Below, in pieces: positions 1-64,000 of a DNA stretch of 64,000 nucleotides. Location: contig NZ_JACJQY010000005.1 in NCBI RefSeq assembly GCF_014696925.1, forward strand, positions 124,001 through 188,000. The letters are read 5' to 3'. How positions within the stretch are numbered: the first letter of the stretch is position 1; each line of letters begins with the position of its first letter. The notes beneath the pieces were generated by a model, which saw only the letters and a list, made by a program, of their open reading frames with translations, had not been told where the DNA came from and made no database searches. Position numbers and translations under genes: made by a program. The stretch comes from Phormidium tenue FACHB-1050 (GTDB lineage: Bacteria; Cyanobacteriota; Cyanobacteriia; Pseudanabaenales; Pseudanabaenaceae).

Positions 1-780
1 GAAATTGCAGAAATATTAAAGGAAATTTATGGCGATCGCTTGCAAGCTGTTTATGACAAAAGCTCGGCGACTCTTTCGCGCAAATCACAAACTCAGTCTC
101 AGGATGGTTTATTAATTGGTAAAAAATCCACTGATAGTGCTGAAGTTTTAGAATATGGACATCGCTTTATTGTTGATTGGGAAAGGGGACAAAAGACAGG
201 CTTTTTCTTAGATCAACGCGAAAATCGGCGCTTGTTTGGTAAATATGCGACAGGCAAAAAAGTTTTAAATACCTTCTGCTATTCGGGTGGATTCTCTGTT
301 TATGCAGTGGCGGCGGGGGCGCGAGAAGTACATTCGATTGATAGCTCAGTCAAGGCGATGGAATGGACAGATCGGAATATTGCTGCAAATTTTGATGCTG
401 AGCGTCAGGCGACCCATACTTCTTTTACAGGCGATGTCTTTGATTTTCTGAAGCAATGCGATCGCGATTATGATGCGATCGTGCTTGACCCACCTGCTTT
501 TGCTAAAAGTTTGTCGGCGCGACATTCAGCAATGCAAGCCTATCGACGGTTGAATTTGCAAGCCATGTCTAAATTAAAAAGTGGTGGTTTGCTATTCACC
601 TTTTCTTGCTCTCAAGTAGTGAATGTGGAGAATTTTACGGGTGCGGTGACGGCGGCGGCGATCGAGTCAGGTCGTACAATCAAGGTTTTACATCATTTAA
701 CCCATCCTGCCGATCATCCTACGAGTATTTTTCATCCTGAAGGAGCGTATCTGAAGGGCTTAGTTTTGAGCATTATCTAA
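1..780 (+). CDS. class I SAM-dependent rRNA methyltransferase, RlmI-like (5' truncated by window)
   Basis: Probably methylates a ribosomal RNA cytosine using S-adenosylmethionine. The frame is open from base 1 (E-I-A-E-I-L...), so the N-terminus, where this family carries a PUA domain, lies outside the window. The visible part has the SAM-binding motif I (VLNTFCYSGGFSVYA), an acidic residue after the next strand (HSIDSS) and the catalytic-loop motif DPPAFAKS, as in RlmI/RlmK-type enzymes. Its stop overlaps by a few bases the stop of the convergent Uma2 gene. The methyltransferase call is firm; the exact target base is inferred from the family. Confidence 0.85.
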   Translation, partial: EIAEILKEIYGDRLQAVYDKSSATLSRKSQTQSQDGLLIGKKSTDSAEVLEYGHRFIVDWERGQKTGFFLDQRENRRLFGKYATGKKVLNTFCYSGGFSVYAVAAGAREVHSIDSSVKAMEWTDRNIAANFDAERQATHTSFTGDVFDFLKQCDRDYDAIVLDPPAFAKSLSARHSAMQAYRRLNLQAMSKLKSGGLLFTFSCSQVVNVENFTGAVTAAAIESGRTIKVLHHLTHPADHPTSIFHPEGAYLKGLVLSII

Positions 781-1415
781 GCAGCCATAATTTGCTCAAC
801 AGTGAGATTTAATTCTGGAAAAGTTGGCGAAACTATGCGATCGCTGTTTTGAAATATTGTCATTTGATATTTGCCTTCTGTGTCTAAAGTGAATATCAGC
901 ACAGAAGGGAGCTTCGGATCGCCTAAATAGTCGCGAGAACCGATTGCTAAATAATCAACAATCCAATACTCAGGAATTCCTAAACGTTCGTATTCTTCGA
1001 GTTTATCAATATAATCATCTTCCCAATTTGTAGATACTACTTCGACAGCAAGTTGAATTGGTTTGCGGATGCCCCGATGGTTTAGGCGATCGCTCCGCCA
1101 AACATCTCGATTTATGACACTGACATCTGGATGTCTACCCTGTTCTTTACCTTTTTTATTTGTGGTTAAAACTGCTGCCACATCATTGACCACATAGTTT
1201 AACTGGAGGCGCTTAATCTCATCCTTAATCGCATCCATGATTAATCCAGCGACATCGTAATGAATTCTTGTTGCTAATTTTTTTACCATTTTGCCATCTA
1301 CTAGTTCATAGCGACCATCTTCAGGACATTGCTCTAAAAACTGGTCAAAATTTAGCTCTAGTTTTTGCTCTTGCTCCAGTTCTGAAACAGACTTTGCTTG
1401 AGTGAGTGTAATCAT
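777..1415 (-). CDS. Uma2 family (DUF820) putative PD-(D/E)XK endonuclease
   Basis: A 212-residue member of the Uma2/DUF820 family, which is greatly expanded in cyanobacteria and has a restriction-endonuclease-like fold of unknown biological role. Visible family landmarks are YELVDGKMV near the N-terminus, HPDVSV, the acidic core strand LAVEVVS, and the closing KLEEYERLGIPEYWIVD block with the conserved lysine. The ATG at 1415 was chosen over a TTG twelve bases upstream because GAGG lies about 8 nt before the ATG. It converges on the methyltransferase gene. No partner gene is apparent. Confidence 0.85.
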   Translation of the reverse strand: MITLTQAKSVSELEQEQKLELNFDQFLEQCPEDGRYELVDGKMVKKLATRIHYDVAGLIMDAIKDEIKRLQLNYVVNDVAAVLTTNKKGKEQGRHPDVSVINRDVWRSDRLNHRGIRKPIQLAVEVVSTNWEDDYIDKLEEYERLGIPEYWIVDYLAIGSRDYLGDPKLPSVLIFTLDTEGKYQMTIFQNSDRIVSPTFPELNLTVEQIMAA

Positions 1416-1617
1416 AGATTTCCTCAAAATGCGTAGCCTAAATTATATCAAAGCCATATTTATAGAGTTGTGGTGCTTTTGAAGTAGTCCAGAGAAGTTT
1501 TTGAAAGCTTTGCAAAGCGCGGCATGAAAAAATGTCAGAAAAAGTCAGAAAACTTCTATAAAAAATTGCTTTTATGTCGCTACAATATGTCCACCTTATT
1601 GGTGAGGATGTAGGGAT

Positions 1618-2646
1618 ATGTATAGAAAGCATCAGAAAATGTCGGTTGCTAATATCGGCGCGACGATTTTAGCGGCATTTGTGGGGGCGATTATTGTGCC
1701 GATGCCGACACAGGCGCAGAACACAACTGTTAACCCCGCAAATCGGGCTGTTCGCAATGAAGCCGATCGCTTGCTTGATCTTGGCTATGTACAACTCAAA
1801 GATGGTAAACCGCGCGAAGCCATTAAAACTTGGCTCTATGCGATCGGCTATTACCGCCGCATTAATGACCAACCTGCGATCGCCTACACTCTGGCAAGGG
1901 TGAGTGATGCCTATGAAATGATGGGAGCAGCGAACGCCGCTCAAGATACAACTCGCCAAAGAATCCGTTATGCCAATACTTTGCAAGACAATGGCGCAAA
2001 GTTAGAAAGCTCCAATAATTTGGTCAGTTTTGAAATTGCCCAAAATAAACTGGAATCTGCGGCGAAACTGAACAAGGAAACTCTTGATCTGGCTATTCAA
2101 AATGATCAAGGTCTGAATACTGCGCTTGCTCTGAATAACAAAGGCTTAATCGCAGGACGTTATGGCGACCATATGGCGGCGATCAAGCTCTATTATGCAT
2201 CGATCAAAAAATATCCACTCCGTGAGACGATCGGTGAGGGCTATGTCTATGTCAATAGCGGCGATAGTTTCATGTCGTTGGACAATTACAAATCAGCGAT
2301 CAAGGACTATGGCATGGCTCTAACGATCGCCCGCCAATATCGCAATTATCCATTGATGGCAGTGGCAAGCGATCGCTTGATTGCGGCTTATCTTGAAGTC
2401 CCTAATTTTTATCGGATCGAGGAATTATTGCAAAATCGATCAAGCTTGGCTTTGGTAATGGGCGATCTCGAAACGGCGGCGATCGCACAGCGATATTTGG
2501 GTGATTTGTACTTATCTTTTGGAAATCTGCCAAAATCACGCGCTGCTTACCAAGAGTCCTATGATTTTGCTGCTATGCTAGAAGATACTTCTGGCTTGCA
2601 ACTGCGAGAAGCTTATTACAAATTGCAAGCTCTAGAAAGAATGTGA
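1618..2646 (+). CDS. TPR-repeat protein with N-terminal export signal
   Basis: A 342-residue protein. Residues 1-33 look like a signal peptide or membrane anchor: basic start, hydrophobic stretch around IGATILAAFVGAIIVP, then an AQA-type cleavage site. The rest is helical with tetratricopeptide-like repeats (for example DLGYVQLKDGKPREAIKTW and a YKSAIKDYGMALTIA block), which usually form a protein-binding scaffold. It is likely periplasmic or thylakoid-lumenal. The partner is unknown. The stop codon begins a palindromic tail (2644 onward). Confidence 0.75.
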   Translation: MYRKHQKMSVANIGATILAAFVGAIIVPMPTQAQNTTVNPANRAVRNEADRLLDLGYVQLKDGKPREAIKTWLYAIGYYRRINDQPAIAYTLARVSDAYEMMGAANAAQDTTRQRIRYANTLQDNGAKLESSNNLVSFEIAQNKLESAAKLNKETLDLAIQNDQGLNTALALNNKGLIAGRYGDHMAAIKLYYASIKKYPLRETIGEGYVYVNSGDSFMSLDNYKSAIKDYGMALTIARQYRNYPLMAVASDRLIAAYLEVPNFYRIEELLQNRSSLALVMGDLETAAIAQRYLGDLYLSFGNLPKSRAAYQESYDFAAMLEDTSGLQLREAYYKLQALERM

Positions 2647-2652
2647 TTTTGG

Positions 2653-2677
2653 CTAGGTGACGCTATGCGCCACCTAG
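2653..2677. terminator. hairpin after TPR gene
   Basis: CTAGGTG pairs with CACCTAG around an inner CGC/GCG and a TAT loop. The stop codon TGATT just upstream can pair with AATCA just downstream, across a small bulge. Likely a terminator or repeat hairpin. Confidence 0.5.
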
Positions 2678-2734
2678 AATCAAATATAAAAGCGATTTTT
2701 ATTTAAAAATTTAGTAAAAAACCTTAAATTTGCC

Positions 2735-4060
2735 ATGCCAGCGATCGTCATTCCACGTCGGTTAGATGTAGCTGCTCTTGATCAAGATCAGCTTGATCAG
2801 GCTTCAGTCTCCACTGCTCCCACTCAGCATATTCTGCCCAATGGGGTGAAGATTATTGCCGAACAGATTCCTGTAGATGCGGTCAATCTCAGTATTTGGG
2901 TTGACGTTGGCTCTGCGGTCGAGAGTGATGATATCAACGGTATGGCACATTTCCTAGAGCATATGGTGTTTAAGGGCAGCGATCGCCTTGGCTTAGGGGA
3001 ATTTGAACAGGCGATCGAGTCTCATGGTGGTAATACTAATGCGGCTACTAGTCAGGACTACACGCATTTTTATATTAATGTTGCACCTAAAGATTTTGCG
3101 AAACTTGCACCTCTACAACTGGATATAGTCCTAAAATCTAGCATTCCTGACGAAGAATTTCAGCGCGAACGTCATGTGGTACTAGAAGAAATTCGCCGCA
3201 GTGAAGATAATCCCGATCGCCGTATTTATCGTCATATTACGGAATTAGTGTATGAGCAGTTACCCTACCGTCGTGCTGTTCTGGGACCCGTAGATGTGAT
3301 TGAAAACGTCACCTCAGAGCAAATGCGATCGTTTCATCGCCAATGGTATGCGCCCCAAAATATGACGATCGCCGTTGTGGGTAATTTACCTGTCAGCGAG
3401 ATGATCGGTGTGATTGCGAATTATTTTGAGACTCAAAATGATGGAGATGCGATCGCTGTCCAACCAAAGCACAAAGACTTTACATACGAAAAACCATTTA
3501 CGGAAGTTGTGCGGCGGGAAGTCACTGATTCAAGTCTGAAGCAAGCCAGACTGAGTATGTCATGGCGCGTCGCTGGCTTAAGGGATTTAGCGGAAACCTA
3601 TCCCTTAAGTATTTTGGCGAACATTCTCGGTAGTGGACGCACTTCGCGGATGGTGCAGGACTTACGCGAAAATCGGCGGATTGTCGATCGCATTTCCGTG
3701 AGCAATTCAGCGATGCGTTGGCAAGGAACTTTTCAAGTATTTGCGAAGTTGAATGTGGAAGATGTGGCGATCGTGGAGCAAGCAATTCGCGAACATATCC
3801 TCAAATTACATGAAACTCCTGTTACTGATGAGGAATTAGCAAAAATTCGCACTCAAGTTAGCAATCGCTTTATCTTCGGCAATGAATCACCGAAAGAACG
3901 TGCAGGTATCTACGGCTATTATGATCGCATTGTCGGTTCGCTAGAGCCAGCTTTAAACTATCCCGATCTCATGAAATCCATCACCAAAGAGGACATTCAA
4001 GCTGCTGTTCGCAAATACCTCAATCCTGATGCCTACGGTATTTTGATTGTCAAACCTTAA
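2735..4060 (+). CDS. M16 family zinc metallopeptidase (processing-peptidase-like)
   Basis: A 441-residue single-copy M16 (pitrilysin/insulinase) peptidase. The inverted zinc motif HxxEH is at residues 72-76 (HFLEH), and the downstream glutamate ligand region is the HVVLEEIRR segment near residue 150, so it looks catalytically active. The second, non-catalytic M16 domain follows (for example FIFGNESPKERAGIYGYYDR). Length fits the bacterial processing-peptidase-like class. There is no clear signal peptide. The adjacent AAA/DUF4276 genes follow on the same strand after 21 bases but look unrelated in function. Confidence 0.9.
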   Translation: MPAIVIPRRLDVAALDQDQLDQASVSTAPTQHILPNGVKIIAEQIPVDAVNLSIWVDVGSAVESDDINGMAHFLEHMVFKGSDRLGLGEFEQAIESHGGNTNAATSQDYTHFYINVAPKDFAKLAPLQLDIVLKSSIPDEEFQRERHVVLEEIRRSEDNPDRRIYRHITELVYEQLPYRRAVLGPVDVIENVTSEQMRSFHRQWYAPQNMTIAVVGNLPVSEMIGVIANYFETQNDGDAIAVQPKHKDFTYEKPFTEVVRREVTDSSLKQARLSMSWRVAGLRDLAETYPLSILANILGSGRTSRMVQDLRENRRIVDRISVSNSAMRWQGTFQVFAKLNVEDVAIVEQAIREHILKLHETPVTDEELAKIRTQVSNRFIFGNESPKERAGIYGYYDRIVGSLEPALNYPDLMKSITKEDIQAAVRKYLNPDAYGILIVKP

Positions 4061-4081
4061 GTGTGAAACTAGGCGATCGCC

Positions 4082-5251
4082 ATGCTTAAACACATCAGCA
4101 TTAAAGGCTTTAAATCAATTAAAGAATTAGAATTAGATTTATCTCCCATCAACGTTTTAATCGGCGCTAATGGTTCAGGTAAATCTAATTTTATTTCTTT
4201 TTTTAAGTTGCTACATTGGATGATGCGATCGCCTGGGCAATTACAGCTTTTTGTTGGACAATCAGATGGAGCAAATTCATTGCTATTTGATGGAGCCGCA
4301 GCTACTTCACAAATTGAAGCTGAACTTAATTTTGAGTTTGATGTAAAAGCGCTAGGTGTTGATCATAACTACAAGTTAAATTTTGACTATAAGTTTAAAC
4401 TTGATTATGCAGCTACAGATACTTTTGTATTTGGTAGAGAAGCATACAGTTATACTGACCATAGTCAGGGGAATATTTTTGATTTTTTCCATGACGACAA
4501 TTTTCCTGATTCCAAGGATTGGTTATCTCCCGATGAGATGGGGTACAAAGAATCCAGAATAATTAATGATTCAGAACACAAAAAAATTAAGGACAGCATA
4601 TCTGCTTCTATAAGAAAAATTGCTACTTATCAGTTTCATGACACATCAAAAACTGCTCGGTTTAAACAAAAGTGGAATATTGATGACAACCAATTTCTTA
4701 AAGAAGATGCTGGGAATTTAGCCCCATTTCTTTTAAGAGTTAGAGAAAATGAGCCTCGTTACTATCAAAGAGTTGTAGAAACTCTTAGACAAATTATTCC
4801 ATTTTTTGCTGATTTTATATTTATTCCTAGGCATAACACCGTAATTTTACAGTGGCAAGAATTAGGGACTGACTTAATTTTTAGTCCCCATCAAGCATCA
4901 GACGGAACCTTAAGAGCAATGGCTTTAGTAACGCTTTTATTACAACCTTCCGACAGTCTACCTGATGTTTTAATTTTAGACGAGCCAGAACTAGGATTAC
5001 ATCCCTATGCTATTAACATTATTGGGGGCTTAATTAATAGTGTTGCTAATCGCTGTCAAGTAATTCTAGCGACACAATCACCGTTATTAGTGGATTGTTT
5101 TGAGCCAGAAGAAGTTATTGTTGTTGAGAGAAATAATCGAGAATCTTATTTTAAAAGATTAGATTCATCATCTCTTACAGATTGGTTAGAAGAATACTCA
5201 TTATCTGAGCTATGGAATAAAAATGTTATCGGTGGGAGACCTAGCCGATGA
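4082..5251 (+). CDS. AAA family ATPase (AAA_21/OLD-RecF type), module partner of DUF4276
   Basis: A 389-residue ABC/SMC-like ATPase. The start has the typical ISIKGFKSIKELELDL strand pair, the Walker A is GANGSGKS at residues 28-35, and a Walker B with LILDEPELGLHP lies near residue 300, followed by an ATQSPLLVD H-loop-like segment. It overlaps the next gene by four bases (ATGA), indicating a translationally coupled pair. Only one HIP1 octamer lies within it, and it is AT-richer than the flanking genes, which suggests acquisition. ATPases of this class paired with a TOPRIM-like or DUF4276 protein are common in defence islands. The defence role here is inferred. Confidence 0.85.
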   Translation: MLKHISIKGFKSIKELELDLSPINVLIGANGSGKSNFISFFKLLHWMMRSPGQLQLFVGQSDGANSLLFDGAAATSQIEAELNFEFDVKALGVDHNYKLNFDYKFKLDYAATDTFVFGREAYSYTDHSQGNIFDFFHDDNFPDSKDWLSPDEMGYKESRIINDSEHKKIKDSISASIRKIATYQFHDTSKTARFKQKWNIDDNQFLKEDAGNLAPFLLRVRENEPRYYQRVVETLRQIIPFFADFIFIPRHNTVILQWQELGTDLIFSPHQASDGTLRAMALVTLLLQPSDSLPDVLILDEPELGLHPYAINIIGGLINSVANRCQVILATQSPLLVDCFEPEEVIVVERNNRESYFKRLDSSSLTDWLEEYSLSELWNKNVIGGRPSR

Positions 5252-5928
5252 TTCGTTTAAATATTATTGTTGAAGGGCAAACAGAAGAACTATTTGTAAA
5301 CAACTCTTTGGCTGATCATTTAGGACAATTTCAAATTTCTACATCTGCTTGCCGAGTAACAACTAGTAAAGCTAAAGGTAAAAAAGGTGGATTAGAAAAT
5401 TATGCAAAAGTTGAAAATGATATTAATCGCTGGCTAAAGCAACAAAGTAAACAAGATGTAAGATTTACAACTATGTTCGATCTATATGCTTTACCAAATG
5501 AATTTCCATCATTTGAGCAAGCTAATAAATTATTAGATCCTTATCATAAAGTTGGATTGTTAGAAACTGCTTTTGCAAATAGTATTAATGATAATCGTTT
5601 CATTCCATATATTCAGTTACATGAAATTGAATCTTTAATTTTTACAAATTTAGAGGAGATATATAAAAGTTTTCCTGAATATGATACATACCAAAATGAA
5701 ATCAATCGATTGTCCACAGAATGCAGTAGTTATTCATCTCCTGAATTCATTAACCAAGGAGTAACTACTGCTCCTTCTAAACGACTTGCAAAAATTATCC
5801 CTAGATACGAAAAATTAAAAACTACTTTAGCTCCTCAAGTAATCCAGAAAATTGGGTTGGTAAAAATCAGAGAAAAATGTCCGCATTTTAATCAGTGGAT
5901 TACACAGTTAGAAAACTTGCGAATCTGA
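5248..5928 (+). CDS. DUF4276 family protein, partner of AAA ATPase
   Basis: A 226-residue protein with the N-terminal IVEGQTEE motif (residues 7-14) that defines DUF4276, a TOPRIM-like family often encoded next to an AAA_21 ATPase. An acidic FDLYALP segment and HEIESLIF follow at spacings compatible with a TOPRIM-type metal site. It starts inside the ATPase stop (ATGA). It is AT-rich and has no HIP1 octamer. A nuclease or effector role within a two-gene defence module is a reasonable inference, not shown by the sequence alone. Confidence 0.8.
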   Translation: MIRLNIIVEGQTEELFVNNSLADHLGQFQISTSACRVTTSKAKGKKGGLENYAKVENDINRWLKQQSKQDVRFTTMFDLYALPNEFPSFEQANKLLDPYHKVGLLETAFANSINDNRFIPYIQLHEIESLIFTNLEEIYKSFPEYDTYQNEINRLSTECSSYSSPEFINQGVTTAPSKRLAKIIPRYEKLKTTLAPQVIQKIGLVKIREKCPHFNQWITQLENLRI

Positions 5929-5980
5929 TCCAAATCACGATATATGCCAAAATTAGAACACTGAAGATATTGATTTAGCC

Positions 5981-7987
5981 ATGCAGCAGTTACTTTACAT
6001 CGAGATTCCTACGCCTCAAGTTGCAGCCGTGAAAACATGGCTCCAGTCTGAGTACCAATGTCCCTTTGGGAAAAAATCCGCTGCTAAGCATGGCTTTATC
6101 CTCGATCGCCAAAATCGCTCAGGAGCGATCGCGCAATTATCAGTATTTATCTGGTCATTACAACGCACGACTTACCTCAAGGTGTTTCGCTGGACGGATG
6201 AGGTGATGGATGGCGAGAAGGAATTTCTTGAGCATTTGACCAAGGCGGCGCGTCAAGCTTTTCCCTATGAGTTTAAACAGCCACCTGCGATCGCCTCAAA
6301 TCAATCAATTTTTGAAGCCCTCGCTGAAGAGTATCCGCTTACGGTTAAATTCTTTCAACGGATTCCCAATGGTGAATATGATCTCAATCGAGTCTATTGG
6401 TGGGAAAAACGTTGGCGGGAAAGTGTCAAAGACCCTAAAACTTCCAAGCAGGTGATTTTTGAAGATTCACAAGCTAACTCTGTAAAGCCCGACGTTGTCT
6501 ATGACATCGTGTATCTCGGTGGTGCATTGGGGGCAATCCATGCGGCGATGATGGCAAAGTTGGGGTATAGTGTGTGCTTAGTCGAGCGCATTCCCTTTGG
6601 AAGAATGAATCGCGAATGGAACATTTCCCGTGCAGAATTCCAAAATCTCATTGACTTTGGACTCTTCACTAAAGAAGAATTTGAATTAATGATTACGGCG
6701 GAATATGTCGATGGCTTTAACAAGTTTTTTGATAGTAATAATCCACCACATCTTAAGGCTAAGGTGCTGCATACGCCTACGGTTTTAAATATTGCGATCG
6801 ATACCAATCGTTTATTGGAAATTTGTAGTAAGAAATTACATCAGTACGGAGCCGTAATTTGCGATCGCACTGAATTTCAGAAAGTAGTAATTAACGATAG
6901 TGGAGCGACCATCTTTGCGAAGAATTTGGAAACGGATGCAGAGGTAATTCTAAATTCGCGCTTAGTAATTGATGCGATGGGATCGGCTTCAGCGATCGCT
7001 CAGCAACTGAATGCAGGGCAAGCCTTTGATAGTGTCTGTCCGACCGTGGGCGCAGTTTTAGAAGGAATTGATAAGCATGTATGGGATTCCCAATATGGTG
7101 ATGTTCTCTTCAGTCATGGCGATATCTCGCGAGGTAGACAATTAATTTGGGAACTCTTTCCTGCGGAAAAGGATGAACTGACGATTTATCTGTTCCATTA
7201 CCACCAAGTGCATCCAGAGAACGCAGGATCGTTGCTGGAAATGTATGAGGACTTTTTCACGATTTTGCCTGAATATCGCCGTTGTGATATGGAAAAACTG
7301 ACTTGGAAGAAAGCAACTTTCGGCTATATCACAGGACATTACAGCCTCAATGAGGATTCAAAAAAATGTGCCTTTGATCGAATTTTAGCGATCGGTGATG
7401 CTGCTTCCTTACAATCGCCCCTAGTCTTTACAGGCTTTGGTTCCCTCGTTCGCAACTTGCCACGTCTAGCAACTTTGCTGGATACAGCACTGAAACATGA
7501 TTTGCTCAGAGCTGATGATCTTAGCCAGATTAATGCTTATCAAAGTAATATTGCCGTTACTTGGCTATTTTCTAAGGGAATGATGGTTCCGACGGGAATG
7601 CATTTACCGCCAGAGCGCGTTAACTCGATGCTCAATACTTTCTTTGGATTGCTTGCTGATGAGCCACAACCCGTAAGCGATCGCTTTATCAAAGATCGCC
7701 TTAATTGGTTAATGTTTAACCGTCTCGCCTTGATTGCGGCATTTAAAAATCCCAAGTTAATTCTTTGGATTATAGAAATGGCTGGGACAAAGGATCTCTT
7801 GAAATGGCTATCGAGTTATGGAGCCTTTACCCGTAGTTCTTTGGCTAACGCCTTACTAGGTGGATGGTTGCCTCAACTCATGCGTAGTTGTCAAACTTGG
7901 CTCGAACCGACAAATCCTCGTTTGTGGCTGCGTTTACTGAGTTGGAGTTATGCGCTGAATTACTCCGTTGGTAAATCCGTAGATTAG
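5981..7987 (+). CDS. cruA: CruA/CruP-family lycopene cyclase (FAD-dependent)
   Basis: A 668-residue flavoprotein. A Rossmann FAD-binding segment begins near residue 174 (IVYLGGALGAIHAA) and is followed by the family signature FGRMNREWNIS. A second FAD-contact motif is ILAIGDAASLQSP near residue 470. An N-terminal extension of about 170 residues precedes the FAD domain. CruA enzymes convert lycopene to gamma- or beta-carotene in cyanobacteria that lack CrtL; the paralogue CruP is linked to oxidative stress. CruA is preferred because of the GALGAIHAA/FGRMNREWNIS pattern, but CruP cannot be excluded by eye. The stop codon sits in the arm of a hairpin. Confidence 0.7.
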   Translation: MQQLLYIEIPTPQVAAVKTWLQSEYQCPFGKKSAAKHGFILDRQNRSGAIAQLSVFIWSLQRTTYLKVFRWTDEVMDGEKEFLEHLTKAARQAFPYEFKQPPAIASNQSIFEALAEEYPLTVKFFQRIPNGEYDLNRVYWWEKRWRESVKDPKTSKQVIFEDSQANSVKPDVVYDIVYLGGALGAIHAAMMAKLGYSVCLVERIPFGRMNREWNISRAEFQNLIDFGLFTKEEFELMITAEYVDGFNKFFDSNNPPHLKAKVLHTPTVLNIAIDTNRLLEICSKKLHQYGAVICDRTEFQKVVINDSGATIFAKNLETDAEVILNSRLVIDAMGSASAIAQQLNAGQAFDSVCPTVGAVLEGIDKHVWDSQYGDVLFSHGDISRGRQLIWELFPAEKDELTIYLFHYHQVHPENAGSLLEMYEDFFTILPEYRRCDMEKLTWKKATFGYITGHYSLNEDSKKCAFDRILAIGDAASLQSPLVFTGFGSLVRNLPRLATLLDTALKHDLLRADDLSQINAYQSNIAVTWLFSKGMMVPTGMHLPPERVNSMLNTFFGLLADEPQPVSDRFIKDRLNWLMFNRLALIAAFKNPKLILWIIEMAGTKDLLKWLSSYGAFTRSSLANALLGGWLPQLMRSCQTWLEPTNPRLWLRLLSWSYALNYSVGKSVD

Positions 7988-8012
7988 AGGAGATGCAGCG
8001 CATCTAATCTAC
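7979..8012. terminator. hairpin embedding the cruA stop codon
   Basis: GTAGATTAG (last codons and stop of the cyclase gene) pairs with CTAATCTAC, and an inner AGATGC/GCATCT extends the stem around a bulge. A likely terminator, and one of several hairpins here that include gene ends. Confidence 0.6.
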
Positions 8013-8076
8013 AGGTTGTTTGCCTTTAAGGGCAACATTTGTGTCATAGTTTTTTAATTGCGTGAGGTCAGCAACT

Positions 8077-8943
8077 ATGGGCGGAAGCATCTTAGGAACA
8101 ACCAAAATTTTAGGGGTGATGGGTTTTCCCGTCAGTCATAGCCTTTCGCCTGTGATGCACAATGCCGCGATCGCCTCAATGGGATTTGACTATGTGTATG
8201 TGCCGTTTCCCATCCCCGTAGAGGATTTACCTGCGGCGATCGCTGGACTAAAAGCTATTCAATCAGTCCAAGGCTTTAACCTGACCATTCCCCATAAAGT
8301 TGAAGTGATTCCGTTACTTGATGAAGTCTTGCCGATCGCCAAAGCTGTGGGGGCTGTCAATACGGTAAAGCGAGTTGGCGATCGCTGGGTTGGCACAAAT
8401 ACGGATGTGGCAGGTTTTTTAAGCCCACTCAAGCAACTTAATTGTGACTGGGGAAATAGTCCTGCGGTGATCCTTGGTAGTGGTGGGGCAGCTAAGGCGG
8501 TTGTGGCGGCTTGTTTGGAGTTAGGCTGTCCTGTCATTCATGTGGTGGGACGCGATTCTAAGAAGATGAAAAAATTTCATGGAGCGATGACTAGCCAGCT
8601 CCACGATTACAATCTGCGGGTACATCCTTGGACTTCAATACCGCATTTGCTAGAAGTTGCGGGAATTGTGATCAATGCCACGCCGATTGGGATGGCAAGT
8701 GATCCTAATACACCAATTTCTGAAGCAGAGATGGATCTACTGCCCGATCAGGCGATCGCCTATGATCTAATTTATACACCACGCCCCACAAAGTTTTTGC
8801 AAATTGCGGCTGCTAGGGGACTCAAGGCGATCGATGGGTTGGAGATGCTGATCAATCAAGGGGCGATCGGGTTGGAGTTTTGGTTAGATCAACCTGTCCC
8901 CATTGAGATCATGCGCCAAGCGTTAATTACACATCTTGGTTAA
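8077..8943 (+). CDS. aroE: shikimate dehydrogenase
   Basis: Reduces 3-dehydroshikimate to shikimate with NADPH in aromatic amino acid synthesis. The 288-residue protein shows the substrate-site GFPVSHSLSPVMHNAA near the N-terminus, the catalytic-lysine motif NLTIPHK, the GAVNT segment and the NADP-binding LGSGGAAKA loop, with INATPIGM and DLIYTPRPT further on. The ATG at 8077 is preferred to the GTG at 8062 because GAGG lies about 9 nt upstream of it. A strong hairpin terminator follows directly. Confidence 0.96.
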   Translation: MGGSILGTTKILGVMGFPVSHSLSPVMHNAAIASMGFDYVYVPFPIPVEDLPAAIAGLKAIQSVQGFNLTIPHKVEVIPLLDEVLPIAKAVGAVNTVKRVGDRWVGTNTDVAGFLSPLKQLNCDWGNSPAVILGSGGAAKAVVAACLELGCPVIHVVGRDSKKMKKFHGAMTSQLHDYNLRVHPWTSIPHLLEVAGIVINATPIGMASDPNTPISEAEMDLLPDQAIAYDLIYTPRPTKFLQIAAARGLKAIDGLEMLINQGAIGLEFWLDQPVPIEIMRQALITHLG

Positions 8944-8946
8944 TTA

Positions 8947-8980
8947 AGGTGTTCTCGCTTTGCGAGAACACCTCTTTTTT
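8947..8980 (+). terminator. Rho-independent terminator of aroE
   Basis: A 12-bp stem (AGGTGTTCTCGC paired with GCGAGAACACCT) with a short loop, followed by CTTTTTT. Confidence 0.85.
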
Positions 8981-8992
8981 ATAGCGTTAATA

Positions 8993-9121
8993 TACTTGAC
9001 ACACCAAAGCGCTAAGCCCTCACCCCTAGCCCCTCTCCCGCAGGAGAGGGGAACAAGAAATCTAATATTCTCCCCTTCTCCTGCGGGAGAAGGGGCTGGG
9101 GGATGAGGGGTGCGTCAAGTA
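8993..9121. repeat. MITE-like inverted-repeat element
   Basis: A 129-bp segment with 13-bp terminal inverted repeats differing at one position (TACTTGACACACC and GGTGCGTCAAGTA). Inside are inverted GC-rich blocks (CCCCTCTCCCGCAGGAG and its near complement CTCCTGCGGGAGAAGGGG). It has no coding capacity. It sits between the convergent aroE and decarboxylase genes. Confidence 0.65.
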
Positions 9122-9131
9122 AACGCCTTTT

Positions 9132-10490
9132 TTATTGCCCTGCGTAAGGATGTAAAACTACGGCTTTGAGAATACGATCGCCTTTCCATAGGGGCAAAGA
9201 CAGCCATAATTTACCTGCATCGATCCATTGTTGGCGTAGGGCGGCACTACTAAGCTGCGGATCGTTGGATTTGAGGCAAATAATATTTAAAGTTGGTTCG
9301 CAGACTAGTTCTAATTCTGGTGAATCATCAATCCATTGGCGCAGACTGTCAGATAGATCAAGCGATCGCTCCACAAGATAACGACAACCCGAAATTCCCA
9401 TCGCCTTCAAAGCCATCCATAACTTAAGGCTATCGGTACGTCTGGTTCCCTGCAAATTGAGATTCCCAAAATTGAGTGTGCGATCATCCATATAGGGAAG
9501 CTCCCCATCAAAGCCATCAACAAGATGCTGCTTATTTTTAACAATCAACATGGCACAGGTTCGCGCTACCCATAGCCACTTTTGGGGATTGAATGTCATG
9601 GAGTCGGCAAGTTCACAGCCTTGGAATAAAGGTTTTAGCTTAGGTGTAAAAATACCTGCTCCACCATAGGCGGCATCGATATGAAACCAACAGTCATAAC
9701 GTTTAGCAATTTCTCCCACTGATTGAATCGGATCAATGGCTCCTGTTACCGTAGTGCCTGCGATCGCCGCTACAAAAAAGGGTTGCTTTCCTTCTCTAAT
9801 TGCTTTTTGAATAGCAGATTCTAATTCTTCTAAAATAATTTCGCCACGATAGTTTGTGGGAACTCGCACTAAGTTCTCTTTGCCAACGCCAATCACATTC
9901 ATCGCTTTCTCAAAGGATGTATGGGCGGCATCAGAGACAAAAGCCACTAAATTACTGGAATCGCCTAAAGCCTTGCTCTGAGGTTTTTTCCAGTTTCTCG
10001 CTAATAATAGCCCTGAAATATTAGCAAGGCTACCGCCAGCAGTCAGTGTTCCAAAACAATTAGTTCCCATGCCAAAGAGATTGCCAAACCATTGCATCAA
10101 TTGTGCTTCCATTTCCGTAAATACGGGAGCAAGTTCATAGCTCAGCATGTTGTTGTTAATCGCTGAAACTAGCGCATCTGCCCAGATCGTGATCGCACTA
10201 GGCACACTATCCATATGTCCCATATAGCGAGGATTCTGGAAGTTAACAGTACGTGGCAAAATCTGCGATCGCACTTCTGCCAATAATTCTTGCAAATCTT
10301 GTCCTTGTTCAGGAATGAGAATATCAAAAGAAGACTCATCTTTGACAAAGGGCTGATTTTGAGTATCCAACACTGAATCTACTATCAAATCGACAAAGGC
10401 ATATCCCAACTTGCGGATGTCTTCAAGATTAGAACGATCGGGATTAAGGAAGTGAGAATCAAGGAAGAAATTCTTTTGGGAGTCGGGCAT
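9132..10490 (-). CDS. pyridoxal-phosphate-dependent decarboxylase (group II / aromatic-amino-acid type)
   Basis: A 452-residue fold-type I PLP enzyme. Motifs seen are TAGGSLANISGL (phosphate loop), WFHIDAAYGG (the aspartate that contacts the PLP nitrogen) and NPQKWLW with the Schiff-base lysine. This pattern fits group II decarboxylases (aromatic L-amino acid, glutamate or diaminobutyrate); the substrate cannot be set from the sequence by eye. The ATG at 10490 was chosen because the longer frame (to 10607) would run back through a 47-bp hairpin and overlap the ABC transporter gene. Confidence 0.85.
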   Translation of the reverse strand: MPDSQKNFFLDSHFLNPDRSNLEDIRKLGYAFVDLIVDSVLDTQNQPFVKDESSFDILIPEQGQDLQELLAEVRSQILPRTVNFQNPRYMGHMDSVPSAITIWADALVSAINNNMLSYELAPVFTEMEAQLMQWFGNLFGMGTNCFGTLTAGGSLANISGLLLARNWKKPQSKALGDSSNLVAFVSDAAHTSFEKAMNVIGVGKENLVRVPTNYRGEIILEELESAIQKAIREGKQPFFVAAIAGTTVTGAIDPIQSVGEIAKRYDCWFHIDAAYGGAGIFTPKLKPLFQGCELADSMTFNPQKWLWVARTCAMLIVKNKQHLVDGFDGELPYMDDRTLNFGNLNLQGTRRTDSLKLWMALKAMGISGCRYLVERSLDLSDSLRQWIDDSPELELVCEPTLNIICLKSNDPQLSSAALRQQWIDAGKLWLSLPLWKGDRILKAVVLHPYAGQ

Positions 10491-10518
10491 TGTCGCAGTT
10501 TTCAAAGAAGTTGTATCT

Positions 10519-10565
10519 AAAGAATTTCCAAAAGTGTTGCATAGCAACATTTTTGGAAATTCTTT
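10519..10565. repeat. long hairpin between ABC gene and decarboxylase
   Basis: A 22-bp stem with one G-T pair and a 3-nt ATA loop. Apex GTTGC/GCAAC, base AAAGAATTTCC/GGAAATTCTTT, flanked by GGGTTTAG. It resembles the hairpins at 18423 and 58567. It probably terminates the ABC gene. Confidence 0.7.
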
Positions 10566-10569
10566 GGGT

Positions 10570-12309
10570 TTAGCTATTGATGTAAGGAATACGGGGAATT
10601 GAAGCAATCAAAGCCTTGGTATATTCGTGCTGAGGATTAGTCAACACTTCTGCGGTACTGCCCTGCTCTACAATCTTACCGCTACGCATCACGGCAATGC
10701 GATCGCAGAAAAATTGAGCCACAGCAAGATCATGGGTAATGAAAATATAGGTAAGCTTAAATTCTTGCTTGAGATCGCGCATTAACCGTAAAACTTGGCT
10801 CTGGATCGAAGCATCGAGCATACTCACAGGCTCATCACAGATCACTAATTTAGGGTTAGTAATCAACGCACGGGCGATCGCGACTCTCTGCAATTGACCA
10901 CCCGACAAATCTGAAGGATAGCGTTCGGATAGTTGGGAATTCAGTCCTACTTTTTCGAGGATGGCATAGACTCTTTCGCGGGCTGAGTCAAGATCGGGGG
11001 CAAGGTTATGAATCATTAATGGATCGGCAACGCTGCGAAATACGCTCATATAAGGACTAAAGCAAGCACGCGGATCTTGAAAAATCATTTGCATCTGCGA
11101 TCGCATTTGGCGCAATTGTTCACCTTTGAGCTTAGTTAATTCGACGCTATTAAACCGTACTGAACCGCGATCGGGTTTGATCAATTGCAAAATCGCTCTT
11201 CCCGTTGTACTTTTGCCAGAGCCACTTTCGCCAATAATGCCAAAGGTTTCCCCTGAGAGTATTTCCAAGTCAATGCCATCAACGGCTTTAACTAAACCAA
11301 TCGAAGGATCAACTAATCTTGTTAGTAAATTTCCACCTGTTACATAATGCTTTTGCAGATTGTTGACATAGAGAATTACTCTGGGTGACGATTTGAGAGG
11401 GGGCTGAATTTTTTCAATTACTTTAACCTCTTCCTGCTCTTGACTCTCCTCTAGAACATTTTCTGAAATGTTTTCTGGAATAGCTTCAGGAATATCTTGA
11501 TCTTGGACTTCAGGAACTTCCTGAATATCTAAACTAGAAGATAATACTTCAGGATGAAAATGCAGAACCGAAGCCAGTAAGCTTTGGGTATAAGGATGTT
11601 GGGGGGAACGGAAAATTTCTTCAACTGAGCCTGTCTCCACAATTACCCCGTTATACATCACGGCAATGCGATCGCAATATTCGGCAACCATACCCAGATC
11701 GTGTGTGACCAATAGTAAACCCATAGAACGGCTTTTGCGAAGTTCAGTTAGTTCTTTGAGAATATCGGTGGCAACGGTGACATCAAGACTGGTGGTTGGT
11801 TCATCGGCAATCAGTAAAACAGGATTTAACAGCAACGAAAGGGCGATCGCTACTCTCTGACGCATCCCACCGCTAAATTCATGGGGATATTGTTTAGCTC
11901 GCGATGGATCGATACGAACGGCTTTGAGCGCATCATTGAGGCGTTGTTTTGCGGACTGGGCTGATATCTTAGGATAATGGGACTCTAATACCTCTAAACC
12001 ATGCGCCTCTATGCTCATCAATGGATCGAGCCTTGTCATCGGATCTTGAAAAATTAAGCCGACTTTTTCGCCGCGCCATGTGCCATCTTTTTTCTCGGCG
12101 ATCGCTTCGCCATCGACACAGATTGTCCCTTCAGTGCTGGCATATTGGGGTAATAGCTTAATTAGCGATCTCCCTATCGTCGATTTACCACAGCCACTTT
12201 CACCGATTAACCCTAGTGCTTCACCTGCTTGTAAGTGGAAAGTAACGCGATCGACCGCAGGTTCTGCATCGCCATAACGAATAGTCAAGTTTTCGACTTC
12301 AAGCAGCAT
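10570..12309 (-). CDS. fused double ABC transporter ATP-binding protein (Dpp/Opp/Gsi type)
   Basis: A 579-residue protein with two complete ABC ATPase domains in tandem. Domain 1 (about 1-250) has Walker A GESGCGKST, signature FSGGMRQRV and Walker B LLIADEPTT. Domain 2 (about 310-579) has GESGSGKST, LSGGQLQRV and LVICDEPVS. A Glu/Gln-rich linker joins them. This layout matches DppD-DppF-like fusions that power uptake of peptides, glutathione or nickel. No permease or binding protein gene is adjacent, so the substrate is unknown. It is transcribed toward the decarboxylase. Confidence 0.9.
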   Translation of the reverse strand: MLLEVENLTIRYGDAEPAVDRVTFHLQAGEALGLIGESGCGKSTIGRSLIKLLPQYASTEGTICVDGEAIAEKKDGTWRGEKVGLIFQDPMTRLDPLMSIEAHGLEVLESHYPKISAQSAKQRLNDALKAVRIDPSRAKQYPHEFSGGMRQRVAIALSLLLNPVLLIADEPTTSLDVTVATDILKELTELRKSRSMGLLLVTHDLGMVAEYCDRIAVMYNGVIVETGSVEEIFRSPQHPYTQSLLASVLHFHPEVLSSSLDIQEVPEVQDQDIPEAIPENISENVLEESQEQEEVKVIEKIQPPLKSSPRVILYVNNLQKHYVTGGNLLTRLVDPSIGLVKAVDGIDLEILSGETFGIIGESGSGKSTTGRAILQLIKPDRGSVRFNSVELTKLKGEQLRQMRSQMQMIFQDPRACFSPYMSVFRSVADPLMIHNLAPDLDSARERVYAILEKVGLNSQLSERYPSDLSGGQLQRVAIARALITNPKLVICDEPVSMLDASIQSQVLRLMRDLKQEFKLTYIFITHDLAVAQFFCDRIAVMRSGKIVEQGSTAEVLTNPQHEYTKALIASIPRIPYINS

Positions 12310-12408
12310 GGTTTCTAAGGACTGAGTGTAGGCATCTCAAGCTAAAATATCACGCTTCAAGGCGTAGAAACCAATTTAAACTTTGCAATTTCGCTTAATA
12401 CTATGGCT

Positions 12409-12738
12409 TTAGGCAACGCCGTAGTTAGTGTAGGGGCGTTTGTAGGGCGGATGCAGACCTAACACAATATCTGATGCTGGTACACCTTTTTCAACAAGCT
12501 CTTGACCAAGATCGGCTTCGGTCATGTTGTGCTGAATCCAGATTTTGCCATTCTTAATGTCTAAATGGATATAACAGGCATAAATACGGGTTAGTCCTTG
12601 CCAGCCAAGATCAAGAATTTGATAGTGATCGTGTTCTGTGTCAAAGATGAGTTGACATTCGATGTTTGGCTCGTTTGTGGTGGCATGGGCAATTAGTAAT
12701 TCGCGGACAATTTGGCGATATTTGGCTATTTTTTCCAT
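12409..12738 (-). CDS. xisI: XisI-like protein (fdxN element excision controlling factor)
   Basis: A 109-residue XisI family protein: YRQIVRELL start, the YQILDLGWQG block, KIWIQHNMTE and the closing VLGLHPPYKRPYT. XisI and XisH are named for controlling fdxN element excision in Anabaena, but pairs occur widely in cyanobacteria without such elements and their activity is unsettled. The gene lies directly downstream of the broken xisH. In the undisrupted frame, the xisH stop would overlap this start by about 13 bases, so the pair was translationally coupled. Confidence 0.9.
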   Translation of the reverse strand: MEKIAKYRQIVRELLIAHATTNEPNIECQLIFDTEHDHYQILDLGWQGLTRIYACYIHLDIKNGKIWIQHNMTEADLGQELVEKGVPASDIVLGLHPPYKRPYTNYGVA

Positions 12739-13182
12739 TGGATTATCTCCTCTGTATTTGGTTCGTAGGCTAGGATTTTTAGGTCATACTGAACTATTGC
12801 GGCTTGGGTAAAGCGTTCTTGAAAAAAGGTGTTAAAAACATCAATAGGGATGGCTAAATAAAGAATTCGATTAGCTTCTGTCATTTGCAGGGCAAGGCGA
12901 TAAAAGAATTCGATTAGCTTCTGTCATTTGCAGGGCAAGGCGATAACTGAGAAATTGCCCTAATGCATTATGAAAGTCACTGATATTGGAGGGATTGATA
13001 AAGCTTTTAACTTCTACTGCGATTTTCTGTCCATCTTTCTCAGCAGCAAATACTTTTTCAGCCGCTAGATCTATTTCTAGTTTAACGCGATCTATCCGAA
13101 TGGTTAAGGGATCGCTGGTAATTGTCCACCCATCTTTGATTAGGGCTTGTTTGACTGCTTGATGAAATAGGTCTTTAGCCAT
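12726..13182 (-). pseudogene. xisH: xisH-like gene frameshifted by a 43-bp tandem duplication
   Basis: The intact N-terminal part (from 13182) reads MAKDLFHQAVKQAL... and carries an IDLAAEKVFAAEK...IAVEVKSF block typical of XisH, with an acidic/EVK core like PD-(D/E)XK nucleases. After TEANRIL the frame shifts and stops near 12871 (103 residues). The cause is an exact 43-bp tandem duplication (12860-12903 repeated at 12903-12946). Removing one copy restores a 137-residue frame ending YLAIPIDVFNTFFQERFTQ...EIIQWKK-stop, the family C-terminus. Loss of function is likely, unless the short form still works. Confidence 0.85.
12860..12946. repeat. 43-bp tandem duplication inside xisH
   Basis: Positions 12860-12903 and 12903-12946 match over 44 bases at an offset of 43 (starting AAAGAATTCGATTAGC). 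The length is not a multiple of three. No diverged positions, so it looks recent. Confidence 0.95.
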
Positions 13183-13352
13183 AGTTGAAAGAGAGTATGA
13201 AATTCATATTACAATCTGAAAACCGACAGAGTAAAGAATCAACTAACTCCAAGTTAATGCAAATATTAGCATCCATAAATTCATTGGTTCTCTAACAATT
13301 TACTGAAATCTAGCTTACCAGAAAAAAATTAAGTTATCCATTATGAAGTAGT

Positions 13353-14834
13353 TTAGATATCCAGATAGCGACGAATTGGAGTCATATCTAGATGTGTTTC
13401 GATTAAATCTGCCATGTTGTTATAGAGACTTTGCTGATGTTCTTGCCAAGACTGGGAAGAAATTTGATGCTCAGAAATATTCGCTAATTGAGTTAAAGCT
13501 TTGCGGACATTGGCGGACTCAAATAGACCATGCAAATAACTACCCCAAACCCGATCGCATTGCATTCCTTCATCACGAAACTCGCGATCGCCTTGCACTT
13601 GCAACAAAGGCTGGATTTGCGAAGATTCACTTCCGTCAATTAAGTGAGTAACACCCATATGAATCTCATAGGTCATCCATTTATCGATAGATTGCGACCT
13701 TTGCCAAATCGCTTGTACCTGACGTACCTGTTTGGTTGCCATAAATTCGGTGCTAATTGGTAGTAGCCCTAATCCTGCTACTTCACCTTGAGTACCAGCC
13801 ACTCCTGAGCGATCGCATAGATATTTCCCTAACATCTGATAACCACCACAGATACCAGCGATCGGCACGCCACGCCGATGTGCTGCGAGAATTGCATCTG
13901 CTAAGCCTGTAGTTCGTAACCATTGCAAATCGCTAAGGGTGTTTTTACTACCTGGGAGAATGATTATCTTCGCATTGTCTAGATCGGCAACTGTCTGCGC
14001 CCAAACGGTTTCTATTCCTAAATCCAATTGCCAAGGCTGACTATCTTGGGAATTGGACAAATGGGGAAATCTAATCCATGCAATCTTTGCACCTTGCCCT
14101 TTAGCTTCTGCTTCACTGCATAAACTATCTTCGCTCTCAGGTTGCAAATCTGAAGCATAGGGAAGAACTCCTAAATAGGGGAGATTTGGCATATAGTTAC
14201 GAAAGTGCTTTTCGGCATCACTAAATAACCTTAAATCCCCACGAAATTTGTTGACAATAAAGCCTAATCCTAAATCCTTTGCTGGTTCGGGTAGAAGCTG
14301 ATTTGTGCCAATTATCTGAGCAAATACACCGCCCTTCTCAATATCACCCACAAGAATCCAACGTCCTTGCAAATGAATGATTGGGCGTAAATTCACAAGA
14401 TCGCGATGCATGAGATTTAGTTCTACAGGACTGCCAGCACCTTCTAATAGCAAAACATCACAGCGATCGCGCCAAAACTCAAGGGTGTCCCGTACGGTTT
14501 CCCAGAGCGCTTCGATATGCTGATAGTAATCAATTGCCGCAATATGTTGACGTGCTTCACCTAATAGAACCAATTGCGAAGTTCCATTTCCTGATGGCTT
14601 TAACAGAATTGGATTCATTTCTACGATTGGACGCATCCCACAAGCGATCGCTTGCACTGCTTGCGCTCGTCCTATTTCCCCGCCCTCCAAAGTTACATAG
14701 GAGTTATTTGACATATTTTGGGCTTTAAATGGGGCAACTTTGACACCATTGCGCCTTAGCCATGCTCCTAAAGCTGTGACCATCCAGCTTTTTCCAGCAT
14801 TAGATGAAGTTCCTAAAACAGAGATGGCTTTCAT
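13353..14834 (-). CDS. cobQ: cobyric acid synthase
   Basis: Amidates adenosylcobyrinic acid side chains with glutamine and ATP to make cobyric acid (cobalamin pathway). The 493-residue protein has an N-terminal dethiobiotin-synthetase-like ATP domain starting KAISVLGTSSNAGKS, the conserved NMSNNSYVTLEGGEIGRAQ-type block, and a C-terminal triad glutamine amidotransferase domain with AGICGGYQMLG (nucleophile Cys) and a late WGSYLHGLFE (His). The ATG at 14834 fits the family start; the longer frame runs into a hairpin. cbiB and cobA lie elsewhere in the window. Confidence 0.96.
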   Translation of the reverse strand: MKAISVLGTSSNAGKSWMVTALGAWLRRNGVKVAPFKAQNMSNNSYVTLEGGEIGRAQAVQAIACGMRPIVEMNPILLKPSGNGTSQLVLLGEARQHIAAIDYYQHIEALWETVRDTLEFWRDRCDVLLLEGAGSPVELNLMHRDLVNLRPIIHLQGRWILVGDIEKGGVFAQIIGTNQLLPEPAKDLGLGFIVNKFRGDLRLFSDAEKHFRNYMPNLPYLGVLPYASDLQPESEDSLCSEAEAKGQGAKIAWIRFPHLSNSQDSQPWQLDLGIETVWAQTVADLDNAKIIILPGSKNTLSDLQWLRTTGLADAILAAHRRGVPIAGICGGYQMLGKYLCDRSGVAGTQGEVAGLGLLPISTEFMATKQVRQVQAIWQRSQSIDKWMTYEIHMGVTHLIDGSESSQIQPLLQVQGDREFRDEGMQCDRVWGSYLHGLFESANVRKALTQLANISEHQISSQSWQEHQQSLYNNMADLIETHLDMTPIRRYLDI

Positions 14835-14862
14835 AAATATCAATCGAAGGTAATTCTTTTTT

Positions 14863-14903
14863 ATTAGCAAGAGTGTGCCCCACAGGGGCACACTCTTGCT
14901 AAT
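14863..14903. repeat. perfect 18-bp-stem hairpin upstream of cobQ
   Basis: ATTAGCAAGAGTGTGCCC pairs exactly with its complement around the loop CACAG. It may terminate the DUF4388 operon. Confidence 0.8.
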
Positions 14904-14909
14904 CTATTT

Positions 14910-15012
14910 ATACCAATTCCCGAAAGTGTGGCTACACTTTCGGGAATTAAAAACTAAACCCAGTAAGGGTTTTAAAATCACAAAATGGCTACGCCATTTT
15001 GTGATTTGGTAT
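14910..15012. repeat. composite palindromic element, copy A
   Basis: About 103 bp bounded by ATACCAA and TTGGTAT, with two hairpins (AATTCCCGAAAGTGTGG... and CACAAAATGGC...) flanking a core containing AAACCCAGTAAGGGTTTT. Copies B (32464-32567, inverted) and C (45436-45538) share this plan. It abuts the stop codon of the DUF4388 gene. Confidence 0.8.
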
Positions 15013-15887
15013 TAAGCTTTATGCTGCAAAAAACCAACTAGACTTTGTAAAAAAGTATTACTAATTGGTGTTCGCTCTGTGGTGTTGCCGACTTGTCCAT
15101 TCGTCTCCCCAGCGATCGCAATAGTATTATCCGTATTATTAGAATTACTAGACATTCCCATATCAATATCAGGAACTTCCTCTACCAGTCCCACTACAAT
15201 CAATCGAAATGCTATTTGTTGTGCCTTGGCGATCGGTAAACTAAGTTGTTCTGCCATTTTTTTGATGCTTGTGTAACCATCCGCCAGTGACCATACTTGC
15301 GTCTCATTATTATCCAAACGTAATGGAGATTGACCAGAAATAATATTGAATAAAGTCGAATTTGCTTCAGGTAACTTACTTTCGAGAATATTCCAATCCT
15401 TGAGACTGCGTAATCCCATTAGTGTCGTTTCCGTAGCAGGTAAACTTAATCCTGTCATTTCCGCCTTAGGCAAATTTGCATTGGCATCAAAACGAAATAA
15501 TCCTGTCTCCACCTGAAAGAGCGCACAAACTTGTCGAAGTACTTGAACACTAAATAATAGTTTGAGTTGATCTGGCTGCAATATACCCAAGGATTTTAGA
15601 TTGAGTCCCAAAAGCGCATCCTCTTTGATCAAGCGTTCTAGTTCTACTCTTTGGGTGTCATTCAGCCAACCTCTTTGTTCGATCAATCGCACTAGTCCAC
15701 GATTATCTAAGCGATCGCCTGCTGCGACAACTCTTCCATTTTGAAGCCAAATATGCCGTAAAAAAGGTTTTCCCGTCTGTACATTTTGGGGATCTCTAAT
15801 CGTTAAGATGCCAGTTTTTTGTCCTTGATCCAAAAACTGAAATATCTCTGGGAGGGAAAACTCAGATAAAGAGCCTGTAATTGCCAT
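15012..15887 (-). CDS. DUF4388 (PATAN-like) domain protein, end of signalling cluster
   Basis: A 291-residue protein. Residues 1-90 form a DUF4388 domain (SLSEFSLPEIFQFLDQGQKTGIL...LPKAEM), a PATAN-like module found in bacterial signalling proteins. The second half (about 150-240) is a winged-helix-like segment (QVWSLADGYTSIKKMAEQLS). It lies 96 bases downstream of a MglA-like GTPase on the same strand, so it may be an effector or adaptor for that GTPase (inferred). Confidence 0.8.
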   Translation of the reverse strand: MAITGSLSEFSLPEIFQFLDQGQKTGILTIRDPQNVQTGKPFLRHIWLQNGRVVAAGDRLDNRGLVRLIEQRGWLNDTQRVELERLIKEDALLGLNLKSLGILQPDQLKLLFSVQVLRQVCALFQVETGLFRFDANANLPKAEMTGLSLPATETTLMGLRSLKDWNILESKLPEANSTLFNIISGQSPLRLDNNETQVWSLADGYTSIKKMAEQLSLPIAKAQQIAFRLIVVGLVEEVPDIDMGMSSNSNNTDNTIAIAGETNGQVGNTTERTPISNTFLQSLVGFLQHKA

Positions 15888-15983
15888 AACTGTAAATTAG
15901 AGAGTAAATGCTGAGAGCTATAATCTATGAAGATTTGGATTAACTTGTTTTCGGCTGTTATGTAGCTAGAATAAACAATCACA

Positions 15984-16523
15984 TCAAGCAGCAGACCTTT
16001 GAATATAGTATTGCACCAAAGCAACGATCGCCTGAATAACTGTATCGCGCTCCTCTGCATTCAAAACGATGACTGGGGGTTGATTTTTCTCATCGACAAA
16101 ACCCAAAGCTAGCTTGATATTTTCACTTGACCATGCACCTTCACAGTCCATATGGGTAATCCCAATGATGTAAGGAATCTGCACCCGTCGATTCATATAA
16201 CTCAGAATGCGCCTTGCATAACGAAACTCATGGGGACGATGGGCGGCAACTAGGAGAATGAAAGCATGGGCTTTGCGAATCAAAATATCCCACATAAAGT
16301 CAAAGCGCTGTTGTCCGGGAGTTCCATAAATATGTAGAGCCATCTCAGGACCAAAGGTCAATCTACCAAAGTCCATCGCGACAGTGGTTTTATGTTTTAT
16401 TTCTGCTGTTTCATCGGTGGCGCGGCGATCAGTATCAACAACATCGATTTCACTTACTGTCCGAATAAAGGTTGACTTCCCCGCCCCAACAGTGCCAGCT
16501 ACAACCAAGCGCATAATTTCCAT
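15984..16523 (-). CDS. small Ras-like GTPase (MglA/conservon type)
   Basis: A 179-residue GTPase with P-loop GTVGAGKST near residue 10, a threonine-rich switch I region (KHKTTVAMDFG), and G3 motif GTPGQQRF. The G4 position reads THMD instead of the usual N/TKxD. Prokaryotic GTPases of this type work with roadblock proteins in motility and polarity control or in actinobacterial conservons. A roadblock gene lies immediately upstream. Several close ATG starts are possible (residues 1 or 4). It probably acts at the inner face of the membrane or cell pole. Confidence 0.9.
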   Translation of the reverse strand: MEIMRLVVAGTVGAGKSTFIRTVSEIDVVDTDRRATDETAEIKHKTTVAMDFGRLTFGPEMALHIYGTPGQQRFDFMWDILIRKAHAFILLVAAHRPHEFRYARRILSYMNRRVQIPYIIGITHMDCEGAWSSENIKLALGFVDEKNQPPVIVLNAEERDTVIQAIVALVQYYIQRSAA

Positions 16524-16564
16524 AAATTTTTTTTGTTCTTTGCCTAGAGATATCTAATTCGGTA

Positions 16565-16599
16565 AAATTTTCACGGATGCATAGCATCCGTGAAAATTT
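16565..16599. terminator. hairpin between roadblock and GTPase genes
   Basis: A perfect 16-bp stem (AAATTTTCACGGATGC) with the loop ATA. Next to it is a 13-bp tandem repeat, AAAATTTAACTAG, at 16593-16605 and 16606-16618. The second copy includes the roadblock stop codon. It could attenuate transcription inside the cluster. Confidence 0.6.
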
Positions 16600-16614
16600 A
16601 ACTAGAAAATTTAA

Positions 16615-16986
16615 CTAGGCAAGAGCCGCCTTCAGATCACCAGTCACTCGCTTGATCTCCAGCATCAACAAACCTTGTTTCGCGGCTTTACTTGCCAATA
16701 CCAAGAGTACTGCTTCTTCACCACAACTGGTCAAGATGCCATAGCCTTTGTCGCCTTCAACGTATAGGCGATCGATTACACCTCTAGATAGCTCATTACC
16801 AATGCGCTCACCAAGAGAGAGCATTGCGGCTGACATCGCTGATACTCTCTCTTCGTCCATTCCACTTGGTAAAGTAGAAGCTAGAGGCAAGCCATCAGGC
16901 GATACTAGGGCTGCTCCTTGGACATCACTGGTGCTGGTTACCAGATTTTGTAAAATACTTTCCAGCTTCGCAACGTTAATACCCAT
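16615..16986 (-). CDS. roadblock/LC7 domain protein
   Basis: A 123-residue roadblock/LC7 protein: VAKLESILQNLV helix, VQGAALVSPDGLPLAS strand block, ERVSAMSAAMLSLGERI helix, and YGILTSCGEEAVLLVLA strands. Roadblock proteins (MglB-like) regulate partner GTPases, here the one encoded just downstream. It is part of a five-gene minus-strand cluster. Confidence 0.92.
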   Translation of the reverse strand: MGINVAKLESILQNLVTSTSDVQGAALVSPDGLPLASTLPSGMDEERVSAMSAAMLSLGERIGNELSRGVIDRLYVEGDKGYGILTSCGEEAVLLVLASKAAKQGLLMLEIKRVTGDLKAALA

Positions 16987-17074
16987 TATCTTTCTCCTTG
17001 TTTTGAATTTTGAATTATTTGTAGATTTAGTTTTGTAGACTTAGTTTTGTAGATTTAGTGAAAAGAGTATGCAG

Positions 17075-17533
17075 CTAACCGATAACCTCATACTCGATCA
17101 CATCATGGGAACCGCCACGCAAAACAGATTCTGTTTGCTTACCACGCAGACGTTTTCCCTCAAGCTGCTCCAGCACACCTTGAATTGCTCCCAGTGTAAA
17201 AGTCAGTTTACGAGGGGAACCTTCGGGTTCACCAGCAGAGCAAATTGTTTCTCGACAGAAGACTTTGATTGATGCATTGGTTTCCTCAATATTGTCTACA
17301 ATGCAAAGCCTAGTCCCATCTTTACCCAAAGCTTTTTGAAGAAGGGGAACAAGTTCGTCATGAGAAATGTTTTTCCCTTTAACTCCAAGCTGTTCGGCAA
17401 GTTGCTTGCCTCGATTGCGACCTGCGGAGATCAGCGCGATCGCTGCGGCTTTTTCTCCTAGGGCTTCTTCAGTCCCAGTCACTACCGCTTTAAAACAAAC
17501 AATACTACTAAATTCACCAAGTTCAGTACGCAT
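17075..17533 (-). CDS. conserved cyanobacterial protein, V4R-like
   Basis: A 152-residue protein not recognised with certainty. The C-terminal segment FTLGAIQGVLEQLEGKRL...YEVIG resembles the end of V4R (4-vinyl reductase-like) sensor domains, but lacks their usual cysteines there; two cysteines lie earlier (FCRETICSAG). It sits 31 bases after the protoglobin gene and upstream of the roadblock/GTPase pair, so it is likely a sensory or adaptor component of the same pathway. Confidence 0.65.
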   Translation of the reverse strand: MRTELGEFSSIVCFKAVVTGTEEALGEKAAAIALISAGRNRGKQLAEQLGVKGKNISHDELVPLLQKALGKDGTRLCIVDNIEETNASIKVFCRETICSAGEPEGSPRKLTFTLGAIQGVLEQLEGKRLRGKQTESVLRGGSHDVIEYEVIG

Positions 17534-17564
17534 AATAACCTCAATATTTTTTTTAATGGCACTC

Positions 17565-18122
17565 CTATTTCATGCCTGCTGCCCCCGTAGAGATCATACG
17601 CTTAAACAACCCCTCAGTCCAGCCAGTTTCCCTGAGAACAGCCTGTGAAGAAACTTCAACATAAGCTTGTTCAATGAAAGCAAGATCGATCATGCAGATT
17701 CTACCTAATGATTCTCGCAAATCCTCAGTAAGCCCTGCTGACTTCAGGTGTTTTCCAACTTCATTGACCACAGTTGCCATCGCAGGAACAACATGCTGTG
17801 GACCAATCCCGATCTGCACATGCACTAATCCAATCCGCCAACGACGGGCTGCATAGGCACTTCCCCAATTATCCATACCTGTAAACATTTCCCCAAACCA
17901 CTCAATGAAGGTCTCATTTAAGCGGTGCATTCTACCTTCCTTAGCGTTAAGGATTTCATACATTTCGGGATCGCGAGCAAGATAGGCATAAAAGACTTCT
18001 GCCATTTGCAGGGCGATCGACTTTCCCCATGCAGCATTTTCTTTGAGTAGAGCTTTGTCAGAATCGGAGAAAGATATACGTTTCTCCATAGTTGCCATGA
18101 AAGCCTGAGGATCGAGTACCAT
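17565..18122 (-). CDS. protoglobin-domain heme sensor protein
   Basis: A 185-residue protein made almost wholly of a protoglobin/globin-sensor domain: MEKRISFSDSDKALLKENA start, FYAYLARDPEM, and WRIGLVHVQIGIGPQHVVPAM, which holds a histidine suited to proximal heme binding. No output domain is attached. As first gene of the cluster it may supply an oxygen or redox input to the roadblock/GTPase module (inferred). The cluster promoter should lie in the long upstream gap. Confidence 0.85.
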   Translation of the reverse strand: MVLDPQAFMATMEKRISFSDSDKALLKENAAWGKSIALQMAEVFYAYLARDPEMYEILNAKEGRMHRLNETFIEWFGEMFTGMDNWGSAYAARRWRIGLVHVQIGIGPQHVVPAMATVVNEVGKHLKSAGLTEDLRESLGRICMIDLAFIEQAYVEVSSQAVLRETGWTEGLFKRMISTGAAGMK

Positions 18123-18730
18123 AGATGCTTCACTCTTTAAGATAGTTATAAGAATTTTTTGGGAGAAATACTTTCTAAACCTTAATTATTGTTAATCAAA
18201 ACAAGTGCGAAACCCTTTTTAGGATCGCAGTATCATGAGGATAAATCATCCTGCTTAATCTGCTCATCGACTTCCCCCAAATTAAGGTTTATCATTTTCC
18301 AACCCCGAAATTAATTATCTCTCTAATATGTGTATTTACAAACTAAATGCAACATAAGGTAATAATGCAATGGTGTTTAATAGACACTTCCTTCTCAGTC
18401 ACAGTACTTTGCTCTCAAACCCAACCCCAAAGATTCTTTAAGAGTGTTGCTTAGCAACACTCTTAAAGAATCTTTGGGGTTATTTGATTGGTGATTGCTG
18501 TAAGAATTGATGGTGTGAAACCTTGCCCCACGTCATTAGTTCTTGGCTTTATAGTATCTACGTTCTTGGGTGGGAAAGTAGTCTCTGTTTACTATACAAT
18601 TGTGTTGATAAGACTATCATAGGATAATCCTTTGCCCAAGTTTGCCTCAAGGGTAAAAAGCACCTTGCATATAGCACGTTTAGGCAAAATTATTTAATAT
18701 TGTTTGGGCGTTATTTGAGCGCATTTTAGA
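18123..18730. other. 608-bp divergent intergenic region
   Basis: No ORF or RNA gene recognised. It separates the divergent protoglobin cluster and NACHT gene, so promoters for both should be here. It contains the hairpin repeat at 18423-18481. Confidence 0.6.
18423..18481. repeat. framed hairpin family member R1 (28-bp perfect stem)
   Basis: A perfect 28-bp stem with the 3-nt loop TTA; apex GTTGC/GCAAC, base AACCCC/GGGGTT. Flanks CTTTGCTCTCAAACCC (left) and TTTGATTGGTGATT (right) recur around hairpins at 28698, 55203 (inverted) and 55610, whose stems differ. Confidence 0.9.
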
Positions 18731-20899
18731 ATGGCAGTAGATACAAAACAAGAGCAAAGCATTCGTGAAGTTGTCAATAGATTTGAAGTGTTATTGTCAG
18801 AATTTATTGACAACAAAAATGAGAGCAGGGATGAAGTCGATCAAGTATATCTTAATCATGCGATTTCTAAGGCTGTGCTTCGTTATATCAAAAATTATGT
18901 AGAATCTTATACTGCTATTCAGGTAATTGGCACTCAAAGATCTACTTCTTTAGCTTCAATTTATATTGCCCAAAAATTTCAAGCCCATACTTCAATTCGT
19001 AGTTTTGAGTCGGTAGATGATCTAGAGGAAGCCTTTACTCGCGATCTTCAAAGAAGTGCCTCCTGTAAAGGTCACAATTTGCTGGGTTTGAATATTGCCA
19101 ATGAAGAAGAATATCTGATGGTTTTGGGGCTTCCCGCTTCAGGTAAAACAACTTATCTAAAATATATTGGATCTGAAGCTTTACGCTATCCTAAGAGTCG
19201 TTACAAGCATGATGTTCTGCCTGTATTTTTACATATCCACAAGTTCTATCGAACTACAGATAATTTGTTACAGGCGATCGCAGAAGAGCTTGAGAAGTGT
19301 GGGTTTCCCATATCACAGGAGCTGGCGTTATGGATGTTAGAACAGGGAAAGTTACTAATTCTAATTGATGGACTAAATGAGGCTGCTTTATCTCATAATC
19401 AACTTTCCCGCATGATCAAAGATTTTGTAACGGCTTATCCACGTAATCGTTATATTGTTTCTAGTCGTTTGGATTCCTATGAAAATAGTTTTGGTCAATT
19501 TCTAGAAGTTGAACTTCAGTCTTGGGGGGATTTACATGTACAGGAATATATTCATAAGTGGTGTACGCTCAATCAGACTTTTAAAAATGATTCCTCTCAA
19601 GATGTATTTAGTGACAATGCGTCGATAATAGCTCAACGTTGTTGGGAGATTTTACAGGTCAATACGATCGCTAGGGAATTAGCGAAATCACCGTTGAGTT
19701 TATCTCTGCTCTGCCTATTGTGCGATCGCCACTATAGCTTGCCCAGAAATGTTAGTGGACTTTATCAAAAAAGTATTCAGTTACTAATTGAAGAACAGGT
19801 TCTGAATCAACAGCTAGATAATATTGAAGCTTTTAACAGCCTTAGTACTGATATTTTGGAGCTAATACTCGCCGAAATTGCCTTTAGAGGTTTTGAAGTC
19901 CGAAAGCTAACATTGCCTTTAGAGGTAGTGGCGACTTATTTAGAGGATATGCTAGCCAACTATTTTCAAGGGCTTCAAGAACTATCCACTGATTTTGTAT
20001 TCAAGATTTTGAAGAAAATTGGAATTTGTAAAATTATTAAGTCTGAAAGTGGAGCTAGTTTTAGCTTTACCCATATTAATTTTCAAGAATATTTTGTTGC
20101 TCTTTATATACATAGACATAATCAAACTAAAAATTTAGTTGCTAATTATCTTCACGATCGCCATTGGCAAAATGTTTTCCTTTTCCTTGCAGGAATGATG
20201 CGCGGTAATGCGGAGGAACTGTTAACTGATATAGAATTTCAGGCTGCTCAATACATTAATTCATCAAAACTCACTAATCTGCTAATTTGGTTAGAGAAAG
20301 TAGCTGTTAACTCATCAGGTGACTTAAAGAACATATCCAAACGAATTGCGACTTTGTTTCTTGCTCGCCCTCGTTTTCTGACGGAACTCGCACCTGCCCT
20401 AAGTTTGACAAGAATGCTATTCTTGGCTCGCAACCTTTATGAGATGTTTGATTCACCGCTGAATTTTGACAAGATTTTTGAAGCAGAACTCTCTCTGAGT
20501 CTTGCTCAAGCTCTAGATTTTGATAGTTCCACAGAACTTGATTTGGCAATGCAACTTTGTTCTCACTTAGAACAGTCTTTGCTTAAGGTTGACTATGACC
20601 CAAGCCAAATTAACTTTAGAGCTTTAAGTGAAAAATTGAATGAGTTGCATACGCAAGCTCCTAGTTATGAGCAACCCTTTGATGTGCGATTACAGTTTCG
20701 TAATCAGATTAGCCGCACTTGGTTGCAAACTCTATATCTTCCATTGGATTCCAATCAGCTTTCATATCAAGAAATCACAAATTTAGAGAACTATCTCTAT
20801 GCAAATTTGTTAATGGTGCAATGTAAAAATGAGGCGATCGCTATTTCCCGCAAAACTTGGCAAGAGATTGAATCACGGATGCTAAGAATCAAAAATTAA
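18731..20899 (+). CDS. NACHT-domain NTPase (NLR-like), candidate defence protein
   Basis: A 722-residue STAND-class NTPase. Walker A is GLPASGKT at residues 133-140, and the NACHT-type Walker B LILIDGLNEAA is at 209-219 with the extra acidic residue. Helical segments follow (RYIVSSRLDSY sensor, LAKSPLSLSLLCLL winged-helix region, and FTHINFQEYFVALY near residue 450). The C-terminal part is helical with no obvious WD40 or LRR repeats. About 110 helical residues precede the NTPase and match no nuclease I recognise. Bacterial NACHT proteins include antiphage sensors. A role here is inferred. It stands alone, without an obvious partner gene. Confidence 0.88.
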   Translation: MAVDTKQEQSIREVVNRFEVLLSEFIDNKNESRDEVDQVYLNHAISKAVLRYIKNYVESYTAIQVIGTQRSTSLASIYIAQKFQAHTSIRSFESVDDLEEAFTRDLQRSASCKGHNLLGLNIANEEEYLMVLGLPASGKTTYLKYIGSEALRYPKSRYKHDVLPVFLHIHKFYRTTDNLLQAIAEELEKCGFPISQELALWMLEQGKLLILIDGLNEAALSHNQLSRMIKDFVTAYPRNRYIVSSRLDSYENSFGQFLEVELQSWGDLHVQEYIHKWCTLNQTFKNDSSQDVFSDNASIIAQRCWEILQVNTIARELAKSPLSLSLLCLLCDRHYSLPRNVSGLYQKSIQLLIEEQVLNQQLDNIEAFNSLSTDILELILAEIAFRGFEVRKLTLPLEVVATYLEDMLANYFQGLQELSTDFVFKILKKIGICKIIKSESGASFSFTHINFQEYFVALYIHRHNQTKNLVANYLHDRHWQNVFLFLAGMMRGNAEELLTDIEFQAAQYINSSKLTNLLIWLEKVAVNSSGDLKNISKRIATLFLARPRFLTELAPALSLTRMLFLARNLYEMFDSPLNFDKIFEAELSLSLAQALDFDSSTELDLAMQLCSHLEQSLLKVDYDPSQINFRALSEKLNELHTQAPSYEQPFDVRLQFRNQISRTWLQTLYLPLDSNQLSYQEITNLENYLYANLLMVQCKNEAIAISRKTWQEIESRMLRIKN

Positions 20900-20983
20900 A
20901 TAGAACTCATTATTATTGAGGTGAGCAAAATCTATCTCAACAATAATTGGACTGTGAACTGAGCAACTTCTATTCTCGAACTA

Positions 20984-22024
20984 ATGATGATCGCTTTGAA
21001 CCCATTCCTAGATTTACACCTAAATGGAATAAATGTAAACTTGCTGATTTTAGTCTTGGCAGCTAGTCTTGATCGCTTAATTGGTGACCCTTTTGATTGG
21101 TTGCATCCAGTACAGGTGATGGGATGGTTAATATCGCGGTTTACTAATTTGGTGCTGATCCAAGATCCTGTCACGAACACCCGCATTCCTCGCTTTGCGC
21201 CCATAACCATGAAGATTTTAGGCGTAATTTTAGGAATTAGCATGATTTTAGGAGGTGGAGTTGTTGGTTGGTCGATTGCCATAGCCGCATCAAAAGTCCA
21301 CCCTCTTTTAGCGATCGCAGTTTCTAGCATCATGCTCGCCGCTTGTTTTGCGGGGCGTAGTCTTCGTGATGCTGCCGAGTCGGTATTAGCAGTCTTACAA
21401 ACGGGAAATATTGAAAATGCTCGCCAAGAGTTGAGTCGTTATGTGGGGCGAGACACAGCCGATTTGACAGAATTAGAAATTTTACGGGCGGTGCTAGAAA
21501 CTGTGACCGAAAATGCGATCGATGCTGTTACTTCGCCATTGTTTTATGCTTTGATTGGTTCGGTATTGTTTGATTATGGTGGTGTAGCCCTCGCGATCGC
21601 CTACAAAGCATCTAGCACCCTCGACTCAATGGTGGGCTATCGGGAAGCACCCTATTCCGATCTCGGTTGGTTCAGCGCCAAAACCGATGATGTGCTTACT
21701 TGGCTACCCTGTCGGCTTACGGTGCTTACTTTAGCTTTACTATCAGGCAAGCCGATTTATGTTTGGCAGATCTGCCAACGTGATGCTAAGCAAGACCCTA
21801 GCCCCAATTCAGGATGGAGCGAATGTGTCTATGCAGCCATCTTGCAAGTGCAGCTAGGCGGTGAAAATCGCTATCAGGGACTTATCAAACAAAAGCCTTT
21901 CTTGGGAGATGCAATTGAGGCGATCGCTGCACCTAAGATTTCACAGGCTCTCAAACTAACCCGTATCTGTTTTTTGCTGTGGCTCAGCTTCACAATAGGT
22001 CTAGCCATTTTTTTGGGAAACTAA
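20984..22024 (+). CDS. cbiB: adenosylcobinamide-phosphate synthase (CobD/CbiB)
   Basis: An integral membrane enzyme joining aminopropanol phosphate to adenosylcobyric acid. The 346-residue protein has the family start LLILVLAASLDRLIGDP and HPVQVMGWLI, the RDTADLTELEILRAVLETVTENAIDAV-type core, YKASSTLDSMVGY, and WLPCRLTVL near the C-terminus. Four to five hydrophobic segments are visible. It is downstream of the NACHT gene with an 84-base gap and is not obviously linked to it. In the pathway it acts directly on the product of CobQ. Confidence 0.95.
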   Translation: MMIALNPFLDLHLNGINVNLLILVLAASLDRLIGDPFDWLHPVQVMGWLISRFTNLVLIQDPVTNTRIPRFAPITMKILGVILGISMILGGGVVGWSIAIAASKVHPLLAIAVSSIMLAACFAGRSLRDAAESVLAVLQTGNIENARQELSRYVGRDTADLTELEILRAVLETVTENAIDAVTSPLFYALIGSVLFDYGGVALAIAYKASSTLDSMVGYREAPYSDLGWFSAKTDDVLTWLPCRLTVLTLALLSGKPIYVWQICQRDAKQDPSPNSGWSECVYAAILQVQLGGENRYQGLIKQKPFLGDAIEAIAAPKISQALKLTRICFLLWLSFTIGLAIFLGN

Positions 22025-22027
22025 ATT

Positions 22028-22075
22028 ATTAATCGCCTTTTCTAATTCGCTTGTATCAGCATGGCGATCGCATTT
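22028..22075 (-). pseudogene. fragment of methylase 3' end (remnant 1)
   Basis: About 45 bases on the minus strand match the 3' part of the large restriction-modification gene near 24780-24850 (CGATCGCCATGCTGATACAAG and GCGAATTAGAAAAGGCGAT in both). It lies directly after the DUF5615 gene stop. Too short to encode anything. Confidence 0.7.
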
Positions 22076-22079
22076 TTAG

Positions 22080-22418
22080 CTATTTATTACTTATCTCAAC
22101 GATCGCTTCTCCTTGTTTAATTTGTTCTAATGCTGCTGATAGAGTTGCGGTGAGAAGTTGCCGTAAGTTGCGATTGGTGACATTGCCACAGGTGATCCAT
22201 AGGATTTGAGGTGGTGTACCTAGACGACATACTAGGTCTATAAAGTCACTATCTTTTGTCATAATGATTGCATTCGCAAATTTGGCGGCTTCAAATATTT
22301 CTATATCTTTGGCATCTCGTAGCGAGATTTCTTTTAACGATGTTGCTGTTATATCAAAATTGCTGGATATCCAGTTGGCGAGGGTGGGTGGAAGTTGGGC
22401 ATCAATCCAGATATTCAT
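22080..22418 (-). CDS. DUF5615 PIN-like protein (predicted toxin)
   Basis: A 112-residue DUF5615 family protein. It starts NIWIDAQLPPTLANW with the first acidic residue and has IIMTKDSDFIDL with the second acidic pair, matching the PIN-like Mut7-C fold. It is encoded four bases into the end of a DUF433 gene, the standard predicted toxin-antitoxin order. A ribonuclease activity is predicted for the fold, not shown. Confidence 0.85.
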   Translation of the reverse strand: MNIWIDAQLPPTLANWISSNFDITATSLKEISLRDAKDIEIFEAAKFANAIIMTKDSDFIDLVCRLGTPPQILWITCGNVTNRNLRQLLTATLSAALEQIKQGEAIVEISNK

Positions 22419-22648
22419 GCGGTTAGTCTCGGAAAATCTGTACGGCGTGCGGCAAAGATTAGACAGGCTTGAATGTCGGCAAGTTCTAAGTCAGGGAAGT
22501 CTTCTAATATTTCAGTGATGCTAACGTTTTCGGCAAGCATTTCTAATATATCTGTGACGCGGATTCGCATTCCTCTAATGCAGGGACGACCGCCGCATTG
22601 TCCAGCAGTTTGGGTGATTCGAGTAAATAATGAGTTGGTGTTTTTCAT
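22415..22648 (-). CDS. DUF433 antitoxin-like protein
   Basis: A 77-residue DUF433 protein: RITQTAGQCGGRPCIRGMRIRVTDILEMLA, then VSITEILEDFPDLELADIQACLIFAA. This family has a small winged-helix DNA-binding fold and is paired with DUF5615. It overlaps the DUF5615 start by four bases, so translation is coupled. Confidence 0.88.
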   Translation of the reverse strand: MKNTNSLFTRITQTAGQCGGRPCIRGMRIRVTDILEMLAENVSITEILEDFPDLELADIQACLIFAARRTDFPRLTA

Positions 22649-22692
22649 AGTATTTTTGCTTGTTGTTTGATTTTGTTTAGCTCATGTCAAGG

Positions 22693-22868
22693 ATTTAACT
22701 CTATTTTAATGGCTGTGTATTCTTGTTCTGTTAGTTCAAATTCTGGGTCAATAATTTTTACTTCTTCATAGGTGAGTTGATAGAGTTTGTAAACTAAGCG
22801 ATCGCATTCCTTTTCTAATTCGCTAGTATCAGTATGGCGATCGTTTTTTTTAGCAGTGAGAATTTTTA
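22693..22868 (-). pseudogene. fragment of methylase C-terminus (remnant 2)
   Basis: The minus strand reads KILTAKKNDRHTDTSELEK, then CDRLVYKLYQLTYEEVKII, and ends near 22693 after TEQEYTAIKIE. This matches the C-terminus of the large enzyme at 24728 (KILTAKKGDRHADTSELEK, then IDALVYQLYGLTEEEIKIV). There is no start codon and only the last 55-60 codons are present. It follows directly on the PIN gene stop. Confidence 0.85.
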
Positions 22869-22869
22869 C

Positions 22870-23283
22870 TTACTGTAAAAGGTTTTGAAATGGTTGGGTG
22901 TTTTTCCAACGATAGGTGTTGAAATCTCGATAATCTACTGACAAGATGCGACCGTGACCTAGTTCTTCGGCGAGAATGACTAGCGATGCATCGGCTAAGT
23001 CCATTGGGAGATTGGCGTATTTTTGCATGAGTTGGGCAATCTTTTGGGCATGATCGGGTTTCAGATTGAATGTATCGAAGGCTCCATTTGCTAATGACTC
23101 CATAAATCTAGATTGAGCGAGAACTCCTTTTCTTTTTAGCAATAGATAGCAGGTTTCTGTAACAACGCACCATGTTGTGATTAGTCTTTCATCAATTTCT
23201 CTTAGTTTTTGTCTGGCGGTTTGGTGATGGGTGTCTTGTTGATCGGCTAGGGCTAACCAAAATCCTGTATCAGCGATGATCAT
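22870..23283 (-). CDS. PIN-domain ribonuclease toxin (VapC-like)
   Basis: A 137-residue PIN protein. Acidic residues at IIADTGFWLALAD (first strand), in the DLADASLVILAEEL helix and at SVDYRDF fit a metal-dependent RNase site. The ATG at 23283 is preferred to 23295 because GAGG precedes it and family members start at this strand. It overlaps the 3' end of the RHH antitoxin gene by 14 bases. Targets of VapC toxins are usually tRNA or rRNA; the specific target here is unknown. Confidence 0.88.
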   Translation of the reverse strand: MIIADTGFWLALADQQDTHHQTARQKLREIDERLITTWCVVTETCYLLLKRKGVLAQSRFMESLANGAFDTFNLKPDHAQKIAQLMQKYANLPMDLADASLVILAEELGHGRILSVDYRDFNTYRWKNTQPFQNLLQ

Positions 23284-23536
23284 ATTTAGCCTCAAGTTCG
23301 ATCGCTAGGATTTGTTTGTAGTTTGTGGATAAGTCACTTTCAACGGAGCAGCATCCAATAAATCCTGATTCTTCGAGAATTTCAAAGGATGTTTGTTTGT
23401 GTTGATGTTTGAGTTTTTGATAATAGGAGTCTATGGCATCGCGTAAAATATCAGAGAGGGTCTGGTTAGTTTGTTGTTGAATATATGTGAGTTTATCGGT
23501 GGTTACTGGATCGATTTGGGTGTTGATTTGTGACAT
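23270..23536 (-). CDS. ribbon-helix-helix antitoxin (VapB-like)
   Basis: An 88-residue protein with an N-terminal ribbon-helix-helix: TQIDPVTTDKLTYIQQQTNQTLSDILRDAID. Such proteins bind their own promoter and neutralise the partner toxin with the C-terminal tail. It is the first gene of the pair with the PIN toxin. Confidence 0.85.
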   Translation of the reverse strand: MSQINTQIDPVTTDKLTYIQQQTNQTLSDILRDAIDSYYQKLKHQHKQTSFEILEESGFIGCCSVESDLSTNYKQILAIELEAKYDHR

Positions 23537-23582
23537 TATGGTTTCCTCTATTTGGTTGATTTTTTATCTATAATCAAGGGCT

Positions 23583-23837
23583 TTACTCGTCTTGCAGCTT
23601 TTCTAAGTCGGCTAGGTCTTGTAGTCGCCCAGAGGCTAATTTATTTTTTTTGAGGTTGTCAAGATTAATAATTGTATAAACTCTTTGAAATCTTGGTTGA
23701 GCATTGTATTTATATTGGTGGTATTCTTGGCGGGTTTGTTCGAGTGCTTCTAGTCGTTTTTGGGGTGTTTGTTGTTGCCAGTATTGGAAGTCGCTGGTTT
23801 GTTGCTTGAGTGAGACTTTATTAATAACTTTTTCCAT
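23583..23837 (-). CDS. small ORF, likely deletion fusion of a nucleotidyltransferase-type TA cassette
   Basis: An 84-residue ORF with two different halves. Residues 1-55 (MEKVINKVSLKQQTSDFQYW... to PRFQRVYTII) look like the small protein that precedes DUF6036-type nucleotidyltransferases in cyanobacteria. Residues 56-84 (LDNLKKNKLASGRLQDLADL) look like the C-terminal tail of the nucleotidyltransferase itself. The simplest reading is that an in-frame deletion removed the catalytic domain between them. Family recognition is from memory, so the call is tentative. It lies between TA pairs. Confidence 0.55.
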   Translation of the reverse strand: MEKVINKVSLKQQTSDFQYWQQQTPQKRLEALEQTRQEYHQYKYNAQPRFQRVYTIINLDNLKKNKLASGRLQDLADLEKLQDE

Positions 23838-23849
23838 ATTTTTTATCCT

Positions 23850-23985
23850 ATTTTAATTGCTGTGTATTCTTGTTCTGTTAGTGCAAATTCTGGGTCAATG
23901 ATTTTTACTTCGTCATGGGTGAGTTGATAGAGTTTGTAAACTAAGTGATCGCTTTTTCTAATTCGCTCGTATCAGCAAGGCGTGA
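23850..23985 (-). pseudogene. fragment of methylase C-terminus (remnant 3)
   Basis: The minus strand carries the same methylase tail as remnant 2: ADTSELEK, then VYKLYQLTHDEVKIIDPEF and TEQEYTAIK in broken frames. It is about 85-90% identical to remnant 2 by eye and closer to it than to the intact gene. It follows directly on the second DUF5615 gene. Confidence 0.8.
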
Positions 23986-23988
23986 TGT

Positions 23989-24330
23989 TTACAACGATGG
24001 TAATTTGATTCTAATGAGTTGTTTTTCTATAGTTTCAAATTGAGAGATATGATTGTGTATAGCCTGAGCCATTTTTTGCCAGTTGGTGCTGCTTCTACAA
24101 ATCACTATGCCTTTATGTTGAGGTGTTTGTGCGTGTAAACGAATAAAATCGCGGCGATTCATGGTTATGACGGCTCGATTGAGGCTAATGGCATAGTGCA
24201 AGACTTCAGGATCGGGGATTTTTTGTTCTGCTTTTCCTGCATCTTGTACGGTCAGGATGTCATATTCTAATGTCCGTAAAATTTTGACGACAGGCAATGG
24301 AAATTGCTCATCTGCATAGCGTTTGACCAT
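23989..24330 (-). CDS. DUF5615 PIN-like protein (predicted toxin)
   Basis: A 113-residue DUF5615 protein (KRYADEQFPLPVVKILRTLEYDI, VLHYAISLNRAVITMNRRDFIRLH). It differs clearly from the copy at 22080, so the two are separate acquisitions, not a recent duplication. It is paired with the DUF433 gene ending three bases upstream. Confidence 0.85.
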   Translation of the reverse strand: MVKRYADEQFPLPVVKILRTLEYDILTVQDAGKAEQKIPDPEVLHYAISLNRAVITMNRRDFIRLHAQTPQHKGIVICRSSTNWQKMAQAIHNHISQFETIEKQLIRIKLPSL

Positions 24331-24333
24331 TGG

Positions 24334-24660
24334 TTAATCTGCCTCGTTTTCAAGGATAGCATTGGCAATTTCTTGGGGATGGCTTTCGGCATATATCCAA
24401 GCATTTGCTAGATCAACTGCATTTAGGGTTGGATATGCTTCTAATATTTTTGCATCGCTAAGTCCTTGTTGTTGGTAGCTGACTAATAGCCAAACTGGGA
24501 TTCTGGTGTTACGGATACAAGCATCACCGCCACATACGTTTAAGGTTTTCTCAATGCCATGCCAACTATTTAATAGGCTATTAAGGATTAGTTGAATTGC
24601 TTGAGATTTTTCTGTGGGTGAGAGTGCGAGTAGTTGAGGTTCTAGTTCTTTAAGTGTCAT
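24334..24660 (-). CDS. DUF433 antitoxin-like protein
   Basis: A 108-residue DUF433 protein with a longer N-terminus (LKELEPQLLALSPTEKSQAI) before the conserved core GGDACIRNTRIPVWLLVSY...DAKILEAYPTL. It is the predicted antitoxin of the DUF5615 gene just downstream and lies 67 bases after the restriction-modification gene on the same strand. Confidence 0.85.
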   Translation of the reverse strand: MTLKELEPQLLALSPTEKSQAIQLILNSLLNSWHGIEKTLNVCGGDACIRNTRIPVWLLVSYQQQGLSDAKILEAYPTLNAVDLANAWIYAESHPQEIANAILENEAD

Positions 24661-24727
24661 AGTTTTTTGAATTGGATATTTATAAATTGATTCTACTTTT
24701 TCCTTTTTACTTTCTAATTTTTCCTTG

Positions 24728-27700
24728 TCACCTCTCTCCTTCTACTATTTTAATCTCTTCTTCTGTCAACCCATAAAGTTGATAAACTAAAGCGTCGATC
24801 GCCTTTTCTAATTCGCTTGTGTCAGCATGGCGATCGCCTTTTTTAGCAGTGAGAATTTTGTCAACAATTGAGGTGATTGATTTTGATTGGTTTTGGGTTG
24901 CTTTTGGAATTGGAATCTGTCCAAAGTATTTCCAAATTAATTGATAGCCGTTTTGAATAGCAGTACAATATTTTGAAATTAGCCACCAACCCATGTTTGA
25001 GTTAAGAATAGCTAAAAGAACCTTGTCATCCTTTGAAATAATCCACATAGAATCATTACAGTAAAGCCCTTGATCATCATAGATAAAACATGGCTTTACT
25101 TGAAACTTTTGATACATTATTTTAGGTTTTTCAAATTCTTGATAATAATCACAAGCTCTTAGTTCCCACCAATAATCACCTTTATCTGTTCTTTTTTCTG
25201 CTTTGTCCTTGAATGGATTCAAATAATCACAAATAGCTGGATATTCACTAAATAGCCATGTCAAAGCCTCTTGATTTTTTCTTCGTGAATTAGTGAATCC
25301 CTTTTCAAATTTTATTAAATATTTTTCTGCTTCAGGTATTGCGTAAGGTTTTATATTACGACCTAAAATAAATGGGCGAACTATTTCTAAGCTTTTCTCA
25401 TCTTTTTTAATTAATTCACTATAAATCTCCTTGTTAATTACAAATGCTTCTGTAAGCCCAGTTAAAATACCTCTAAATGACTTATCCTCAACATACTCAG
25501 AGAGTGAAATATATTTGCTTTTTATCTTTAACAGTAAATTCTGATCTCCACCAGAAGAAATCATCCAAGTTTCATCACTTAAAGACTCACTTGTAATTTT
25601 ATTAGATATACTTTCTAGATATTTTACAAATCCATTACTATAATTAAGTGTTTTCACCGAAGCAGAAATAAAATTAGCATTTCTACTTTGTTTTGAAGCA
25701 TTGAGAATACAAGGATAAGTAGTTGCCTCTTCAAATACTTGCAAATCACCAAAATCAATAATTGCTTGTAATTGAGTTTCTAAAAAGTAATTTCTTAACG
25801 CTTTTCCATAACCTGCTTGCATCCACTTGTTAGGCATGATGTAAGAAAATTGACCTTTATCTTTTAAGATTTCAAATCCTTTTTCAACAAAAAATACATA
25901 CAAATCAGCAGTTCCTGAATAGGTTGCATAATTAGTTTGTAAAAAAGGTTTTTGCTCTTTGATTTCTTCTTGTCTTATATAAGGCGGATTCCCAATTACG
26001 ACATCAAACCCAACAAAATCGCCAGCATCATTCAAAACTTCAGGAAACTCAAACCGCCATTCCAAAGTATTTTTGTAAATCTTACCGCTTTCAATATCCT
26101 CAATTTCAACATTCAATTTAGCAATTTCAATATTTAGTTTAGCAATTTTTCTTTCTTGTACTTTTCTCTCTTCTTTTGTCGGTTCAATTATCCATTTTTG
26201 ATCTTGCAGATTTTCAATCTCACCCTCTAAACGTCTTACTTTAGTTTTCTTTGGATCAATCCCTTGTAGCGTTATTTTAAAACTCTTCTTAATCTTTGCG
26301 ATCAAATTTTCCATCTCGCGTTTTTGCGCCTTACTTTCCGCACTGCGATAAGTCTGCACCGCATTCCGATACTGCTCAATACTAAACTTCTGCTTCTGCA
26401 AAACCTGCTTCACATCCACATCCAACCCAAACCGACTAATCAAAGAATTCCCACACTTGATATTAATGTCGATATTCGGCAAAGTTTCGAGATTGCCATC
26501 AACACGATAATAAGCATTTTTTAAAAGCTCAATCCACAACCGCAACTGACAAATTTTTACTGAATTAGGATTAATATCCACCCCAAACAAACAACCCTCA
26601 ATAATTGTCTGCTTCTCATGAAAAAGCGCCTCCTGAACCCTTTGACTTTCCTTGTTTTTAGGATTATAAGCAAACAACTTACCATCCAAAGTCACCTTTA
26701 ACTTATCATTTACCACCTCAATCTCATATTTACTTAAAGACTCTCCATTTCTATCTTGCAAAATCCCCAAATATTGCTTAATCGCAATCATCTCATTCAA
26801 AGCCGACACCAAAAAATGCCCCGAACCCACCGCAGGATCGCAAATTTTGAGACTATTCACAATTCCATTCGCCTCATTTCTGCGAACTACTCTATCTCTC
26901 TCCTTAATATAACTACCTAAATCATCACAGAGATCCTGAATATTCTCACAACTCCAACTCTTCACCTCATTAAACTTCTGCACCACCGCCCGCCGTATCG
27001 TCTCCCGACACATATACATCGTAATGAAACTCGGCGTATAAAAAGAACCATCCTTATAGCCATTAATCTTCTCAAAAATCAACCCCAACACCGAAGCATT
27101 AATCAGCTTCTCACTATCTTCCTGCTCGTCCTCAAACTCATCCTTACTAAACTTATAGGCATGGAGAAACTCAAACAGATATTCCAGCGCATTCAACTCA
27201 CCCGATCGCTTTCTCTCATTGCCATCAATCAACACCGTCGCCCCGAAAATTGGTAGATTTTCACTAGCCAAATTACTAATCGAAATAGTTTTCTGCTCAA
27301 TATCCGTCAACTCAAACAGCGAACTATTCAAATAAGGCACATTCGCAAAAGTCTCCTTCACGCTGGCAATGCGATCGCCATGCTCACGAGCCAACACACT
27401 AAAAAAGAGTCGATTCAAATCGCTGTAACTCTTAATCTTAGCCAAATTTAAAAACGCAAAATCCTGATCATTATCGTGATACTTCAGTAATTGCGCCTCC
27501 AATAGTTTTAAAAATAAAACGCGATTAATCCAAGTAATTGACAATCTTAGGGCAACATTAAACAGCCTTTCCTCATGGGTTTCACCAAACTCTTCAGGCT
27601 TCTCTAACTGTGAAATTTTATCCGAACTATCAAGCTCATGAATCGCATTCTCAATCAAAGAACCATCATGGCGATCGCCTTCTGCCCTCCGTCCGATTAA

Positions 27701-28489
27701 CTTCTTACCCTTATCCTTAATTTCCGTCAAACCAATGATATGCAGCAACTCATTGTAAAAAGGCTTATTTAAACTATTGCTGTCATTAGCAGAACGGAGC
27801 TTTAATAAATGCTCAGGCGAAAAAATCTTGTAAAGATCGATTAAATCCAAATCCTCAAGATCGCGCAAATCAAAATGTGTGAACTTAATTTGATCGATAA
27901 CCTTAGCGATCGCAGGTTTGGCAATCTCTTTATAAAATACATCCGTCTTATTGCTACTAAATTGCTTCTCTTCAAAACCTTTAAATTGCTTAACTAAATC
28001 ATTATCTCGATAAAATAGGCGATCAAAAATCTCCGCATCAAAAACAAACCATTCATAAATATTCGTAACCACCAAATGCTTAACCTGAAAGTTTCCAAGC
28101 GTCACGCGCTCACGCAAAAAATATAAAACCAACTGCTGCACCGCCTTAGTATTGAGATTGCTCACCTTTGGCATCTCCACACTAGCTGTTTTAGTTGGCT
28201 TCTTTGTCTCAAAGATCACCCCAGCCGTACTTTCCACATTTTTATCATTGTGGATTACCAAATCACTATTTTCCTTCGTATTAATGAAATAGCGATCGCC
28301 ATAAAAGCTCTTTTTTAAAAAATCACTCAGCAGATTTTTATTAAACTCTTCATCCTTTTTCTCATCACAAAGCTCTAGCAGCCGCGCCAAAACAGCCTTA
28401 AATTCCTGAACACTTTCAGGATCAGGCTTAACTTTTAAATAAGTCTTATTTAATGCTTGCTTAGGTTCGAGCTTATTGAAAATCATCAA
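24728..28489 (-). CDS. type IIG-like restriction-modification enzyme (Eco57I-type N6-adenine methylase with nuclease domain)
   Basis: A 1253-residue single-polypeptide enzyme. Residues 1-200 form a nuclease-like domain with SDLVIHNDK...GVIFETKK, a PD-(D/E)XK pattern. A helical linker leads to the methylase with SAM motif DPAVGSGHFLVSAL and the catalytic IGNPPYIRQEE of N6-adenine enzymes. A TaqI-like specificity domain follows (ILTGLTEAFVINKE, IKPYAIPEAEKYLIKF), and the tail ends LVYQLYGLTEEEIKIV. It appears intact. It would methylate and cut at an unknown site. Fragments of its 3' end lie downstream between TA cassettes. Confidence 0.9.
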   Translation of the reverse strand: MMIFNKLEPKQALNKTYLKVKPDPESVQEFKAVLARLLELCDEKKDEEFNKNLLSDFLKKSFYGDRYFINTKENSDLVIHNDKNVESTAGVIFETKKPTKTASVEMPKVSNLNTKAVQQLVLYFLRERVTLGNFQVKHLVVTNIYEWFVFDAEIFDRLFYRDNDLVKQFKGFEEKQFSSNKTDVFYKEIAKPAIAKVIDQIKFTHFDLRDLEDLDLIDLYKIFSPEHLLKLRSANDSNSLNKPFYNELLHIIGLTEIKDKGKKLIGRRAEGDRHDGSLIENAIHELDSSDKISQLEKPEEFGETHEERLFNVALRLSITWINRVLFLKLLEAQLLKYHDNDQDFAFLNLAKIKSYSDLNRLFFSVLAREHGDRIASVKETFANVPYLNSSLFELTDIEQKTISISNLASENLPIFGATVLIDGNERKRSGELNALEYLFEFLHAYKFSKDEFEDEQEDSEKLINASVLGLIFEKINGYKDGSFYTPSFITMYMCRETIRRAVVQKFNEVKSWSCENIQDLCDDLGSYIKERDRVVRRNEANGIVNSLKICDPAVGSGHFLVSALNEMIAIKQYLGILQDRNGESLSKYEIEVVNDKLKVTLDGKLFAYNPKNKESQRVQEALFHEKQTIIEGCLFGVDINPNSVKICQLRLWIELLKNAYYRVDGNLETLPNIDINIKCGNSLISRFGLDVDVKQVLQKQKFSIEQYRNAVQTYRSAESKAQKREMENLIAKIKKSFKITLQGIDPKKTKVRRLEGEIENLQDQKWIIEPTKEERKVQERKIAKLNIEIAKLNVEIEDIESGKIYKNTLEWRFEFPEVLNDAGDFVGFDVVIGNPPYIRQEEIKEQKPFLQTNYATYSGTADLYVFFVEKGFEILKDKGQFSYIMPNKWMQAGYGKALRNYFLETQLQAIIDFGDLQVFEEATTYPCILNASKQSRNANFISASVKTLNYSNGFVKYLESISNKITSESLSDETWMISSGGDQNLLLKIKSKYISLSEYVEDKSFRGILTGLTEAFVINKEIYSELIKKDEKSLEIVRPFILGRNIKPYAIPEAEKYLIKFEKGFTNSRRKNQEALTWLFSEYPAICDYLNPFKDKAEKRTDKGDYWWELRACDYYQEFEKPKIMYQKFQVKPCFIYDDQGLYCNDSMWIISKDDKVLLAILNSNMGWWLISKYCTAIQNGYQLIWKYFGQIPIPKATQNQSKSITSIVDKILTAKKGDRHADTSELEKAIDALVYQLYGLTEEEIKIVEGER

Positions 28490-28565
28490 ACTTTATAGCT
28501 AGTGAAATTATTGGCTAGTCCCATTATGCCTATTTTATAGCAAAGCAAGTTTTGCTTAGGACATA

Positions 28566-28618
28566 AAACCCCAGAATCGAGTGGCGGCGAGAAGTGCCGC
28601 CACTCGATTCTGGGGTTT
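28566..28618. repeat. GC-rich hairpin repeat
   Basis: A perfect 23-bp stem from AAACCCCAGAATCGAGTGG inward, 7-nt loop GAGAAGT. It belongs to the family with the AGTGGCGGC arm also at 54698 and 55081. Confidence 0.85.
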
Positions 28619-28697
28619 AGCTGCTATAGCAACCAGCGATCGCTTCACCTCATACAGCCAAAGCTGCACCTACAGAGCTTTGCACTCAAACCCAAAC

Positions 28698-28750
28698 CAA
28701 GAAAAAAAATTGAAAGCGTTACTTCGCAACGCTTTCAATTTTTTTTCTTG
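28698..28750. repeat. framed hairpin family member R2
   Basis: A 23-bp perfect stem beginning CAAGAAAAAAAATTG with loop ACTTCGC. Left flank CTTTGCACTCAAACCCAAAC and right flank TTTGATCGGTAAT match members R1 and R4. Confidence 0.9.
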
Positions 28751-28804
28751 TGGTTCGTTTGATCGGTAATATTTGGCTGATTGGTGGGGCGATCGCGATC
28801 AAAG

Positions 28805-29938
28805 CTATTTACTGATTTTGCGACATTCATCACTAGATACTGATTGAGCACTACCATCAGGAAGCGTTTTAACACAGGCAATATCTCTTTCAGAGGCAAA
28901 GAATGTATAGGCAATAACCCCAGAAAGTACGATTAAAGATATAGGAATTAGCACATTTAAAGATAGCCACTTGGGACGTAATTTCTTCTTGATACTGGCT
29001 AGATTTTTCTGGACTGATAAAATATTAGGATGTTTAGCATTAAGCGATCGCTTGTAAATTTTGATCGCTTGTTCATAAAGCCCTTTGACTTCTTGATAAC
29101 GCTTTTGTGAGTAGTACATGGCTGCTAAATCCACTAAACTCGCCGCAACTTCTGGATGATCTACGCCTAACACCTTTCTTTTGATTTCTAATGCTTGTAA
29201 AAACAATGATTCTGCTTTCTGGTAAAGGGCTTGGGCATTATAAATTGCGGCTAGATCTAACATTGCCGAGGCGACATCAGGATGATCATCTCCTAATGCT
29301 TGCTTACGAATAGCGATCGCTTCTAGAAATAGTTTCTCAGTTTTATCAAATAGGTTTTGTGAATAACTAACAACTGCTAAATCGATTAAACTATTAGCAA
29401 CATGGGGATGAGATTCTCCATACAAATGTTGATTGACAATTAAAATTTGCTCAAGATAGTTTTCAGCCTCATCATATTTATTAAACTTGCGATTTTTTTG
29501 AGCTAGCTCGTATAAGCATTCCAAAAAAAGGCTAATCTTACCGTTAGCATAGGGTGGGTCAGGCTCAATTCGATAGGTAGCACTAGTATTGCTACTAAAA
29601 ACAATTTCATCACCATGCATCAATATCCAAGAGTCACGCATTTCACCATTGATCAGTAGCCCATTGGTACTTTTTCCTTTTTCAGGTGTGCCGTCACTTA
29701 GTCGAAATATTTGTAATAGTGGATCTGGTACTACTATTCCTGTCAAAGTTGCGTGTTCACGGGATACTGACTGCGATCGCAATACAATCTCATTTTCTGG
29801 CGATCGCCCAAGGACATAGCTCTTACTATCTAGTAAGATTCGTTGCTGTCCTTCAGGATCTTGCAAAATTAAATAATGCTCGAATTGACTGCCTTCAACT
29901 ACGGTTGCATCTTGGGGAATGATGGATCTGTTAGTCAT
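28805..29938 (-). CDS. FHA and TPR domain membrane protein
   Basis: A 377-residue protein. An N-terminal FHA domain (about 20-115: YVLGRSPENEIVL, SVSREHATL, STNGLLING) binds phosphothreonine. TPR repeats of the kinesin-light-chain type (about 145-310: LDLAVVSYSQNLFDKTEKLF and similar) follow. One transmembrane segment (VLIPISLIVLSGVIAYTFFA) lies near 330-350 with a short C-terminal tail. It likely recruits phosphorylated partners to a membrane complex; Ser/Thr kinases occur elsewhere in the window. Confidence 0.88.
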   Translation of the reverse strand: MTNRSIIPQDATVVEGSQFEHYLILQDPEGQQRILLDSKSYVLGRSPENEIVLRSQSVSREHATLTGIVVPDPLLQIFRLSDGTPEKGKSTNGLLINGEMRDSWILMHGDEIVFSSNTSATYRIEPDPPYANGKISLFLECLYELAQKNRKFNKYDEAENYLEQILIVNQHLYGESHPHVANSLIDLAVVSYSQNLFDKTEKLFLEAIAIRKQALGDDHPDVASAMLDLAAIYNAQALYQKAESLFLQALEIKRKVLGVDHPEVAASLVDLAAMYYSQKRYQEVKGLYEQAIKIYKRSLNAKHPNILSVQKNLASIKKKLRPKWLSLNVLIPISLIVLSGVIAYTFFASERDIACVKTLPDGSAQSVSSDECRKISK

Positions 29939-30103
29939 AGTAAGAGGGGCGATAGCTAATTACGGAGAGCACAATGGTCAGAATACTCAGATAGTTGAAA
30001 AATTATGACATTGTTTAAAGCTAACCTACCCACATCAAACTTGCAACAATCAATAATGAGCTATTTGGCTGAAACAATCCGATGCGAGGCTTTGTTTTGG
30101 GTT

Positions 30104-30871
30104 TTAGGCACTCTTAAAAAAGCGAATAATTTCGCGGACATGCTCCAAAAACTGACTGTCGGTACTGAGTTGCGCGATCGCCTGTCGTGACTCTCGGACT
30201 AAGCGCTCATGATCACGCTCATTGGTGGCGCGTAGATCTTCGAGATTTGCTCCTAATCTCGATAAATCTTTGCGTGTTTCCTCAGAAAACTGTGCGTATT
30301 TCGTTACCCATGAATAGGGATTTTCACTGCTAAGCTGTTCGTTAATTTGTCGTACTGACTCTTCCAAATTGGCAAACCTTTGGCGCAACTCCATTACATC
30401 TTCGCGAGGATAATCAATTTGCTGGTAAATTGCGCTCAACCTCTGAGATATGTACTCATAGGCGCTAATCGCAGGACGCAATATCGTCAATAAAAGTGCA
30501 GCGATCGCCCCCACATAACCGATAGTGCCAATGCCACTTGATGCTAAAACATAAAGAGCGATCGCCGAAATTACATGTAATGCCAGCGCTAATCCTAACG
30601 ATTTTTGGGCAAGCGATTTGACATAAGGTAATTGGTTATCATCGACATTAATACCTTTTTCCTTAGAAATTGTTGCTTGATTAAGTACAGCCTTAGATTG
30701 AAAATAAACATTCCAAGGCACAGTAACGATGATAATCAGCCATACAAAAATGCTTGCGCCAATTCCCCAATCAATAAAATTACCAAATGGCAAATTTAAC
30801 CATTGAGTTAGCCCAAATCCTGCCAGAAATATCAATAGTAAAGCGCCAAGCCAACCAATAAAATTACCCAT
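30104..30871 (-). CDS. membrane protein with coiled-coil tail, unknown function
   Basis: A 255-residue protein with about four hydrophobic helices in the first 150 residues (WLGALLLIFLAGFGLTQWL, SIFVWLIIIVTVPW, LALALHVISAIALYVLA, YVGAIAALLLTIL) and a helical, coiled-coil-prone C-terminus (VMELRQRFANLEESVRQI). No family recognised with certainty; similar proteins are known from cyanobacteria as hypotheticals. Confidence 0.75.
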   Translation of the reverse strand: MGNFIGWLGALLLIFLAGFGLTQWLNLPFGNFIDWGIGASIFVWLIIIVTVPWNVYFQSKAVLNQATISKEKGINVDDNQLPYVKSLAQKSLGLALALHVISAIALYVLASSGIGTIGYVGAIAALLLTILRPAISAYEYISQRLSAIYQQIDYPREDVMELRQRFANLEESVRQINEQLSSENPYSWVTKYAQFSEETRKDLSRLGANLEDLRATNERDHERLVRESRQAIAQLSTDSQFLEHVREIIRFFKSA

Positions 30872-30914
30872 AGGATTATCTGCAAATATTTAAAGTCTAC
30901 TGAACTAACTATGC

Positions 30915-30957
30915 CAAAAGATCAAAAGCGGCGCTCTGCGCCGCTTTTGATCTTTTG
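30915..30957. terminator. strong hairpin between htrA and the membrane protein gene
   Basis: A perfect 20-bp stem (CAAAAGATCAAAAGCGGCGC) with loop TCT. Located downstream of the minus-strand protease gene, so probably its terminator. Confidence 0.8.
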
Positions 30958-30968
30958 TTTGGATAATC

Positions 30969-32201
30969 CTAATTAGGGAATTTTTGTGGAAACTGTGCAG
31001 TTTCTACATTTAAAGCAACTGTTTGACCAGCACGCTTAACTTCCATACGGATTTTGTCACCAACTGCTCGATCTTCAACTAATTGGGTAACTTGATCAGC
31101 AGTCAAAATTTCTTTATCGTTAAATCTGACAATCACATCACCACGCTTAGCGCCTGCTTTTGCCGCAGGAGAGTCATCTACGACTCTAGTAATCAATACA
31201 CCCTTATCTTCAGAAATTTGGATGCCAAACTCAGTGTCTTGATTGACCTGTCTTTTGACATTTGGATCAACCGTTACCATTTGAATACCAAGATAAGCAC
31301 GGCTGACTTTACCGTTCGCAATTAGTTGCTTAGCAATGCGCTGAGCAGTTTCAATCGGAATTGCAAAACCTAAACCCTGTGCGCCTTGGATAATCGCAGT
31401 GTTGACTCCAATAACTTCGCCATTTTGATTAAGCAAAGGACCACCTGAGTTACCAGGATTAATAGCAGCATCGGTTTGAATGAAGCTAACGCGCTTATCA
31501 ACACCGATTTGTCCACTATTACGACCGATCGCACTGATGATGCCAGCCGTAACTGTATTGTCTAGTCCCAGTGGATTACCGATTGCGATCGCCCAGTCTC
31601 CTGGTTGTAAATTTGCCGAACTGCCAAGACTCACGGTAGGCAAGTTGTCTGGCTTAACCTGTACCACCGCAATATCGGTTAGTTCATCGCTACCAATTAC
31701 CTTACCTTCAATTTGGCGACCATCTTTGAGAATTACAGTTACCTTGTCTGCACCACTAACAACGTGGGCATTGGTGATAATGTCTCCCTCTTTATTAATG
31801 ATAAAACCAGAGCCAGTACCTCGTTCAACCCGTTCTCTAGGCATACGACGTAATTGATCGCCAAAAAATTGGCGAAACATGGGGTCTTCCAAGAATTCCT
31901 GAGGAATCTGTTGATTGCTAGCAACAGTACGAGAAGCATTGATTCTAACTACTGCGGGTCCCGTACGATTAACGGCTTCCACCACATAGTTGCGAGGTAC
32001 GGTAATCGATTTAACTTTGTCACTCTCTTGTGCGATCACTGGTGATATCGATGCAACTTGAGTTACGGGCGTAACTACCGTCGTATTTGGCGATCGCACT
32101 CCAGATACAACCGCCCAAGCTCCCAAAATTACACCTAAAAGGAGCATCGAAGCATAAATCAAAGGTTGCTTGTAACGAGATTTTTTGTTTGAGTCTCTCA
32201 T
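30969..32201 (-). CDS. HtrA/Deg family serine protease with PDZ domain
   Basis: A 410-residue periplasmic or lumenal protease of the HhoA/HhoB/HtrA group. One N-terminal membrane anchor (PLIYASMLLLGVILGAWAVV). Catalytic triad seen in NAHVV (His), TDIAVV (Asp) and GNSGGPLL (Ser). One PDZ domain forms the C-terminal quarter (GVLITRVVDDSPAAKAGAK). It probably degrades misfolded proteins under light or heat stress. The ATG at 32201 is chosen over an upstream TTG because GGAA precedes it and family starts are short. Which of the three paralogues it is cannot be told by eye. Confidence 0.93.
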   Translation of the reverse strand: MRDSNKKSRYKQPLIYASMLLLGVILGAWAVVSGVRSPNTTVVTPVTQVASISPVIAQESDKVKSITVPRNYVVEAVNRTGPAVVRINASRTVASNQQIPQEFLEDPMFRQFFGDQLRRMPRERVERGTGSGFIINKEGDIITNAHVVSGADKVTVILKDGRQIEGKVIGSDELTDIAVVQVKPDNLPTVSLGSSANLQPGDWAIAIGNPLGLDNTVTAGIISAIGRNSGQIGVDKRVSFIQTDAAINPGNSGGPLLNQNGEVIGVNTAIIQGAQGLGFAIPIETAQRIAKQLIANGKVSRAYLGIQMVTVDPNVKRQVNQDTEFGIQISEDKGVLITRVVDDSPAAKAGAKRGDVIVRFNDKEILTADQVTQLVEDRAVGDKIRMEVKRAGQTVALNVETAQFPQKFPN

Positions 32202-32463
32202 AGCTATTTCCGCGACCAATAATATCTAAATTCTACTAAAGATTTTTTTTCATGTTAATCTTTCCCGCCAGACGGAAAACCGTCACTTATGGCTGCTGTC
32301 CATCATGTTGAGACATAAAACCAGAAGACGAGTGGTGACGCGAAGCGCCACTACTCGCTTCTTGGATTTTGATTTGTCCTAATACAACCGACCACAGATA
32401 CATAACAGATATATAAATTAGACATAATTTTAAAGAATAATGCATCACCCACCAGAGCCGATT

Positions 32464-32567
32464 TATACCAAAACACAAAATGGCGTAGCCATTTTATGTT
32501 TTTAAAACTCTTACTGGGTTTGGTCTTTAATTCACAAAAGTGTGGCAACACTTTCGTGAATTGGTAT
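32464..32567. repeat. composite palindromic element, copy B (inverted)
   Basis: The reverse complement of this segment aligns along its whole length with copy A: ATACCAATTC end, a hairpin with GAAAGTGT, core AAACCCAGTAAG, a hairpin with AAAATGGCTACGCCATTTT, then TTGGTAT. Confidence 0.85.
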
Positions 32568-32590
32568 TAAATGACCAATTTAAATAAATT

Positions 32591-32622
32591 GTGAGAGAGC
32601 GCTCGTCAGGGCGCTCTCTCAC
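32591..32622 (-). terminator. hairpin terminator of the anti-sigma gene
   Basis: GTGAGAGAGCGC pairs with GCGCTCTCTCAC around an 8-nt loop, just downstream of the sapG-like gene. Confidence 0.65.
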
Positions 32623-32631
32623 TTTGAGTAA

Positions 32632-33120
32632 TTATTTAGAACTCATCGATTTTGGCAAAGGCACAAGTGGCTCTTCCATCGCAATTAAGATTGGTTCTTC
32701 TTTTACTTGTTTAGGAGCATTGATGTTATTTGTGACTGGGCTAAATTGAGGACTAGAGTTAAAGGTAAACATCGAGCCGAATACCCCAACCACAGCCGCC
32801 ACGGATATCCCAATACCTGCCAATTTCCATTTACGACGCTGCGATCGCTTGTCAATCTCGGCAAAGACACGATTAATCATTACATCTGTCTCTGCTTTTA
32901 CAGATGAATGGGCTGCCACAGGCACTGGCAAATCAATTAAGGATTGACGTAGCTTTAGTTGTTGTTGATAGAGGCGACGGAAATCAACATCATCGGACAG
33001 CCACTGTTCGACAAGTTGCTCTTCAGCTTCAGTTACTTCGCCATCTATATACGCACTGAGTAACTCAAAGCGCTCCTCTGGAATAATCATAGAACTATTA
33101 AAAATTTGGTTAGCACTCAT
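32632..33120 (-). CDS. anti-sigma factor (RseA-like), partner of SigG
   Basis: A 162-residue protein. The N-terminal ASD-like region (FELLSAYIDGEVTEAEEQLVEQWL) is followed by one transmembrane helix (WKLAGIGISVAAVVGVFGSMF, about 98-118) and a short periplasmic tail. It starts 20 bases after the ECF sigma gene, matching the sigG and anti-sigma arrangement known in Synechocystis. It should hold the sigma factor at the membrane until stress. A start at residue 11 is also possible. Confidence 0.85.
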   Translation of the reverse strand: MSANQIFNSSMIIPEERFELLSAYIDGEVTEAEEQLVEQWLSDDVDFRRLYQQQLKLRQSLIDLPVPVAAHSSVKAETDVMINRVFAEIDKRSQRRKWKLAGIGISVAAVVGVFGSMFTFNSSPQFSPVTNNINAPKQVKEEPILIAMEEPLVPLPKSMSSK

Positions 33121-33139
33121 AACTTAAATACACCCCTCG

Positions 33140-33802
33140 TTACATATTGGACAAATAGGGTTGTAGTTGCGCTTGTAGCTTTAATCTTGCTCTAGCTATA
33201 CGTGATTTTACTGTACCAAGCGATACACCTGTTAGCTCCGAAATCTCTTCGTAAGACAAACCTTGAATTTCCCTCAAAACGATGGTTTCACGGAAACTAG
33301 AAGGCAAATCTTGAATGGCTTTGCGAAGTTGTTCATAAAACTCTTGCGTAGACATGTTTTCGATCGGGCTAGGGGCGGCGCTAGGTAAGTCCCAATTCAT
33401 CTCATCACCATCGCCAGACATAAACGGTGCGTCGAGGGAAACTGAGTTGCCAACTCGTTTGCGCTTACGCAATTCGTCATAGAACAAATTAGTGGCAATC
33501 CGACTCAGCCAACCACGAAACTTTTCAGGCTCTTGTAAGCGCTTGATGTTTCGGTAAACACGCAACCATACTTCTTGGGCAAGGTCAGCACGATCTTGCC
33601 AGTCAGGAGCGAGTTTGTATAGAACTTGATCGACATAGGACTGATTACGTCGCATAAGTTCGGCAAACGCAGACTTACTGGTTTGCGCTTCGGTTTGGCA
33701 CAGTTGTACCAGTTCAACGATGGGGAGCTTATCAACGGACACGGAGTTGGAGGGCTTGTACCCTCCGATGCTGGTTGACCAAGATAGGCTATAACTCATC
33801 AA
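33140..33802 (-). CDS. sigG: ECF RNA polymerase sigma factor, SigG type
   Basis: A 220-residue group 4 sigma factor. Region 2 is seen as RADLAQEVWLRVYRNIKRLQ and FRGWLSRIATNLFYDELR. Region 4 is LPSSFRETIVLREIQGLSYEEI with SLGTVKSRIARAR as the recognition helix. An acidic linker with MSGDGDEMNWD joins them. SigG responds to envelope and stress signals in cyanobacteria. It is co-transcribed with its anti-sigma gene. Confidence 0.9.
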   Translation of the reverse strand: MMSYSLSWSTSIGGYKPSNSVSVDKLPIVELVQLCQTEAQTSKSAFAELMRRNQSYVDQVLYKLAPDWQDRADLAQEVWLRVYRNIKRLQEPEKFRGWLSRIATNLFYDELRKRKRVGNSVSLDAPFMSGDGDEMNWDLPSAAPSPIENMSTQEFYEQLRKAIQDLPSSFRETIVLREIQGLSYEEISELTGVSLGTVKSRIARARLKLQAQLQPYLSNM

Positions 33803-34090
33803 TTACTCGCTCCTACTGGACTTGAATCTGCACATGACTAAATGTCTGTGTTTTTATGTTCAAGTTTTAGGACGAAGAATTATCAAAGTTTGTTCCTATC
33901 AAAATAGAGCTTTACTTGATATATAGCACTTTGCCACATGAATAAAATCATCGCAAAGTACTTCTAAGTATCGATATTTAAAGATATTTCAAGAGGGATA
34001 ATAGCAGTTAGTTTGGGTGTTTTTGCTAATTTATAGGTTTCCTTAGATCTTTCACCTAATTTTTTTACTTAAATTTATTTGGTTATACTT

Positions 34091-34234
34091 ATGCAGCGAT
34101 CGCAGTGGATATCAGTTTTAACGGGCGTTGTCGCCGTAGTTTTGGGTGTGGGCTATTTGATTTTGGTACAAGTACTTGATTGGCGCGGCGGCGAAATGCT
34201 ACCTGCTCCTGTTGATCTGTCCTTTCTTTTTTAA
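34091..34234 (+). CDS. small conserved membrane protein (47 aa)
   Basis: A short ORF encoding 47 residues with one hydrophobic helix (ISVLTGVVAVVLGVGYLIL) and the tail DWRGGEMLPAPVDLSF. It resembles a small single-helix protein common in cyanobacteria. Position between divergently read regions and the codon pattern support a real gene. Function unknown. Confidence 0.65.
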   Translation: MQRSQWISVLTGVVAVVLGVGYLILVQVLDWRGGEMLPAPVDLSFLF

Positions 34235-34277
34235 TGTTCTTATAGAGCGTCACAAATTGCCGCTCTATATTTTAGAG

Positions 34278-34296
34278 AGAGGCGCGAAGCGCCTCT
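34278..34296. terminator. short GC-rich hairpin
   Basis: AGAGGCGC, loop GAA, GCGCCTCT, after the 47-residue ORF. Confidence 0.5.
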
Positions 34297-34315
34297 TGCC
34301 AAATTCGTAGATTTT

Positions 34316-34759
34316 ATGAAACTAACCAGAAAGGGTCATTACAGTGTGAAGGCGATGCTCGATCTGGTGGTTTGGGCAAAACGTAAGCCTGCCTCAGTCC
34401 GCGAAATTAGCGATCGCCAATCGATTCCTGCCCCATATTTAGAAAAAATCTTGATAGCCTTGCGTCAAGCAGATCTAGTGGAGTCAGTTCGCGGCGTACA
34501 AGGTGGTTACAAGCTGAAGCGATCGCCTAAAGAAATCTCTCTAGGCGAAATTTTATCGGCGGTTGGCGAAGATACTTATCCTTTGCCCAGACTCAAGCCA
34601 CAGGAAAAACTCGCCTCTGATTGGGTCACATTTGCCCTATGGCAAAGACTTGATCGCAAGCTTAAGGATGCTCTTTACGGTATTTGTTTAGAAGATTTAT
34701 ATTACGATGCCCGCAGTTGGCAAGCATCCCAAGGACAAAGCTCAGGATTTATAGTTTAA
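34316..34759 (+). CDS. Rrf2 family transcriptional regulator
   Basis: A 147-residue winged-helix regulator: MKLTRKGHYSVKAMLDLV, VREISDRQSIPAPYLEKIL (recognition region) and VESVRGVQGGYKLKRSP (wing). It lacks the three closely spaced cysteines that bind Fe-S clusters in IscR; only one cysteine is visible (YGICLEDL). The target regulon is unknown. It converges on ribH, and the two stop codons share one hairpin. Confidence 0.93.
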   Translation: MKLTRKGHYSVKAMLDLVVWAKRKPASVREISDRQSIPAPYLEKILIALRQADLVESVRGVQGGYKLKRSPKEISLGEILSAVGEDTYPLPRLKPQEKLASDWVTFALWQRLDRKLKDALYGICLEDLYYDARSWQASQGQSSGFIV

Positions 34760-34788
34760 ATAAGTGAGCAAAGCTCGCTTATTTAAAC
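34754..34788. terminator. bidirectional hairpin containing both stop codons (Rrf2 and ribH)
   Basis: GTTTAAATAAGTGAGC pairs (one G-T) with GCTCGCTTATTTAAAC around an AAA loop. The TAA of the Rrf2 gene is in the left arm and the TAA of ribH in the right arm. Confidence 0.85.
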
Positions 34789-35271
34789 AGATTTCGAGCG
34801 GATTTGGCGCATAAGGTTAGCCATTTCGATCGCCGCCATACCAAATTCCCAGCCTTTATTGCCCTTGATGCCCGCACGTTCTAGAGCCTGCTGCATCGTG
34901 TCAGTGGTCAACACCCCAAAAATAATCGGTACACCAGTTTGAAAAGAGGTTGCCGCAACTCCCTTAGAAACCTCATTAGCTACATAGTCAAAATGGGGAG
35001 TATCCCCACGAATGACAGCCCCTAGGCAAATAATTGCGTCATAACGTCCTGAATCGGCTAATTCTTTTGCCACCATTGATATTTCCAGACTTCCTGGAAC
35101 CCATGCATAATCAACTTGGCTACCAGTCTCTGAAACATCAACACCATGTCTCAATAACGAATCTTGACATCCTTGGAGAAGCTTACCGACGATCAGGTCA
35201 TTAAATCGAGCTACCACGATCGCAAAGCGCAAACTATCTGTATTGGTAAAGCTACCTTCAAAAACGGTCAT
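34783..35271 (-). CDS. ribH: 6,7-dimethyl-8-ribityllumazine synthase
   Basis: Makes the lumazine precursor of riboflavin. The 162-residue protein has [19 protein letters not shown], the PGSLEIS segment that binds the substrate, [16 protein letters not shown] with the catalytic histidine, and [17 protein letters not shown]. Length is normal for the family. The C-terminus overlaps a shared terminator hairpin. Confidence 0.97.
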
Positions 35272-35323
35272 AGAATTTTAATTTGTAGCAATTTTCAAAT
35301 ATTAATCAAAATTAAGCAAAGTA

Positions 35324-35366
35324 AAAGTTTTACAACGCCTTGCTAAGCAAGGCGTTGTAAAACTTT
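35324..35366 (-). terminator. perfect 20-bp-stem terminator of psbZ
   Basis: AAAGTTTTACAACGCCTTGC and its exact complement flank a TAA loop, just downstream of the minus-strand psbZ gene. Confidence 0.8.
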
Positions 35367-35388
35367 TTGGGGGCTTTATTAGCTATGT

Positions 35389-35577
35389 CTAAGCTACAAA
35401 AGCATTCAAAATGCCGATGACAATTACAAATGCTAACCAAATCAAAGAGCCAAGAAATAACAGAGGCTTTGTTTGGTTCCAAGAGCTAGGGGATGCGTAA
35501 GCTACGGGTACACCAATCACCAAAACGAAGGAAAACAATACAAAAGCTGCCAATAAAAGTTGGAATAGAATAGTCAC
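35389..35577 (-). CDS. psbZ: photosystem II reaction centre protein Z
   Basis: A 62-residue thylakoid protein with two transmembrane helices ([20 protein letters not shown] and [16 protein letters not shown]) joined by [16 protein letters not shown], the PsbZ loop. The exact family length and start are obtained only with the GTG at 35577, which has GGAG about 11 nt upstream; the longer frame adds 37 unrelated residues. PsbZ helps hold PSII and its antenna together. Confidence 0.95.
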
Positions 35578-35660
35578 TTTATTTAAACTCCGAATACTAA
35601 AACAAAATACTAAGACAAATCCTTTACACCAAATTAGCAGAAAATGCGTCTCTCTTAAGG

Positions 35661-35698
35661 TTTGAAGTAAATGGTGCTTCAGCACCATTTACTTCAAA
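35661..35698 (-). terminator. perfect hairpin terminator of the histidine phosphatase gene
   Basis: An 18-bp stem (TTTGAAGTAAATGGTGCT) with a 2-nt loop, touching the stop codon of the minus-strand phosphatase gene. Confidence 0.75.
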
Positions 35699-37045
35699 TT
35701 ACAAAGCGCCTGCGGCCGTGCGATCAAGCACACCTTCAGATAAGTGCGTCGTAATATTTCCAGATTGCAAGATTGGACTGCCCTGTGCACCTTGAGGATA
35801 ATCAATCACACTTACACCACCATTACCTTGCTTAAATACCCAAAACTGTTCGGGTGTAAACCCAAATAATAAACAAAGAATCGCTTTGTTTACCGCATCA
35901 TGGGCGACAACCAGAGCCGTTTCACCTGCGGGAACTGACTCGACAATTTTTTGCCAAATAATTGCCACACGATCCCAAACCTGCTGTAAATTCTCACCTT
36001 CAGGCATTTGCACGGTTTCAGGTTGAGCTTGCCATACAGCTAGTTCGCCAGGAAACTCGGCTTCGATTTCATGTTCAAATTTGCCTTCCCAGAGACCATG
36101 GGAAATTTCTTTGAGTTCATCAAATAACTCCAGATTAATGTTGGGGTGCTTGCCTAAGATTTCTAGAGCCGTATCTTTAGGGCGCAACATTGGACTGCTA
36201 AAGGCTTTATCGATTTTAACCTTTGCCAAAAATTCACTGGCGCGGCGCGCTTGGGCATGACCATTGTTATTGAGGGGGACATCGATTTGTCCTTGGAAAC
36301 GTTTTTGACGATTCCACTCGGTTTCACCATGACGGACTAATAACAGGCGCGGTCCATTGTGATTTTTCTTGACAGGGGGTAATGGTGAACCTGAAATATC
36401 GGCAAGATGACTAGCAAGGTTGAGAGATTCAAGCTGCACGCCGTCGGTGATACTTGCTCCTTGGAAATTGAGGACACTTATGGCGCAGTTAACTTGTTGA
36501 ATATTGTGATATAGACTGACAGGGATACCGATCGCCGAGCAAATTAAAGCGCGATTAATGCCACTATGCCCCACCAACAAAATTGTTTGATCTTGATTTG
36601 TGACTAAAATCTCATTCCATAAAGCTTTGGCTTGTTCAAATAAGTCGAGGATGGGGTAGCGATCACCTAATTGAAATTTTTCTGGCTCATTTTGCCAGAG
36701 ATGATACTTTTCAGGGAATTGGGCTTTAACGTCACCAGCGATCATCGATTCCCACTCACTGAGATCAATTTCGAGTAAACCCTCAGTTGTCCTTAGTTCT
36801 GGAGGATTAAAATTTTCAGCCAAAATAAGTTTCGCTGTATTTTGAGCGCGAACTAGAGGACTAGCATAGGCAACATCAATAGTGAGATTCGATAACGCTT
36901 TTCCTGCGAGCTTAGCCTGCTGTTTTCCCTTGTCGGTCAAGACGGACTGCAATTCTGGGCGATCATAATTACCTCGTCCTTGAATTTTGCTTAAGATATT
37001 GAAATTACTTTCGCCGTGACGGACGATAACTACTCGCGTACTCAG
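35699..37045 (-). CDS. two-domain histidine phosphatase (phosphoglycerate-mutase-like), probable CTG start
   Basis: A 448-residue protein with two histidine phosphatase domains. Domain 1 starts STRVVIVRHGESNFN and includes the conserved LVGHSGINRAL. Domain 2 starts LLLVRHGETEWNRQKRFQG and includes VVAHDAVNKAIL. The ATG/GTG/TTG-started frame begins only after the first RHG motif (TTG at 36952). The frame runs up to a CTG at 37045, with GAGGG 7 nt upstream and a stop codon just before, so CTG is the only good start that gives the full family N-terminus. Substrate unknown. Confidence 0.85.
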   Translation of the reverse strand: MSTRVVIVRHGESNFNILSKIQGRGNYDRPELQSVLTDKGKQQAKLAGKALSNLTIDVAYASPLVRAQNTAKLILAENFNPPELRTTEGLLEIDLSEWESMIAGDVKAQFPEKYHLWQNEPEKFQLGDRYPILDLFEQAKALWNEILVTNQDQTILLVGHSGINRALICSAIGIPVSLYHNIQQVNCAISVLNFQGASITDGVQLESLNLASHLADISGSPLPPVKKNHNGPRLLLVRHGETEWNRQKRFQGQIDVPLNNNGHAQARRASEFLAKVKIDKAFSSPMLRPKDTALEILGKHPNINLELFDELKEISHGLWEGKFEHEIEAEFPGELAVWQAQPETVQMPEGENLQQVWDRVAIIWQKIVESVPAGETALVVAHDAVNKAILCLLFGFTPEQFWVFKQGNGGVSVIDYPQGAQGSPILQSGNITTHLSEGVLDRTAAGAL

Positions 37046-37683
37046 AACTTTACCCTCGTTTTATTGGTTTTTAAAGTCGGAGGTACAGCACAACCGAACC
37101 CCTAACATAATTATCAATATTAAAACACTATTAAGAAATTGTAACGCTCAACGCTGCGCTATAATACTACGATAGGCTTAAGCTGGCTGCTAGCTAAAAC
37201 GCATCTAGCTGCTGGTTAAGTAATCGAGCTTACTAACCATAATCATAAACTTGAACCATCAAGTACGCTGTTTTACTTACAGGCTGAATGCTGTAGGCAA
37301 ATGGTGTAAGCACCTTTTAGATAGTCTAATAAACGCCAGTCTAAGAAATAACTAATTCTTTTAACGAAACCCCACCAATTTTCCATACAAAGCAATATGT
37401 CTCGTTATCGTGATGTCAGAGCAGACACAACGACCAGTTATTAGCTCGGTACATAGCTAAGATGACTGGTTGACGATATAGGCAGATTGCAATCGAAATT
37501 TTTTCTTGTTTTCGTTATTGGTATGTTCTGTTGTAAAGCCCCTAAGACTTTTTTTGAGTCTGTTTATTAAAGGGTTTGAAAGATATTTTTTTTAATATTT
37601 TTTATACGAAGTTTAGAAAAAATATTTTTCTGGTAGGTTCTTAGGCTGGCTCTTTTGAATCGAAGAAATTCTGAGGAAATTGA
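37046..37683 (+). other. long leader region of rne
   Basis: A 638-bp gap with no gene seen. The last ~180 bases are very U-rich on the sense strand (runs of T at 37500-37640). Cyanobacterial rne genes have long 5' UTRs through which RNase E controls its own mRNA; the length and U-rich stretches fit that. The promoter for the phosphatase would also be here. Confidence 0.55.
37139..37165 (+). promoter_or_regulatory. rne: candidate rne promoter
   Basis: TTGTAA at 37139-37144 and TATAAT at 37160-37165 with 15-nt spacing. It would give a leader of about 510 nt. The -10 match is perfect, the spacing is short. Confidence 0.4.
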
Positions 37684-39945
37684 ATGCCAAAGCAAATAAT
37701 TATTGCCGAGCAGTATCGAATTGCTGCTGTTTTTAGTGAAGATCAAATTGAAGAAATTGTTGTGGCCGCAGGAACTCACCAAGTTGGGGATGTTTACTTG
37801 GGCGTTGTCGAAAATGTTTTAACTAGTATTGATGCGGCTTTTGTCAATATTGGCGATGGCGATCGCAACGGCTTTATTCACATTACAGATCTCGGTCCTT
37901 TGAAAATGCGGCGATCGTCTGGCTCGATCAGCGATCTAGTCGTACCGCAACAGCGTGTGCTGGTGCAGGTGATGAAGGAGCCAACGGGTAACAAGGGACC
38001 ACGTTTAACAGGAAATATTTCGTTACCTGGTCGTTATGTCGTCCTATTGCCCTTTGGTCGTGGGGTAAACCTATCTCGACGCATTCGCAGTGAGGCTGAA
38101 CGTAATCGTCTTCGCGCCCTTGCCATTTTGGTCAAGCCTGCGGGTATGGGGATATTGGTGCGGACTGAAGCCGACGGAATGCCAGAAGAGCAGATCATTG
38201 AGGATCTCGATAATTTGCAACGCCAGTGGGAGGGCATTCAGCAGGATGTGGCAACTACACGCCAGCCCACCTTGCTCGATCGCGAACGGGATTTTGTGCA
38301 ACGGGTATTGCGTGATCTCTATAGCACTGAAGTTAATCGGATTGTCACCGATACTAGCGATGGTTTACGCCGCATTAAGCAACATTTATTGGGCTGGGCA
38401 GATGGCAAAATTCCTAGCGGCTTAATGCTAGACCATCATCGCGAGCGCACACCGATTTTGGAATATTTTCGGGTAAATGCTGGTATCCGTGAAGCCCTTA
38501 AGCCTAGAGTCGATCTGCCTAGTGGTGGCTACATTATTATTGAGCCAACTGAAGCTTTGACCGTCATTGACGTTAACTCTGGCTCCTTTACCAAGTCCCA
38601 AACCTCTCGTGAGACGGTGTTGTGGACAAACTGCGAAGCGGCTGTGGAGATTGCCCGCCAAATTCGTCTGCGAAATATTGCTGGCGTAATTGTGGTGGAC
38701 TTCATTGATATGGACACTCGCCGCGATCAATTGCAACTTTTAGAACATTTTAATAAAGCGTTACGTGCAGATAAGTCCCGTCCTCAAATTGCTCAGCTTA
38801 CTGAATTGGGGCTAGTTGAGCTTACCCGTAAGCGCCAAGGTCAGAGTATTTATGAATTGTTTGGTCGTCCTTGCTCGACCTGTGGTGGCTTGGGACATCT
38901 AATGCATTTGCCTGGGGAAGCTGCGGGACAACCTGTTGATGCCACATCACGCACTTGGGAATCAAAACAATCGAATCAGCTTGATTTTACCTCTGAGTAT
39001 GAAGATGGCGATTCGGAGTTGGGTGGTGGACTTGAGCCTAATTTGGTGAACCATCCTAGCTATCAAGAACGTGGCAATTTACGTAGACGTGGTAAACGAG
39101 CCATGCTCAACAAAGATCCACGGGAGTCGCGTGAACCAGAAAAAGTTATACCTGCGGATGTGCGATCGCGTTTCGAGCCTAGGATTGAGCCTTTAGTTGA
39201 GCCTCGTTTTGAGCCACGCATCGAGCGCGAAGTCGTAGTTGATCGGTCAGTTCCAACTAAGTTATCTTTGCCGAACATTTCTACAGCTAAGGCGATCGCC
39301 GAGCCTAGCGAAGAATTAGTGGAGGTGATTGAGGCTGCCCCTGTAGTTACGCCTGATCTACCCGAACGTCCGAATAAGCGAGAAATTCGCACCAAAGTTA
39401 TTGAGCCACCAGAGGTAATTGTGGTGGAAATGACGGAAGAAGAGCAAGATGTTTATTCGCAAATTGGTGTTTCTCCCTTGGTATTACTAGATCGTGAAGT
39501 TAAAGACCCTCGCAATGTGATTGTGACTGTGGCTTTACCAGGTCAAGCGCCAAAGATTGCTAATAACATTGGCAATCTTCGCTCAAGAGCAGAATCAGTA
39601 ACGGAGTCCAGATCTGATTCAGGATTTGAATCAAATACCGAAGTAAATCTTTCGGTGGAACAAGAAGAACAATTTGCCGAAAGTTTAGATGAACAAGAAA
39701 TCATCGAGACACCAACTGAGCCTATAACTATTAATCCAGTGATTAGTCCAGTGATTAGCCCTGTCAAAAATGGTATTTCTAACGGTGTAATTTTGAGAGT
39801 TAATCGGGCGCAATCTACTGACTCTTTGGACAATGAAGAAAATTTAGATTCAAGATCTGAGTCGTCGGACACTTCTAAAGAGTTTGTGCCGATTCAATCG
39901 CCTGAAGCTTCGCGACGTAAGCGATCTTCAGCAACTCAACCATAA
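37684..39945 (+). CDS. rne: ribonuclease E/G
   Basis: A 753-residue endoribonuclease of the RNA degradosome. The S1 domain (about 35-120) includes DRNGFIHITDL. The catalytic DNase I-like region has TVIDVNSGSF and VVDFIDMD metal-binding aspartates. The zinc-link cysteines are in CSTCGG near residue 400. The long C-terminal half is acidic, disordered and Glu/Pro-rich, and ends RRKRSSATQP, which matches the basic nonapeptide used by cyanobacterial RNase E to bind PNPase. Its last codons and stop lie inside the terminator stem. Confidence 0.95.
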   Translation: MPKQIIIAEQYRIAAVFSEDQIEEIVVAAGTHQVGDVYLGVVENVLTSIDAAFVNIGDGDRNGFIHITDLGPLKMRRSSGSISDLVVPQQRVLVQVMKEPTGNKGPRLTGNISLPGRYVVLLPFGRGVNLSRRIRSEAERNRLRALAILVKPAGMGILVRTEADGMPEEQIIEDLDNLQRQWEGIQQDVATTRQPTLLDRERDFVQRVLRDLYSTEVNRIVTDTSDGLRRIKQHLLGWADGKIPSGLMLDHHRERTPILEYFRVNAGIREALKPRVDLPSGGYIIIEPTEALTVIDVNSGSFTKSQTSRETVLWTNCEAAVEIARQIRLRNIAGVIVVDFIDMDTRRDQLQLLEHFNKALRADKSRPQIAQLTELGLVELTRKRQGQSIYELFGRPCSTCGGLGHLMHLPGEAAGQPVDATSRTWESKQSNQLDFTSEYEDGDSELGGGLEPNLVNHPSYQERGNLRRRGKRAMLNKDPRESREPEKVIPADVRSRFEPRIEPLVEPRFEPRIEREVVVDRSVPTKLSLPNISTAKAIAEPSEELVEVIEAAPVVTPDLPERPNKREIRTKVIEPPEVIVVEMTEEEQDVYSQIGVSPLVLLDREVKDPRNVIVTVALPGQAPKIANNIGNLRSRAESVTESRSDSGFESNTEVNLSVEQEEQFAESLDEQEIIETPTEPITINPVISPVISPVKNGISNGVILRVNRAQSTDSLDNEENLDSRSESSDTSKEFVPIQSPEASRRKRSSATQP

Positions 39946-39989
39946 AAAAAGGGGCGCTTTTGCGCCCCTTTTTTTATGGTTGAGTTGCT
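39930..39989 (+). terminator. rne terminator, 28-bp perfect stem including gene 3' end
   Basis: The stem runs from AGCAACTCAACCAT (last codons and stop of rne) through AAAAAAAGGGGCGC, loop TTTT, to the exact complement. The distal arm therefore repeats the rne 3' end in inverted form. Confidence 0.9.
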
Positions 39990-40025
39990 AGTGCTTTTAT
40001 GGTATAGCCCCACTTTCGTGGATTA

Positions 40026-40080
40026 AAAACCCAAAAGATGAGGAGCGGTGCGAAGCACCGCTCCTCATCTTTTGGGTTTT
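40026..40080. repeat. GC-rich hairpin repeat
   Basis: A perfect 26-bp stem beginning AAAACCCAAAAGATGAGGAG, loop GAA. It lies just downstream of the minus-strand kinase gene. Family member with 49281, 54698 and 55081. Confidence 0.9.
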
Positions 40081-40093
40081 ATGTTTTTTGGTT

Positions 40094-41833
40094 TTAGAAA
40101 ACAAGATCAATTTCTAGCTTTTTGAGATTAATAGCGAACAGTTTGTAACCTGATATATCGGAAATTGCGATCGCTAACAAATTAATGTCAATCGGGGCGA
40201 TCGCTGTTACCTCACCATCAATAATCAAGTTATTAATATTATTACCGTGCAAATCTAAAAATATCAAAATGGTCTGGTGCTCATTGTAATTAGCTGTAAT
40301 CGCATAGCCCCAAGGCGTTGCGGTCATGATTAAAACTTCATACTCTAAGGGAATTCGCATCAGCCGATAGGGCTTGATATCAAGCAAATAGATGTTTTTA
40401 TGATTACCTGCTTCTAGCAAAAGTACGCGATCGCTGGTAAATGTGGCAATCCCAGAATTGATCGGTATGGGCAGGGATAGGCGATACATAATGTTGCAAC
40501 GCCGCGAAATAATGATTGCGCGACTTTCATTAGTTTCTGGCTTATTGGCGATCGCTAACAAATGATGTTGATCGAAGGCAATGATGCAACTTAAGTTTCT
40601 AGTCGCAAACTCCAAGCGCATTGCTCGACCATAAACTAAATTTCGGATTTCTAATTGTTTGCCCGTGGAGACGGCAAACCAATCGCCATGGGGTGAAATC
40701 GCCCATTTGAAGAATTGAGACGATTGATATAGAGATTTTGGTTTTCCCTGCCCAAACTGATAGATTGATTGCTTGGTAATCGCGAATAAAGTCTTGTGGG
40801 CAAAAGCGATCGCCTCAATCTCATATTCAGATTTGGCGATCTGTTCTGACTGATCTAACGCCAAACTATGCCAGTGCAAAAGAAACTTAGAGGTACTATA
40901 AAAACGCGATTTCTCTGCACCAGCTAGTCCAATAATCTTTTCAGGTATATCTTTTTGAGCAAAATGTTGGGATTTCTGAGCAAAGAACAGGGTTGTACAG
41001 ATTTCAGCATCAGTCCCCAATTTAATATTGCTAAAATCTTCAGACTGAACAGCTTCTAAATCTTGGCGCATTTCACTAGCTGTCATATACCGACGTTTCG
41101 GCAGCTTTTCCAGCGATCGCATAATAATTTTGGCAAGCGATCGGGGCAAACTATCAGGAATAGCGATCCGATGATTTAAGTGAGCATTCATTAACTCCGT
41201 AGGCATTCCTGTAAATGGTCGCTTGCCAACCAGAAGCTCATACAAAATAATCCCCACTGCATAAATATCCGAGCCTGCTGAAAACTGACCATAAAATCTT
41301 TCAGGAGCCATATAACCAGGTGAGCCAGTATTGCTACCATCAGAATCAATTTCTTGACTGAGCCGAGCAATGCCAAAGTCAGAAATTTTTGCTTGCCATC
41401 CCTTGGCCGTAATCTTTAGCAGTATATTCTCAGGCTTGATATCACAATGGATAATATTCGCGGCATGGGCATGTTCTAAACCCAGTAAAATATCGTGGAT
41501 TAAATCAAAGCATTGCTGCACTGATAGGGATCGGCTATGGTTCATCAGATCGCGGAGTGTACCCCCCTCGCAGTAGTCCATCACTAAATAGCGATAGTTT
41601 TGATGATGCATCAGGGCTGTACAGGCAACAATATTTTCATGCTGTAAGGTCAATAAAAAGCGCAATTCTCGTAAAAGCTTACTAGTAGGAAATCGCTGAT
41701 GTTCTAGTTCTTTGAGCGCGACCAATTTGCCAGTATCTCGCATCCTTGCACATGAAACCTTGCCAAATTGTCCTCTGCCAACTAAGCCCAAGATCCGATA
41801 TTTAGAGAACTGCGAAGGGGATTTTTCATTCAT
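40094..41833 (-). CDS. Ser/Thr protein kinase with C-terminal beta-propeller-like region
   Basis: A 579-residue Hanks-type kinase. The kinase domain (about 10-270) has GRGQFGKV (glycine loop), VALKELE (catalytic Lys), IIHCDIKPENIL (catalytic loop, HCD in place of HRD), DFGIARL and GSPGYMAPE. The rest has no membrane segment and repeats short strand-rich blocks typical of a sensor propeller (for example WAISPHGDWFAVSTGKQLEI). It is probably cytosolic. The non-RD catalytic loop suggests that activation-loop phosphorylation is not needed. Confidence 0.92.
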   Translation of the reverse strand: MNEKSPSQFSKYRILGLVGRGQFGKVSCARMRDTGKLVALKELEHQRFPTSKLLRELRFLLTLQHENIVACTALMHHQNYRYLVMDYCEGGTLRDLMNHSRSLSVQQCFDLIHDILLGLEHAHAANIIHCDIKPENILLKITAKGWQAKISDFGIARLSQEIDSDGSNTGSPGYMAPERFYGQFSAGSDIYAVGIILYELLVGKRPFTGMPTELMNAHLNHRIAIPDSLPRSLAKIIMRSLEKLPKRRYMTASEMRQDLEAVQSEDFSNIKLGTDAEICTTLFFAQKSQHFAQKDIPEKIIGLAGAEKSRFYSTSKFLLHWHSLALDQSEQIAKSEYEIEAIAFAHKTLFAITKQSIYQFGQGKPKSLYQSSQFFKWAISPHGDWFAVSTGKQLEIRNLVYGRAMRLEFATRNLSCIIAFDQHHLLAIANKPETNESRAIIISRRCNIMYRLSLPIPINSGIATFTSDRVLLLEAGNHKNIYLLDIKPYRLMRIPLEYEVLIMTATPWGYAITANYNEHQTILIFLDLHGNNINNLIIDGEVTAIAPIDINLLAIAISDISGYKLFAINLKKLEIDLVF

Positions 41834-42311
41834 ATGGGCATAATCAAGTCTCAGGAAAATTAATCAGGAAAATTAAAACTGTTTCAGCTAAGCTTACCCC
41901 CTCTGTTAACCCAAAACACTTAAGGTCTCACCACAAAATCAAGAACCGATTTTTGAGAGTGTTGAGAAGCCGCACCCACAAAAATTTGGTTCTTGATTCA
42001 GCAATTCTCATTATAAAAATCGGTTTTTTGAAAGCCCACCTTCGGCAGGCTTTCAAAAAACTGATTTTGGTGTTTCCAGCACCGAAGGTGCTGGAAACAC
42101 CAAAATCAGTTTCATAATAAGAATTGCCGTTCTTGAATGGGTTACAGAAATTTAACCCCAACTACCGTTAAGCTTAACAATATTCCCTAAAATCACGACG
42201 CTTAACATTTCGTTGCAAAACAACTAGAGAGAAGTCGAAAGATTGTCGATATCATGGTAGGAAGTGATATATAAAACGTAATATTTCTCAGCCAAATCCT
42301 TAGTCAAATTT
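41834..42311. other. 478-bp divergent intergenic region before petC
   Basis: No gene seen. It contains the nested palindromic element at 41937-42126 and should carry the petCA promoter (TATATAAAA near 42270). Confidence 0.55.
41937..42126. repeat. nested palindromic (cloverleaf) element
   Basis: Three linked inverted repeats. TCAAGAACC (41940) pairs with GGTTCTTGA (41988). GCAATTCTCATTAT (42001) pairs with ATAATAAGAATTGC (to 42126) as an outer stem. That outer stem encloses two inner hairpins, one with apex CACCTTCGGCAGG and a longer one starting CTGATTTTGGTGTTTCC. Confidence 0.75.
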
Positions 42312-42851
42312 ATGAGTCAAGCTTCTGCATCCGCCGATGTCCCTAGCATGGGCCGTCGTCAATTTATGAACTTAATTTTAGGGGGGTCTGCGGCCGTAAC
42401 CACCCTTGGAGCCGCAGGTCCTTTCCTCGCCTATTTTGTTCCACCTTCTCGCGGTGGAACTGGCGGTGGCGTTGCTGCTAAGGACGCACTAGGTAATGAT
42501 GTAATTGCTTCAAAGTTCTTGGCAGATCATCAAGCAGGCGATCGCGTACTTGCTCAAGGACTCAAAGGCGACCCTACTTATATTGTTGTTACCGACAATA
42601 AAGAAATTGCTTCCTATGGACTAAACGCAGTTTGTACACACCTTGGTTGCGTTGTGCCTTGGAACGTTGCCGAAAACAAATTTATGTGTCCTTGTCATGG
42701 CTCTCAGTACAACGCTGAAGGTAAAGTTGTACGAGGTCCTGCGCCATTGTCTCTTGCTCTTGCCCATGCCACAGTTAGCGATGATGTGGTGCAATTTAGC
42801 ACATGGACAGAAACTGACTTCCGCACTAATGAAGCACCTTGGTGGGCTTAA
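42312..42851 (+). CDS. petC: cytochrome b6f Rieske iron-sulfur protein
   Basis: The Rieske subunit of the b6f complex, which passes electrons from plastoquinol to cytochrome f. The 179-residue protein has an N-terminal twin-basic and membrane segment ([20 protein letters not shown]) and both cluster-binding boxes, CTHLGC and CPCHGS. It heads the petC-petA operon, 86 bases before petA. Confidence 0.98.
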
Positions 42852-42859
42852 AATAAAGG

Positions 42860-42898
42860 GTTAAGGATAGACGACGAGGAGCGCCATCTATCCTTAAC
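42860..42898. repeat. hairpin between petC and petA
   Basis: GTTAAGGATAGA pairs with TCTATCCTTAAC around a 15-nt loop. It could affect petA expression or mRNA stability. Confidence 0.6.
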
Positions 42899-42937
42899 AT
42901 ATCGAAATTGGTATTTGAATTACATTTGAACTTATAC

Positions 42938-43921
42938 ATGAAAAAAGCTTTGTTCCGTGCTAATCGTTTGATTGTGGGAGTCAGTCTATGTGTCCTCACA
43001 AGTTTAACTTTACTATTTGGGCTTAATGCCCCCTCTGCTTTTGCATATCCTTATTTTGCTCAAGAAGCTTATAAAAATCCTCGCGAAGCTACAGGTCGCA
43101 TCGTCTGCGCTAACTGCCACCTCGCCCAAAAGGGAATCGAATTAGAACTACCTCAAGCAGTGCTACCCGACTCCGTATTTGAAGCCGTTGTCAAACTCCC
43201 CTACGATCACACCAAACAACAAGTAAGTGCTGATGGCAGCAAAACAGGTTTGAACGTTGGCGCAGTTTTAGTATTGCCTGAAGGATTTAAGATTGCTCCT
43301 GAAGATCGCTTGTCTGAAGAACTAAAAGAAAAGACTAAGGATACCTATTACCAACCCTATAGCGATACCCAAGAAAATATTGTTTTAGTTGGTCCCGTAT
43401 CTGGTGATGATTATTCGGAAATTGTTTTTCCTGTACTTGCACCCGATCCTGCTAAGGACAAGAATGTTCACTTCTTGAAATATGCGGTCAGTGCTGGCGG
43501 TAACCGTGGTCGTGGACAGGTTTATCCTACTGGCGAAAAGAGCAATAACAACGAATATACTTCTTCTGTTTCTGGTCTAGTTACTCAGATTAGCCCGATC
43601 GCTCCTAATGAAGATGAAGGTATCTACGGTGGTTATGAAATTTCGGTTCAGACTACTGATGGCAGTATTGCTATTGAGAAAGTTCCTGCTGGAGCGGAAC
43701 TAGTTGTAGAACCTGGCAGTGATGTGAAAGTTGGTTCTCCTCTAACCACAAATCCTAATGTTGGTGGTTTTGGTCAGCATGATGGCGAAATCGTCCTTCA
43801 AGATCCTCGCCGCATTCAGTGGTTGCTAGCATTCTTTGCTTCGGTCATCGTTACCCAAATTTTGTTGGTACTGAAGAAGAAGCAAGTCGAAAAAGTCCAA
43901 GCAGCAGAAATGAATTTCTAA
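42938..43921 (+). CDS. petA: cytochrome f (apocytochrome precursor)
   Basis: A lumenal c-type cytochrome of the b6f complex. The 327-residue precursor has a signal peptide ending around [10 protein letters not shown] (Tyr1 becomes the axial ligand), the heme motif CANCH, and one C-terminal membrane anchor ([20 protein letters not shown]) with a basic stromal tail. The ATG at 42938 is chosen; an upstream in-frame start would add ten residues and fits the family less well. Confidence 0.97.
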
Positions 43922-43938
43922 AAGCTCCTTGTTTTTTT

Positions 43939-43979
43939 AAAACAAAAAGAAGCACCCTTAGGGTGCTTCTTTTTGTTTT
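43939..43979. terminator. bidirectional terminator between petA and frr
   Basis: A perfect 19-bp stem (AAAACAAAAAGAAGCACCC), loop TTA, with T-runs on both strands. It ends at the frr stop codon. Confidence 0.9.
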
Positions 43980-44524
43980 TAGATTGTGGAAATTTCTTTT
44001 TCTTTTTCGGCTGTTACCTTATCGATAGTTTTAACGAACTTTTCCGTTAACTTATCTACTTGTTCTTGTTGGCTTTTGGAATCATCTTCAGAAATTTCTT
44101 TTGCCTTTTCTAGCTTTCTCAATGAATCGATCGCATCACGACGCACATTACGAATCGCAACTTTGCCCTCTTCGGCGAGTTTGGAAACCATTTTTACCAA
44201 CTCTTTACGGCGATCAGTCGTTAACGGCGGAATATTTAGGCGAATGCTAGTACCATCATTGTTTGGGGTTAGCCCAATATCCGACTCAGATATAGCCTTC
44301 TCAATTGCACGCATACTACTGCGATCAAAAGGCTGAATCATCAAAGTCGTAGCATCAGGCGAAGAAATATTTGCCAAAGCTTTGAGGTGTGTTGCCCCAT
44401 AATATTCCACAGTAATTCGATCCAATAGCGAAGCATTAGCACGCCCCGTTCGCACACTATTAAAATTGTGCTGGGTCGCTTCTACAGCTTTCTGCATTCG
44501 CGCCTCAACATCAGTTAACTTCAC
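43979..44524 (-). CDS. frr: ribosome recycling factor
   Basis: Releases ribosomes from mRNA after termination, with EF-G. The 181-residue protein starts [17 protein letters not shown], includes [13 protein letters not shown] and [16 protein letters not shown], and matches the family length. The GTG at 44524 has GGAGG five bases upstream. The longer frame would add 42 unrelated residues. The start overlaps the end of pyrH by 14 bases, so translation is coupled. Confidence 0.97.
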
Positions 44525-45302
44525 AGGAACCTCCAACATAAGTACCAATCGATTCTCCCATGACGACGCGACGAATGTTACCTGTAACACCAAGATCAAA
44601 CACAATAATTGGAATGCCATTTTCTTTGCATAAGGCAAAGGCTGTTGCATCCATTACGCGCAAATCATTGATTAAGGCATGGTCAAAGCTAACGGATTGA
44701 TAACGTTTTGCGTCAGGATTTTTCTTAGGGTCACAGTCATAAATGCCATCAACTTTAGTTGCCTTCAAAATTACGTCAGCATTAATTTCCGCACCACGTA
44801 AAGCCGCCGTTGTATCAGTGGTGAAATAGGGATTACCTGAACCTGCGCCAAAAATAACCACCCGATTGTTTTCAAGGTGGCGAATGGCACGGCGGCGAAT
44901 ATATGGTTCTGCGATTTCCTGCATGGCGATCGCAGACATTACTCTTGTAGGAATCGGCTCATCTAATTGTTCAAAGGCATCTTGTAAAGTAAGTGCGTTC
45001 ATCACGGTGGCGATCATGCCAATATAATCGGCTGTGGCTCGATCCATGCCTTTAGCAGCGCCATTAATGCCCCGAAAGATATTGCCACCACCAACTACGA
45101 TCGCTACTTCGATCCCATCTTTGACAATTTCAGCAACCTGTAAAGCAATATCTTGAACCACTTCAGGATCAATACCAAAACTGCGATCGCCCATAAGCGC
45201 TTCGCCACTGAGTTTTAATAAAATACGTTTATATTTTGGGCTAGCAAGCTTTGCTGATGGGGATGTTGTTTCTTTTTCGACTTCTTTTGTAGTTGCGTTC
45301 AT
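44511..45302 (-). CDS. pyrH: uridylate kinase (UMP kinase)
   Basis: Phosphorylates UMP to UDP, the amino-acid-kinase-fold bacterial enzyme. The 263-residue protein has [40 protein letters not shown] and [12 protein letters not shown] non-conserved N-terminal extension of about 22 residues (Lys/Glu/Ser-rich) precedes the core. It is the first gene of the pyrH-frr operon. Confidence 0.97.
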
Positions 45303-45435
45303 GTTTCATTCCTAACTGATTATTTTCTAGCGCGATCGCTTTTTATGGTTTTCTCTCTCTAGACAAGACGTATCTACATACCATTACAGTTTCTACGGCA
45401 AATGGCTTAACTTTTACTGACTTTTCTCATCAGCT

Positions 45436-45538
45436 ATACCAATTCACGCAAGTGCGACCACACTTTTATGAATTAAAACCCAGACTCAGAAAGGGTTTTC
45501 AAGTTAATAAATGGCATAGCCATTTATTAACTTGGTAT
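45436..45538. repeat. composite palindromic element, copy C
   Basis: The same plan as copies A and B: ATACCAATTCACG..., core with AAAACCCAGA and AAGGGTTTTC, hairpin AATAAATGGCATAGCCATTTATT, end TTGGTAT. The downstream pentapeptide gene reads into it and takes its stop codon (45527-45529) from it. Confidence 0.82.
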
Positions 45539-46426
45539 TACATACTCTGGATTGCGATCTGCCTCATGATCGACTGGTTGCAGAGAAGCATTGGAGAAAT
45601 CCGTACAATTCAAATTTGCACCGTTTAGATTTGTCCTTAGTAAAAACGCACCGTTAAAACTAGCTTTATAACAATTGGATTTACTAAGATTTGCGCCCTC
45701 TAGACATGCGCGACCTAACTGCGTGTCAATCAAAAATGCACCGTTAAGATCAGCATCTTGGAGATCAGCATCATTTAGATTTGCATTGCTTAGATTTGCC
45801 CCACTTAGATCTGCTTTGGACAATAAAGCATCACAGAGGTTGACGGCATACAAATTTGCATGGGAAAGATCTGATGCCGAGAAATTTGCGTGACTAAGAT
45901 TAGCTTCGCTAAAACTTGCTCCACTTAGATTAGCGCCTTCAAGATTAGCTCCATTTAATTTTGCCCCATCTAAGTTTGCTCCTTTCAAAAATGCTTCTGC
46001 GAGATTTGCTCCCTCTAGATTGGCTCCGACTAGAGACACACAACTTAAATTGGCTCTTGTCAAGTCAGAGTTGGCGAGACTCACTGCATTGAGATTTGCG
46101 CCAGTTAGGTCAGCATCCCTTAGATTAGCCCGTTCCAACCTAGCACCATGCAAATCAGCCTTAATCAGACTAGCACCATTTAGATCCGCCTCACAGAGAT
46201 TTGCATCGCTGAGGCTAGCGCGGTAGAGGACAGTAGTATTTAGCTTTGCGCCGTACAAATTGGCTTCATTTAAAGTAGTGCAGGATAGGTTAGCTTCACT
46301 CAGATTGGCATTAGCCAAATTGATTGCGGTCAAACCCACACCACTAAGATTTTCTCGGCTGAGATCGATATCACTAAAATCTCGAAAGCCTTGGTTATAG
46401 CGATCGATCAGTTCTCTAGCTTTCAT
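45527..46426 (-). CDS. pentapeptide repeat protein (cytosolic)
   Basis: A 299-residue protein. A short N-terminal region (MKARELIDRYNQGFRDFSDI) is followed by almost continuous A(D/N)LXX repeats (ANLSEANLSCTTLNEANLYG and onward), expected to fold into a right-handed beta-helix. No signal peptide. The last residues (VIPS and stop) are encoded by repeat element C, so the original C-terminus may have been altered. ATG 46426 was chosen with GAAAGAG upstream. Function of such proteins is generally unknown. Confidence 0.88.
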   Translation of the reverse strand: MKARELIDRYNQGFRDFSDIDLSRENLSGVGLTAINLANANLSEANLSCTTLNEANLYGAKLNTTVLYRASLSDANLCEADLNGASLIKADLHGARLERANLRDADLTGANLNAVSLANSDLTRANLSCVSLVGANLEGANLAEAFLKGANLDGAKLNGANLEGANLSGASFSEANLSHANFSASDLSHANLYAVNLCDALLSKADLSGANLSNANLNDADLQDADLNGAFLIDTQLGRACLEGANLSKSNCYKASFNGAFLLRTNLNGANLNCTDFSNASLQPVDHEADRNPEYVIPS

Positions 46427-46453
46427 TACTCTTTCACACCATATTTTTGCGAT

Positions 46454-46486
46454 CGCATAGGAATGAGCTTTGCCCATTCCTATGCG
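46454..46486. terminator. hairpin between the two pentapeptide genes
   Basis: CGCATAGGAATG pairs with CATTCCTATGCG around a 9-nt loop. Confidence 0.6.
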
Positions 46487-46490
46487 GTTA

Positions 46491-47693
46491 TTACTTGTCC
46501 GTTGGCAAAATTGCTCCTGTCATATTTGCCCCGTCTAAATTTGTCCATAGCATGAAAGCTCCTCTCAGGTTTGTCCACAACATAAAAGCACCTTTCAAAT
46601 TAGCCCCTGTCAAACTAGCTCTAGTAAGGTTGGCGCGATTGAGATTAGCTCTATTTAAACTGGCTCCGTTTAGTACTGCTTCATCAAGATTTGCACCCGT
46701 TAGATTTGCTTCATTCAAAATTGCATTGTGTAAATTAGTGCGGATTAAGTAAGCACCACGTAGATCAACATTGCTCAAATCAGCGCCACTTAAATTTGCA
46801 CCCATTAAGTTAGCACCACTTAAATTTGCACCACTGAGATTGGCATTGGATAGATTAACACCGTTCAGATTTGCACCACCGAGGTTGGATTTCATCAAAA
46901 ATGCACCCGTGAGATTTGTCCAACTCAAGTCAGCTTCGGATAAGTTGGCTTCGTTCAGATTTGCCCAACTTAGATCTGAGCCTACTAAATTTGCTTTTTC
47001 TAGATTAGCTCTTAATAAATTTGCCCAGCCCAAGTTAGCGCGACTAAGTGAACCACCACTTAAATTAGCCTCAACAAGATCAACAGCATTGAGATTTGCG
47101 GCATTTAAGATAGCACCACTGAGATCGACTCCCTGCAACTCTGCGCCTGTGAGATTGGCTTCCGTCAAATCAACGTTCATCAAGCAAGCCTGACTTAGGT
47201 TTGCACCGCTGAGATTTGCCTTAATCATCAGTGCACCCGTGAAGTCAGAATCACTTAGATCTGCTCCCAATAAATTCGACTCAATAAAAAATGTGCCATT
47301 CAGCTTAGCCCGACTGAGATTTGCACCGTTGAGGCAGGCTCCTGTGAGGGTGGCAAGACTGAGATCGGCGCTAATCAAAGATGCGCTAGTTAAATTAGCC
47401 GAATTGAGATTGGCGGCAACTAAATAGGCTTCATTGAGGCAGGCTCTTTGAAGATCGGCTTTGATTAAGAAAGCGGAGGTAAGATTTGCTTCGGTTAAAT
47501 TTGCTTCGACCAGATTGGCTCGATTTAAATCCGCTTTATGGAGAAATGCACCTGTAAGGTTCGCTTTGGAAAGCATCGCATCTGCTAGTTTGGCACTACT
47601 AAGATTAACGCGCTTGAGATCTGCTCCCTTGAGGTTGATTCCTTCTAGGCTTGATTTGGTAAGATTTGCTTTAGTAAAGTCGGTAAGATTCAC
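46491..47693 (-). CDS. pentapeptide repeat protein (400 aa)
   Basis: A 400-residue protein made of about 75 pentapeptide repeats with no other domain; it begins NLTDFTKANLTKSSLEGINL and contains runs like ANLSGADLSNVDLRGAYLI. It would form a long beta-helix. Near-identical MLWTNL units at the C-terminus suggest local repeat duplication. The GTG at 47693 has GAGG six bases upstream. It is upstream of, and probably co-transcribed with, the related gene at 45527. Confidence 0.88.
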   Translation of the reverse strand: MNLTDFTKANLTKSSLEGINLKGADLKRVNLSSAKLADAMLSKANLTGAFLHKADLNRANLVEANLTEANLTSAFLIKADLQRACLNEAYLVAANLNSANLTSASLISADLSLATLTGACLNGANLSRAKLNGTFFIESNLLGADLSDSDFTGALMIKANLSGANLSQACLMNVDLTEANLTGAELQGVDLSGAILNAANLNAVDLVEANLSGGSLSRANLGWANLLRANLEKANLVGSDLSWANLNEANLSEADLSWTNLTGAFLMKSNLGGANLNGVNLSNANLSGANLSGANLMGANLSGADLSNVDLRGAYLIRTNLHNAILNEANLTGANLDEAVLNGASLNRANLNRANLTRASLTGANLKGAFMLWTNLRGAFMLWTNLDGANMTGAILPTDK

Positions 47694-48063
47694 GCCTGCC
47701 TCATTTTGATTCGTTGTACTCGTTACATCTCAAGAAGATTTTTAGACATATTCTTAAACTAATTAAATATGTGTGCGTTCTTTATTTCTCCTTGATTTGG
47801 CTTGACAAGATGGCTGCGTCTCAATTTCTAGGAAACATGACGATTCATGATCTACTTCCTAACTTCTAGAATATTTTTATAAAGTAAAGCGCTTCGCGAT
47901 GAACTTTATAACTTCTACAATTAGAGTGATTTGTTATAAAATACGGCGCTTCGCGATGAACTTTATAACTTCTATAAATACAATACATGAGGAAAATGAA
48001 GATGAGATCGCCTTGCAATATTTGGCTTAGATACTCAAGTTTTGATTAAGGTTTTGATAACGA
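47694..48063. other. 370-bp gap with a direct repeat
   Basis: No gene seen. It contains the 29-bp direct repeat at 47889-47974. It separates divergent genes, so promoters for cobA and the pentapeptide pair lie here. Confidence 0.6.
47889..47974. repeat. 29-bp direct repeat pair
   Basis: GCGCTTCGCGATGAACTTTA and nine following bases occur identically at 47889-47917 and 47946-47974, 57 bases apart. Each copy can also fold back (TTATAAA upstream pairs with TTTATAA). Confidence 0.85.
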
Positions 48064-48843
48064 ATGACAAATACTGATTTACAACAAGTTATTAAGCCTG
48101 CCTCAGATCGGTTTTTAGGTAAGGTTTATTTAGTTGGTGCGGGACCTGGGGACTCAGGGTTGATGACTCTGAAAGGCAAAGCATTATTAGAAACCTGTGA
48201 TGTAGTGCTTTACGATGCTTTGGTCAGCGATGAGATTCTGGCGATGATTAACCCGATCGCGGAGAAAATTCATGCAGGTAAGCGTCGTGGTAATCATTCT
48301 TTGCTGCAAGAAGAGACTACGAAGTTATTAATTGAGAAAGCTCAGGAACATTCCATAGTCGTGCGTTTGAAAGGGGGAGATCCGTTCATTTTTGGGCGTG
48401 GCGGTGAAGAGCTTGCCGACTTGCGAACGGCGGGAATTGCAGTGGAGGTTGTTCCTGGTATTACTTCAGGGATTGCTGCTCCTGCCTATGCAGGTATTCC
48501 CCTGACCCATCGTGATTTTAGCTCGTCGGTAATTTTTGTGACAGGGCATGAGTCGGCGGGGAAATATCGACCCCAGATTAACTGGACAGCGATCGCTCAG
48601 GCTGCGGAAACGATAGTGGTATATATGGGATTGCATAATTTAGGTGAAATTGTTCCCAAAGTAATCGCGGCTGGCTTACCTGAAACGACACCTGTAGCTT
48701 TAATTCGTCAGGGAACCCGCGCCGATCAGTCTGAATTAATTGGCTGTTTGGGTAATATTGTTGAACTTGTTCAAGAAAGTAACTTTACGCCACCTGCGAT
48801 CGCTGTGATAGGCAATATTGTCAACTTTCGCAATTGCGTCTGA
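48064..48843 (+). CDS. cobA: uroporphyrinogen-III C-methyltransferase
   Basis: Methylates uroporphyrinogen III at C2 and C7 to precorrin-2, feeding siroheme and cobalamin. The 259-residue protein has GKVYLVGAGPGDSGLMTLKG, VVLYDALVS, RLKGGDPFIFGRGGEE, VVPGITSG and PLTHRDF, the standard family landmarks. No CysG oxidase domain is attached. cobQ and cbiB elsewhere in the window act later in the same pathway. Confidence 0.97.
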   Translation: MTNTDLQQVIKPASDRFLGKVYLVGAGPGDSGLMTLKGKALLETCDVVLYDALVSDEILAMINPIAEKIHAGKRRGNHSLLQEETTKLLIEKAQEHSIVVRLKGGDPFIFGRGGEELADLRTAGIAVEVVPGITSGIAAPAYAGIPLTHRDFSSSVIFVTGHESAGKYRPQINWTAIAQAAETIVVYMGLHNLGEIVPKVIAAGLPETTPVALIRQGTRADQSELIGCLGNIVELVQESNFTPPAIAVIGNIVNFRNCV

Positions 48844-48877
48844 ATGTTAGACTAGTCTTTTGAAGGGAAAAAAGCTA

Positions 48878-49258
48878 ATGACAAATAGTAAAGCGAGTAT
48901 TCCTGCTGAAATCGAGAATAATAACCATCGTCTTGAAGTACAAATACAGGACATTTTAGAGGCGATCGTGGCTACGGAGTCATTTGTATCAGAGATAGAT
49001 TTTATGCAGTTTAGTCGCGATCAAAAAACGATTTTTGCAGTAGAAAGGGCGATTGGGCTGATCGGTGCAACGGCGAAGCGATTGCCGATTAGTTTTATGG
49101 ATCAGTATCCCCAAATTAATTGGCGACGCTTGACTAGTGTGGGTGATAGCTTAATGTTTGGCTATTTAGAAGTGGATCTCAATACTTTGTGGGAGTTAAC
49201 TCACCATGATGTGCCTTTTATCAAAGAGTTAATGCGAAAAGCGATCGCCAATTTATAA
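48878..49258 (+). CDS. HepT/DUF86-like protein with a lost catalytic motif
   Basis: A 126-residue helical protein like DUF86/HepT, the RNase partner of MNT nucleotidyltransferases (QDILEAIVATESFVSEID, AVERAIGLIGATAKRLP, NWRRLTSVGDSL). The HepT active site is R-N-x-x-x-H-x-Y; here the equivalent segment reads VGDSLMFGYLEVD, so Arg, Asn and His are gone. No nucleotidyltransferase gene is adjacent. The ATG at 48878 was preferred to an upstream TTG. It may be a repurposed or decaying antitoxin/toxin part. Confidence 0.75.
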   Translation: MTNSKASIPAEIENNNHRLEVQIQDILEAIVATESFVSEIDFMQFSRDQKTIFAVERAIGLIGATAKRLPISFMDQYPQINWRRLTSVGDSLMFGYLEVDLNTLWELTHHDVPFIKELMRKAIANL

Positions 49259-49280
49259 CTCTATAGCTGTCGCCATTCTT

Positions 49281-49333
49281 AAACCCAAGTAGTGTGAGGC
49301 GGCGCGAAGCGCCGCCTCACACTATTTGGGTTT
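49281..49333. repeat. GC-rich hairpin repeat
   Basis: A 25-bp stem beginning AAACCCAAGTAGTGTGAGG, loop GAA, one G-T pair. Same family as 40026 and 54698. Confidence 0.85.
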
Positions 49334-49360
49334 TGATTTGATACAGGTGGCTATAGCTAT

Positions 49361-49396
49361 ATAAAAAAAGACAGCACTTCGTGCTGTCTTTTTTAT
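49361..49396 (-). terminator. terminator of the DUF429 gene, stop codon in arm
   Basis: ATAAAAAAAGACAGCAC, loop TTC, then its complement. The right arm contains the TAA of the minus-strand DUF429 gene. Confidence 0.8.
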
Positions 49397-50199
49397 GCAC
49401 AGATCCATCCTTCAAGGCGATCGCAGGTTTCAGGAATTCCATAGTTTTCTTGTCGAGAAGCATGTGCTGCTTGAATTGCCGCAAGTACAGCATCGATTGT
49501 GTCTCCTGATGGATCATTTACACATTCCCCGTTAAGCTGTTGATTAACTTCGACATCAAAGCCGTATTTTGTTAGAGATAGAGGCGATCGCACCTGATTA
49601 ATTATTTCTTGACGCAAAAATTTCATTTCTGAGGTTTGTTTTCGCTTGTTATCGGATTTATAGCTTTGCTTGCCAATAAGGCCCCTTGCGATTAGGGCAG
49701 GGTAAATCTCCATGACAATGCGTGGATCGTCAGTGGGATGACAAGGCAAAATGCTAAACCCAGTCTTAAGCATTCTAGGTGCGCCTTCAAAAAACATTTT
49801 CCCTACAGGCACACCATAAATTTTCATCGGACTAATTGCACCTGTGAGCCGATCAGTTTGACGCAAATGTTCGCGATCGCCATTAGCTCGACCCTGACGA
49901 TATTGATTTAAGGTTTCCACAAATTCCTGCTTAGTCATCTGCCCAATGTGAGCAACATATTCTGCCCAAGTTTCTCCCCATTGCAAGTTCTCGATTAATT
50001 TGCGAGGCTGTCCTAAAGGAAAATCCACCCCAGCAATCCAAGATGGCGATCGCTGAAGAAATTCCATAAAAGAGAGAAAGTCTGTAAACCGATAGAACTT
50101 CTCAATATGTAGAATATCTGCTTCTAAAAATGACTCTACACAAGTAATTACCTTTGTTTTACTAGGTGCGCTCGTAAAATCAATTCCATATATTTTCAT
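49393..50199 (-). CDS. DUF429 family protein
   Basis: A 268-residue DUF429 protein. It starts MKIYGIDFTSAPSKTK, the RNase-H-like first strand with an acidic residue, has WIAGVDFPLGQPRKL with a second, and ends with GDTIDAVLAAIQAAHA carrying further acidic residues. DUF429 is predicted to have an RNase H-like nuclease fold. Its function is unknown. No clear operon partner. Confidence 0.85.
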   Translation of the reverse strand: MKIYGIDFTSAPSKTKVITCVESFLEADILHIEKFYRFTDFLSFMEFLQRSPSWIAGVDFPLGQPRKLIENLQWGETWAEYVAHIGQMTKQEFVETLNQYRQGRANGDREHLRQTDRLTGAISPMKIYGVPVGKMFFEGAPRMLKTGFSILPCHPTDDPRIVMEIYPALIARGLIGKQSYKSDNKRKQTSEMKFLRQEIINQVRSPLSLTKYGFDVEVNQQLNGECVNDPSGDTIDAVLAAIQAAHASRQENYGIPETCDRLEGWICA

Positions 50200-50254
50200 G
50201 GTGTTCTCAAACTAGAAATGACGCGGCTTTGCCGTGCCACAAAAAATTTGCTTC

Positions 50255-51979
50255 TTATCTATCTCTAACTTTAATTTCGATTTGTGGAGGTGGGGGTGTT
50301 GGTGTTGCTGTAGGTGTTGGGGATGGAGGAATTGGCGTTGTCGATGTGGGAGTTGGTGACACTAATGGAGAAGTTAAGGGAGGAGTTGTGGGACTGGCTG
50401 TTGGTTGAGCGATCGCCGTTTCCTTCAGATTAAGTTTTAGTTGATAGGGGATCTCAGAAGTGCCGCCAATACCCTTGATCTGCACGACATAGGCTCCATC
50501 AGATGTAATGGGGACATCGGCATTGACAACATTAACAGCATTGGATAGGGGAACCCCTTGAGCATTCAGGACAGTAAGTAATAGTCCATTACCTGTAATT
50601 GCTGTACTGAGCAATTGACCAGACTTAGCCTGAATTGTATAAGTATGCGTGCCATCGCCCACGATTTTGCTAGGAAAGAAGGAATCCTTGTTAACTTCTA
50701 AATTGATAACTTGATTTATAGAAGTATTAGAAATGGTTGCTGATGTTGGACTAGGACTAGCTTCAGGTACTATCGGCTTGACAGGTATCGCTGGATTATT
50801 GACAATAACTGCGGGCTGATTATTTCGCATCATTGCTGGTAAAGCAAAAGCAGCAATTACCGCTACTACTGCCAACAGTCCACCAAATAGAAATAGAACT
50901 CCTGAGTTAGAGCTAGCAGATGGAGCGGGAACTGTTCGACGAGTGGTGGAACTAGATTTGTAAGAAGTCGCCACATTAGAGTTAGCTAATTTGTCCGTTC
51001 CATTAAGAACAGTTGTCCTGACAATCTTGCTTGTTGTGGCTTGACGCTCCACTTCAGTCATCGTCGCAAAGGTGCTAATACCTTGATTGACCTCACGTAT
51101 TGATTGATATCGTTGTGTATAGTGATATCGCACCATCCGAGTTAATACCATGGCTAGTCCGTTACTAACCTGTGCTTTATCGCGCCAGACTAGTTCCCCC
51201 GTAGCAGGATCGGTTGGCAGATCAGTGGGACCGTAACCTGTAAGAGCCTTAATCGCCACCATACCCAGAGCATAAATATCACTGCTGTAAGTTGGTCTCC
51301 CTGCACATTGCTCACTGGGCATATAACCAGGTGTGCCGATGGTGACCGTAAATCGTGATTCCCCTTTCTCATTGGCGGTCAGTTGGGTACTAGCATCTTG
51401 CATAGCTCTCACCGCACCAAAGTCAATTAGGACAATTTTGCGATCTTTCTTACGGCGAATTAAGTTGTCTGGCTTAATATCGCGATGGATTACCCCTTCT
51501 GAATGAACAAATTCCAAAACATCAAGAACATCTTTCAAAATCTGAATTACTTCAACTTCGCTGAGTTGTTTGTCTCGCACTGGTGCGTCTATATTGGCAA
51601 GCTCCGCCAGAATCCGATCTTGCGGTTCGTTATCTAAATCTGACACTTCAGGCAAAGGGGCTTTGAGTTCGTCATGAAGCGATCGCCCTTCTACAAATTC
51701 TTGTACTAAAAAGAACTGCTTATCTTCCTCAAAATAGGCAAGCAATTGTGGGATCTGGTCATGCCTGCCTAACTTTTCAAGAGTTTCTGCCTCAGTGTTA
51801 AATAGCCGTCTTGCCTCCCGAATAAAACTAGGATCATCACTAGCGGGTTTTAATTGCTTGACAACGCAGGGTGGCGATCCAGGTCGGCGCATATCCCTCG
51901 CGATAAATGTATGCCCAAATCCACCTGCACCGATTTGCTTAATTAGTTTGTAACGTCCATCAAGTACTTTGGCTGGCAT
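50255..51979 (-). CDS. membrane Ser/Thr protein kinase with extracytoplasmic PPC-like domain
   Basis: A 574-residue PknB-type kinase. The kinase domain (1-300) has GAGGFGHT, CVVKQLK, GVIHRDIKPDNL, DFGAVRA and GTPGYMPSE. One transmembrane helix (VLFLFGGLLAVVAVIAAFALP) lies near 362-384. The outer part is a strand-rich domain (YTIQAKSGQLLSTAI, YVVQIKGIGG) resembling a bacterial pre-peptidase C-terminal domain, then a Pro/Thr/Ser-rich tail. It is likely a sensor kinase at the plasma membrane. The stimulus is unknown. Confidence 0.93.
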   Translation of the reverse strand: MPAKVLDGRYKLIKQIGAGGFGHTFIARDMRRPGSPPCVVKQLKPASDDPSFIREARRLFNTEAETLEKLGRHDQIPQLLAYFEEDKQFFLVQEFVEGRSLHDELKAPLPEVSDLDNEPQDRILAELANIDAPVRDKQLSEVEVIQILKDVLDVLEFVHSEGVIHRDIKPDNLIRRKKDRKIVLIDFGAVRAMQDASTQLTANEKGESRFTVTIGTPGYMPSEQCAGRPTYSSDIYALGMVAIKALTGYGPTDLPTDPATGELVWRDKAQVSNGLAMVLTRMVRYHYTQRYQSIREVNQGISTFATMTEVERQATTSKIVRTTVLNGTDKLANSNVATSYKSSSTTRRTVPAPSASSNSGVLFLFGGLLAVVAVIAAFALPAMMRNNQPAVIVNNPAIPVKPIVPEASPSPTSATISNTSINQVINLEVNKDSFFPSKIVGDGTHTYTIQAKSGQLLSTAITGNGLLLTVLNAQGVPLSNAVNVVNADVPITSDGAYVVQIKGIGGTSEIPYQLKLNLKETAIAQPTASPTTPPLTSPLVSPTPTSTTPIPPSPTPTATPTPPPPQIEIKVRDR

Positions 51980-52046
51980 GGCGATCGCCCCTCTAGTTAT
52001 AGGCTATGGCAAGTTGGAAATTTGCTCTATATTGTAAGAATTGGAG

Positions 52047-52083
52047 AGTTTTGAGAGCCTCCCGAACGGGCGCTCTCAAAACT
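52047..52083. repeat. hairpin upstream of the kinase gene
   Basis: AGTTTTGAGAGC pairs with GCTCTCAAAACT around a 13-nt loop. Confidence 0.55.
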
Positions 52084-52190
52084 CATCTAGGATTGCTATG
52101 TTTCATTGTATAGGATCAGTCAGTTCTGCAAAACTTCAGCGCTGTAAGTCGTATCATAGATAAGAAAAATATTCTCTTGCCTCAAAGTTA

Positions 52191-52592
52191 ATGAACTTGA
52201 CTGCTGACACGCACTTACTTACTCAACAACTCCAGACCATTGATGAGCAATTATCAAAGCGATCGCTAGCTCTCGATCCTAGTGGCTACTTTATTATTTA
52301 TGTAGATCGCCAACAAAATTTAATTTGTGCGAAACACTACAGCAATATCATCAATGAGCAGGGCTTAGCCGTTGATCCTGAGACAGGAAAGCCAATTCCT
52401 GCTAAAGGTAAAGTTGATCGCCAAGCAGTGCAGTTATTTACAGGTCGTACTGCTAAGGAACTATGTGTAGAAATCTTTGAAAACACCCATCCTTGTCCTG
52501 TTACACTATTTGACCATGCTGCATATTTAGGTCGTGAAGCGCAACGAGCAGAATTAGCACTGTTGCAGCAACAAGAATATATCCAAGACTAG
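52191..52592 (+). CDS. DUF4346 domain protein
   Basis: A 133-residue protein of the cyanobacterial DUF4346 family (ALDPSGYFIIYVDRQQNLIC, LFTGRTAKELCVEIF, LFDHAAYLGREAQRAELAL). In some cyanobacteria this domain is fused to or near dihydropteroate-synthase-like proteins. Function unknown. It is 80 bases upstream of prmA on the same strand. Confidence 0.8.
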   Translation: MNLTADTHLLTQQLQTIDEQLSKRSLALDPSGYFIIYVDRQQNLICAKHYSNIINEQGLAVDPETGKPIPAKGKVDRQAVQLFTGRTAKELCVEIFENTHPCPVTLFDHAAYLGREAQRAELALLQQQEYIQD

Positions 52593-52671
52593 AGATTGTT
52601 ACGATATTCAGCGCTTCGCACGATCGCATGTACCCAAATATAATCATTCATATCATAGTCATAAGCGCCAG

Positions 52672-53595
52672 ATGTCACCTTTGAGCCTTACCTCTAACAA
52701 CAGTTGGTGGGAAATCCAAGTTATAGCCGAACAGTCTCTAGAAGAGCAGATTTTCTGGCGACTACAAAATTTTGGCTGTCAAGGAATGGCAAGCCAAAAA
52801 AAAGACGGAGAGATTCGCGTTAGCAGTTATTTGCCTGTTGAAAAAGGTAATGTTTTAGATCTAGCGGCTTTGGCGCTATGGCTAAAGCAAGATGCGATCG
52901 CTTGGAATTACGAAGCACCAATTACCCAATGGACAGTAATTAACGACGAGGATTGGTCATCGAGCTGGAAACAACATTGGAGTCCACAGGAAATCGGTGA
53001 CATGTTGGTAATTTATCCAGCATGGATTGATCCGCCCACCGATGGCGATCGCAAAATTCTACGTCTTGATCCTGGTAGTGCTTTTGGTACTGGCGCTCAT
53101 GCCACTACACAGCTTTGTTTAGAAGCTTTAGAAATGCGTCTTTGGGGTGCAAAGCCCGAAGATAATATTGTGGTTGCCGATGTTGGTTGCGGTTCAGGGA
53201 TTCTCAGTATTGGGGCTTTGCTGATTGGGGCAAGTCAAACCTATGCGATCGATAATGACATTCTGGCGATCAAGGCAACTAATCACAATCGCCAACTAAA
53301 TGATATTCCTGAAGATAAAATCTGGGTTGCAGAAGGCAGTATTCAAGACTTGATTGCCCATATGCCTGCACCTGCGAATGGGTTTACCTGTAATATTCTT
53401 GCCGATATCATTGTTGATATGGTTCCCCATTTCGATAAGCTAGTTGGTGAAAATGGCTGGGGGATTTTAAGTGGAATTTTGGTTGAGCAAGTACCAAAGG
53501 TTGCTGAGGCTCTGGATGCTCACAAATGGGTAATTGCTACATTTTGGAAGCGGCAAGAATGGGCTTGTTTGACAATTAGGCGTTCGGAATATTAG
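52672..53595 (+). CDS. prmA: ribosomal protein L11 methyltransferase
   Basis: Trimethylates ribosomal protein L11. The 307-residue protein has an N-terminal substrate domain (WWEIQVIAEQSLEEQIFWRL), the DPGSAFGTGAHATTQLCLE linker motif and the SAM-binding VADVGCGSGILSIGA, then CNILADII, the NPPF-like loop. Its last codons and stop are inside a perfect palindrome. Confidence 0.95.
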   Translation: MSPLSLTSNNSWWEIQVIAEQSLEEQIFWRLQNFGCQGMASQKKDGEIRVSSYLPVEKGNVLDLAALALWLKQDAIAWNYEAPITQWTVINDEDWSSSWKQHWSPQEIGDMLVIYPAWIDPPTDGDRKILRLDPGSAFGTGAHATTQLCLEALEMRLWGAKPEDNIVVADVGCGSGILSIGALLIGASQTYAIDNDILAIKATNHNRQLNDIPEDKIWVAEGSIQDLIAHMPAPANGFTCNILADIIVDMVPHFDKLVGENGWGILSGILVEQVPKVAEALDAHKWVIATFWKRQEWACLTIRRSEY

Positions 53596-53632
53596 AGAAC
53601 AAGGCGCTTAAGCGCCTTGTTCTCTAATATTC
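53587..53632. terminator. 46-bp perfect palindrome embedding the prmA stop
   Basis: GAATATTAGAGAACAAGGCG and three more bases meet their exact complement with no loop. The left arm contains the last two codons and TAG of prmA. Confidence 0.9.
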
Positions 53633-53633
53633 T

Positions 53634-53661
53634 GTAGGGGCTATTCATGAATCGCCCCTAC
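53634..53661. repeat. hairpin downstream of the DUF1460 gene
   Basis: GTAGGGGC pairs with GCCCCTAC; inner ATTCATGAAT is also palindromic. It lies against the 3' end of the minus-strand DUF1460 gene. Confidence 0.6.
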
Positions 53662-54599
53662 GGGTGAGTGGGACTTGCAACCATAATCCCGATCGCATGA
53701 TCAACCCCTTCAACGTAACGCTGTAAATCGGGAGAAACTTTGACTTTTCCTGATGGTGACGCATGGATCAGTCCTATCCCATTGCTAGTAGGATAAACAA
53801 AACCTGTATGCGTAGTATCCAGCCCTTGAATATCCGTCGTCACAGCAATAATGTCACCCGCTTTGAGTAATGGATAGATAGAACGAATTTTGGAGCTAGG
53901 AATATATTGTAGTGGATGCGATCTCGTCTCTAATGCGATCTGCTTTTCCATTACTAAAATGCATTGACGATTGGCTTCATTATTCTTTAGACGTGGATAC
54001 TTTTGCCAATTACTGCTCATAAAGTTCAGAGTCTTATGGAGAGGAATCCCTCCTAATTCAGCAGTGCGATCGCGCACAATATTCCTTTTTTGATTGTCGC
54101 GTATCCATGCTGAGAAATAATGTAAACGACTGCAATAACCATCTAGTTTGCCATCTGTATATCGAACTGTTTGAACATTCCTCACAAAATTCTCATAACT
54201 TGAATTTGGAGAAAGTAAATTGCGTGAAAATGCTAAAACCGTTTCCACAAAAAGCACACAGTCGAATTCTATAAGTGAGATAAATAGTTTTTCAGCATCG
54301 CCTTGATCTAACAAACCTTCGCGATAGGTTGCACCTAGAAATTTGGCAGAAACAGTTTGCAGAACTTTGTCTATAGGTAATTGGGATAACTGGCGATCAC
54401 CTAAGGACTGCATCAATCGCTGATATTCTAATTTCTGAGTGGCAATATTTGCAGTGGATCGCTTTTGAGGCTCAGTAATTTGCTTAGATATCAGTCTAGG
54501 TTTATCTTGCTGATGCTGAATACAATTATTGATGGGGAACCCTATAAATATGTTGCCTAGTAAGGAACACATAAAAAATAGATTTTCAATTTCTTGCAT
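53658..54599 (-). CDS. DUF1460 domain protein (amidase-like fold)
   Basis: A 313-residue protein. Residues 1-25 are hydrophobic (LFFMCSLLGNIFIGFPI), possibly an export signal. The rest matches DUF1460, an NlpC/P60-like family seen in cell-wall amidases: FDCVLFVETVLAF with the likely nucleophile Cys, LHYFSAWIRDN, and THTGFVYPTS...LIHASPSGKVKVSPDL with a likely catalytic His. It may cleave peptidoglycan peptides (family-based inference). Confidence 0.85.
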   Translation of the reverse strand: MQEIENLFFMCSLLGNIFIGFPINNCIQHQQDKPRLISKQITEPQKRSTANIATQKLEYQRLMQSLGDRQLSQLPIDKVLQTVSAKFLGATYREGLLDQGDAEKLFISLIEFDCVLFVETVLAFSRNLLSPNSSYENFVRNVQTVRYTDGKLDGYCSRLHYFSAWIRDNQKRNIVRDRTAELGGIPLHKTLNFMSSNWQKYPRLKNNEANRQCILVMEKQIALETRSHPLQYIPSSKIRSIYPLLKAGDIIAVTTDIQGLDTTHTGFVYPTSNGIGLIHASPSGKVKVSPDLQRYVEGVDHAIGIMVASPTHP

Positions 54600-54652
54600 A
54601 AACCCCGCACCTAGTCTGTAGGCTTAGCAGTATAGCAATGAACAAGCCCAAA

Positions 54653-54681
54653 ATATAAGCTGTGCAAAGCACAGCTTATAT
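54653..54681. repeat. hairpin
   Basis: ATATAAGCTGTGC, loop AAA, exact complement. Upstream of the DUF1460 gene. Confidence 0.7.
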
Positions 54682-54697
54682 AGCAATGTAAGTTTTG

Positions 54698-54742
54698 CAA
54701 AAAGATGAGTGGCGGCGCTTCGCGCCGCCACTCATCTTTTTG
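54698..54742. repeat. GC-rich hairpin repeat
   Basis: A perfect 21-bp stem beginning CAAAAAGATGAGTGGCGG, loop TTC. Shares the AAAAGATGAGTGGCGGC arm with 55081-55139. Confidence 0.9.
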
Positions 54743-54797
54743 GTTTTGATTTTTGTCCGAGCTATCTTTTACATTGCTATATTTTGATGAAAATATT

Positions 54798-55046
54798 TTA
54801 AGTTGGAACCAGTTCCCCAGGGCGTAATTTCATCCATTTTCCCAACTCTTGTGTAAAACTCTCACAACCGACCACATCCCATTCCATTTGAATGTCTTCA
54901 GACTCAGTACGGATATTGACATTAATCGTTGGTGAGGTTGCTTCAAAGTCTGGATGATTTGTCAAATGTGGTTGCAGATGTAGTGATTCAACAGAGTGAT
55001 AGGTGGTGCAGCGATCGACATAGGTGCAATTGATGCAGATGCACAT
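54798..55046 (-). CDS. ycf34: Ycf34-like Fe-S protein
   Basis: An 82-residue cyanobacterial/plastid Ycf34 family protein. The cysteine-rich start MCICINCTYVDRCTTYH can hold an iron-sulfur cluster, and the tail QMEWDVVGCESFTQELGKW is conserved. Ycf34 has been linked to Fe-S-dependent redox balance in photosynthetic electron transport. Confidence 0.93.
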   Translation of the reverse strand: MCICINCTYVDRCTTYHSVESLHLQPHLTNHPDFEATSPTINVNIRTESEDIQMEWDVVGCESFTQELGKWMKLRPGELVPT

Positions 55047-55080
55047 GGCAGTTATACCTAATTCATGGGGCTATCTTAAC

Positions 55081-55139
55081 AAAAAAGCCAAAAGATGAGT
55101 GGCGGCACTGCGTGCCGCCACTCATCTTTTGGCTTTTTT
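55081..55139. repeat. GC-rich hairpin repeat
   Basis: A perfect 27-bp stem beginning AAAAAAGCCAAAAGATGAG, loop CTGCG. The inner arm AAAAGATGAGTGGCGGC is identical to 54698. Confidence 0.9.
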
Positions 55140-55202
55140 GAAAGCAATGTTTTGACAGCAATATGTTGTTTTCATCTCTGACAGCGATTACCAATCCAAC
55201 CA

Positions 55203-55253
55203 CAAGAAATAATTTAAAAGGGTTGCAAAGCAACCCTTTTAAATTATTTCTTG
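55203..55253. repeat. framed hairpin family member R3 (inverted)
   Basis: A perfect 24-bp stem beginning CAAGAAATAATTTAAAAGGG, loop AAA. Read on the minus strand, its flanks (GCGATTTGCGCCCAAACCC and TTGGTAATCGCTG) match R1, R2 and R4. Confidence 0.9.
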
Positions 55254-55363
55254 GTTTGGGTTTGGGCGCAAATCGCTGGATGGTGCTGAAAACAACATAT
55301 CGGTTTGCTATACAATACCTACTAGCAGTTATAAATCCTTAATAATTTGTTGCATTAAACATT

Positions 55364-55582
55364 ATGGCTCTGAAGAAAGGCACACTCGTTCGCGCTATTC
55401 GTGAAAAATTAGAAAATAGCCCTGAGGCAATGGCAAATGATACTCGCTGGTCTTCTTACCTATTTGAAACATGGGGAGAAGTATTGGAGTTTCGTGGTGA
55501 TTATGTCCAAATTAAATTTGGTAAAGTGCCAACCCCTGCAATCTGGCTACACAAGGATCAACTAGAAGAACAAGCTGCTTAA
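55364..55582 (+). CDS. ndhO: NAD(P)H-quinone oxidoreductase subunit O
   Basis: A 72-residue oxygenic-phototroph-specific subunit of the NDH-1 complex, which runs cyclic electron flow. Landmarks: [41 protein letters not shown] and [19 protein letters not shown]. Full length for the family. Confidence 0.96.
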
Positions 55583-55609
55583 TCATTTACAGCGCTTTGC
55601 GCTCAAACC

Positions 55610-55660
55610 CAAAAGATCCTTTGAGACTGTCGCTTCGCAACAGTCTCAAAGGATCTTTTG
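55610..55660. repeat. framed hairpin family member R4
   Basis: A perfect 21-bp stem beginning CAAAAGATCCTTTGAGACTG, loop CGCTTCGCA. Left flank CTTTGCGCTCAAACC and right flank TTATCGGTAATT match the family. Just downstream of ndhO. Confidence 0.9.
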
Positions 55661-55696
55661 TAGTTCATTTTATCGGTAATTTAGCAATCCTAAATA

Positions 55697-55737
55697 GGTT
55701 ATGAGAGTGCGCCCCGAAGGGGTGCACTCTCATAACC
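55697..55737. repeat. hairpin
   Basis: A 19-bp stem (GGTTATGAGAGTGCGCCCC) with loop GAA and one mismatch, upstream of surE. Confidence 0.7.
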
Positions 55738-55795
55738 CTCCAAATCTTACAAATCATTTAGGATCGCTATTGCTGTAAGAATATATTTAAAAAAC

Positions 55796-56491
55796 ATGAC
55801 AATTATTTTGACCAATGACGATGGCATTGATGCTGAAGGGATTTGGTCTTTGCAGCAAGCTACAGAACTGGTATTTGGAACTAAAGGGGCGATCGCTGCA
55901 CCAATCCGAGAATATTCAGGATGCGGACATCAAGTCACTACCCATGCACCGATCGCAATTTCTCAACGTGACGAACATGCCTATGCCATTGATGGTTCTC
56001 CTGCGGACTGTGTAAGGGTGGCGATCGCGCATTTGTACAGCGATGTGAAACTGGTACTATCGGGCATCAATCATGGCGGTAATATGGGCGTGGATGTCTA
56101 TATGTCGGGGACAGTAGCAGCAGTGCGCGAAGCAGCTTTTCATAATGTTCCTGCGATCGCTATTTCCCATTATCGCGATCGGCGCAGAGAGTTTGACTGG
56201 AATTGGGCAGCCGAGACTTCTGCTAGGGTAATTAAGCAACTGTTAGAAATTCAACTTCCACCGCAGTCCTATTGGAATGTGAATTTGCCGCATTTAGAAG
56301 TTGAAGATTTGGGCAAGAGTCCTGAGATTGTATTTTGCGAAAAGTCGAGTCAGCCATTGCCATTGGGGTTTAAAGTCGATGGCGATCGCGTAACTTATGC
56401 AGGTCGTTACAATCTTCGCGATCGCGCTCCCAATACCGATGTTGATGTCTGCTTCTCTGGCAAAATTTCTGTCACCCAAATGGGTGTTTAG
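55796..56491 (+). CDS. surE: 5'/3'-nucleotidase SurE
   Basis: Removes phosphate from nucleoside monophosphates. The 231-residue protein starts TIILTNDDGIDAEGI with the metal-binding Asp pair, then REYSGCGHQVT, AIDGSPADCVRVA and VLSGINHGGNMGVDVYMSGT, all SurE landmarks. Its stop codon lies in the arm of the following hairpin. Confidence 0.96.
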   Translation: MTIILTNDDGIDAEGIWSLQQATELVFGTKGAIAAPIREYSGCGHQVTTHAPIAISQRDEHAYAIDGSPADCVRVAIAHLYSDVKLVLSGINHGGNMGVDVYMSGTVAAVREAAFHNVPAIAISHYRDRRREFDWNWAAETSARVIKQLLEIQLPPQSYWNVNLPHLEVEDLGKSPEIVFCEKSSQPLPLGFKVDGDRVTYAGRYNLRDRAPNTDVDVCFSGKISVTQMGV

Positions 56492-56530
56492 CTATGTTTC
56501 CCCGCCAAAGGAGGGGAAACATAGCTAAAC
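56486..56530 (+). terminator. surE terminator hairpin embedding the stop codon
   Basis: GTTTAGCTATGTTTCCCC (including the last codon and TAG of surE) pairs exactly with its complement around a 9-nt loop. Confidence 0.85.
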
Positions 56531-56634
56531 AACTCGCTTTCTTGAAAAACGCTATATTTTATAAAACAGATAAATATGGTTATATCCCTTGTTTTAAGTT
56601 ACAAATTAACAGAGTAATTTAGATTTTCAAGAAT

Positions 56635-56844
56635 ATGAACACAAAACTTGTCGAGTCAATTATCCAGATTGTTTTGTCCTTTAACAAAGAAGAACAGGAC
56701 TATTTTACAGAAAGATTATTTCATTCCTTGTCTGAACCATCCACCCATGAATTAACACTTATGGCTCAAAATGGTAAATCTTTGGACTTTCTAGATGATG
56801 AGCCAGACTTATATACCCTTGCAGATGGAGAGCCAGTCTCGTGA
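56635..56844 (+). CDS. small antitoxin-like protein
   Basis: A 69-residue acidic protein (KLVESIIQIVLSFNKEEQDYF, then SLDFLDDEPDLYTLADGEPV). It ends with GTGA overlapping the next gene's start, the usual spacing for the antitoxin of a MazF pair. The family is not clearly recognised; the role is assigned from position and size. Confidence 0.7.
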   Translation: MNTKLVESIIQIVLSFNKEEQDYFTERLFHSLSEPSTHELTLMAQNGKSLDFLDDEPDLYTLADGEPVS

Positions 56845-57179
56845 ATAAGGGAGATATCGTTTTAGTCCCATTCCCCTTTACAGATCTAAGTCAAACAAAA
56901 CTGCGCCCTGCGATCGTTTTATGGGCTGATTCAAGAAATAATGATGTAACACTATGTTTCATATCTTCACAAGGTGTTGAGAATCTGAATGAAGGAGAAT
57001 TTAGACTTAATCCAACCGATGAAGAATTTCAAGGTACAGGTTTAAAAGTTGCTTCTAAGGTAAGAGTTACGAGAATTGCGACAATCGAGCGAGGGCTGAT
57101 TGCCAGACGATTAGGAAAACTAGGCAATCGACAAACTCAACAGTTGAATTTAGCTTTAATTAATGCATTTAAGCTTTGA
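56841..57179 (+). CDS. MazF/PemK family toxin
   Basis: A 112-residue PemK/MazF-fold protein: KGDIVLVPFPFTDLSQTKLRPAIVL (with the conserved arginine-proline loop), CFISSQ, and SKVRVTRIATIERGLIARRLGKL. The start is a GTG within the antitoxin stop. MazF-type toxins cut mRNA at short sequences; the site here is unknown. Confidence 0.88.
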   Translation: MNKGDIVLVPFPFTDLSQTKLRPAIVLWADSRNNDVTLCFISSQGVENLNEGEFRLNPTDEEFQGTGLKVASKVRVTRIATIERGLIARRLGKLGNRQTQQLNLALINAFKL

Positions 57180-57236
57180 AAATGATTTGGTAAGTTGGCT
57201 GGGTGGATAGATTTTTTGAGCGATCGCCCTTGGCGG

Positions 57237-57273
57237 AAAATGGGAAGAATCGCTAAGCGATTCTTCCCATTTT
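57237..57273. terminator. hairpin terminator of rtcB
   Basis: AAAATGGGAAGAATCGC, loop TAA, exact complement, eight bases before the stop codon of the minus-strand rtcB gene. Confidence 0.75.
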
Positions 57274-57280
57274 TCTCTAT

Positions 57281-58462
57281 TTACCCCTTAACACAGACAA
57301 TCTGCTTCAAAGTCGCAACTACTTCTACTAGATCAGATTGCTGATTCATCACTTGCTCAATTGGTTTATAAGCCGCAGGAATCTCATCAATGATGCCAGT
57401 ATCCTTGCGACACTCAATGCCCTGAGTCTGCTGAATTAAGTCATCTAAAGTGAATTGATCCTTCGCCTTACTCCGCGATAGCAAACGCCCAGCCCCGTGA
57501 GAACAGGAGCAATAACTTTCGGCATTACTTTTTCCTTTGACAATGAAAGACTTCGCTCCCATTGATCCAGGAATAATTCCGTAGTCCTCAGTTCTTGCCC
57601 TTACTGCACCTTTGCGAGTGACATAGACATGTTCTCCAAAATGAGTTTCTTTTTCTGCATAGTTATGATGACAGTTTACAGTTAGTAAAGGCTTCACAGG
57701 CTTACCGCCGCTAGCAAACTTCTCGATGATCTTCTTAAATCTTGCCATCATGACATCGCGATTGAAACGTGCATATTCCTGCGCCCATTGCAAATCTCGC
57801 CAATAAGCTGCGAATTCAGAAGTACCCGCAATAAAATAAGCAAGATCCTTATCAGGCAAAGAATTTTCCGCTAACCGTGCGAGATTTTTGGCTGTATCGA
57901 TATGTCTTTGAGCCAGCATATTGCCAATATTTCGAGAACCAGAATGAAGCATCAGCCACACTTGATTATCTGTATCTATGCAAACCTCTATGAAGTGATT
58001 ACCTCCACCTAGAGAACCCATTTGCTTCATCGCTTTACCTTCCAGATGTTGAACTCCTGAATGTAATTCGCGGAATTCTCGCCATCCTTGCCAATTTAGC
58101 ACTGGTTTTTCAACTTCCTTATTGTCATTAAAACCTACGGGGATTGCAGTTTCTATTTCTAAACGAATTTGCTTAAGCTTACCTTCTAGTTGTTCATAAA
58201 GAAATGGAGTCTTAATTGCTGCCATGCCACAGCCAATGTCTACGCCTACCGCCGCAGGTACGATCGCTTCTTTAGTGGCAATCACAGAACCAACGAGAGC
58301 GCCCTTACCGAGATGTACGTCAGGCATGAGGGCTACATGCTTAAACACAAATGGCAAGGATGCAACATTTTTTGCCATTTTGGTTTCTTCATAACCTAGA
58401 TCATGATCAGCCCAAGACAAGACAGGCTTGGGTGTTGAGATATTTAACTGTTGATAAGGCAT
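57281..58462 (-). CDS. rtcB: RtcB-type RNA ligase
   Basis: A 393-residue RtcB, which joins RNA ends bearing 2',3'-cyclic or 3'-phosphates with GTP and manganese. Metal-site motifs seen: VGVDIGCGM, MGSLGGGNHFIE, HSGSRNIG and NCHHNYAEKE. The GMP-accepting histidine is in SCSHGAGR. The ATG at 58462 was chosen; the frame can be extended to 58507, but that would run through the 34-bp palindrome. The palindrome 9 bases upstream may be an operator. Confidence 0.95.
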   Translation of the reverse strand: MPYQQLNISTPKPVLSWADHDLGYEETKMAKNVASLPFVFKHVALMPDVHLGKGALVGSVIATKEAIVPAAVGVDIGCGMAAIKTPFLYEQLEGKLKQIRLEIETAIPVGFNDNKEVEKPVLNWQGWREFRELHSGVQHLEGKAMKQMGSLGGGNHFIEVCIDTDNQVWLMLHSGSRNIGNMLAQRHIDTAKNLARLAENSLPDKDLAYFIAGTSEFAAYWRDLQWAQEYARFNRDVMMARFKKIIEKFASGGKPVKPLLTVNCHHNYAEKETHFGEHVYVTRKGAVRARTEDYGIIPGSMGAKSFIVKGKSNAESYCSCSHGAGRLLSRSKAKDQFTLDDLIQQTQGIECRKDTGIIDEIPAAYKPIEQVMNQQSDLVEVVATLKQIVCVKG

Positions 58463-58470
58463 AGTCTTAA

Positions 58471-58504
58471 TTTCATATTGTAGTATGCATACTACAATAT
58501 GAAA
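58471..58504. promoter_or_regulatory. 34-bp perfect palindrome upstream of rtcB (candidate operator)
   Basis: TTTCATATTGTAGTATG and its exact complement abut with no loop, centred on TGCA. The nested TAGTATGCATACTA core and position 9 bases upstream of the start suggest a dimeric repressor site or a transcript hairpin. The cognate regulator is unknown. Confidence 0.65.
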
Positions 58505-58529
58505 CATAATCTCGCAATAGCATTAATCC

Positions 58530-58614
58530 CAAAAGTTCAGGGCAGCGCAAAGCGCAGCCCTGAACAAAGAAAGAGATGTTGCTTAGCAACATCTCTTTCT
58601 TCAGGATTAAATTT
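58530..58614. repeat. nested double hairpin between rtcB and desA
   Basis: Outer TTAATCC pairs with GGATTAA. Inside are AAGTTCAGGGC...GCCCTGAAC with loop GCGCAAAGCGC region and AAGAAAGAGATGTTGC, loop TTA, GCAACATCTCTTTCTT. Likely the desA terminator plus a repeat. Confidence 0.7.
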
Positions 58615-58622
58615 AATGCCAA

Positions 58623-59657
58623 CTAAACTGATTTAGCATCAACTTCAGAAAAGGTTTTGTAGCATTTTTCTGCGTCATAGATATGGCAGCGATCGCCTAT
58701 ATCCTTCATCAATTCCCAAGAAAACTTAGTTTTGTACAGATACTGTCCCCAATTCTCATCAAGAGACTTGTGCGCTAGACGCAAGTTATACGAAGGAATA
58801 CCTGTCGAAACATGGTGAGGTACATGCACATTAATATCGTGACATAGCCATTCTACCCAAGCAGGATAGTCGCAATGGACAGTTCCTGTTAGCTGATCGG
58901 TGGCAGCGTGCCATTTATCCTTATCTTTAAACTGGATATCTGGCATCGTGTGGTGAACAATCGTGAATGTACTCATCCAAAAGTGATAAACCAACCAAGG
59001 CATCAAAAAGAAATTGATGAATCCTAAGAAACCTGTGGTGTAAATCAAAACTGGAAAAGCGATCGCTGCAAAAGCGATAACCAAACGATAGGAAAACTTA
59101 ACTTGATCACGCTGACGCTCAGGATAAAGACTGGCATCAAAATGTAAGTTTGCCCAGTGAATAATTGAACCTATCCACCAAAATCGAGTACGGATTAGGC
59201 GATATACCCCAGAAATCAAACCTTTACCTTCTTCATATTCTTCAACGGTGAAAGGATACCAAGCATTGTCCTCGCCCATCTTATTGGTATGTAGATGATG
59301 GTGATCATGCTTGAAGCGCCAACCGTGAAAAGGGAAAATTAATGGCAAGAAAGCAATATGTCCTACAAGATCATTAATCCAAATTTTATTGGAGAAGGAA
59401 CGATGTCCGCAGTCATGACCAATTACGAACCAGCCTGTGAGAGCCGTACCTGTAAAGATCCAAGCAAAGGGTAACAAATACCAAGGAGAAAAAGCAATGC
59501 TGGCATAACCAAGCGCGGCGGTCGTTAAGGAAAATAAAACACTCAACCAAGCTCTGAGAGGTTTTTTCTCAAAGTATTCAGAAGGGATAGTTTTAATAAT
59601 GTCGCGGAGGGTCGTCTCAGGGGTAAGAGTGTGTGAGGAATTTTGTATGGCAACCAC
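58623..59657 (-). CDS. desA: acyl-lipid delta-12 fatty acid desaturase
   Basis: Puts the second double bond into membrane-lipid acyl chains, using ferredoxin. The 344-residue protein has the three histidine boxes HDCGH, HDHHH and HVPHH, and four hydrophobic helices (for example [20 protein letters not shown]). It matches the Synechocystis DesA pattern ([19 protein letters not shown]). It starts with a GTG that overlaps the previous gene's TAG (TAGTG), with GGAG nine bases upstream. Cold and light control of desA is known in other cyanobacteria. Confidence 0.93.
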
Positions 59658-59839
59658 TACTGAGCACTCCCTACTGTGGTCAGGCGTTGACGGCTCAAGC
59701 TTTGTAATTGCTGGAAAAGAACATCGATATCAGATTGCAATTCCGCCAGTTCGGCTTGAACTTCTTCGGAATATAACTTTTTAGCGGTTACGTTCAATGT
59801 AGAAATCTCTTTTGTTAGGGCTTCAGTTTGTTTGCTCAT
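59657..59839 (-). CDS. small coiled-coil protein upstream of desA
   Basis: A 60-residue, highly helical protein with heptad spacing ([38 protein letters not shown]). Its stop TAG overlaps the desA GTG by one base, so the two are coupled. Function unknown; conservation next to desA would be the test. Confidence 0.65.
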
Positions 59840-60059
59840 ACTTCCTTTAAAACGCTTTTAAAACGTCGCGGTCACACCACAAAAATATTTATGCCTCAGA
59901 TTTTAGCTTATGTCATGTGTATTTTTGTATACCCATAAACATATCTAATGAGTAATTATACGGATTAGAATTTGATTAACTGTCACTTAGCACACAGACA
60001 ATGGTCTTAATCTCATTGTTCCCTCGCCCCAAAGTTAAGACTGCAAGTTGACCTATTTA

Positions 60060-60467
60060 TTAGTATTTCGTGCCAAGAGGTGTATCAGCAAAGAGGATGG
60101 GGGCGATCGCGGCGGCTGATCCGAGCCGATCATCGGCATATTCTTCGAGGCTATAGTACTGATCCATGCGATCGCATAGTCCTTCTGGACTCAGGCTCTG
60201 AATATTATGGCTAATGATATAGCTTTGAGCCGCAGAGCCGCGAAAGGCGGCAAAGGCTTCTTCACAATAGGCTTGCTTAGAATCTTGGGAAGCCGCCATC
60301 CAGTCAGAGCCATGCATATTACCACTGAGAATTGGTTGACCATGGGCGGGGATCACAGGACGACGTTCGGCAGCGATCGCTTGATAGGGTGAGGTCAAAA
60401 GGGTAAGGAGCAGGACTATAACTAAAACAAGTCTTGAAAGAACATGAAAATTAAAAATTTGAATCAT
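60060..60467 (-). CDS. secreted protein of unknown function
   Basis: A 135-residue protein with a clear signal peptide (LVLVIVLLLTLLTSPYQAIAA) and a small mature domain with two cysteines (YCEEAFAAFRG, GLCDRMDQYYSLEEYADD). No known family recognised. Confidence 0.75.
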   Translation of the reverse strand: MIQIFNFHVLSRLVLVIVLLLTLLTSPYQAIAAERRPVIPAHGQPILSGNMHGSDWMAASQDSKQAYCEEAFAAFRGSAAQSYIISHNIQSLSPEGLCDRMDQYYSLEEYADDRLGSAAAIAPILFADTPLGTKY

Positions 60468-60714
60468 AATTTACTCGAAGTCTAGCTAAAAAGTCGTTAA
60501 GGTTTGATAACATTTCCTGATTAATCGCACTTAACATATCAAAATAGTAAGCGTAATATTATCGAATAGGTTGTATTGTCTGATCTCTGGGGATTCTTTA
60601 GCTTCTTGATAAATCCTCCTCCCTGATTATTTCGTTAAACTCATGTTGTTTACGATACAGAAAAAATTCACCTCTCCTAGTTCATCAAATTTACTAAATT
60701 TTCTAGCCCGCCAA

Positions 60715-60984
60715 ATGTCCGAACACTATCTAAATCATCCTACTTTTGGCTTGCTATCTCGCTTATGTAGGGTAGATGAGTTTCGTAGTTTGTTTACCAC
60801 TCTCTACGCACAAAGGTTGTTTTTCCTAATTACTACTGGTCCTGATGGCGTTCAATTTGAGCCTGTCTCACGAGCAGATGCCAAACTCATGGTCGAAAAC
60901 CAAATGCGATCACTGCGTCGTGGTGGATCTGATACTGATCAAAAAAATCTCCAACACATATATAAGCGAACTTTTTCCCAATGA
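60715..60984 (+). CDS. pipX: PII-interacting protein X
   Basis: Binds PII (GlnB) and the nitrogen regulator NtcA, acting as a coactivator. The 89-residue protein starts MSEHYLNHPTFGLLSRLC and has TTLYAQRLFFLITTGPDGV and FEPVSRADAKLMVENQMR, matching PipX with the exact family length. The longer frame (from 60643) adds 24 residues with no family match. It overlaps ispE by four bases. Confidence 0.9.
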   Translation: MSEHYLNHPTFGLLSRLCRVDEFRSLFTTLYAQRLFFLITTGPDGVQFEPVSRADAKLMVENQMRSLRRGGSDTDQKNLQHIYKRTFSQ

Positions 60985-61889
60985 CCTCGCGTATTTCTCT
61001 CAAGGCTGCGGCAAAAATTAATCTCTATCTCGAGATCACGGGGAATCGTGCTGATGGTTACCACGATCTAGTGATGATTTTGCAGAGTATCGATCTATGC
61101 GATCGCGTTGATATTCGTAAAATCGGTACAGATGAAATTCAAATCCTTTGTACTAACCCTGAAGTACCTTGCGATCGCTCCAATCTGGCTTACAAAGCTG
61201 CTGCTTTGATGCAAAGCCTCTACCCAGAGATTGGGGGCATGGAGATTGCGATCGACAAGAAAATTCCGATGGGGGCTGGTTTAGCTGGTGGTTCAGCTAA
61301 TGCCGCCGCAGTTTTTGTGGGGATTGATCGCCTTTGGGATTTGGGACTCACCCAGTCGCAGATTTGTGATTTTGCGGCTCAGTTAGGTTCTGATATTCCC
61401 TTCTGTGTTTCTGGTGGCACGGCTTTAGCCACAGGTCGTGGTGAAGTGCTTTCACCTTTGCCCGATCTCACAGATTTAGTCTTAGTAATTTGCAAGCCCC
61501 GCCAAATTGCGATCGCGACTGCATGGGCTTATCAAACTTTCCGAAAGCTGGAGTTGCTCGCCACGAGTCAAGTCAAAAATCAAAATCTCTCTAGTCAAAT
61601 CGTGGCAGCAATTGCTTCTGGTGGTGAGTCTGCACCTCATAAAATTGGGCGCTTACTGTACAACGATCTCGAACGAGTAGTATTGCCTCAGTATCCTGCA
61701 ATTGCTGAACTAAAAAATAAATTGCTAGATCAAGAATGTCTTGGTGCAATGATGTCTGGTTCAGGATCAACAGTATTTGCGATTGCGCCCGATCTAGATC
61801 GTGCTCAGCAAATTGCTGAGGCTGTAAGAACCGATGACATTGATGTATGGGTAGTAAAGAGCTTAGTTAGATCAATCTTTGATGCTTGA
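60981..61889 (+). CDS. ispE: 4-diphosphocytidyl-2-C-methyl-D-erythritol kinase
   Basis: A GHMP kinase of the MEP isoprenoid pathway. The 302-residue protein has AAAKINLYLEITGNRADGYH, the ATP-binding IPMGAGLAGGSANAAA and the third motif LGAMMSGSGSTVFAI. It starts within the pipX stop (ATGA), so the two are coupled. Confidence 0.95.
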   Translation: MTSRISLKAAAKINLYLEITGNRADGYHDLVMILQSIDLCDRVDIRKIGTDEIQILCTNPEVPCDRSNLAYKAAALMQSLYPEIGGMEIAIDKKIPMGAGLAGGSANAAAVFVGIDRLWDLGLTQSQICDFAAQLGSDIPFCVSGGTALATGRGEVLSPLPDLTDLVLVICKPRQIAIATAWAYQTFRKLELLATSQVKNQNLSSQIVAAIASGGESAPHKIGRLLYNDLERVVLPQYPAIAELKNKLLDQECLGAMMSGSGSTVFAIAPDLDRAQQIAEAVRTDDIDVWVVKSLVRSIFDA

Positions 61890-61911
61890 TCACAGACAAG
61901 GGGCTTAACAT

Positions 61912-61942
61912 ATTTGTGGCGCAGCTTCGCCGCGCCACAAAT
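61912..61942. terminator. bidirectional hairpin between ispE and the Crp-type gene
   Basis: ATTTGTGGCGC pairs with GCGCCACAAAT around a 9-nt loop. Confidence 0.65.
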
Positions 61943-61957
61943 AATCGGTTCTTTATT

Positions 61958-62638
61958 CTAATCGCTGGTATCTTGCAAGAGATCGCGATCTAATAACTCA
62001 ATCTGTGAACCATTGATCGTAATTAATCCTTCACTACTAAGACGGTAAAAAGCTCTAGATAGAGTCGCAGGAATCGTTCCTAAAGTTGCGGCTAATTGAG
62101 TTTTGGTGACATCCAGAGTTATGACATTAGCTCCACTTTCGCGATCGCTCAAATCCAATAAGTAGGACGCTAATCTTTGTGGCACATCTTTGCAAGAGAG
62201 TTCTTCGACCATATGCGCGAGTTTGCGTGAGTGATTTGCAATACTCATCAACATATTGATTGCGATCGCAGGATATTGGTGCAGTAAATCGAGAAAGGGA
62301 AGTCGAGGGAAGAAAATTAATTCTGTGTATTCCAAAGCGATCGCTGAGGCAGGGAAAGCTTTGCCATCGAGGGCGGGAACTTCTGCAAAGTAATCTTGCA
62401 CATTCAGCAAATGTAAGATGTGTTCTTTGCCATTAGCAGCCATTTTAAAAACCTTAACTCGTCCTGTGTAGACTATGAAAAATCCTGTTGCTTCACTATC
62501 TTGAAGGAAAATTGCTTCGCCTTTATCAAACTTTTGCAGTTGAGCAATTTGAGCTAAAGGAATGATTTGCTCTGGCGATAATCCTCGAAAAATTAGAATC
62601 GTCTGCAACCAATGGCTCAAGTCTAATTTGTTTAACAT
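61958..62638 (-). CDS. Crp/Fnr family transcriptional regulator
   Basis: A 226-residue regulator. The cyclic-nucleotide-binding-like domain is residues 10-125 (FDKGEAIFLQDSEATGFFIVY). The Crp-type winged helix has the recognition helix in TKTQLAATLGTIPATLSRAF. No FNR-like cysteine set is visible. The key cAMP-binding residues of CRP are not obvious, so the ligand is unknown. The ATG at 62638 follows GAGG by a short spacer. Confidence 0.9.
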   Translation of the reverse strand: MLNKLDLSHWLQTILIFRGLSPEQIIPLAQIAQLQKFDKGEAIFLQDSEATGFFIVYTGRVKVFKMAANGKEHILHLLNVQDYFAEVPALDGKAFPASAIALEYTELIFFPRLPFLDLLHQYPAIAINMLMSIANHSRKLAHMVEELSCKDVPQRLASYLLDLSDRESGANVITLDVTKTQLAATLGTIPATLSRAFYRLSSEGLITINGSQIELLDRDLLQDTSD

Positions 62639-63307
62639 TTTCCTCAATGCGATCGTTGCGTTCAACAACTATACTTCCAATCCAAAGATCACAGATTTGT
62701 ATAGCAGTTTTCAAACGAGCATAAGCTCATTTGAAAGCTCAACCCAAAACCTCACTCAGTAGATTTTCAGTGTTTCTACTCTCTTGTCAGCCCTAGACTT
62801 CTACCAGCGCAAAAATTCTTTCCACATATAGCAATAAAAGGTTAGGACATACTTTTTTAGATGCTTTTTTTTGCTTTGTTAATACGCGATATGCAACTAC
62901 TCCCTTCCCACCGAAGAAATAGACATGTAAAACCAAGAAATAGCGTTGCGGCGCGAAGCGCCGCAACGTCTATTCTTTCACTGAGAAGGGAGTAACAAGT
63001 CTGAAAGCCTTGTTTTTTCGTGCTGCACTAGTGAGTAGTTTGAATTTTTGATAGCCTAAACAACCTCAGAGTAATATCTCAAAAATATTTACACATCGCG
63101 TTTTGTTCTGCTATTGTTATGGAAAGATTTTTGTTCTGCATTATTTAGCAAATTCGGGGGGGTCTCGATTTTGCTTATCCGACGACATAAAATTAAGACA
63201 AAATTAAAACCCAATGCAGATCTACGATGCGAAGCACTGTAGCTCTACATTCATCCAGGAAGCAAAAGTTCTTTCCAAATTCTATTGCCAAACTATAACC
63301 TCAAAAT
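62639..63307. other. 669-bp gap
   Basis: No gene recognised. It contains a nested palindrome at 62897-62992 (outer CTCCCTTC/GAAGGGAG, inner ATAGCGTTGCGGCGC/GCGCCGCAACG). Promoters for the two flanking divergent genes should lie here. Confidence 0.55.
62897..62992. repeat. nested palindromic element
   Basis: Outer ACTCCCTTC pairs with GAAGGGAGT. Inner GCGTTGCGGCGC, loop GAA, GCGCCGCAACG. Confidence 0.6.
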
Positions 63308-63976
63308 ATGAGCATTAAAGATTCTTTTCGTGGCTTCCCAACTATTGCGATCGCTCTTTTCTTCAGCCCCATGCTTTTTGATCTTCCCGCCCAAGCCTTT
63401 TCTAGGCAAGACTTCGACAAACTATTGATGACCAATGCCTGTACAAAGTGCGATTTGTCAGGAGCTGATCTATCTAACAAAGATCTGTATGGTAGTTATC
63501 TCCAGGAAGCAAATCTATCTGGTGCAAATCTATCTGGTACTTTACTTAATGAAGCCAAGGTTACAGGCGCGAATTTGAGTAACGCCAATCTCTCTGGGGC
63601 AGTCCTCTTGGGAGTTGACCTCTCTGGCTCAAATCTGACAGGAGCGAATCTCTCTAAAGCAAATCTCTCTAATGGGACGTTAAGTAAGGCTGATTTTACA
63701 AAAGCAAACCTGAGCAATAGCGATTTAACATTTGCGGTCGCAGCAGATGCCATTTTTTCTAATGCGATCATGACTAGTGCCGACCTCAAATTTGCTGTGT
63801 TTTTGAGATCGAATTTATCGAATGTAGATTTTTCTAACTCCGCGATGAGCAAAAGTAGATTGTCAGGTGCAATTCTGACAGGTGCTAAGTTTGTAGGTGC
63901 AGTTCTAACTAATGCACGTATGCCAGATGACACTGTTTATAATGGTAGCGTGTCTCAATTTGGAGCTTCCAAGTAA
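63308..63976 (+). CDS. secreted pentapeptide repeat protein
   Basis: A 222-residue protein with a signal peptide (TIAIALFFSPMLFDLPAQAF), then CTKCDLSGADLSNKDLYGSY and about 30 pentapeptide repeats to the end (FVGAVLTNARM). The cysteine pair just before the repeats occurs in other secreted cyanobacterial pentapeptide proteins. It is expected to be a lumenal or periplasmic beta-helix. Function unknown. Confidence 0.88.
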   Translation: MSIKDSFRGFPTIAIALFFSPMLFDLPAQAFSRQDFDKLLMTNACTKCDLSGADLSNKDLYGSYLQEANLSGANLSGTLLNEAKVTGANLSNANLSGAVLLGVDLSGSNLTGANLSKANLSNGTLSKADFTKANLSNSDLTFAVAADAIFSNAIMTSADLKFAVFLRSNLSNVDFSNSAMSKSRLSGAILTGAKFVGAVLTNARMPDDTVYNGSVSQFGASK

Positions 63977-64000
63977 GTTCTAAAGCTTTATTCTGGTTTG

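Follow-up and report, generated by a model that had tools for sequence, protein, structure and literature searches.

A 43-bp tandem duplication breaks an xisH gene beside an intact xisI in Phormidium tenue FACHB-1050, one case of a trend in which xisH decays while xisI stays

Introduction

XisH and XisI (PF08814 and PF08869) are the fdxN element excision controlling factors of Anabaena and Nostoc. Both genes were reported to be necessary for excision of the fdxN element in Nostoc PCC 7120 (PMC2674450, PMC4874684), and in passages of the same two papers the roles of XisH and XisI are called unclear or undisclosed. The reference list of PMC4874684 contains an article by Hwang et al. whose title names an XisF-XisH-XisI complex. 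PMC1189080 refers in one passage to XisH as an established member of the PD-(D/E)XK superfamily, and a section of PMC11297309 places XisH and XisI among the domains of predicted injection-system toxins of Moorena. Solved structures related in sequence to the proteins studied here are available for XisH (2inb, 2okf) and XisI (2nlv). The locus described in this study, from Phormidium tenue FACHB-1050, encodes members of the same families in the order xisH-xisI with an overlap between the genes; unlike in the fdxN factors of Anabaena and Nostoc, its xisH is broken.

Type II toxin-antitoxin modules and orphan antitoxins, as outlined in part of PMC7354431, are similar to xisHI in several respects: two small overlapping genes, a partner with a nuclease fold, many copies per genome, one-way loss and conserved orphans of the second gene. 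This likeness is one of gene arrangement, fold and pattern of loss; the defence-system family models of PADLOC matched neither XisH nor XisI. A literature search of open-access journal articles listed none whose entry presents XisH-XisI as a toxin-antitoxin pair, which is weak evidence of absence.

Two described kinds of repeat resemble the lesion in xisH. Tandem duplications of 26-116 bp are listed among the spontaneous lrp mutations of Xenorhabdus in PMC6786866, where eight isolates were tested and no genetic reversion was obtained; the available text does not state which of these carried duplications. The duplication analyzed here is like them in its size range, in being an intragenic tandem duplication and in the loss of function; unlike that mutant set, it is seen once, in a genome sequence, from which we infer the loss of function. 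Passages of PMC12817950 describe promoter tandem repeats whose copy number changes fast, in one species at a per-chromosome rate of 10^-2 to 10^-3. Such phase-variable repeats share with the present case an exact repeat whose copy number would alter gene output, whereas the repeat in xisH has two copies only, lies in a coding frame and is not common to relatives. The available part of PMC10068330 concerns a duplication of 110 kb only.

Results

The window, i.e. the whole 64,000-nucleotide stretch of DNA that was analyzed, corresponds to G000:C45:124001-188000 (genomes, contigs and loci are designated G, C and L) of an assembly of 5.63 Mb in 89 contigs. The xisHI locus comprises the following features, given in window positions:

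12409-12738, minus strand: xisI, intact, 109 codons, XisI profile 1-110 (ORF call, Pfam)
12726-12738, minus strand: overlap of 13 bases between the end of the xisH C-terminal frame and the start of xisI
12726-12884, minus strand: remaining, C-terminal portion of xisH, open in a different frame over 52 codons, matching positions 88-134 of the XisH profile (ORF call, Pfam)
12860-12902, no strand, plus coordinates: copy 1 of the 43-bp repeat (repeat scan)
12903-12945, no strand: copy 2, identical; base 12946 also matches (repeat scan)
12871-13182, minus strand: truncated xisH frame, 103 codons, of which 93 are native and 10 out of frame (ORF call, Pfam)

Inside xisH a head-to-tail exact tandem duplication with a period of 43 was found at 12860-12946. 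Its copies form 44 matched base pairs without a mismatch (TRF score 174, 100% matches), and compared with the period of 43 this leaves one base of ambiguity in the end points. As 43 bases equal 14 codons plus one base, the xisH frame shifts and then reaches a stop, ending at 103 codons. The original prediction of an exact 43-bp tandem duplication with identical copies that breaks xisH was thus borne out, and 12726-13182 proved to be the correct span of the whole gene.

The identity of the gene as xisH, also predicted, was confirmed by Pfam. Both pieces matched PF08814 above the curated cut-off of 25 bits, the N-terminal piece at profile positions 3-94 of 134 (141.9 bits) and the C-terminal piece at 88-134 (39.6 bits). 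When the whole genome was searched with the profile, the pieces spanned 3-94 and 80-134, overlapping by about one repeat copy. With the duplication disregarded, both pieces are open frames, and the 93 native codons of the first together with 44 further codons of the second add up to 137, the length found in relatives. The intact xisI frame matched PF08869 over the complete profile (143.3 bits, 1-110 of 110) and, as foreseen, overlaps the end of xisH, by 13 bases; a ribosome-binding-site-like stretch, GAGGAG, immediately precedes its start. NCBIfam returned no match for the three window frames, and scanning for promoters and terminators gave results no better than those for shuffled sequences.

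In the 64-kb window this was the sole exact tandem duplication with a period of at least 16, so it is not a chance occurrence; at a period of at least 12, two more were detected (periods 13 and 15). Three further exact tandem duplications with periods of at least 16 were present in 392,505 bases sampled from the same genome. Those with periods of 120 and 102, both multiples of three, lie within long frames, and the third (period 23) borders on open frames without clearly breaking a gene, so that a frame-breaking duplication is unusual in this genome. The long frames with exact in-frame tandem repeats of 102 and 120 bp are found at L072 12682-13004 and L070 6722-6995 (G000). The xisH duplication is located deep within a contig of 213,716 bases, and among 12 scored candidates from the same assembly no strong match was found that would represent a second allele of the locus.

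The same xisHI allele was identified without the duplication in five genomes, G008, G020, G002 and G014 of the same genus and G030 of another family, each with an intact XisH of 137-138 codons and an XisI of 109 codons. G002 is reversed in the alignment, and the absence of the duplication there rests on its intact frame of 137 codons. In G018 and G010, which also have this allele, XisI is intact and xisH has lost its N-terminal part, a lesion unlike that of the window, and in G013 and G011 the XisI of the same allele occurs with no XisH directly adjoining. Compared with G008, the N-terminal piece (93 codons) showed 1 nonsynonymous and 18 synonymous differences and the C-terminal piece (53 codons including the stop) 4.5 nonsynonymous and 15.5 synonymous differences, and by these counts xisH looks constrained until recently. 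Since the copies are identical, both pieces still look constrained and relatives lack the duplication, the event appears to be recent, in line with one option of the original prediction. The neighborhoods of xisHI differ among the genomes of relatives, and XisH proteins with 82-88% identity were found in Anabaena, Nostoc, Crocosphaera and Sphaerospermopsis; therefore the module probably moves. G005 (L012, G005:C22:44503-47618) has a different XisI, which is split, near a cobyric-acid-synthase-like gene (identified by eye) resembling the one that adjoins the window xisHI.

Intact XisH has the PD-(D/E)XK nuclease fold with the D...ExK residues, as judged from conserved residues and a structural model. 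D38, E57, K59, Q76 and Y80 were present in 72 of 72 aligned intact XisH proteins. A fold search was run with a model built for one intact relative (pLDDT 90 on average); it retrieved the solved XisH structures 2okf (Z 23.9) and 2inb (Z 23.8) and, at lower scores, among others 1y88, a protein of unknown function (Z 9.8), EndoMS (9.2), Cdn1 (8.8), PaqCI (7.7) and FokI (6.2); Z values below 8 may reflect a common arrangement only, and matches below Z 6 looked unrelated. A complex of a contact-dependent-inhibition toxin with its immunity protein (4g6v) was also among the neighbors, at a Z of 8.1, where a shared fold tells nothing about function. For XisI, no listed match other than four solved XisI entries exceeded Z 4.4.

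The truncated XisH retains all five motif residues. It stops at native residue 93, inside a strand (92-98) of the model of the intact relative, which continues with helices at 99-103 and 109-118 and strands at 121-126 and 131-136; two helices and two strands beyond the truncation point are therefore missing. W135 is conserved in 72 and L95 in 71 of 72 aligned XisH proteins. Based on this model the truncated product is likely inactive or unstable.

Matches to the XisH and XisI profiles with E values up to 0.001 were paired by position with a script in 41 genomes. Of these, 26 belong to the genus and 15 to other families of the class; 7 of the 15 had matches. XisH was considered intact when a single match without a stop began no later than profile position 7 and reached at least 125, and XisI when the match began no later than 9 and reached at least 94 (4 and 98 in the first batch of genomes). 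Four XisH genes with a match starting no more than 8 bases from the first base of the contig were kept apart as cut off, a screen that covered left contig ends only. Up to 15 XisH and 22 XisI matches were obtained per genome (G020).

Altogether 149 intact XisH were found, and for 146 of these an intact XisI lies directly downstream (145 by script plus one in G004, where the script had fused a second XisI fragment to the intact XisI). The remaining three comprise G009:C391, which is at a contig end, yet was counted as intact, a copy in G038 with an insert, and G030:C10 (L042, G030:C10:138500-140600, 500-946), a divergent XisH that has no XisI and in which D38 and Y80 are replaced in the alignment. 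The insert in G038 (L041, G038:C17:2511900-2515000) is about 1.9 kb long and contains transposase-like frames as judged by eye; it naturally separates xisH from xisI, both of which are intact.

A broken XisH directly above an intact XisI occurred 43 times, in 22 genomes; 12 of these XisH were split in two, 12 consisted of the N part only, 11 of the C part only, and 8 were of profile length with a stop. The opposite arrangement, an intact XisH above a broken XisI, was found in none of the 41 genomes, and in five cases both were broken. The count of 43 would rise to 44 with G037:C22, where a C-terminal XisH piece above an intact XisI was left unpaired by the clustering. The one-way pattern comes closest to an exception at G012:C59 (L181, G012:C59:35700-36900), in which an XisH without its first 13 residues, otherwise open, precedes a frame-shifted XisI; it was classed as both broken, and a laxer rule would turn it into one case of the opposite direction. 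Direct reading of the DNA, which also covered G012:C59, showed a frame shift near residue 14 at G040:C1:1332394 and the loss of the first 37 residues in G025:C883.

If lesions fell in proportion to gene length, the probability of 43 versus 0 would be near 10^-15, and that of 22 versus 0, counted by genome, about 2 x 10^-7, with shared descent ignored in both; some lesions look shared by descent, e.g. those of G018/G010 and G039/G040. The ratio of 43 to 0 could further be biased by operon order, or by selection acting on XisI alone.

A second set consisted of 80 loci from named genomes (GTDB) that were chosen by XisH similarity, several of which repeat genomes of the survey. XisH was intact in 72 of the 80, and an intact XisI lies downstream in 69 of these 72; two were cut by the end of the locus, and one, L125 from an Oscillatoriales MAG, lacks XisI, its XisH being intact and complete in the motif residues. 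The frame next to it, on the opposite strand, looks by eye like a VapC-type gene. At L115 (Sphaerospermopsis kisseleviana, 1459-2079) the XisH frame passes after residue 88 into other sequence without a frame change, and a downstream XisI was not found. Taken together, the toxin-like gene is not kept without its partner, as expected of toxin-antitoxin pairs (146 of 149; 43 to 0), with L125 and G030:C10 as exceptions and G012:C59 as a near-exception. HicA/HicB was counted as a yardstick; nearly all HicB matches were partial, so that intact and broken copies were indistinguishable.

By script, 50 intact XisI (27 + 18 + 5) had no XisH within 400 bp, or 49 without G037:C22, which is among the five. 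An xisI type that has no adjoining xisH in five genomes (L166, L168-L171) showed dN/dS of 0.03-0.11 at dS of 0.15-0.31, and other xisI genes with either no xisH or a remnant showed dN/dS of 0.05-0.28 where dS could be estimated. Judged by these ratios, XisI stays under purifying selection in places where no intact xisH adjoins, and it seems to have a use where no XisH adjoins it, be it on its own account or in countering XisH from another source. The pair G018/G010 (xisI dN/dS 0.015) was considered as a post-loss interval and set aside, as its xisH remnant also looks constrained (dN 0.034, dS 0.419).

Finally, 146 loci were scanned for tandem duplications, 46 at a period of at least 9 and 100 at a period of at least 16, the latter made up of 80 chosen by XisH and 20 xisI loci without intact xisH; some of the 146 are the same places under two locus designations. 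No repeat like that of 43 bp was found in the other xisH genes scanned, and the two-copy state at the locus itself was absent from all aligned relatives. The only other tandem duplication inside an xisH is one of 10 bp in G039 and G040 (L053, L025). A tryptophan position of the gene there is also occupied by a stop codon, and the two genomes differ by one base; the gene is thus a pseudogene in decay, with an intact XisI next to it. In L042 a repeat of 16 bp directly adjoins the start of the divergent xisH copy of G030, and the three repeats from the scan at a period of at least 16 are all outside xisH. Recurrent repeats or copy-number variation among relatives, the mark of a phase-variable gene, were thus not found.

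Discussion

The duplication in the window is probably a plain, recent loss of function of xisH. A spontaneous tandem duplication of 43 bp, which likely arose by slip or end-joining with at most one base of homology, would have knocked out this xisH copy and nothing else, as the frame ends after 93 native residues within a modeled strand of the nuclease fold and xisI remains intact with its own putative ribosome-binding site. That the 103-codon product is a working short XisH is hardly credible: the retained motif residues speak for it, whereas it ends inside a strand of the model and lacks the two helices and two strands that follow, together with the conserved W135 and L95. An undetected overlap or a gap-filling error may instead have doubled 43 bases of an intact single-copy xisH during assembly. 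Such an artefact would account for the identity of the copies, there is one assembly only, in 89 contigs, and a frame-breaking exact duplication is unusual in the bases sampled; we nevertheless consider it unlikely, since the repeat is well within its contig, the assembly has no second strong match and different lesions have frequently broken xisH in other genomes. Moreover, an array of 87 bases is short enough to be spanned by single sequencing reads.

Perfect tandem repeats can lose one copy, and the original prediction had accordingly offered the repeat as a reversible phase switch, in which slippage or recombination at the duplication toggles XisH off and on. The fast change of promoter repeats in one species (PMC12817950) and the presence of another xisH broken by a tandem duplication, that of 10 bp, would favor this proposal. 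However, relatives aligned at the locus are never two-copy, the 146 loci yielded only the decayed 10-bp case and the 16-bp repeat abutting the start of the G030 copy, the end points are ambiguous by one base, and the genome has no second strong copy. The Xenorhabdus lrp duplications point in the same direction, being spontaneous, with no genetic reversion in the eight isolates tested (PMC6786866). This part of the prediction was therefore not upheld, and a switch is very improbable; a plain loss of function remains our preferred reading.

Why xisH is lost and xisI kept is a separate matter. XisH may be a nuclease that is costly without XisI as its restraining partner, so that losing XisH would be safe and losing XisI first would not, and the window locus would then be a freshly disarmed copy. 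We put this forward tentatively. Decay in one direction is consistent with a nuclease that has a protective partner, and also with an independent job of XisI. In the latter case XisI would have its own function, XisH would be dispensable and the pattern would reflect selection on XisI; we give this a little less than an even chance as an alternative to the nuclease-partner step. It draws support from the low dN/dS of the five-genome xisI type and of the other xisI genes without intact xisH, and from the 49 intact XisI with no XisH within 400 bp. By itself, however, it leaves unexplained why an intact XisH without XisI is so rare (two cases, L125 and the G030 copy, besides the contig end and the insert), unless XisH needs XisI. 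Against the nuclease-partner step stands L125, where XisH is intact and motif-complete without XisI, and as both genes are reported to be required for fdxN excision, a purely inhibitory role of XisI is not what these reports would predict.

More speculatively, XisH-XisI could be a mobile nuclease-antidote module, in which XisH would do harm whenever XisI does not restrain it and cells would disarm copies by breaking xisH and keeping xisI, also as a guard against further copies. Its role in fdxN excision in Anabaena would then be a domesticated special case, and the copy with the 43-bp duplication would be freshly disarmed and could be re-armed if one repeat were lost.

Taken alone, the duplication is an ordinary mutation. 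Its interest is that of a single instance of a strong trend, in which xisH decays while xisI stays, and this one-way loss poses a concrete question: whether XisH alone may be harmful, and XisI may prevent that harm.
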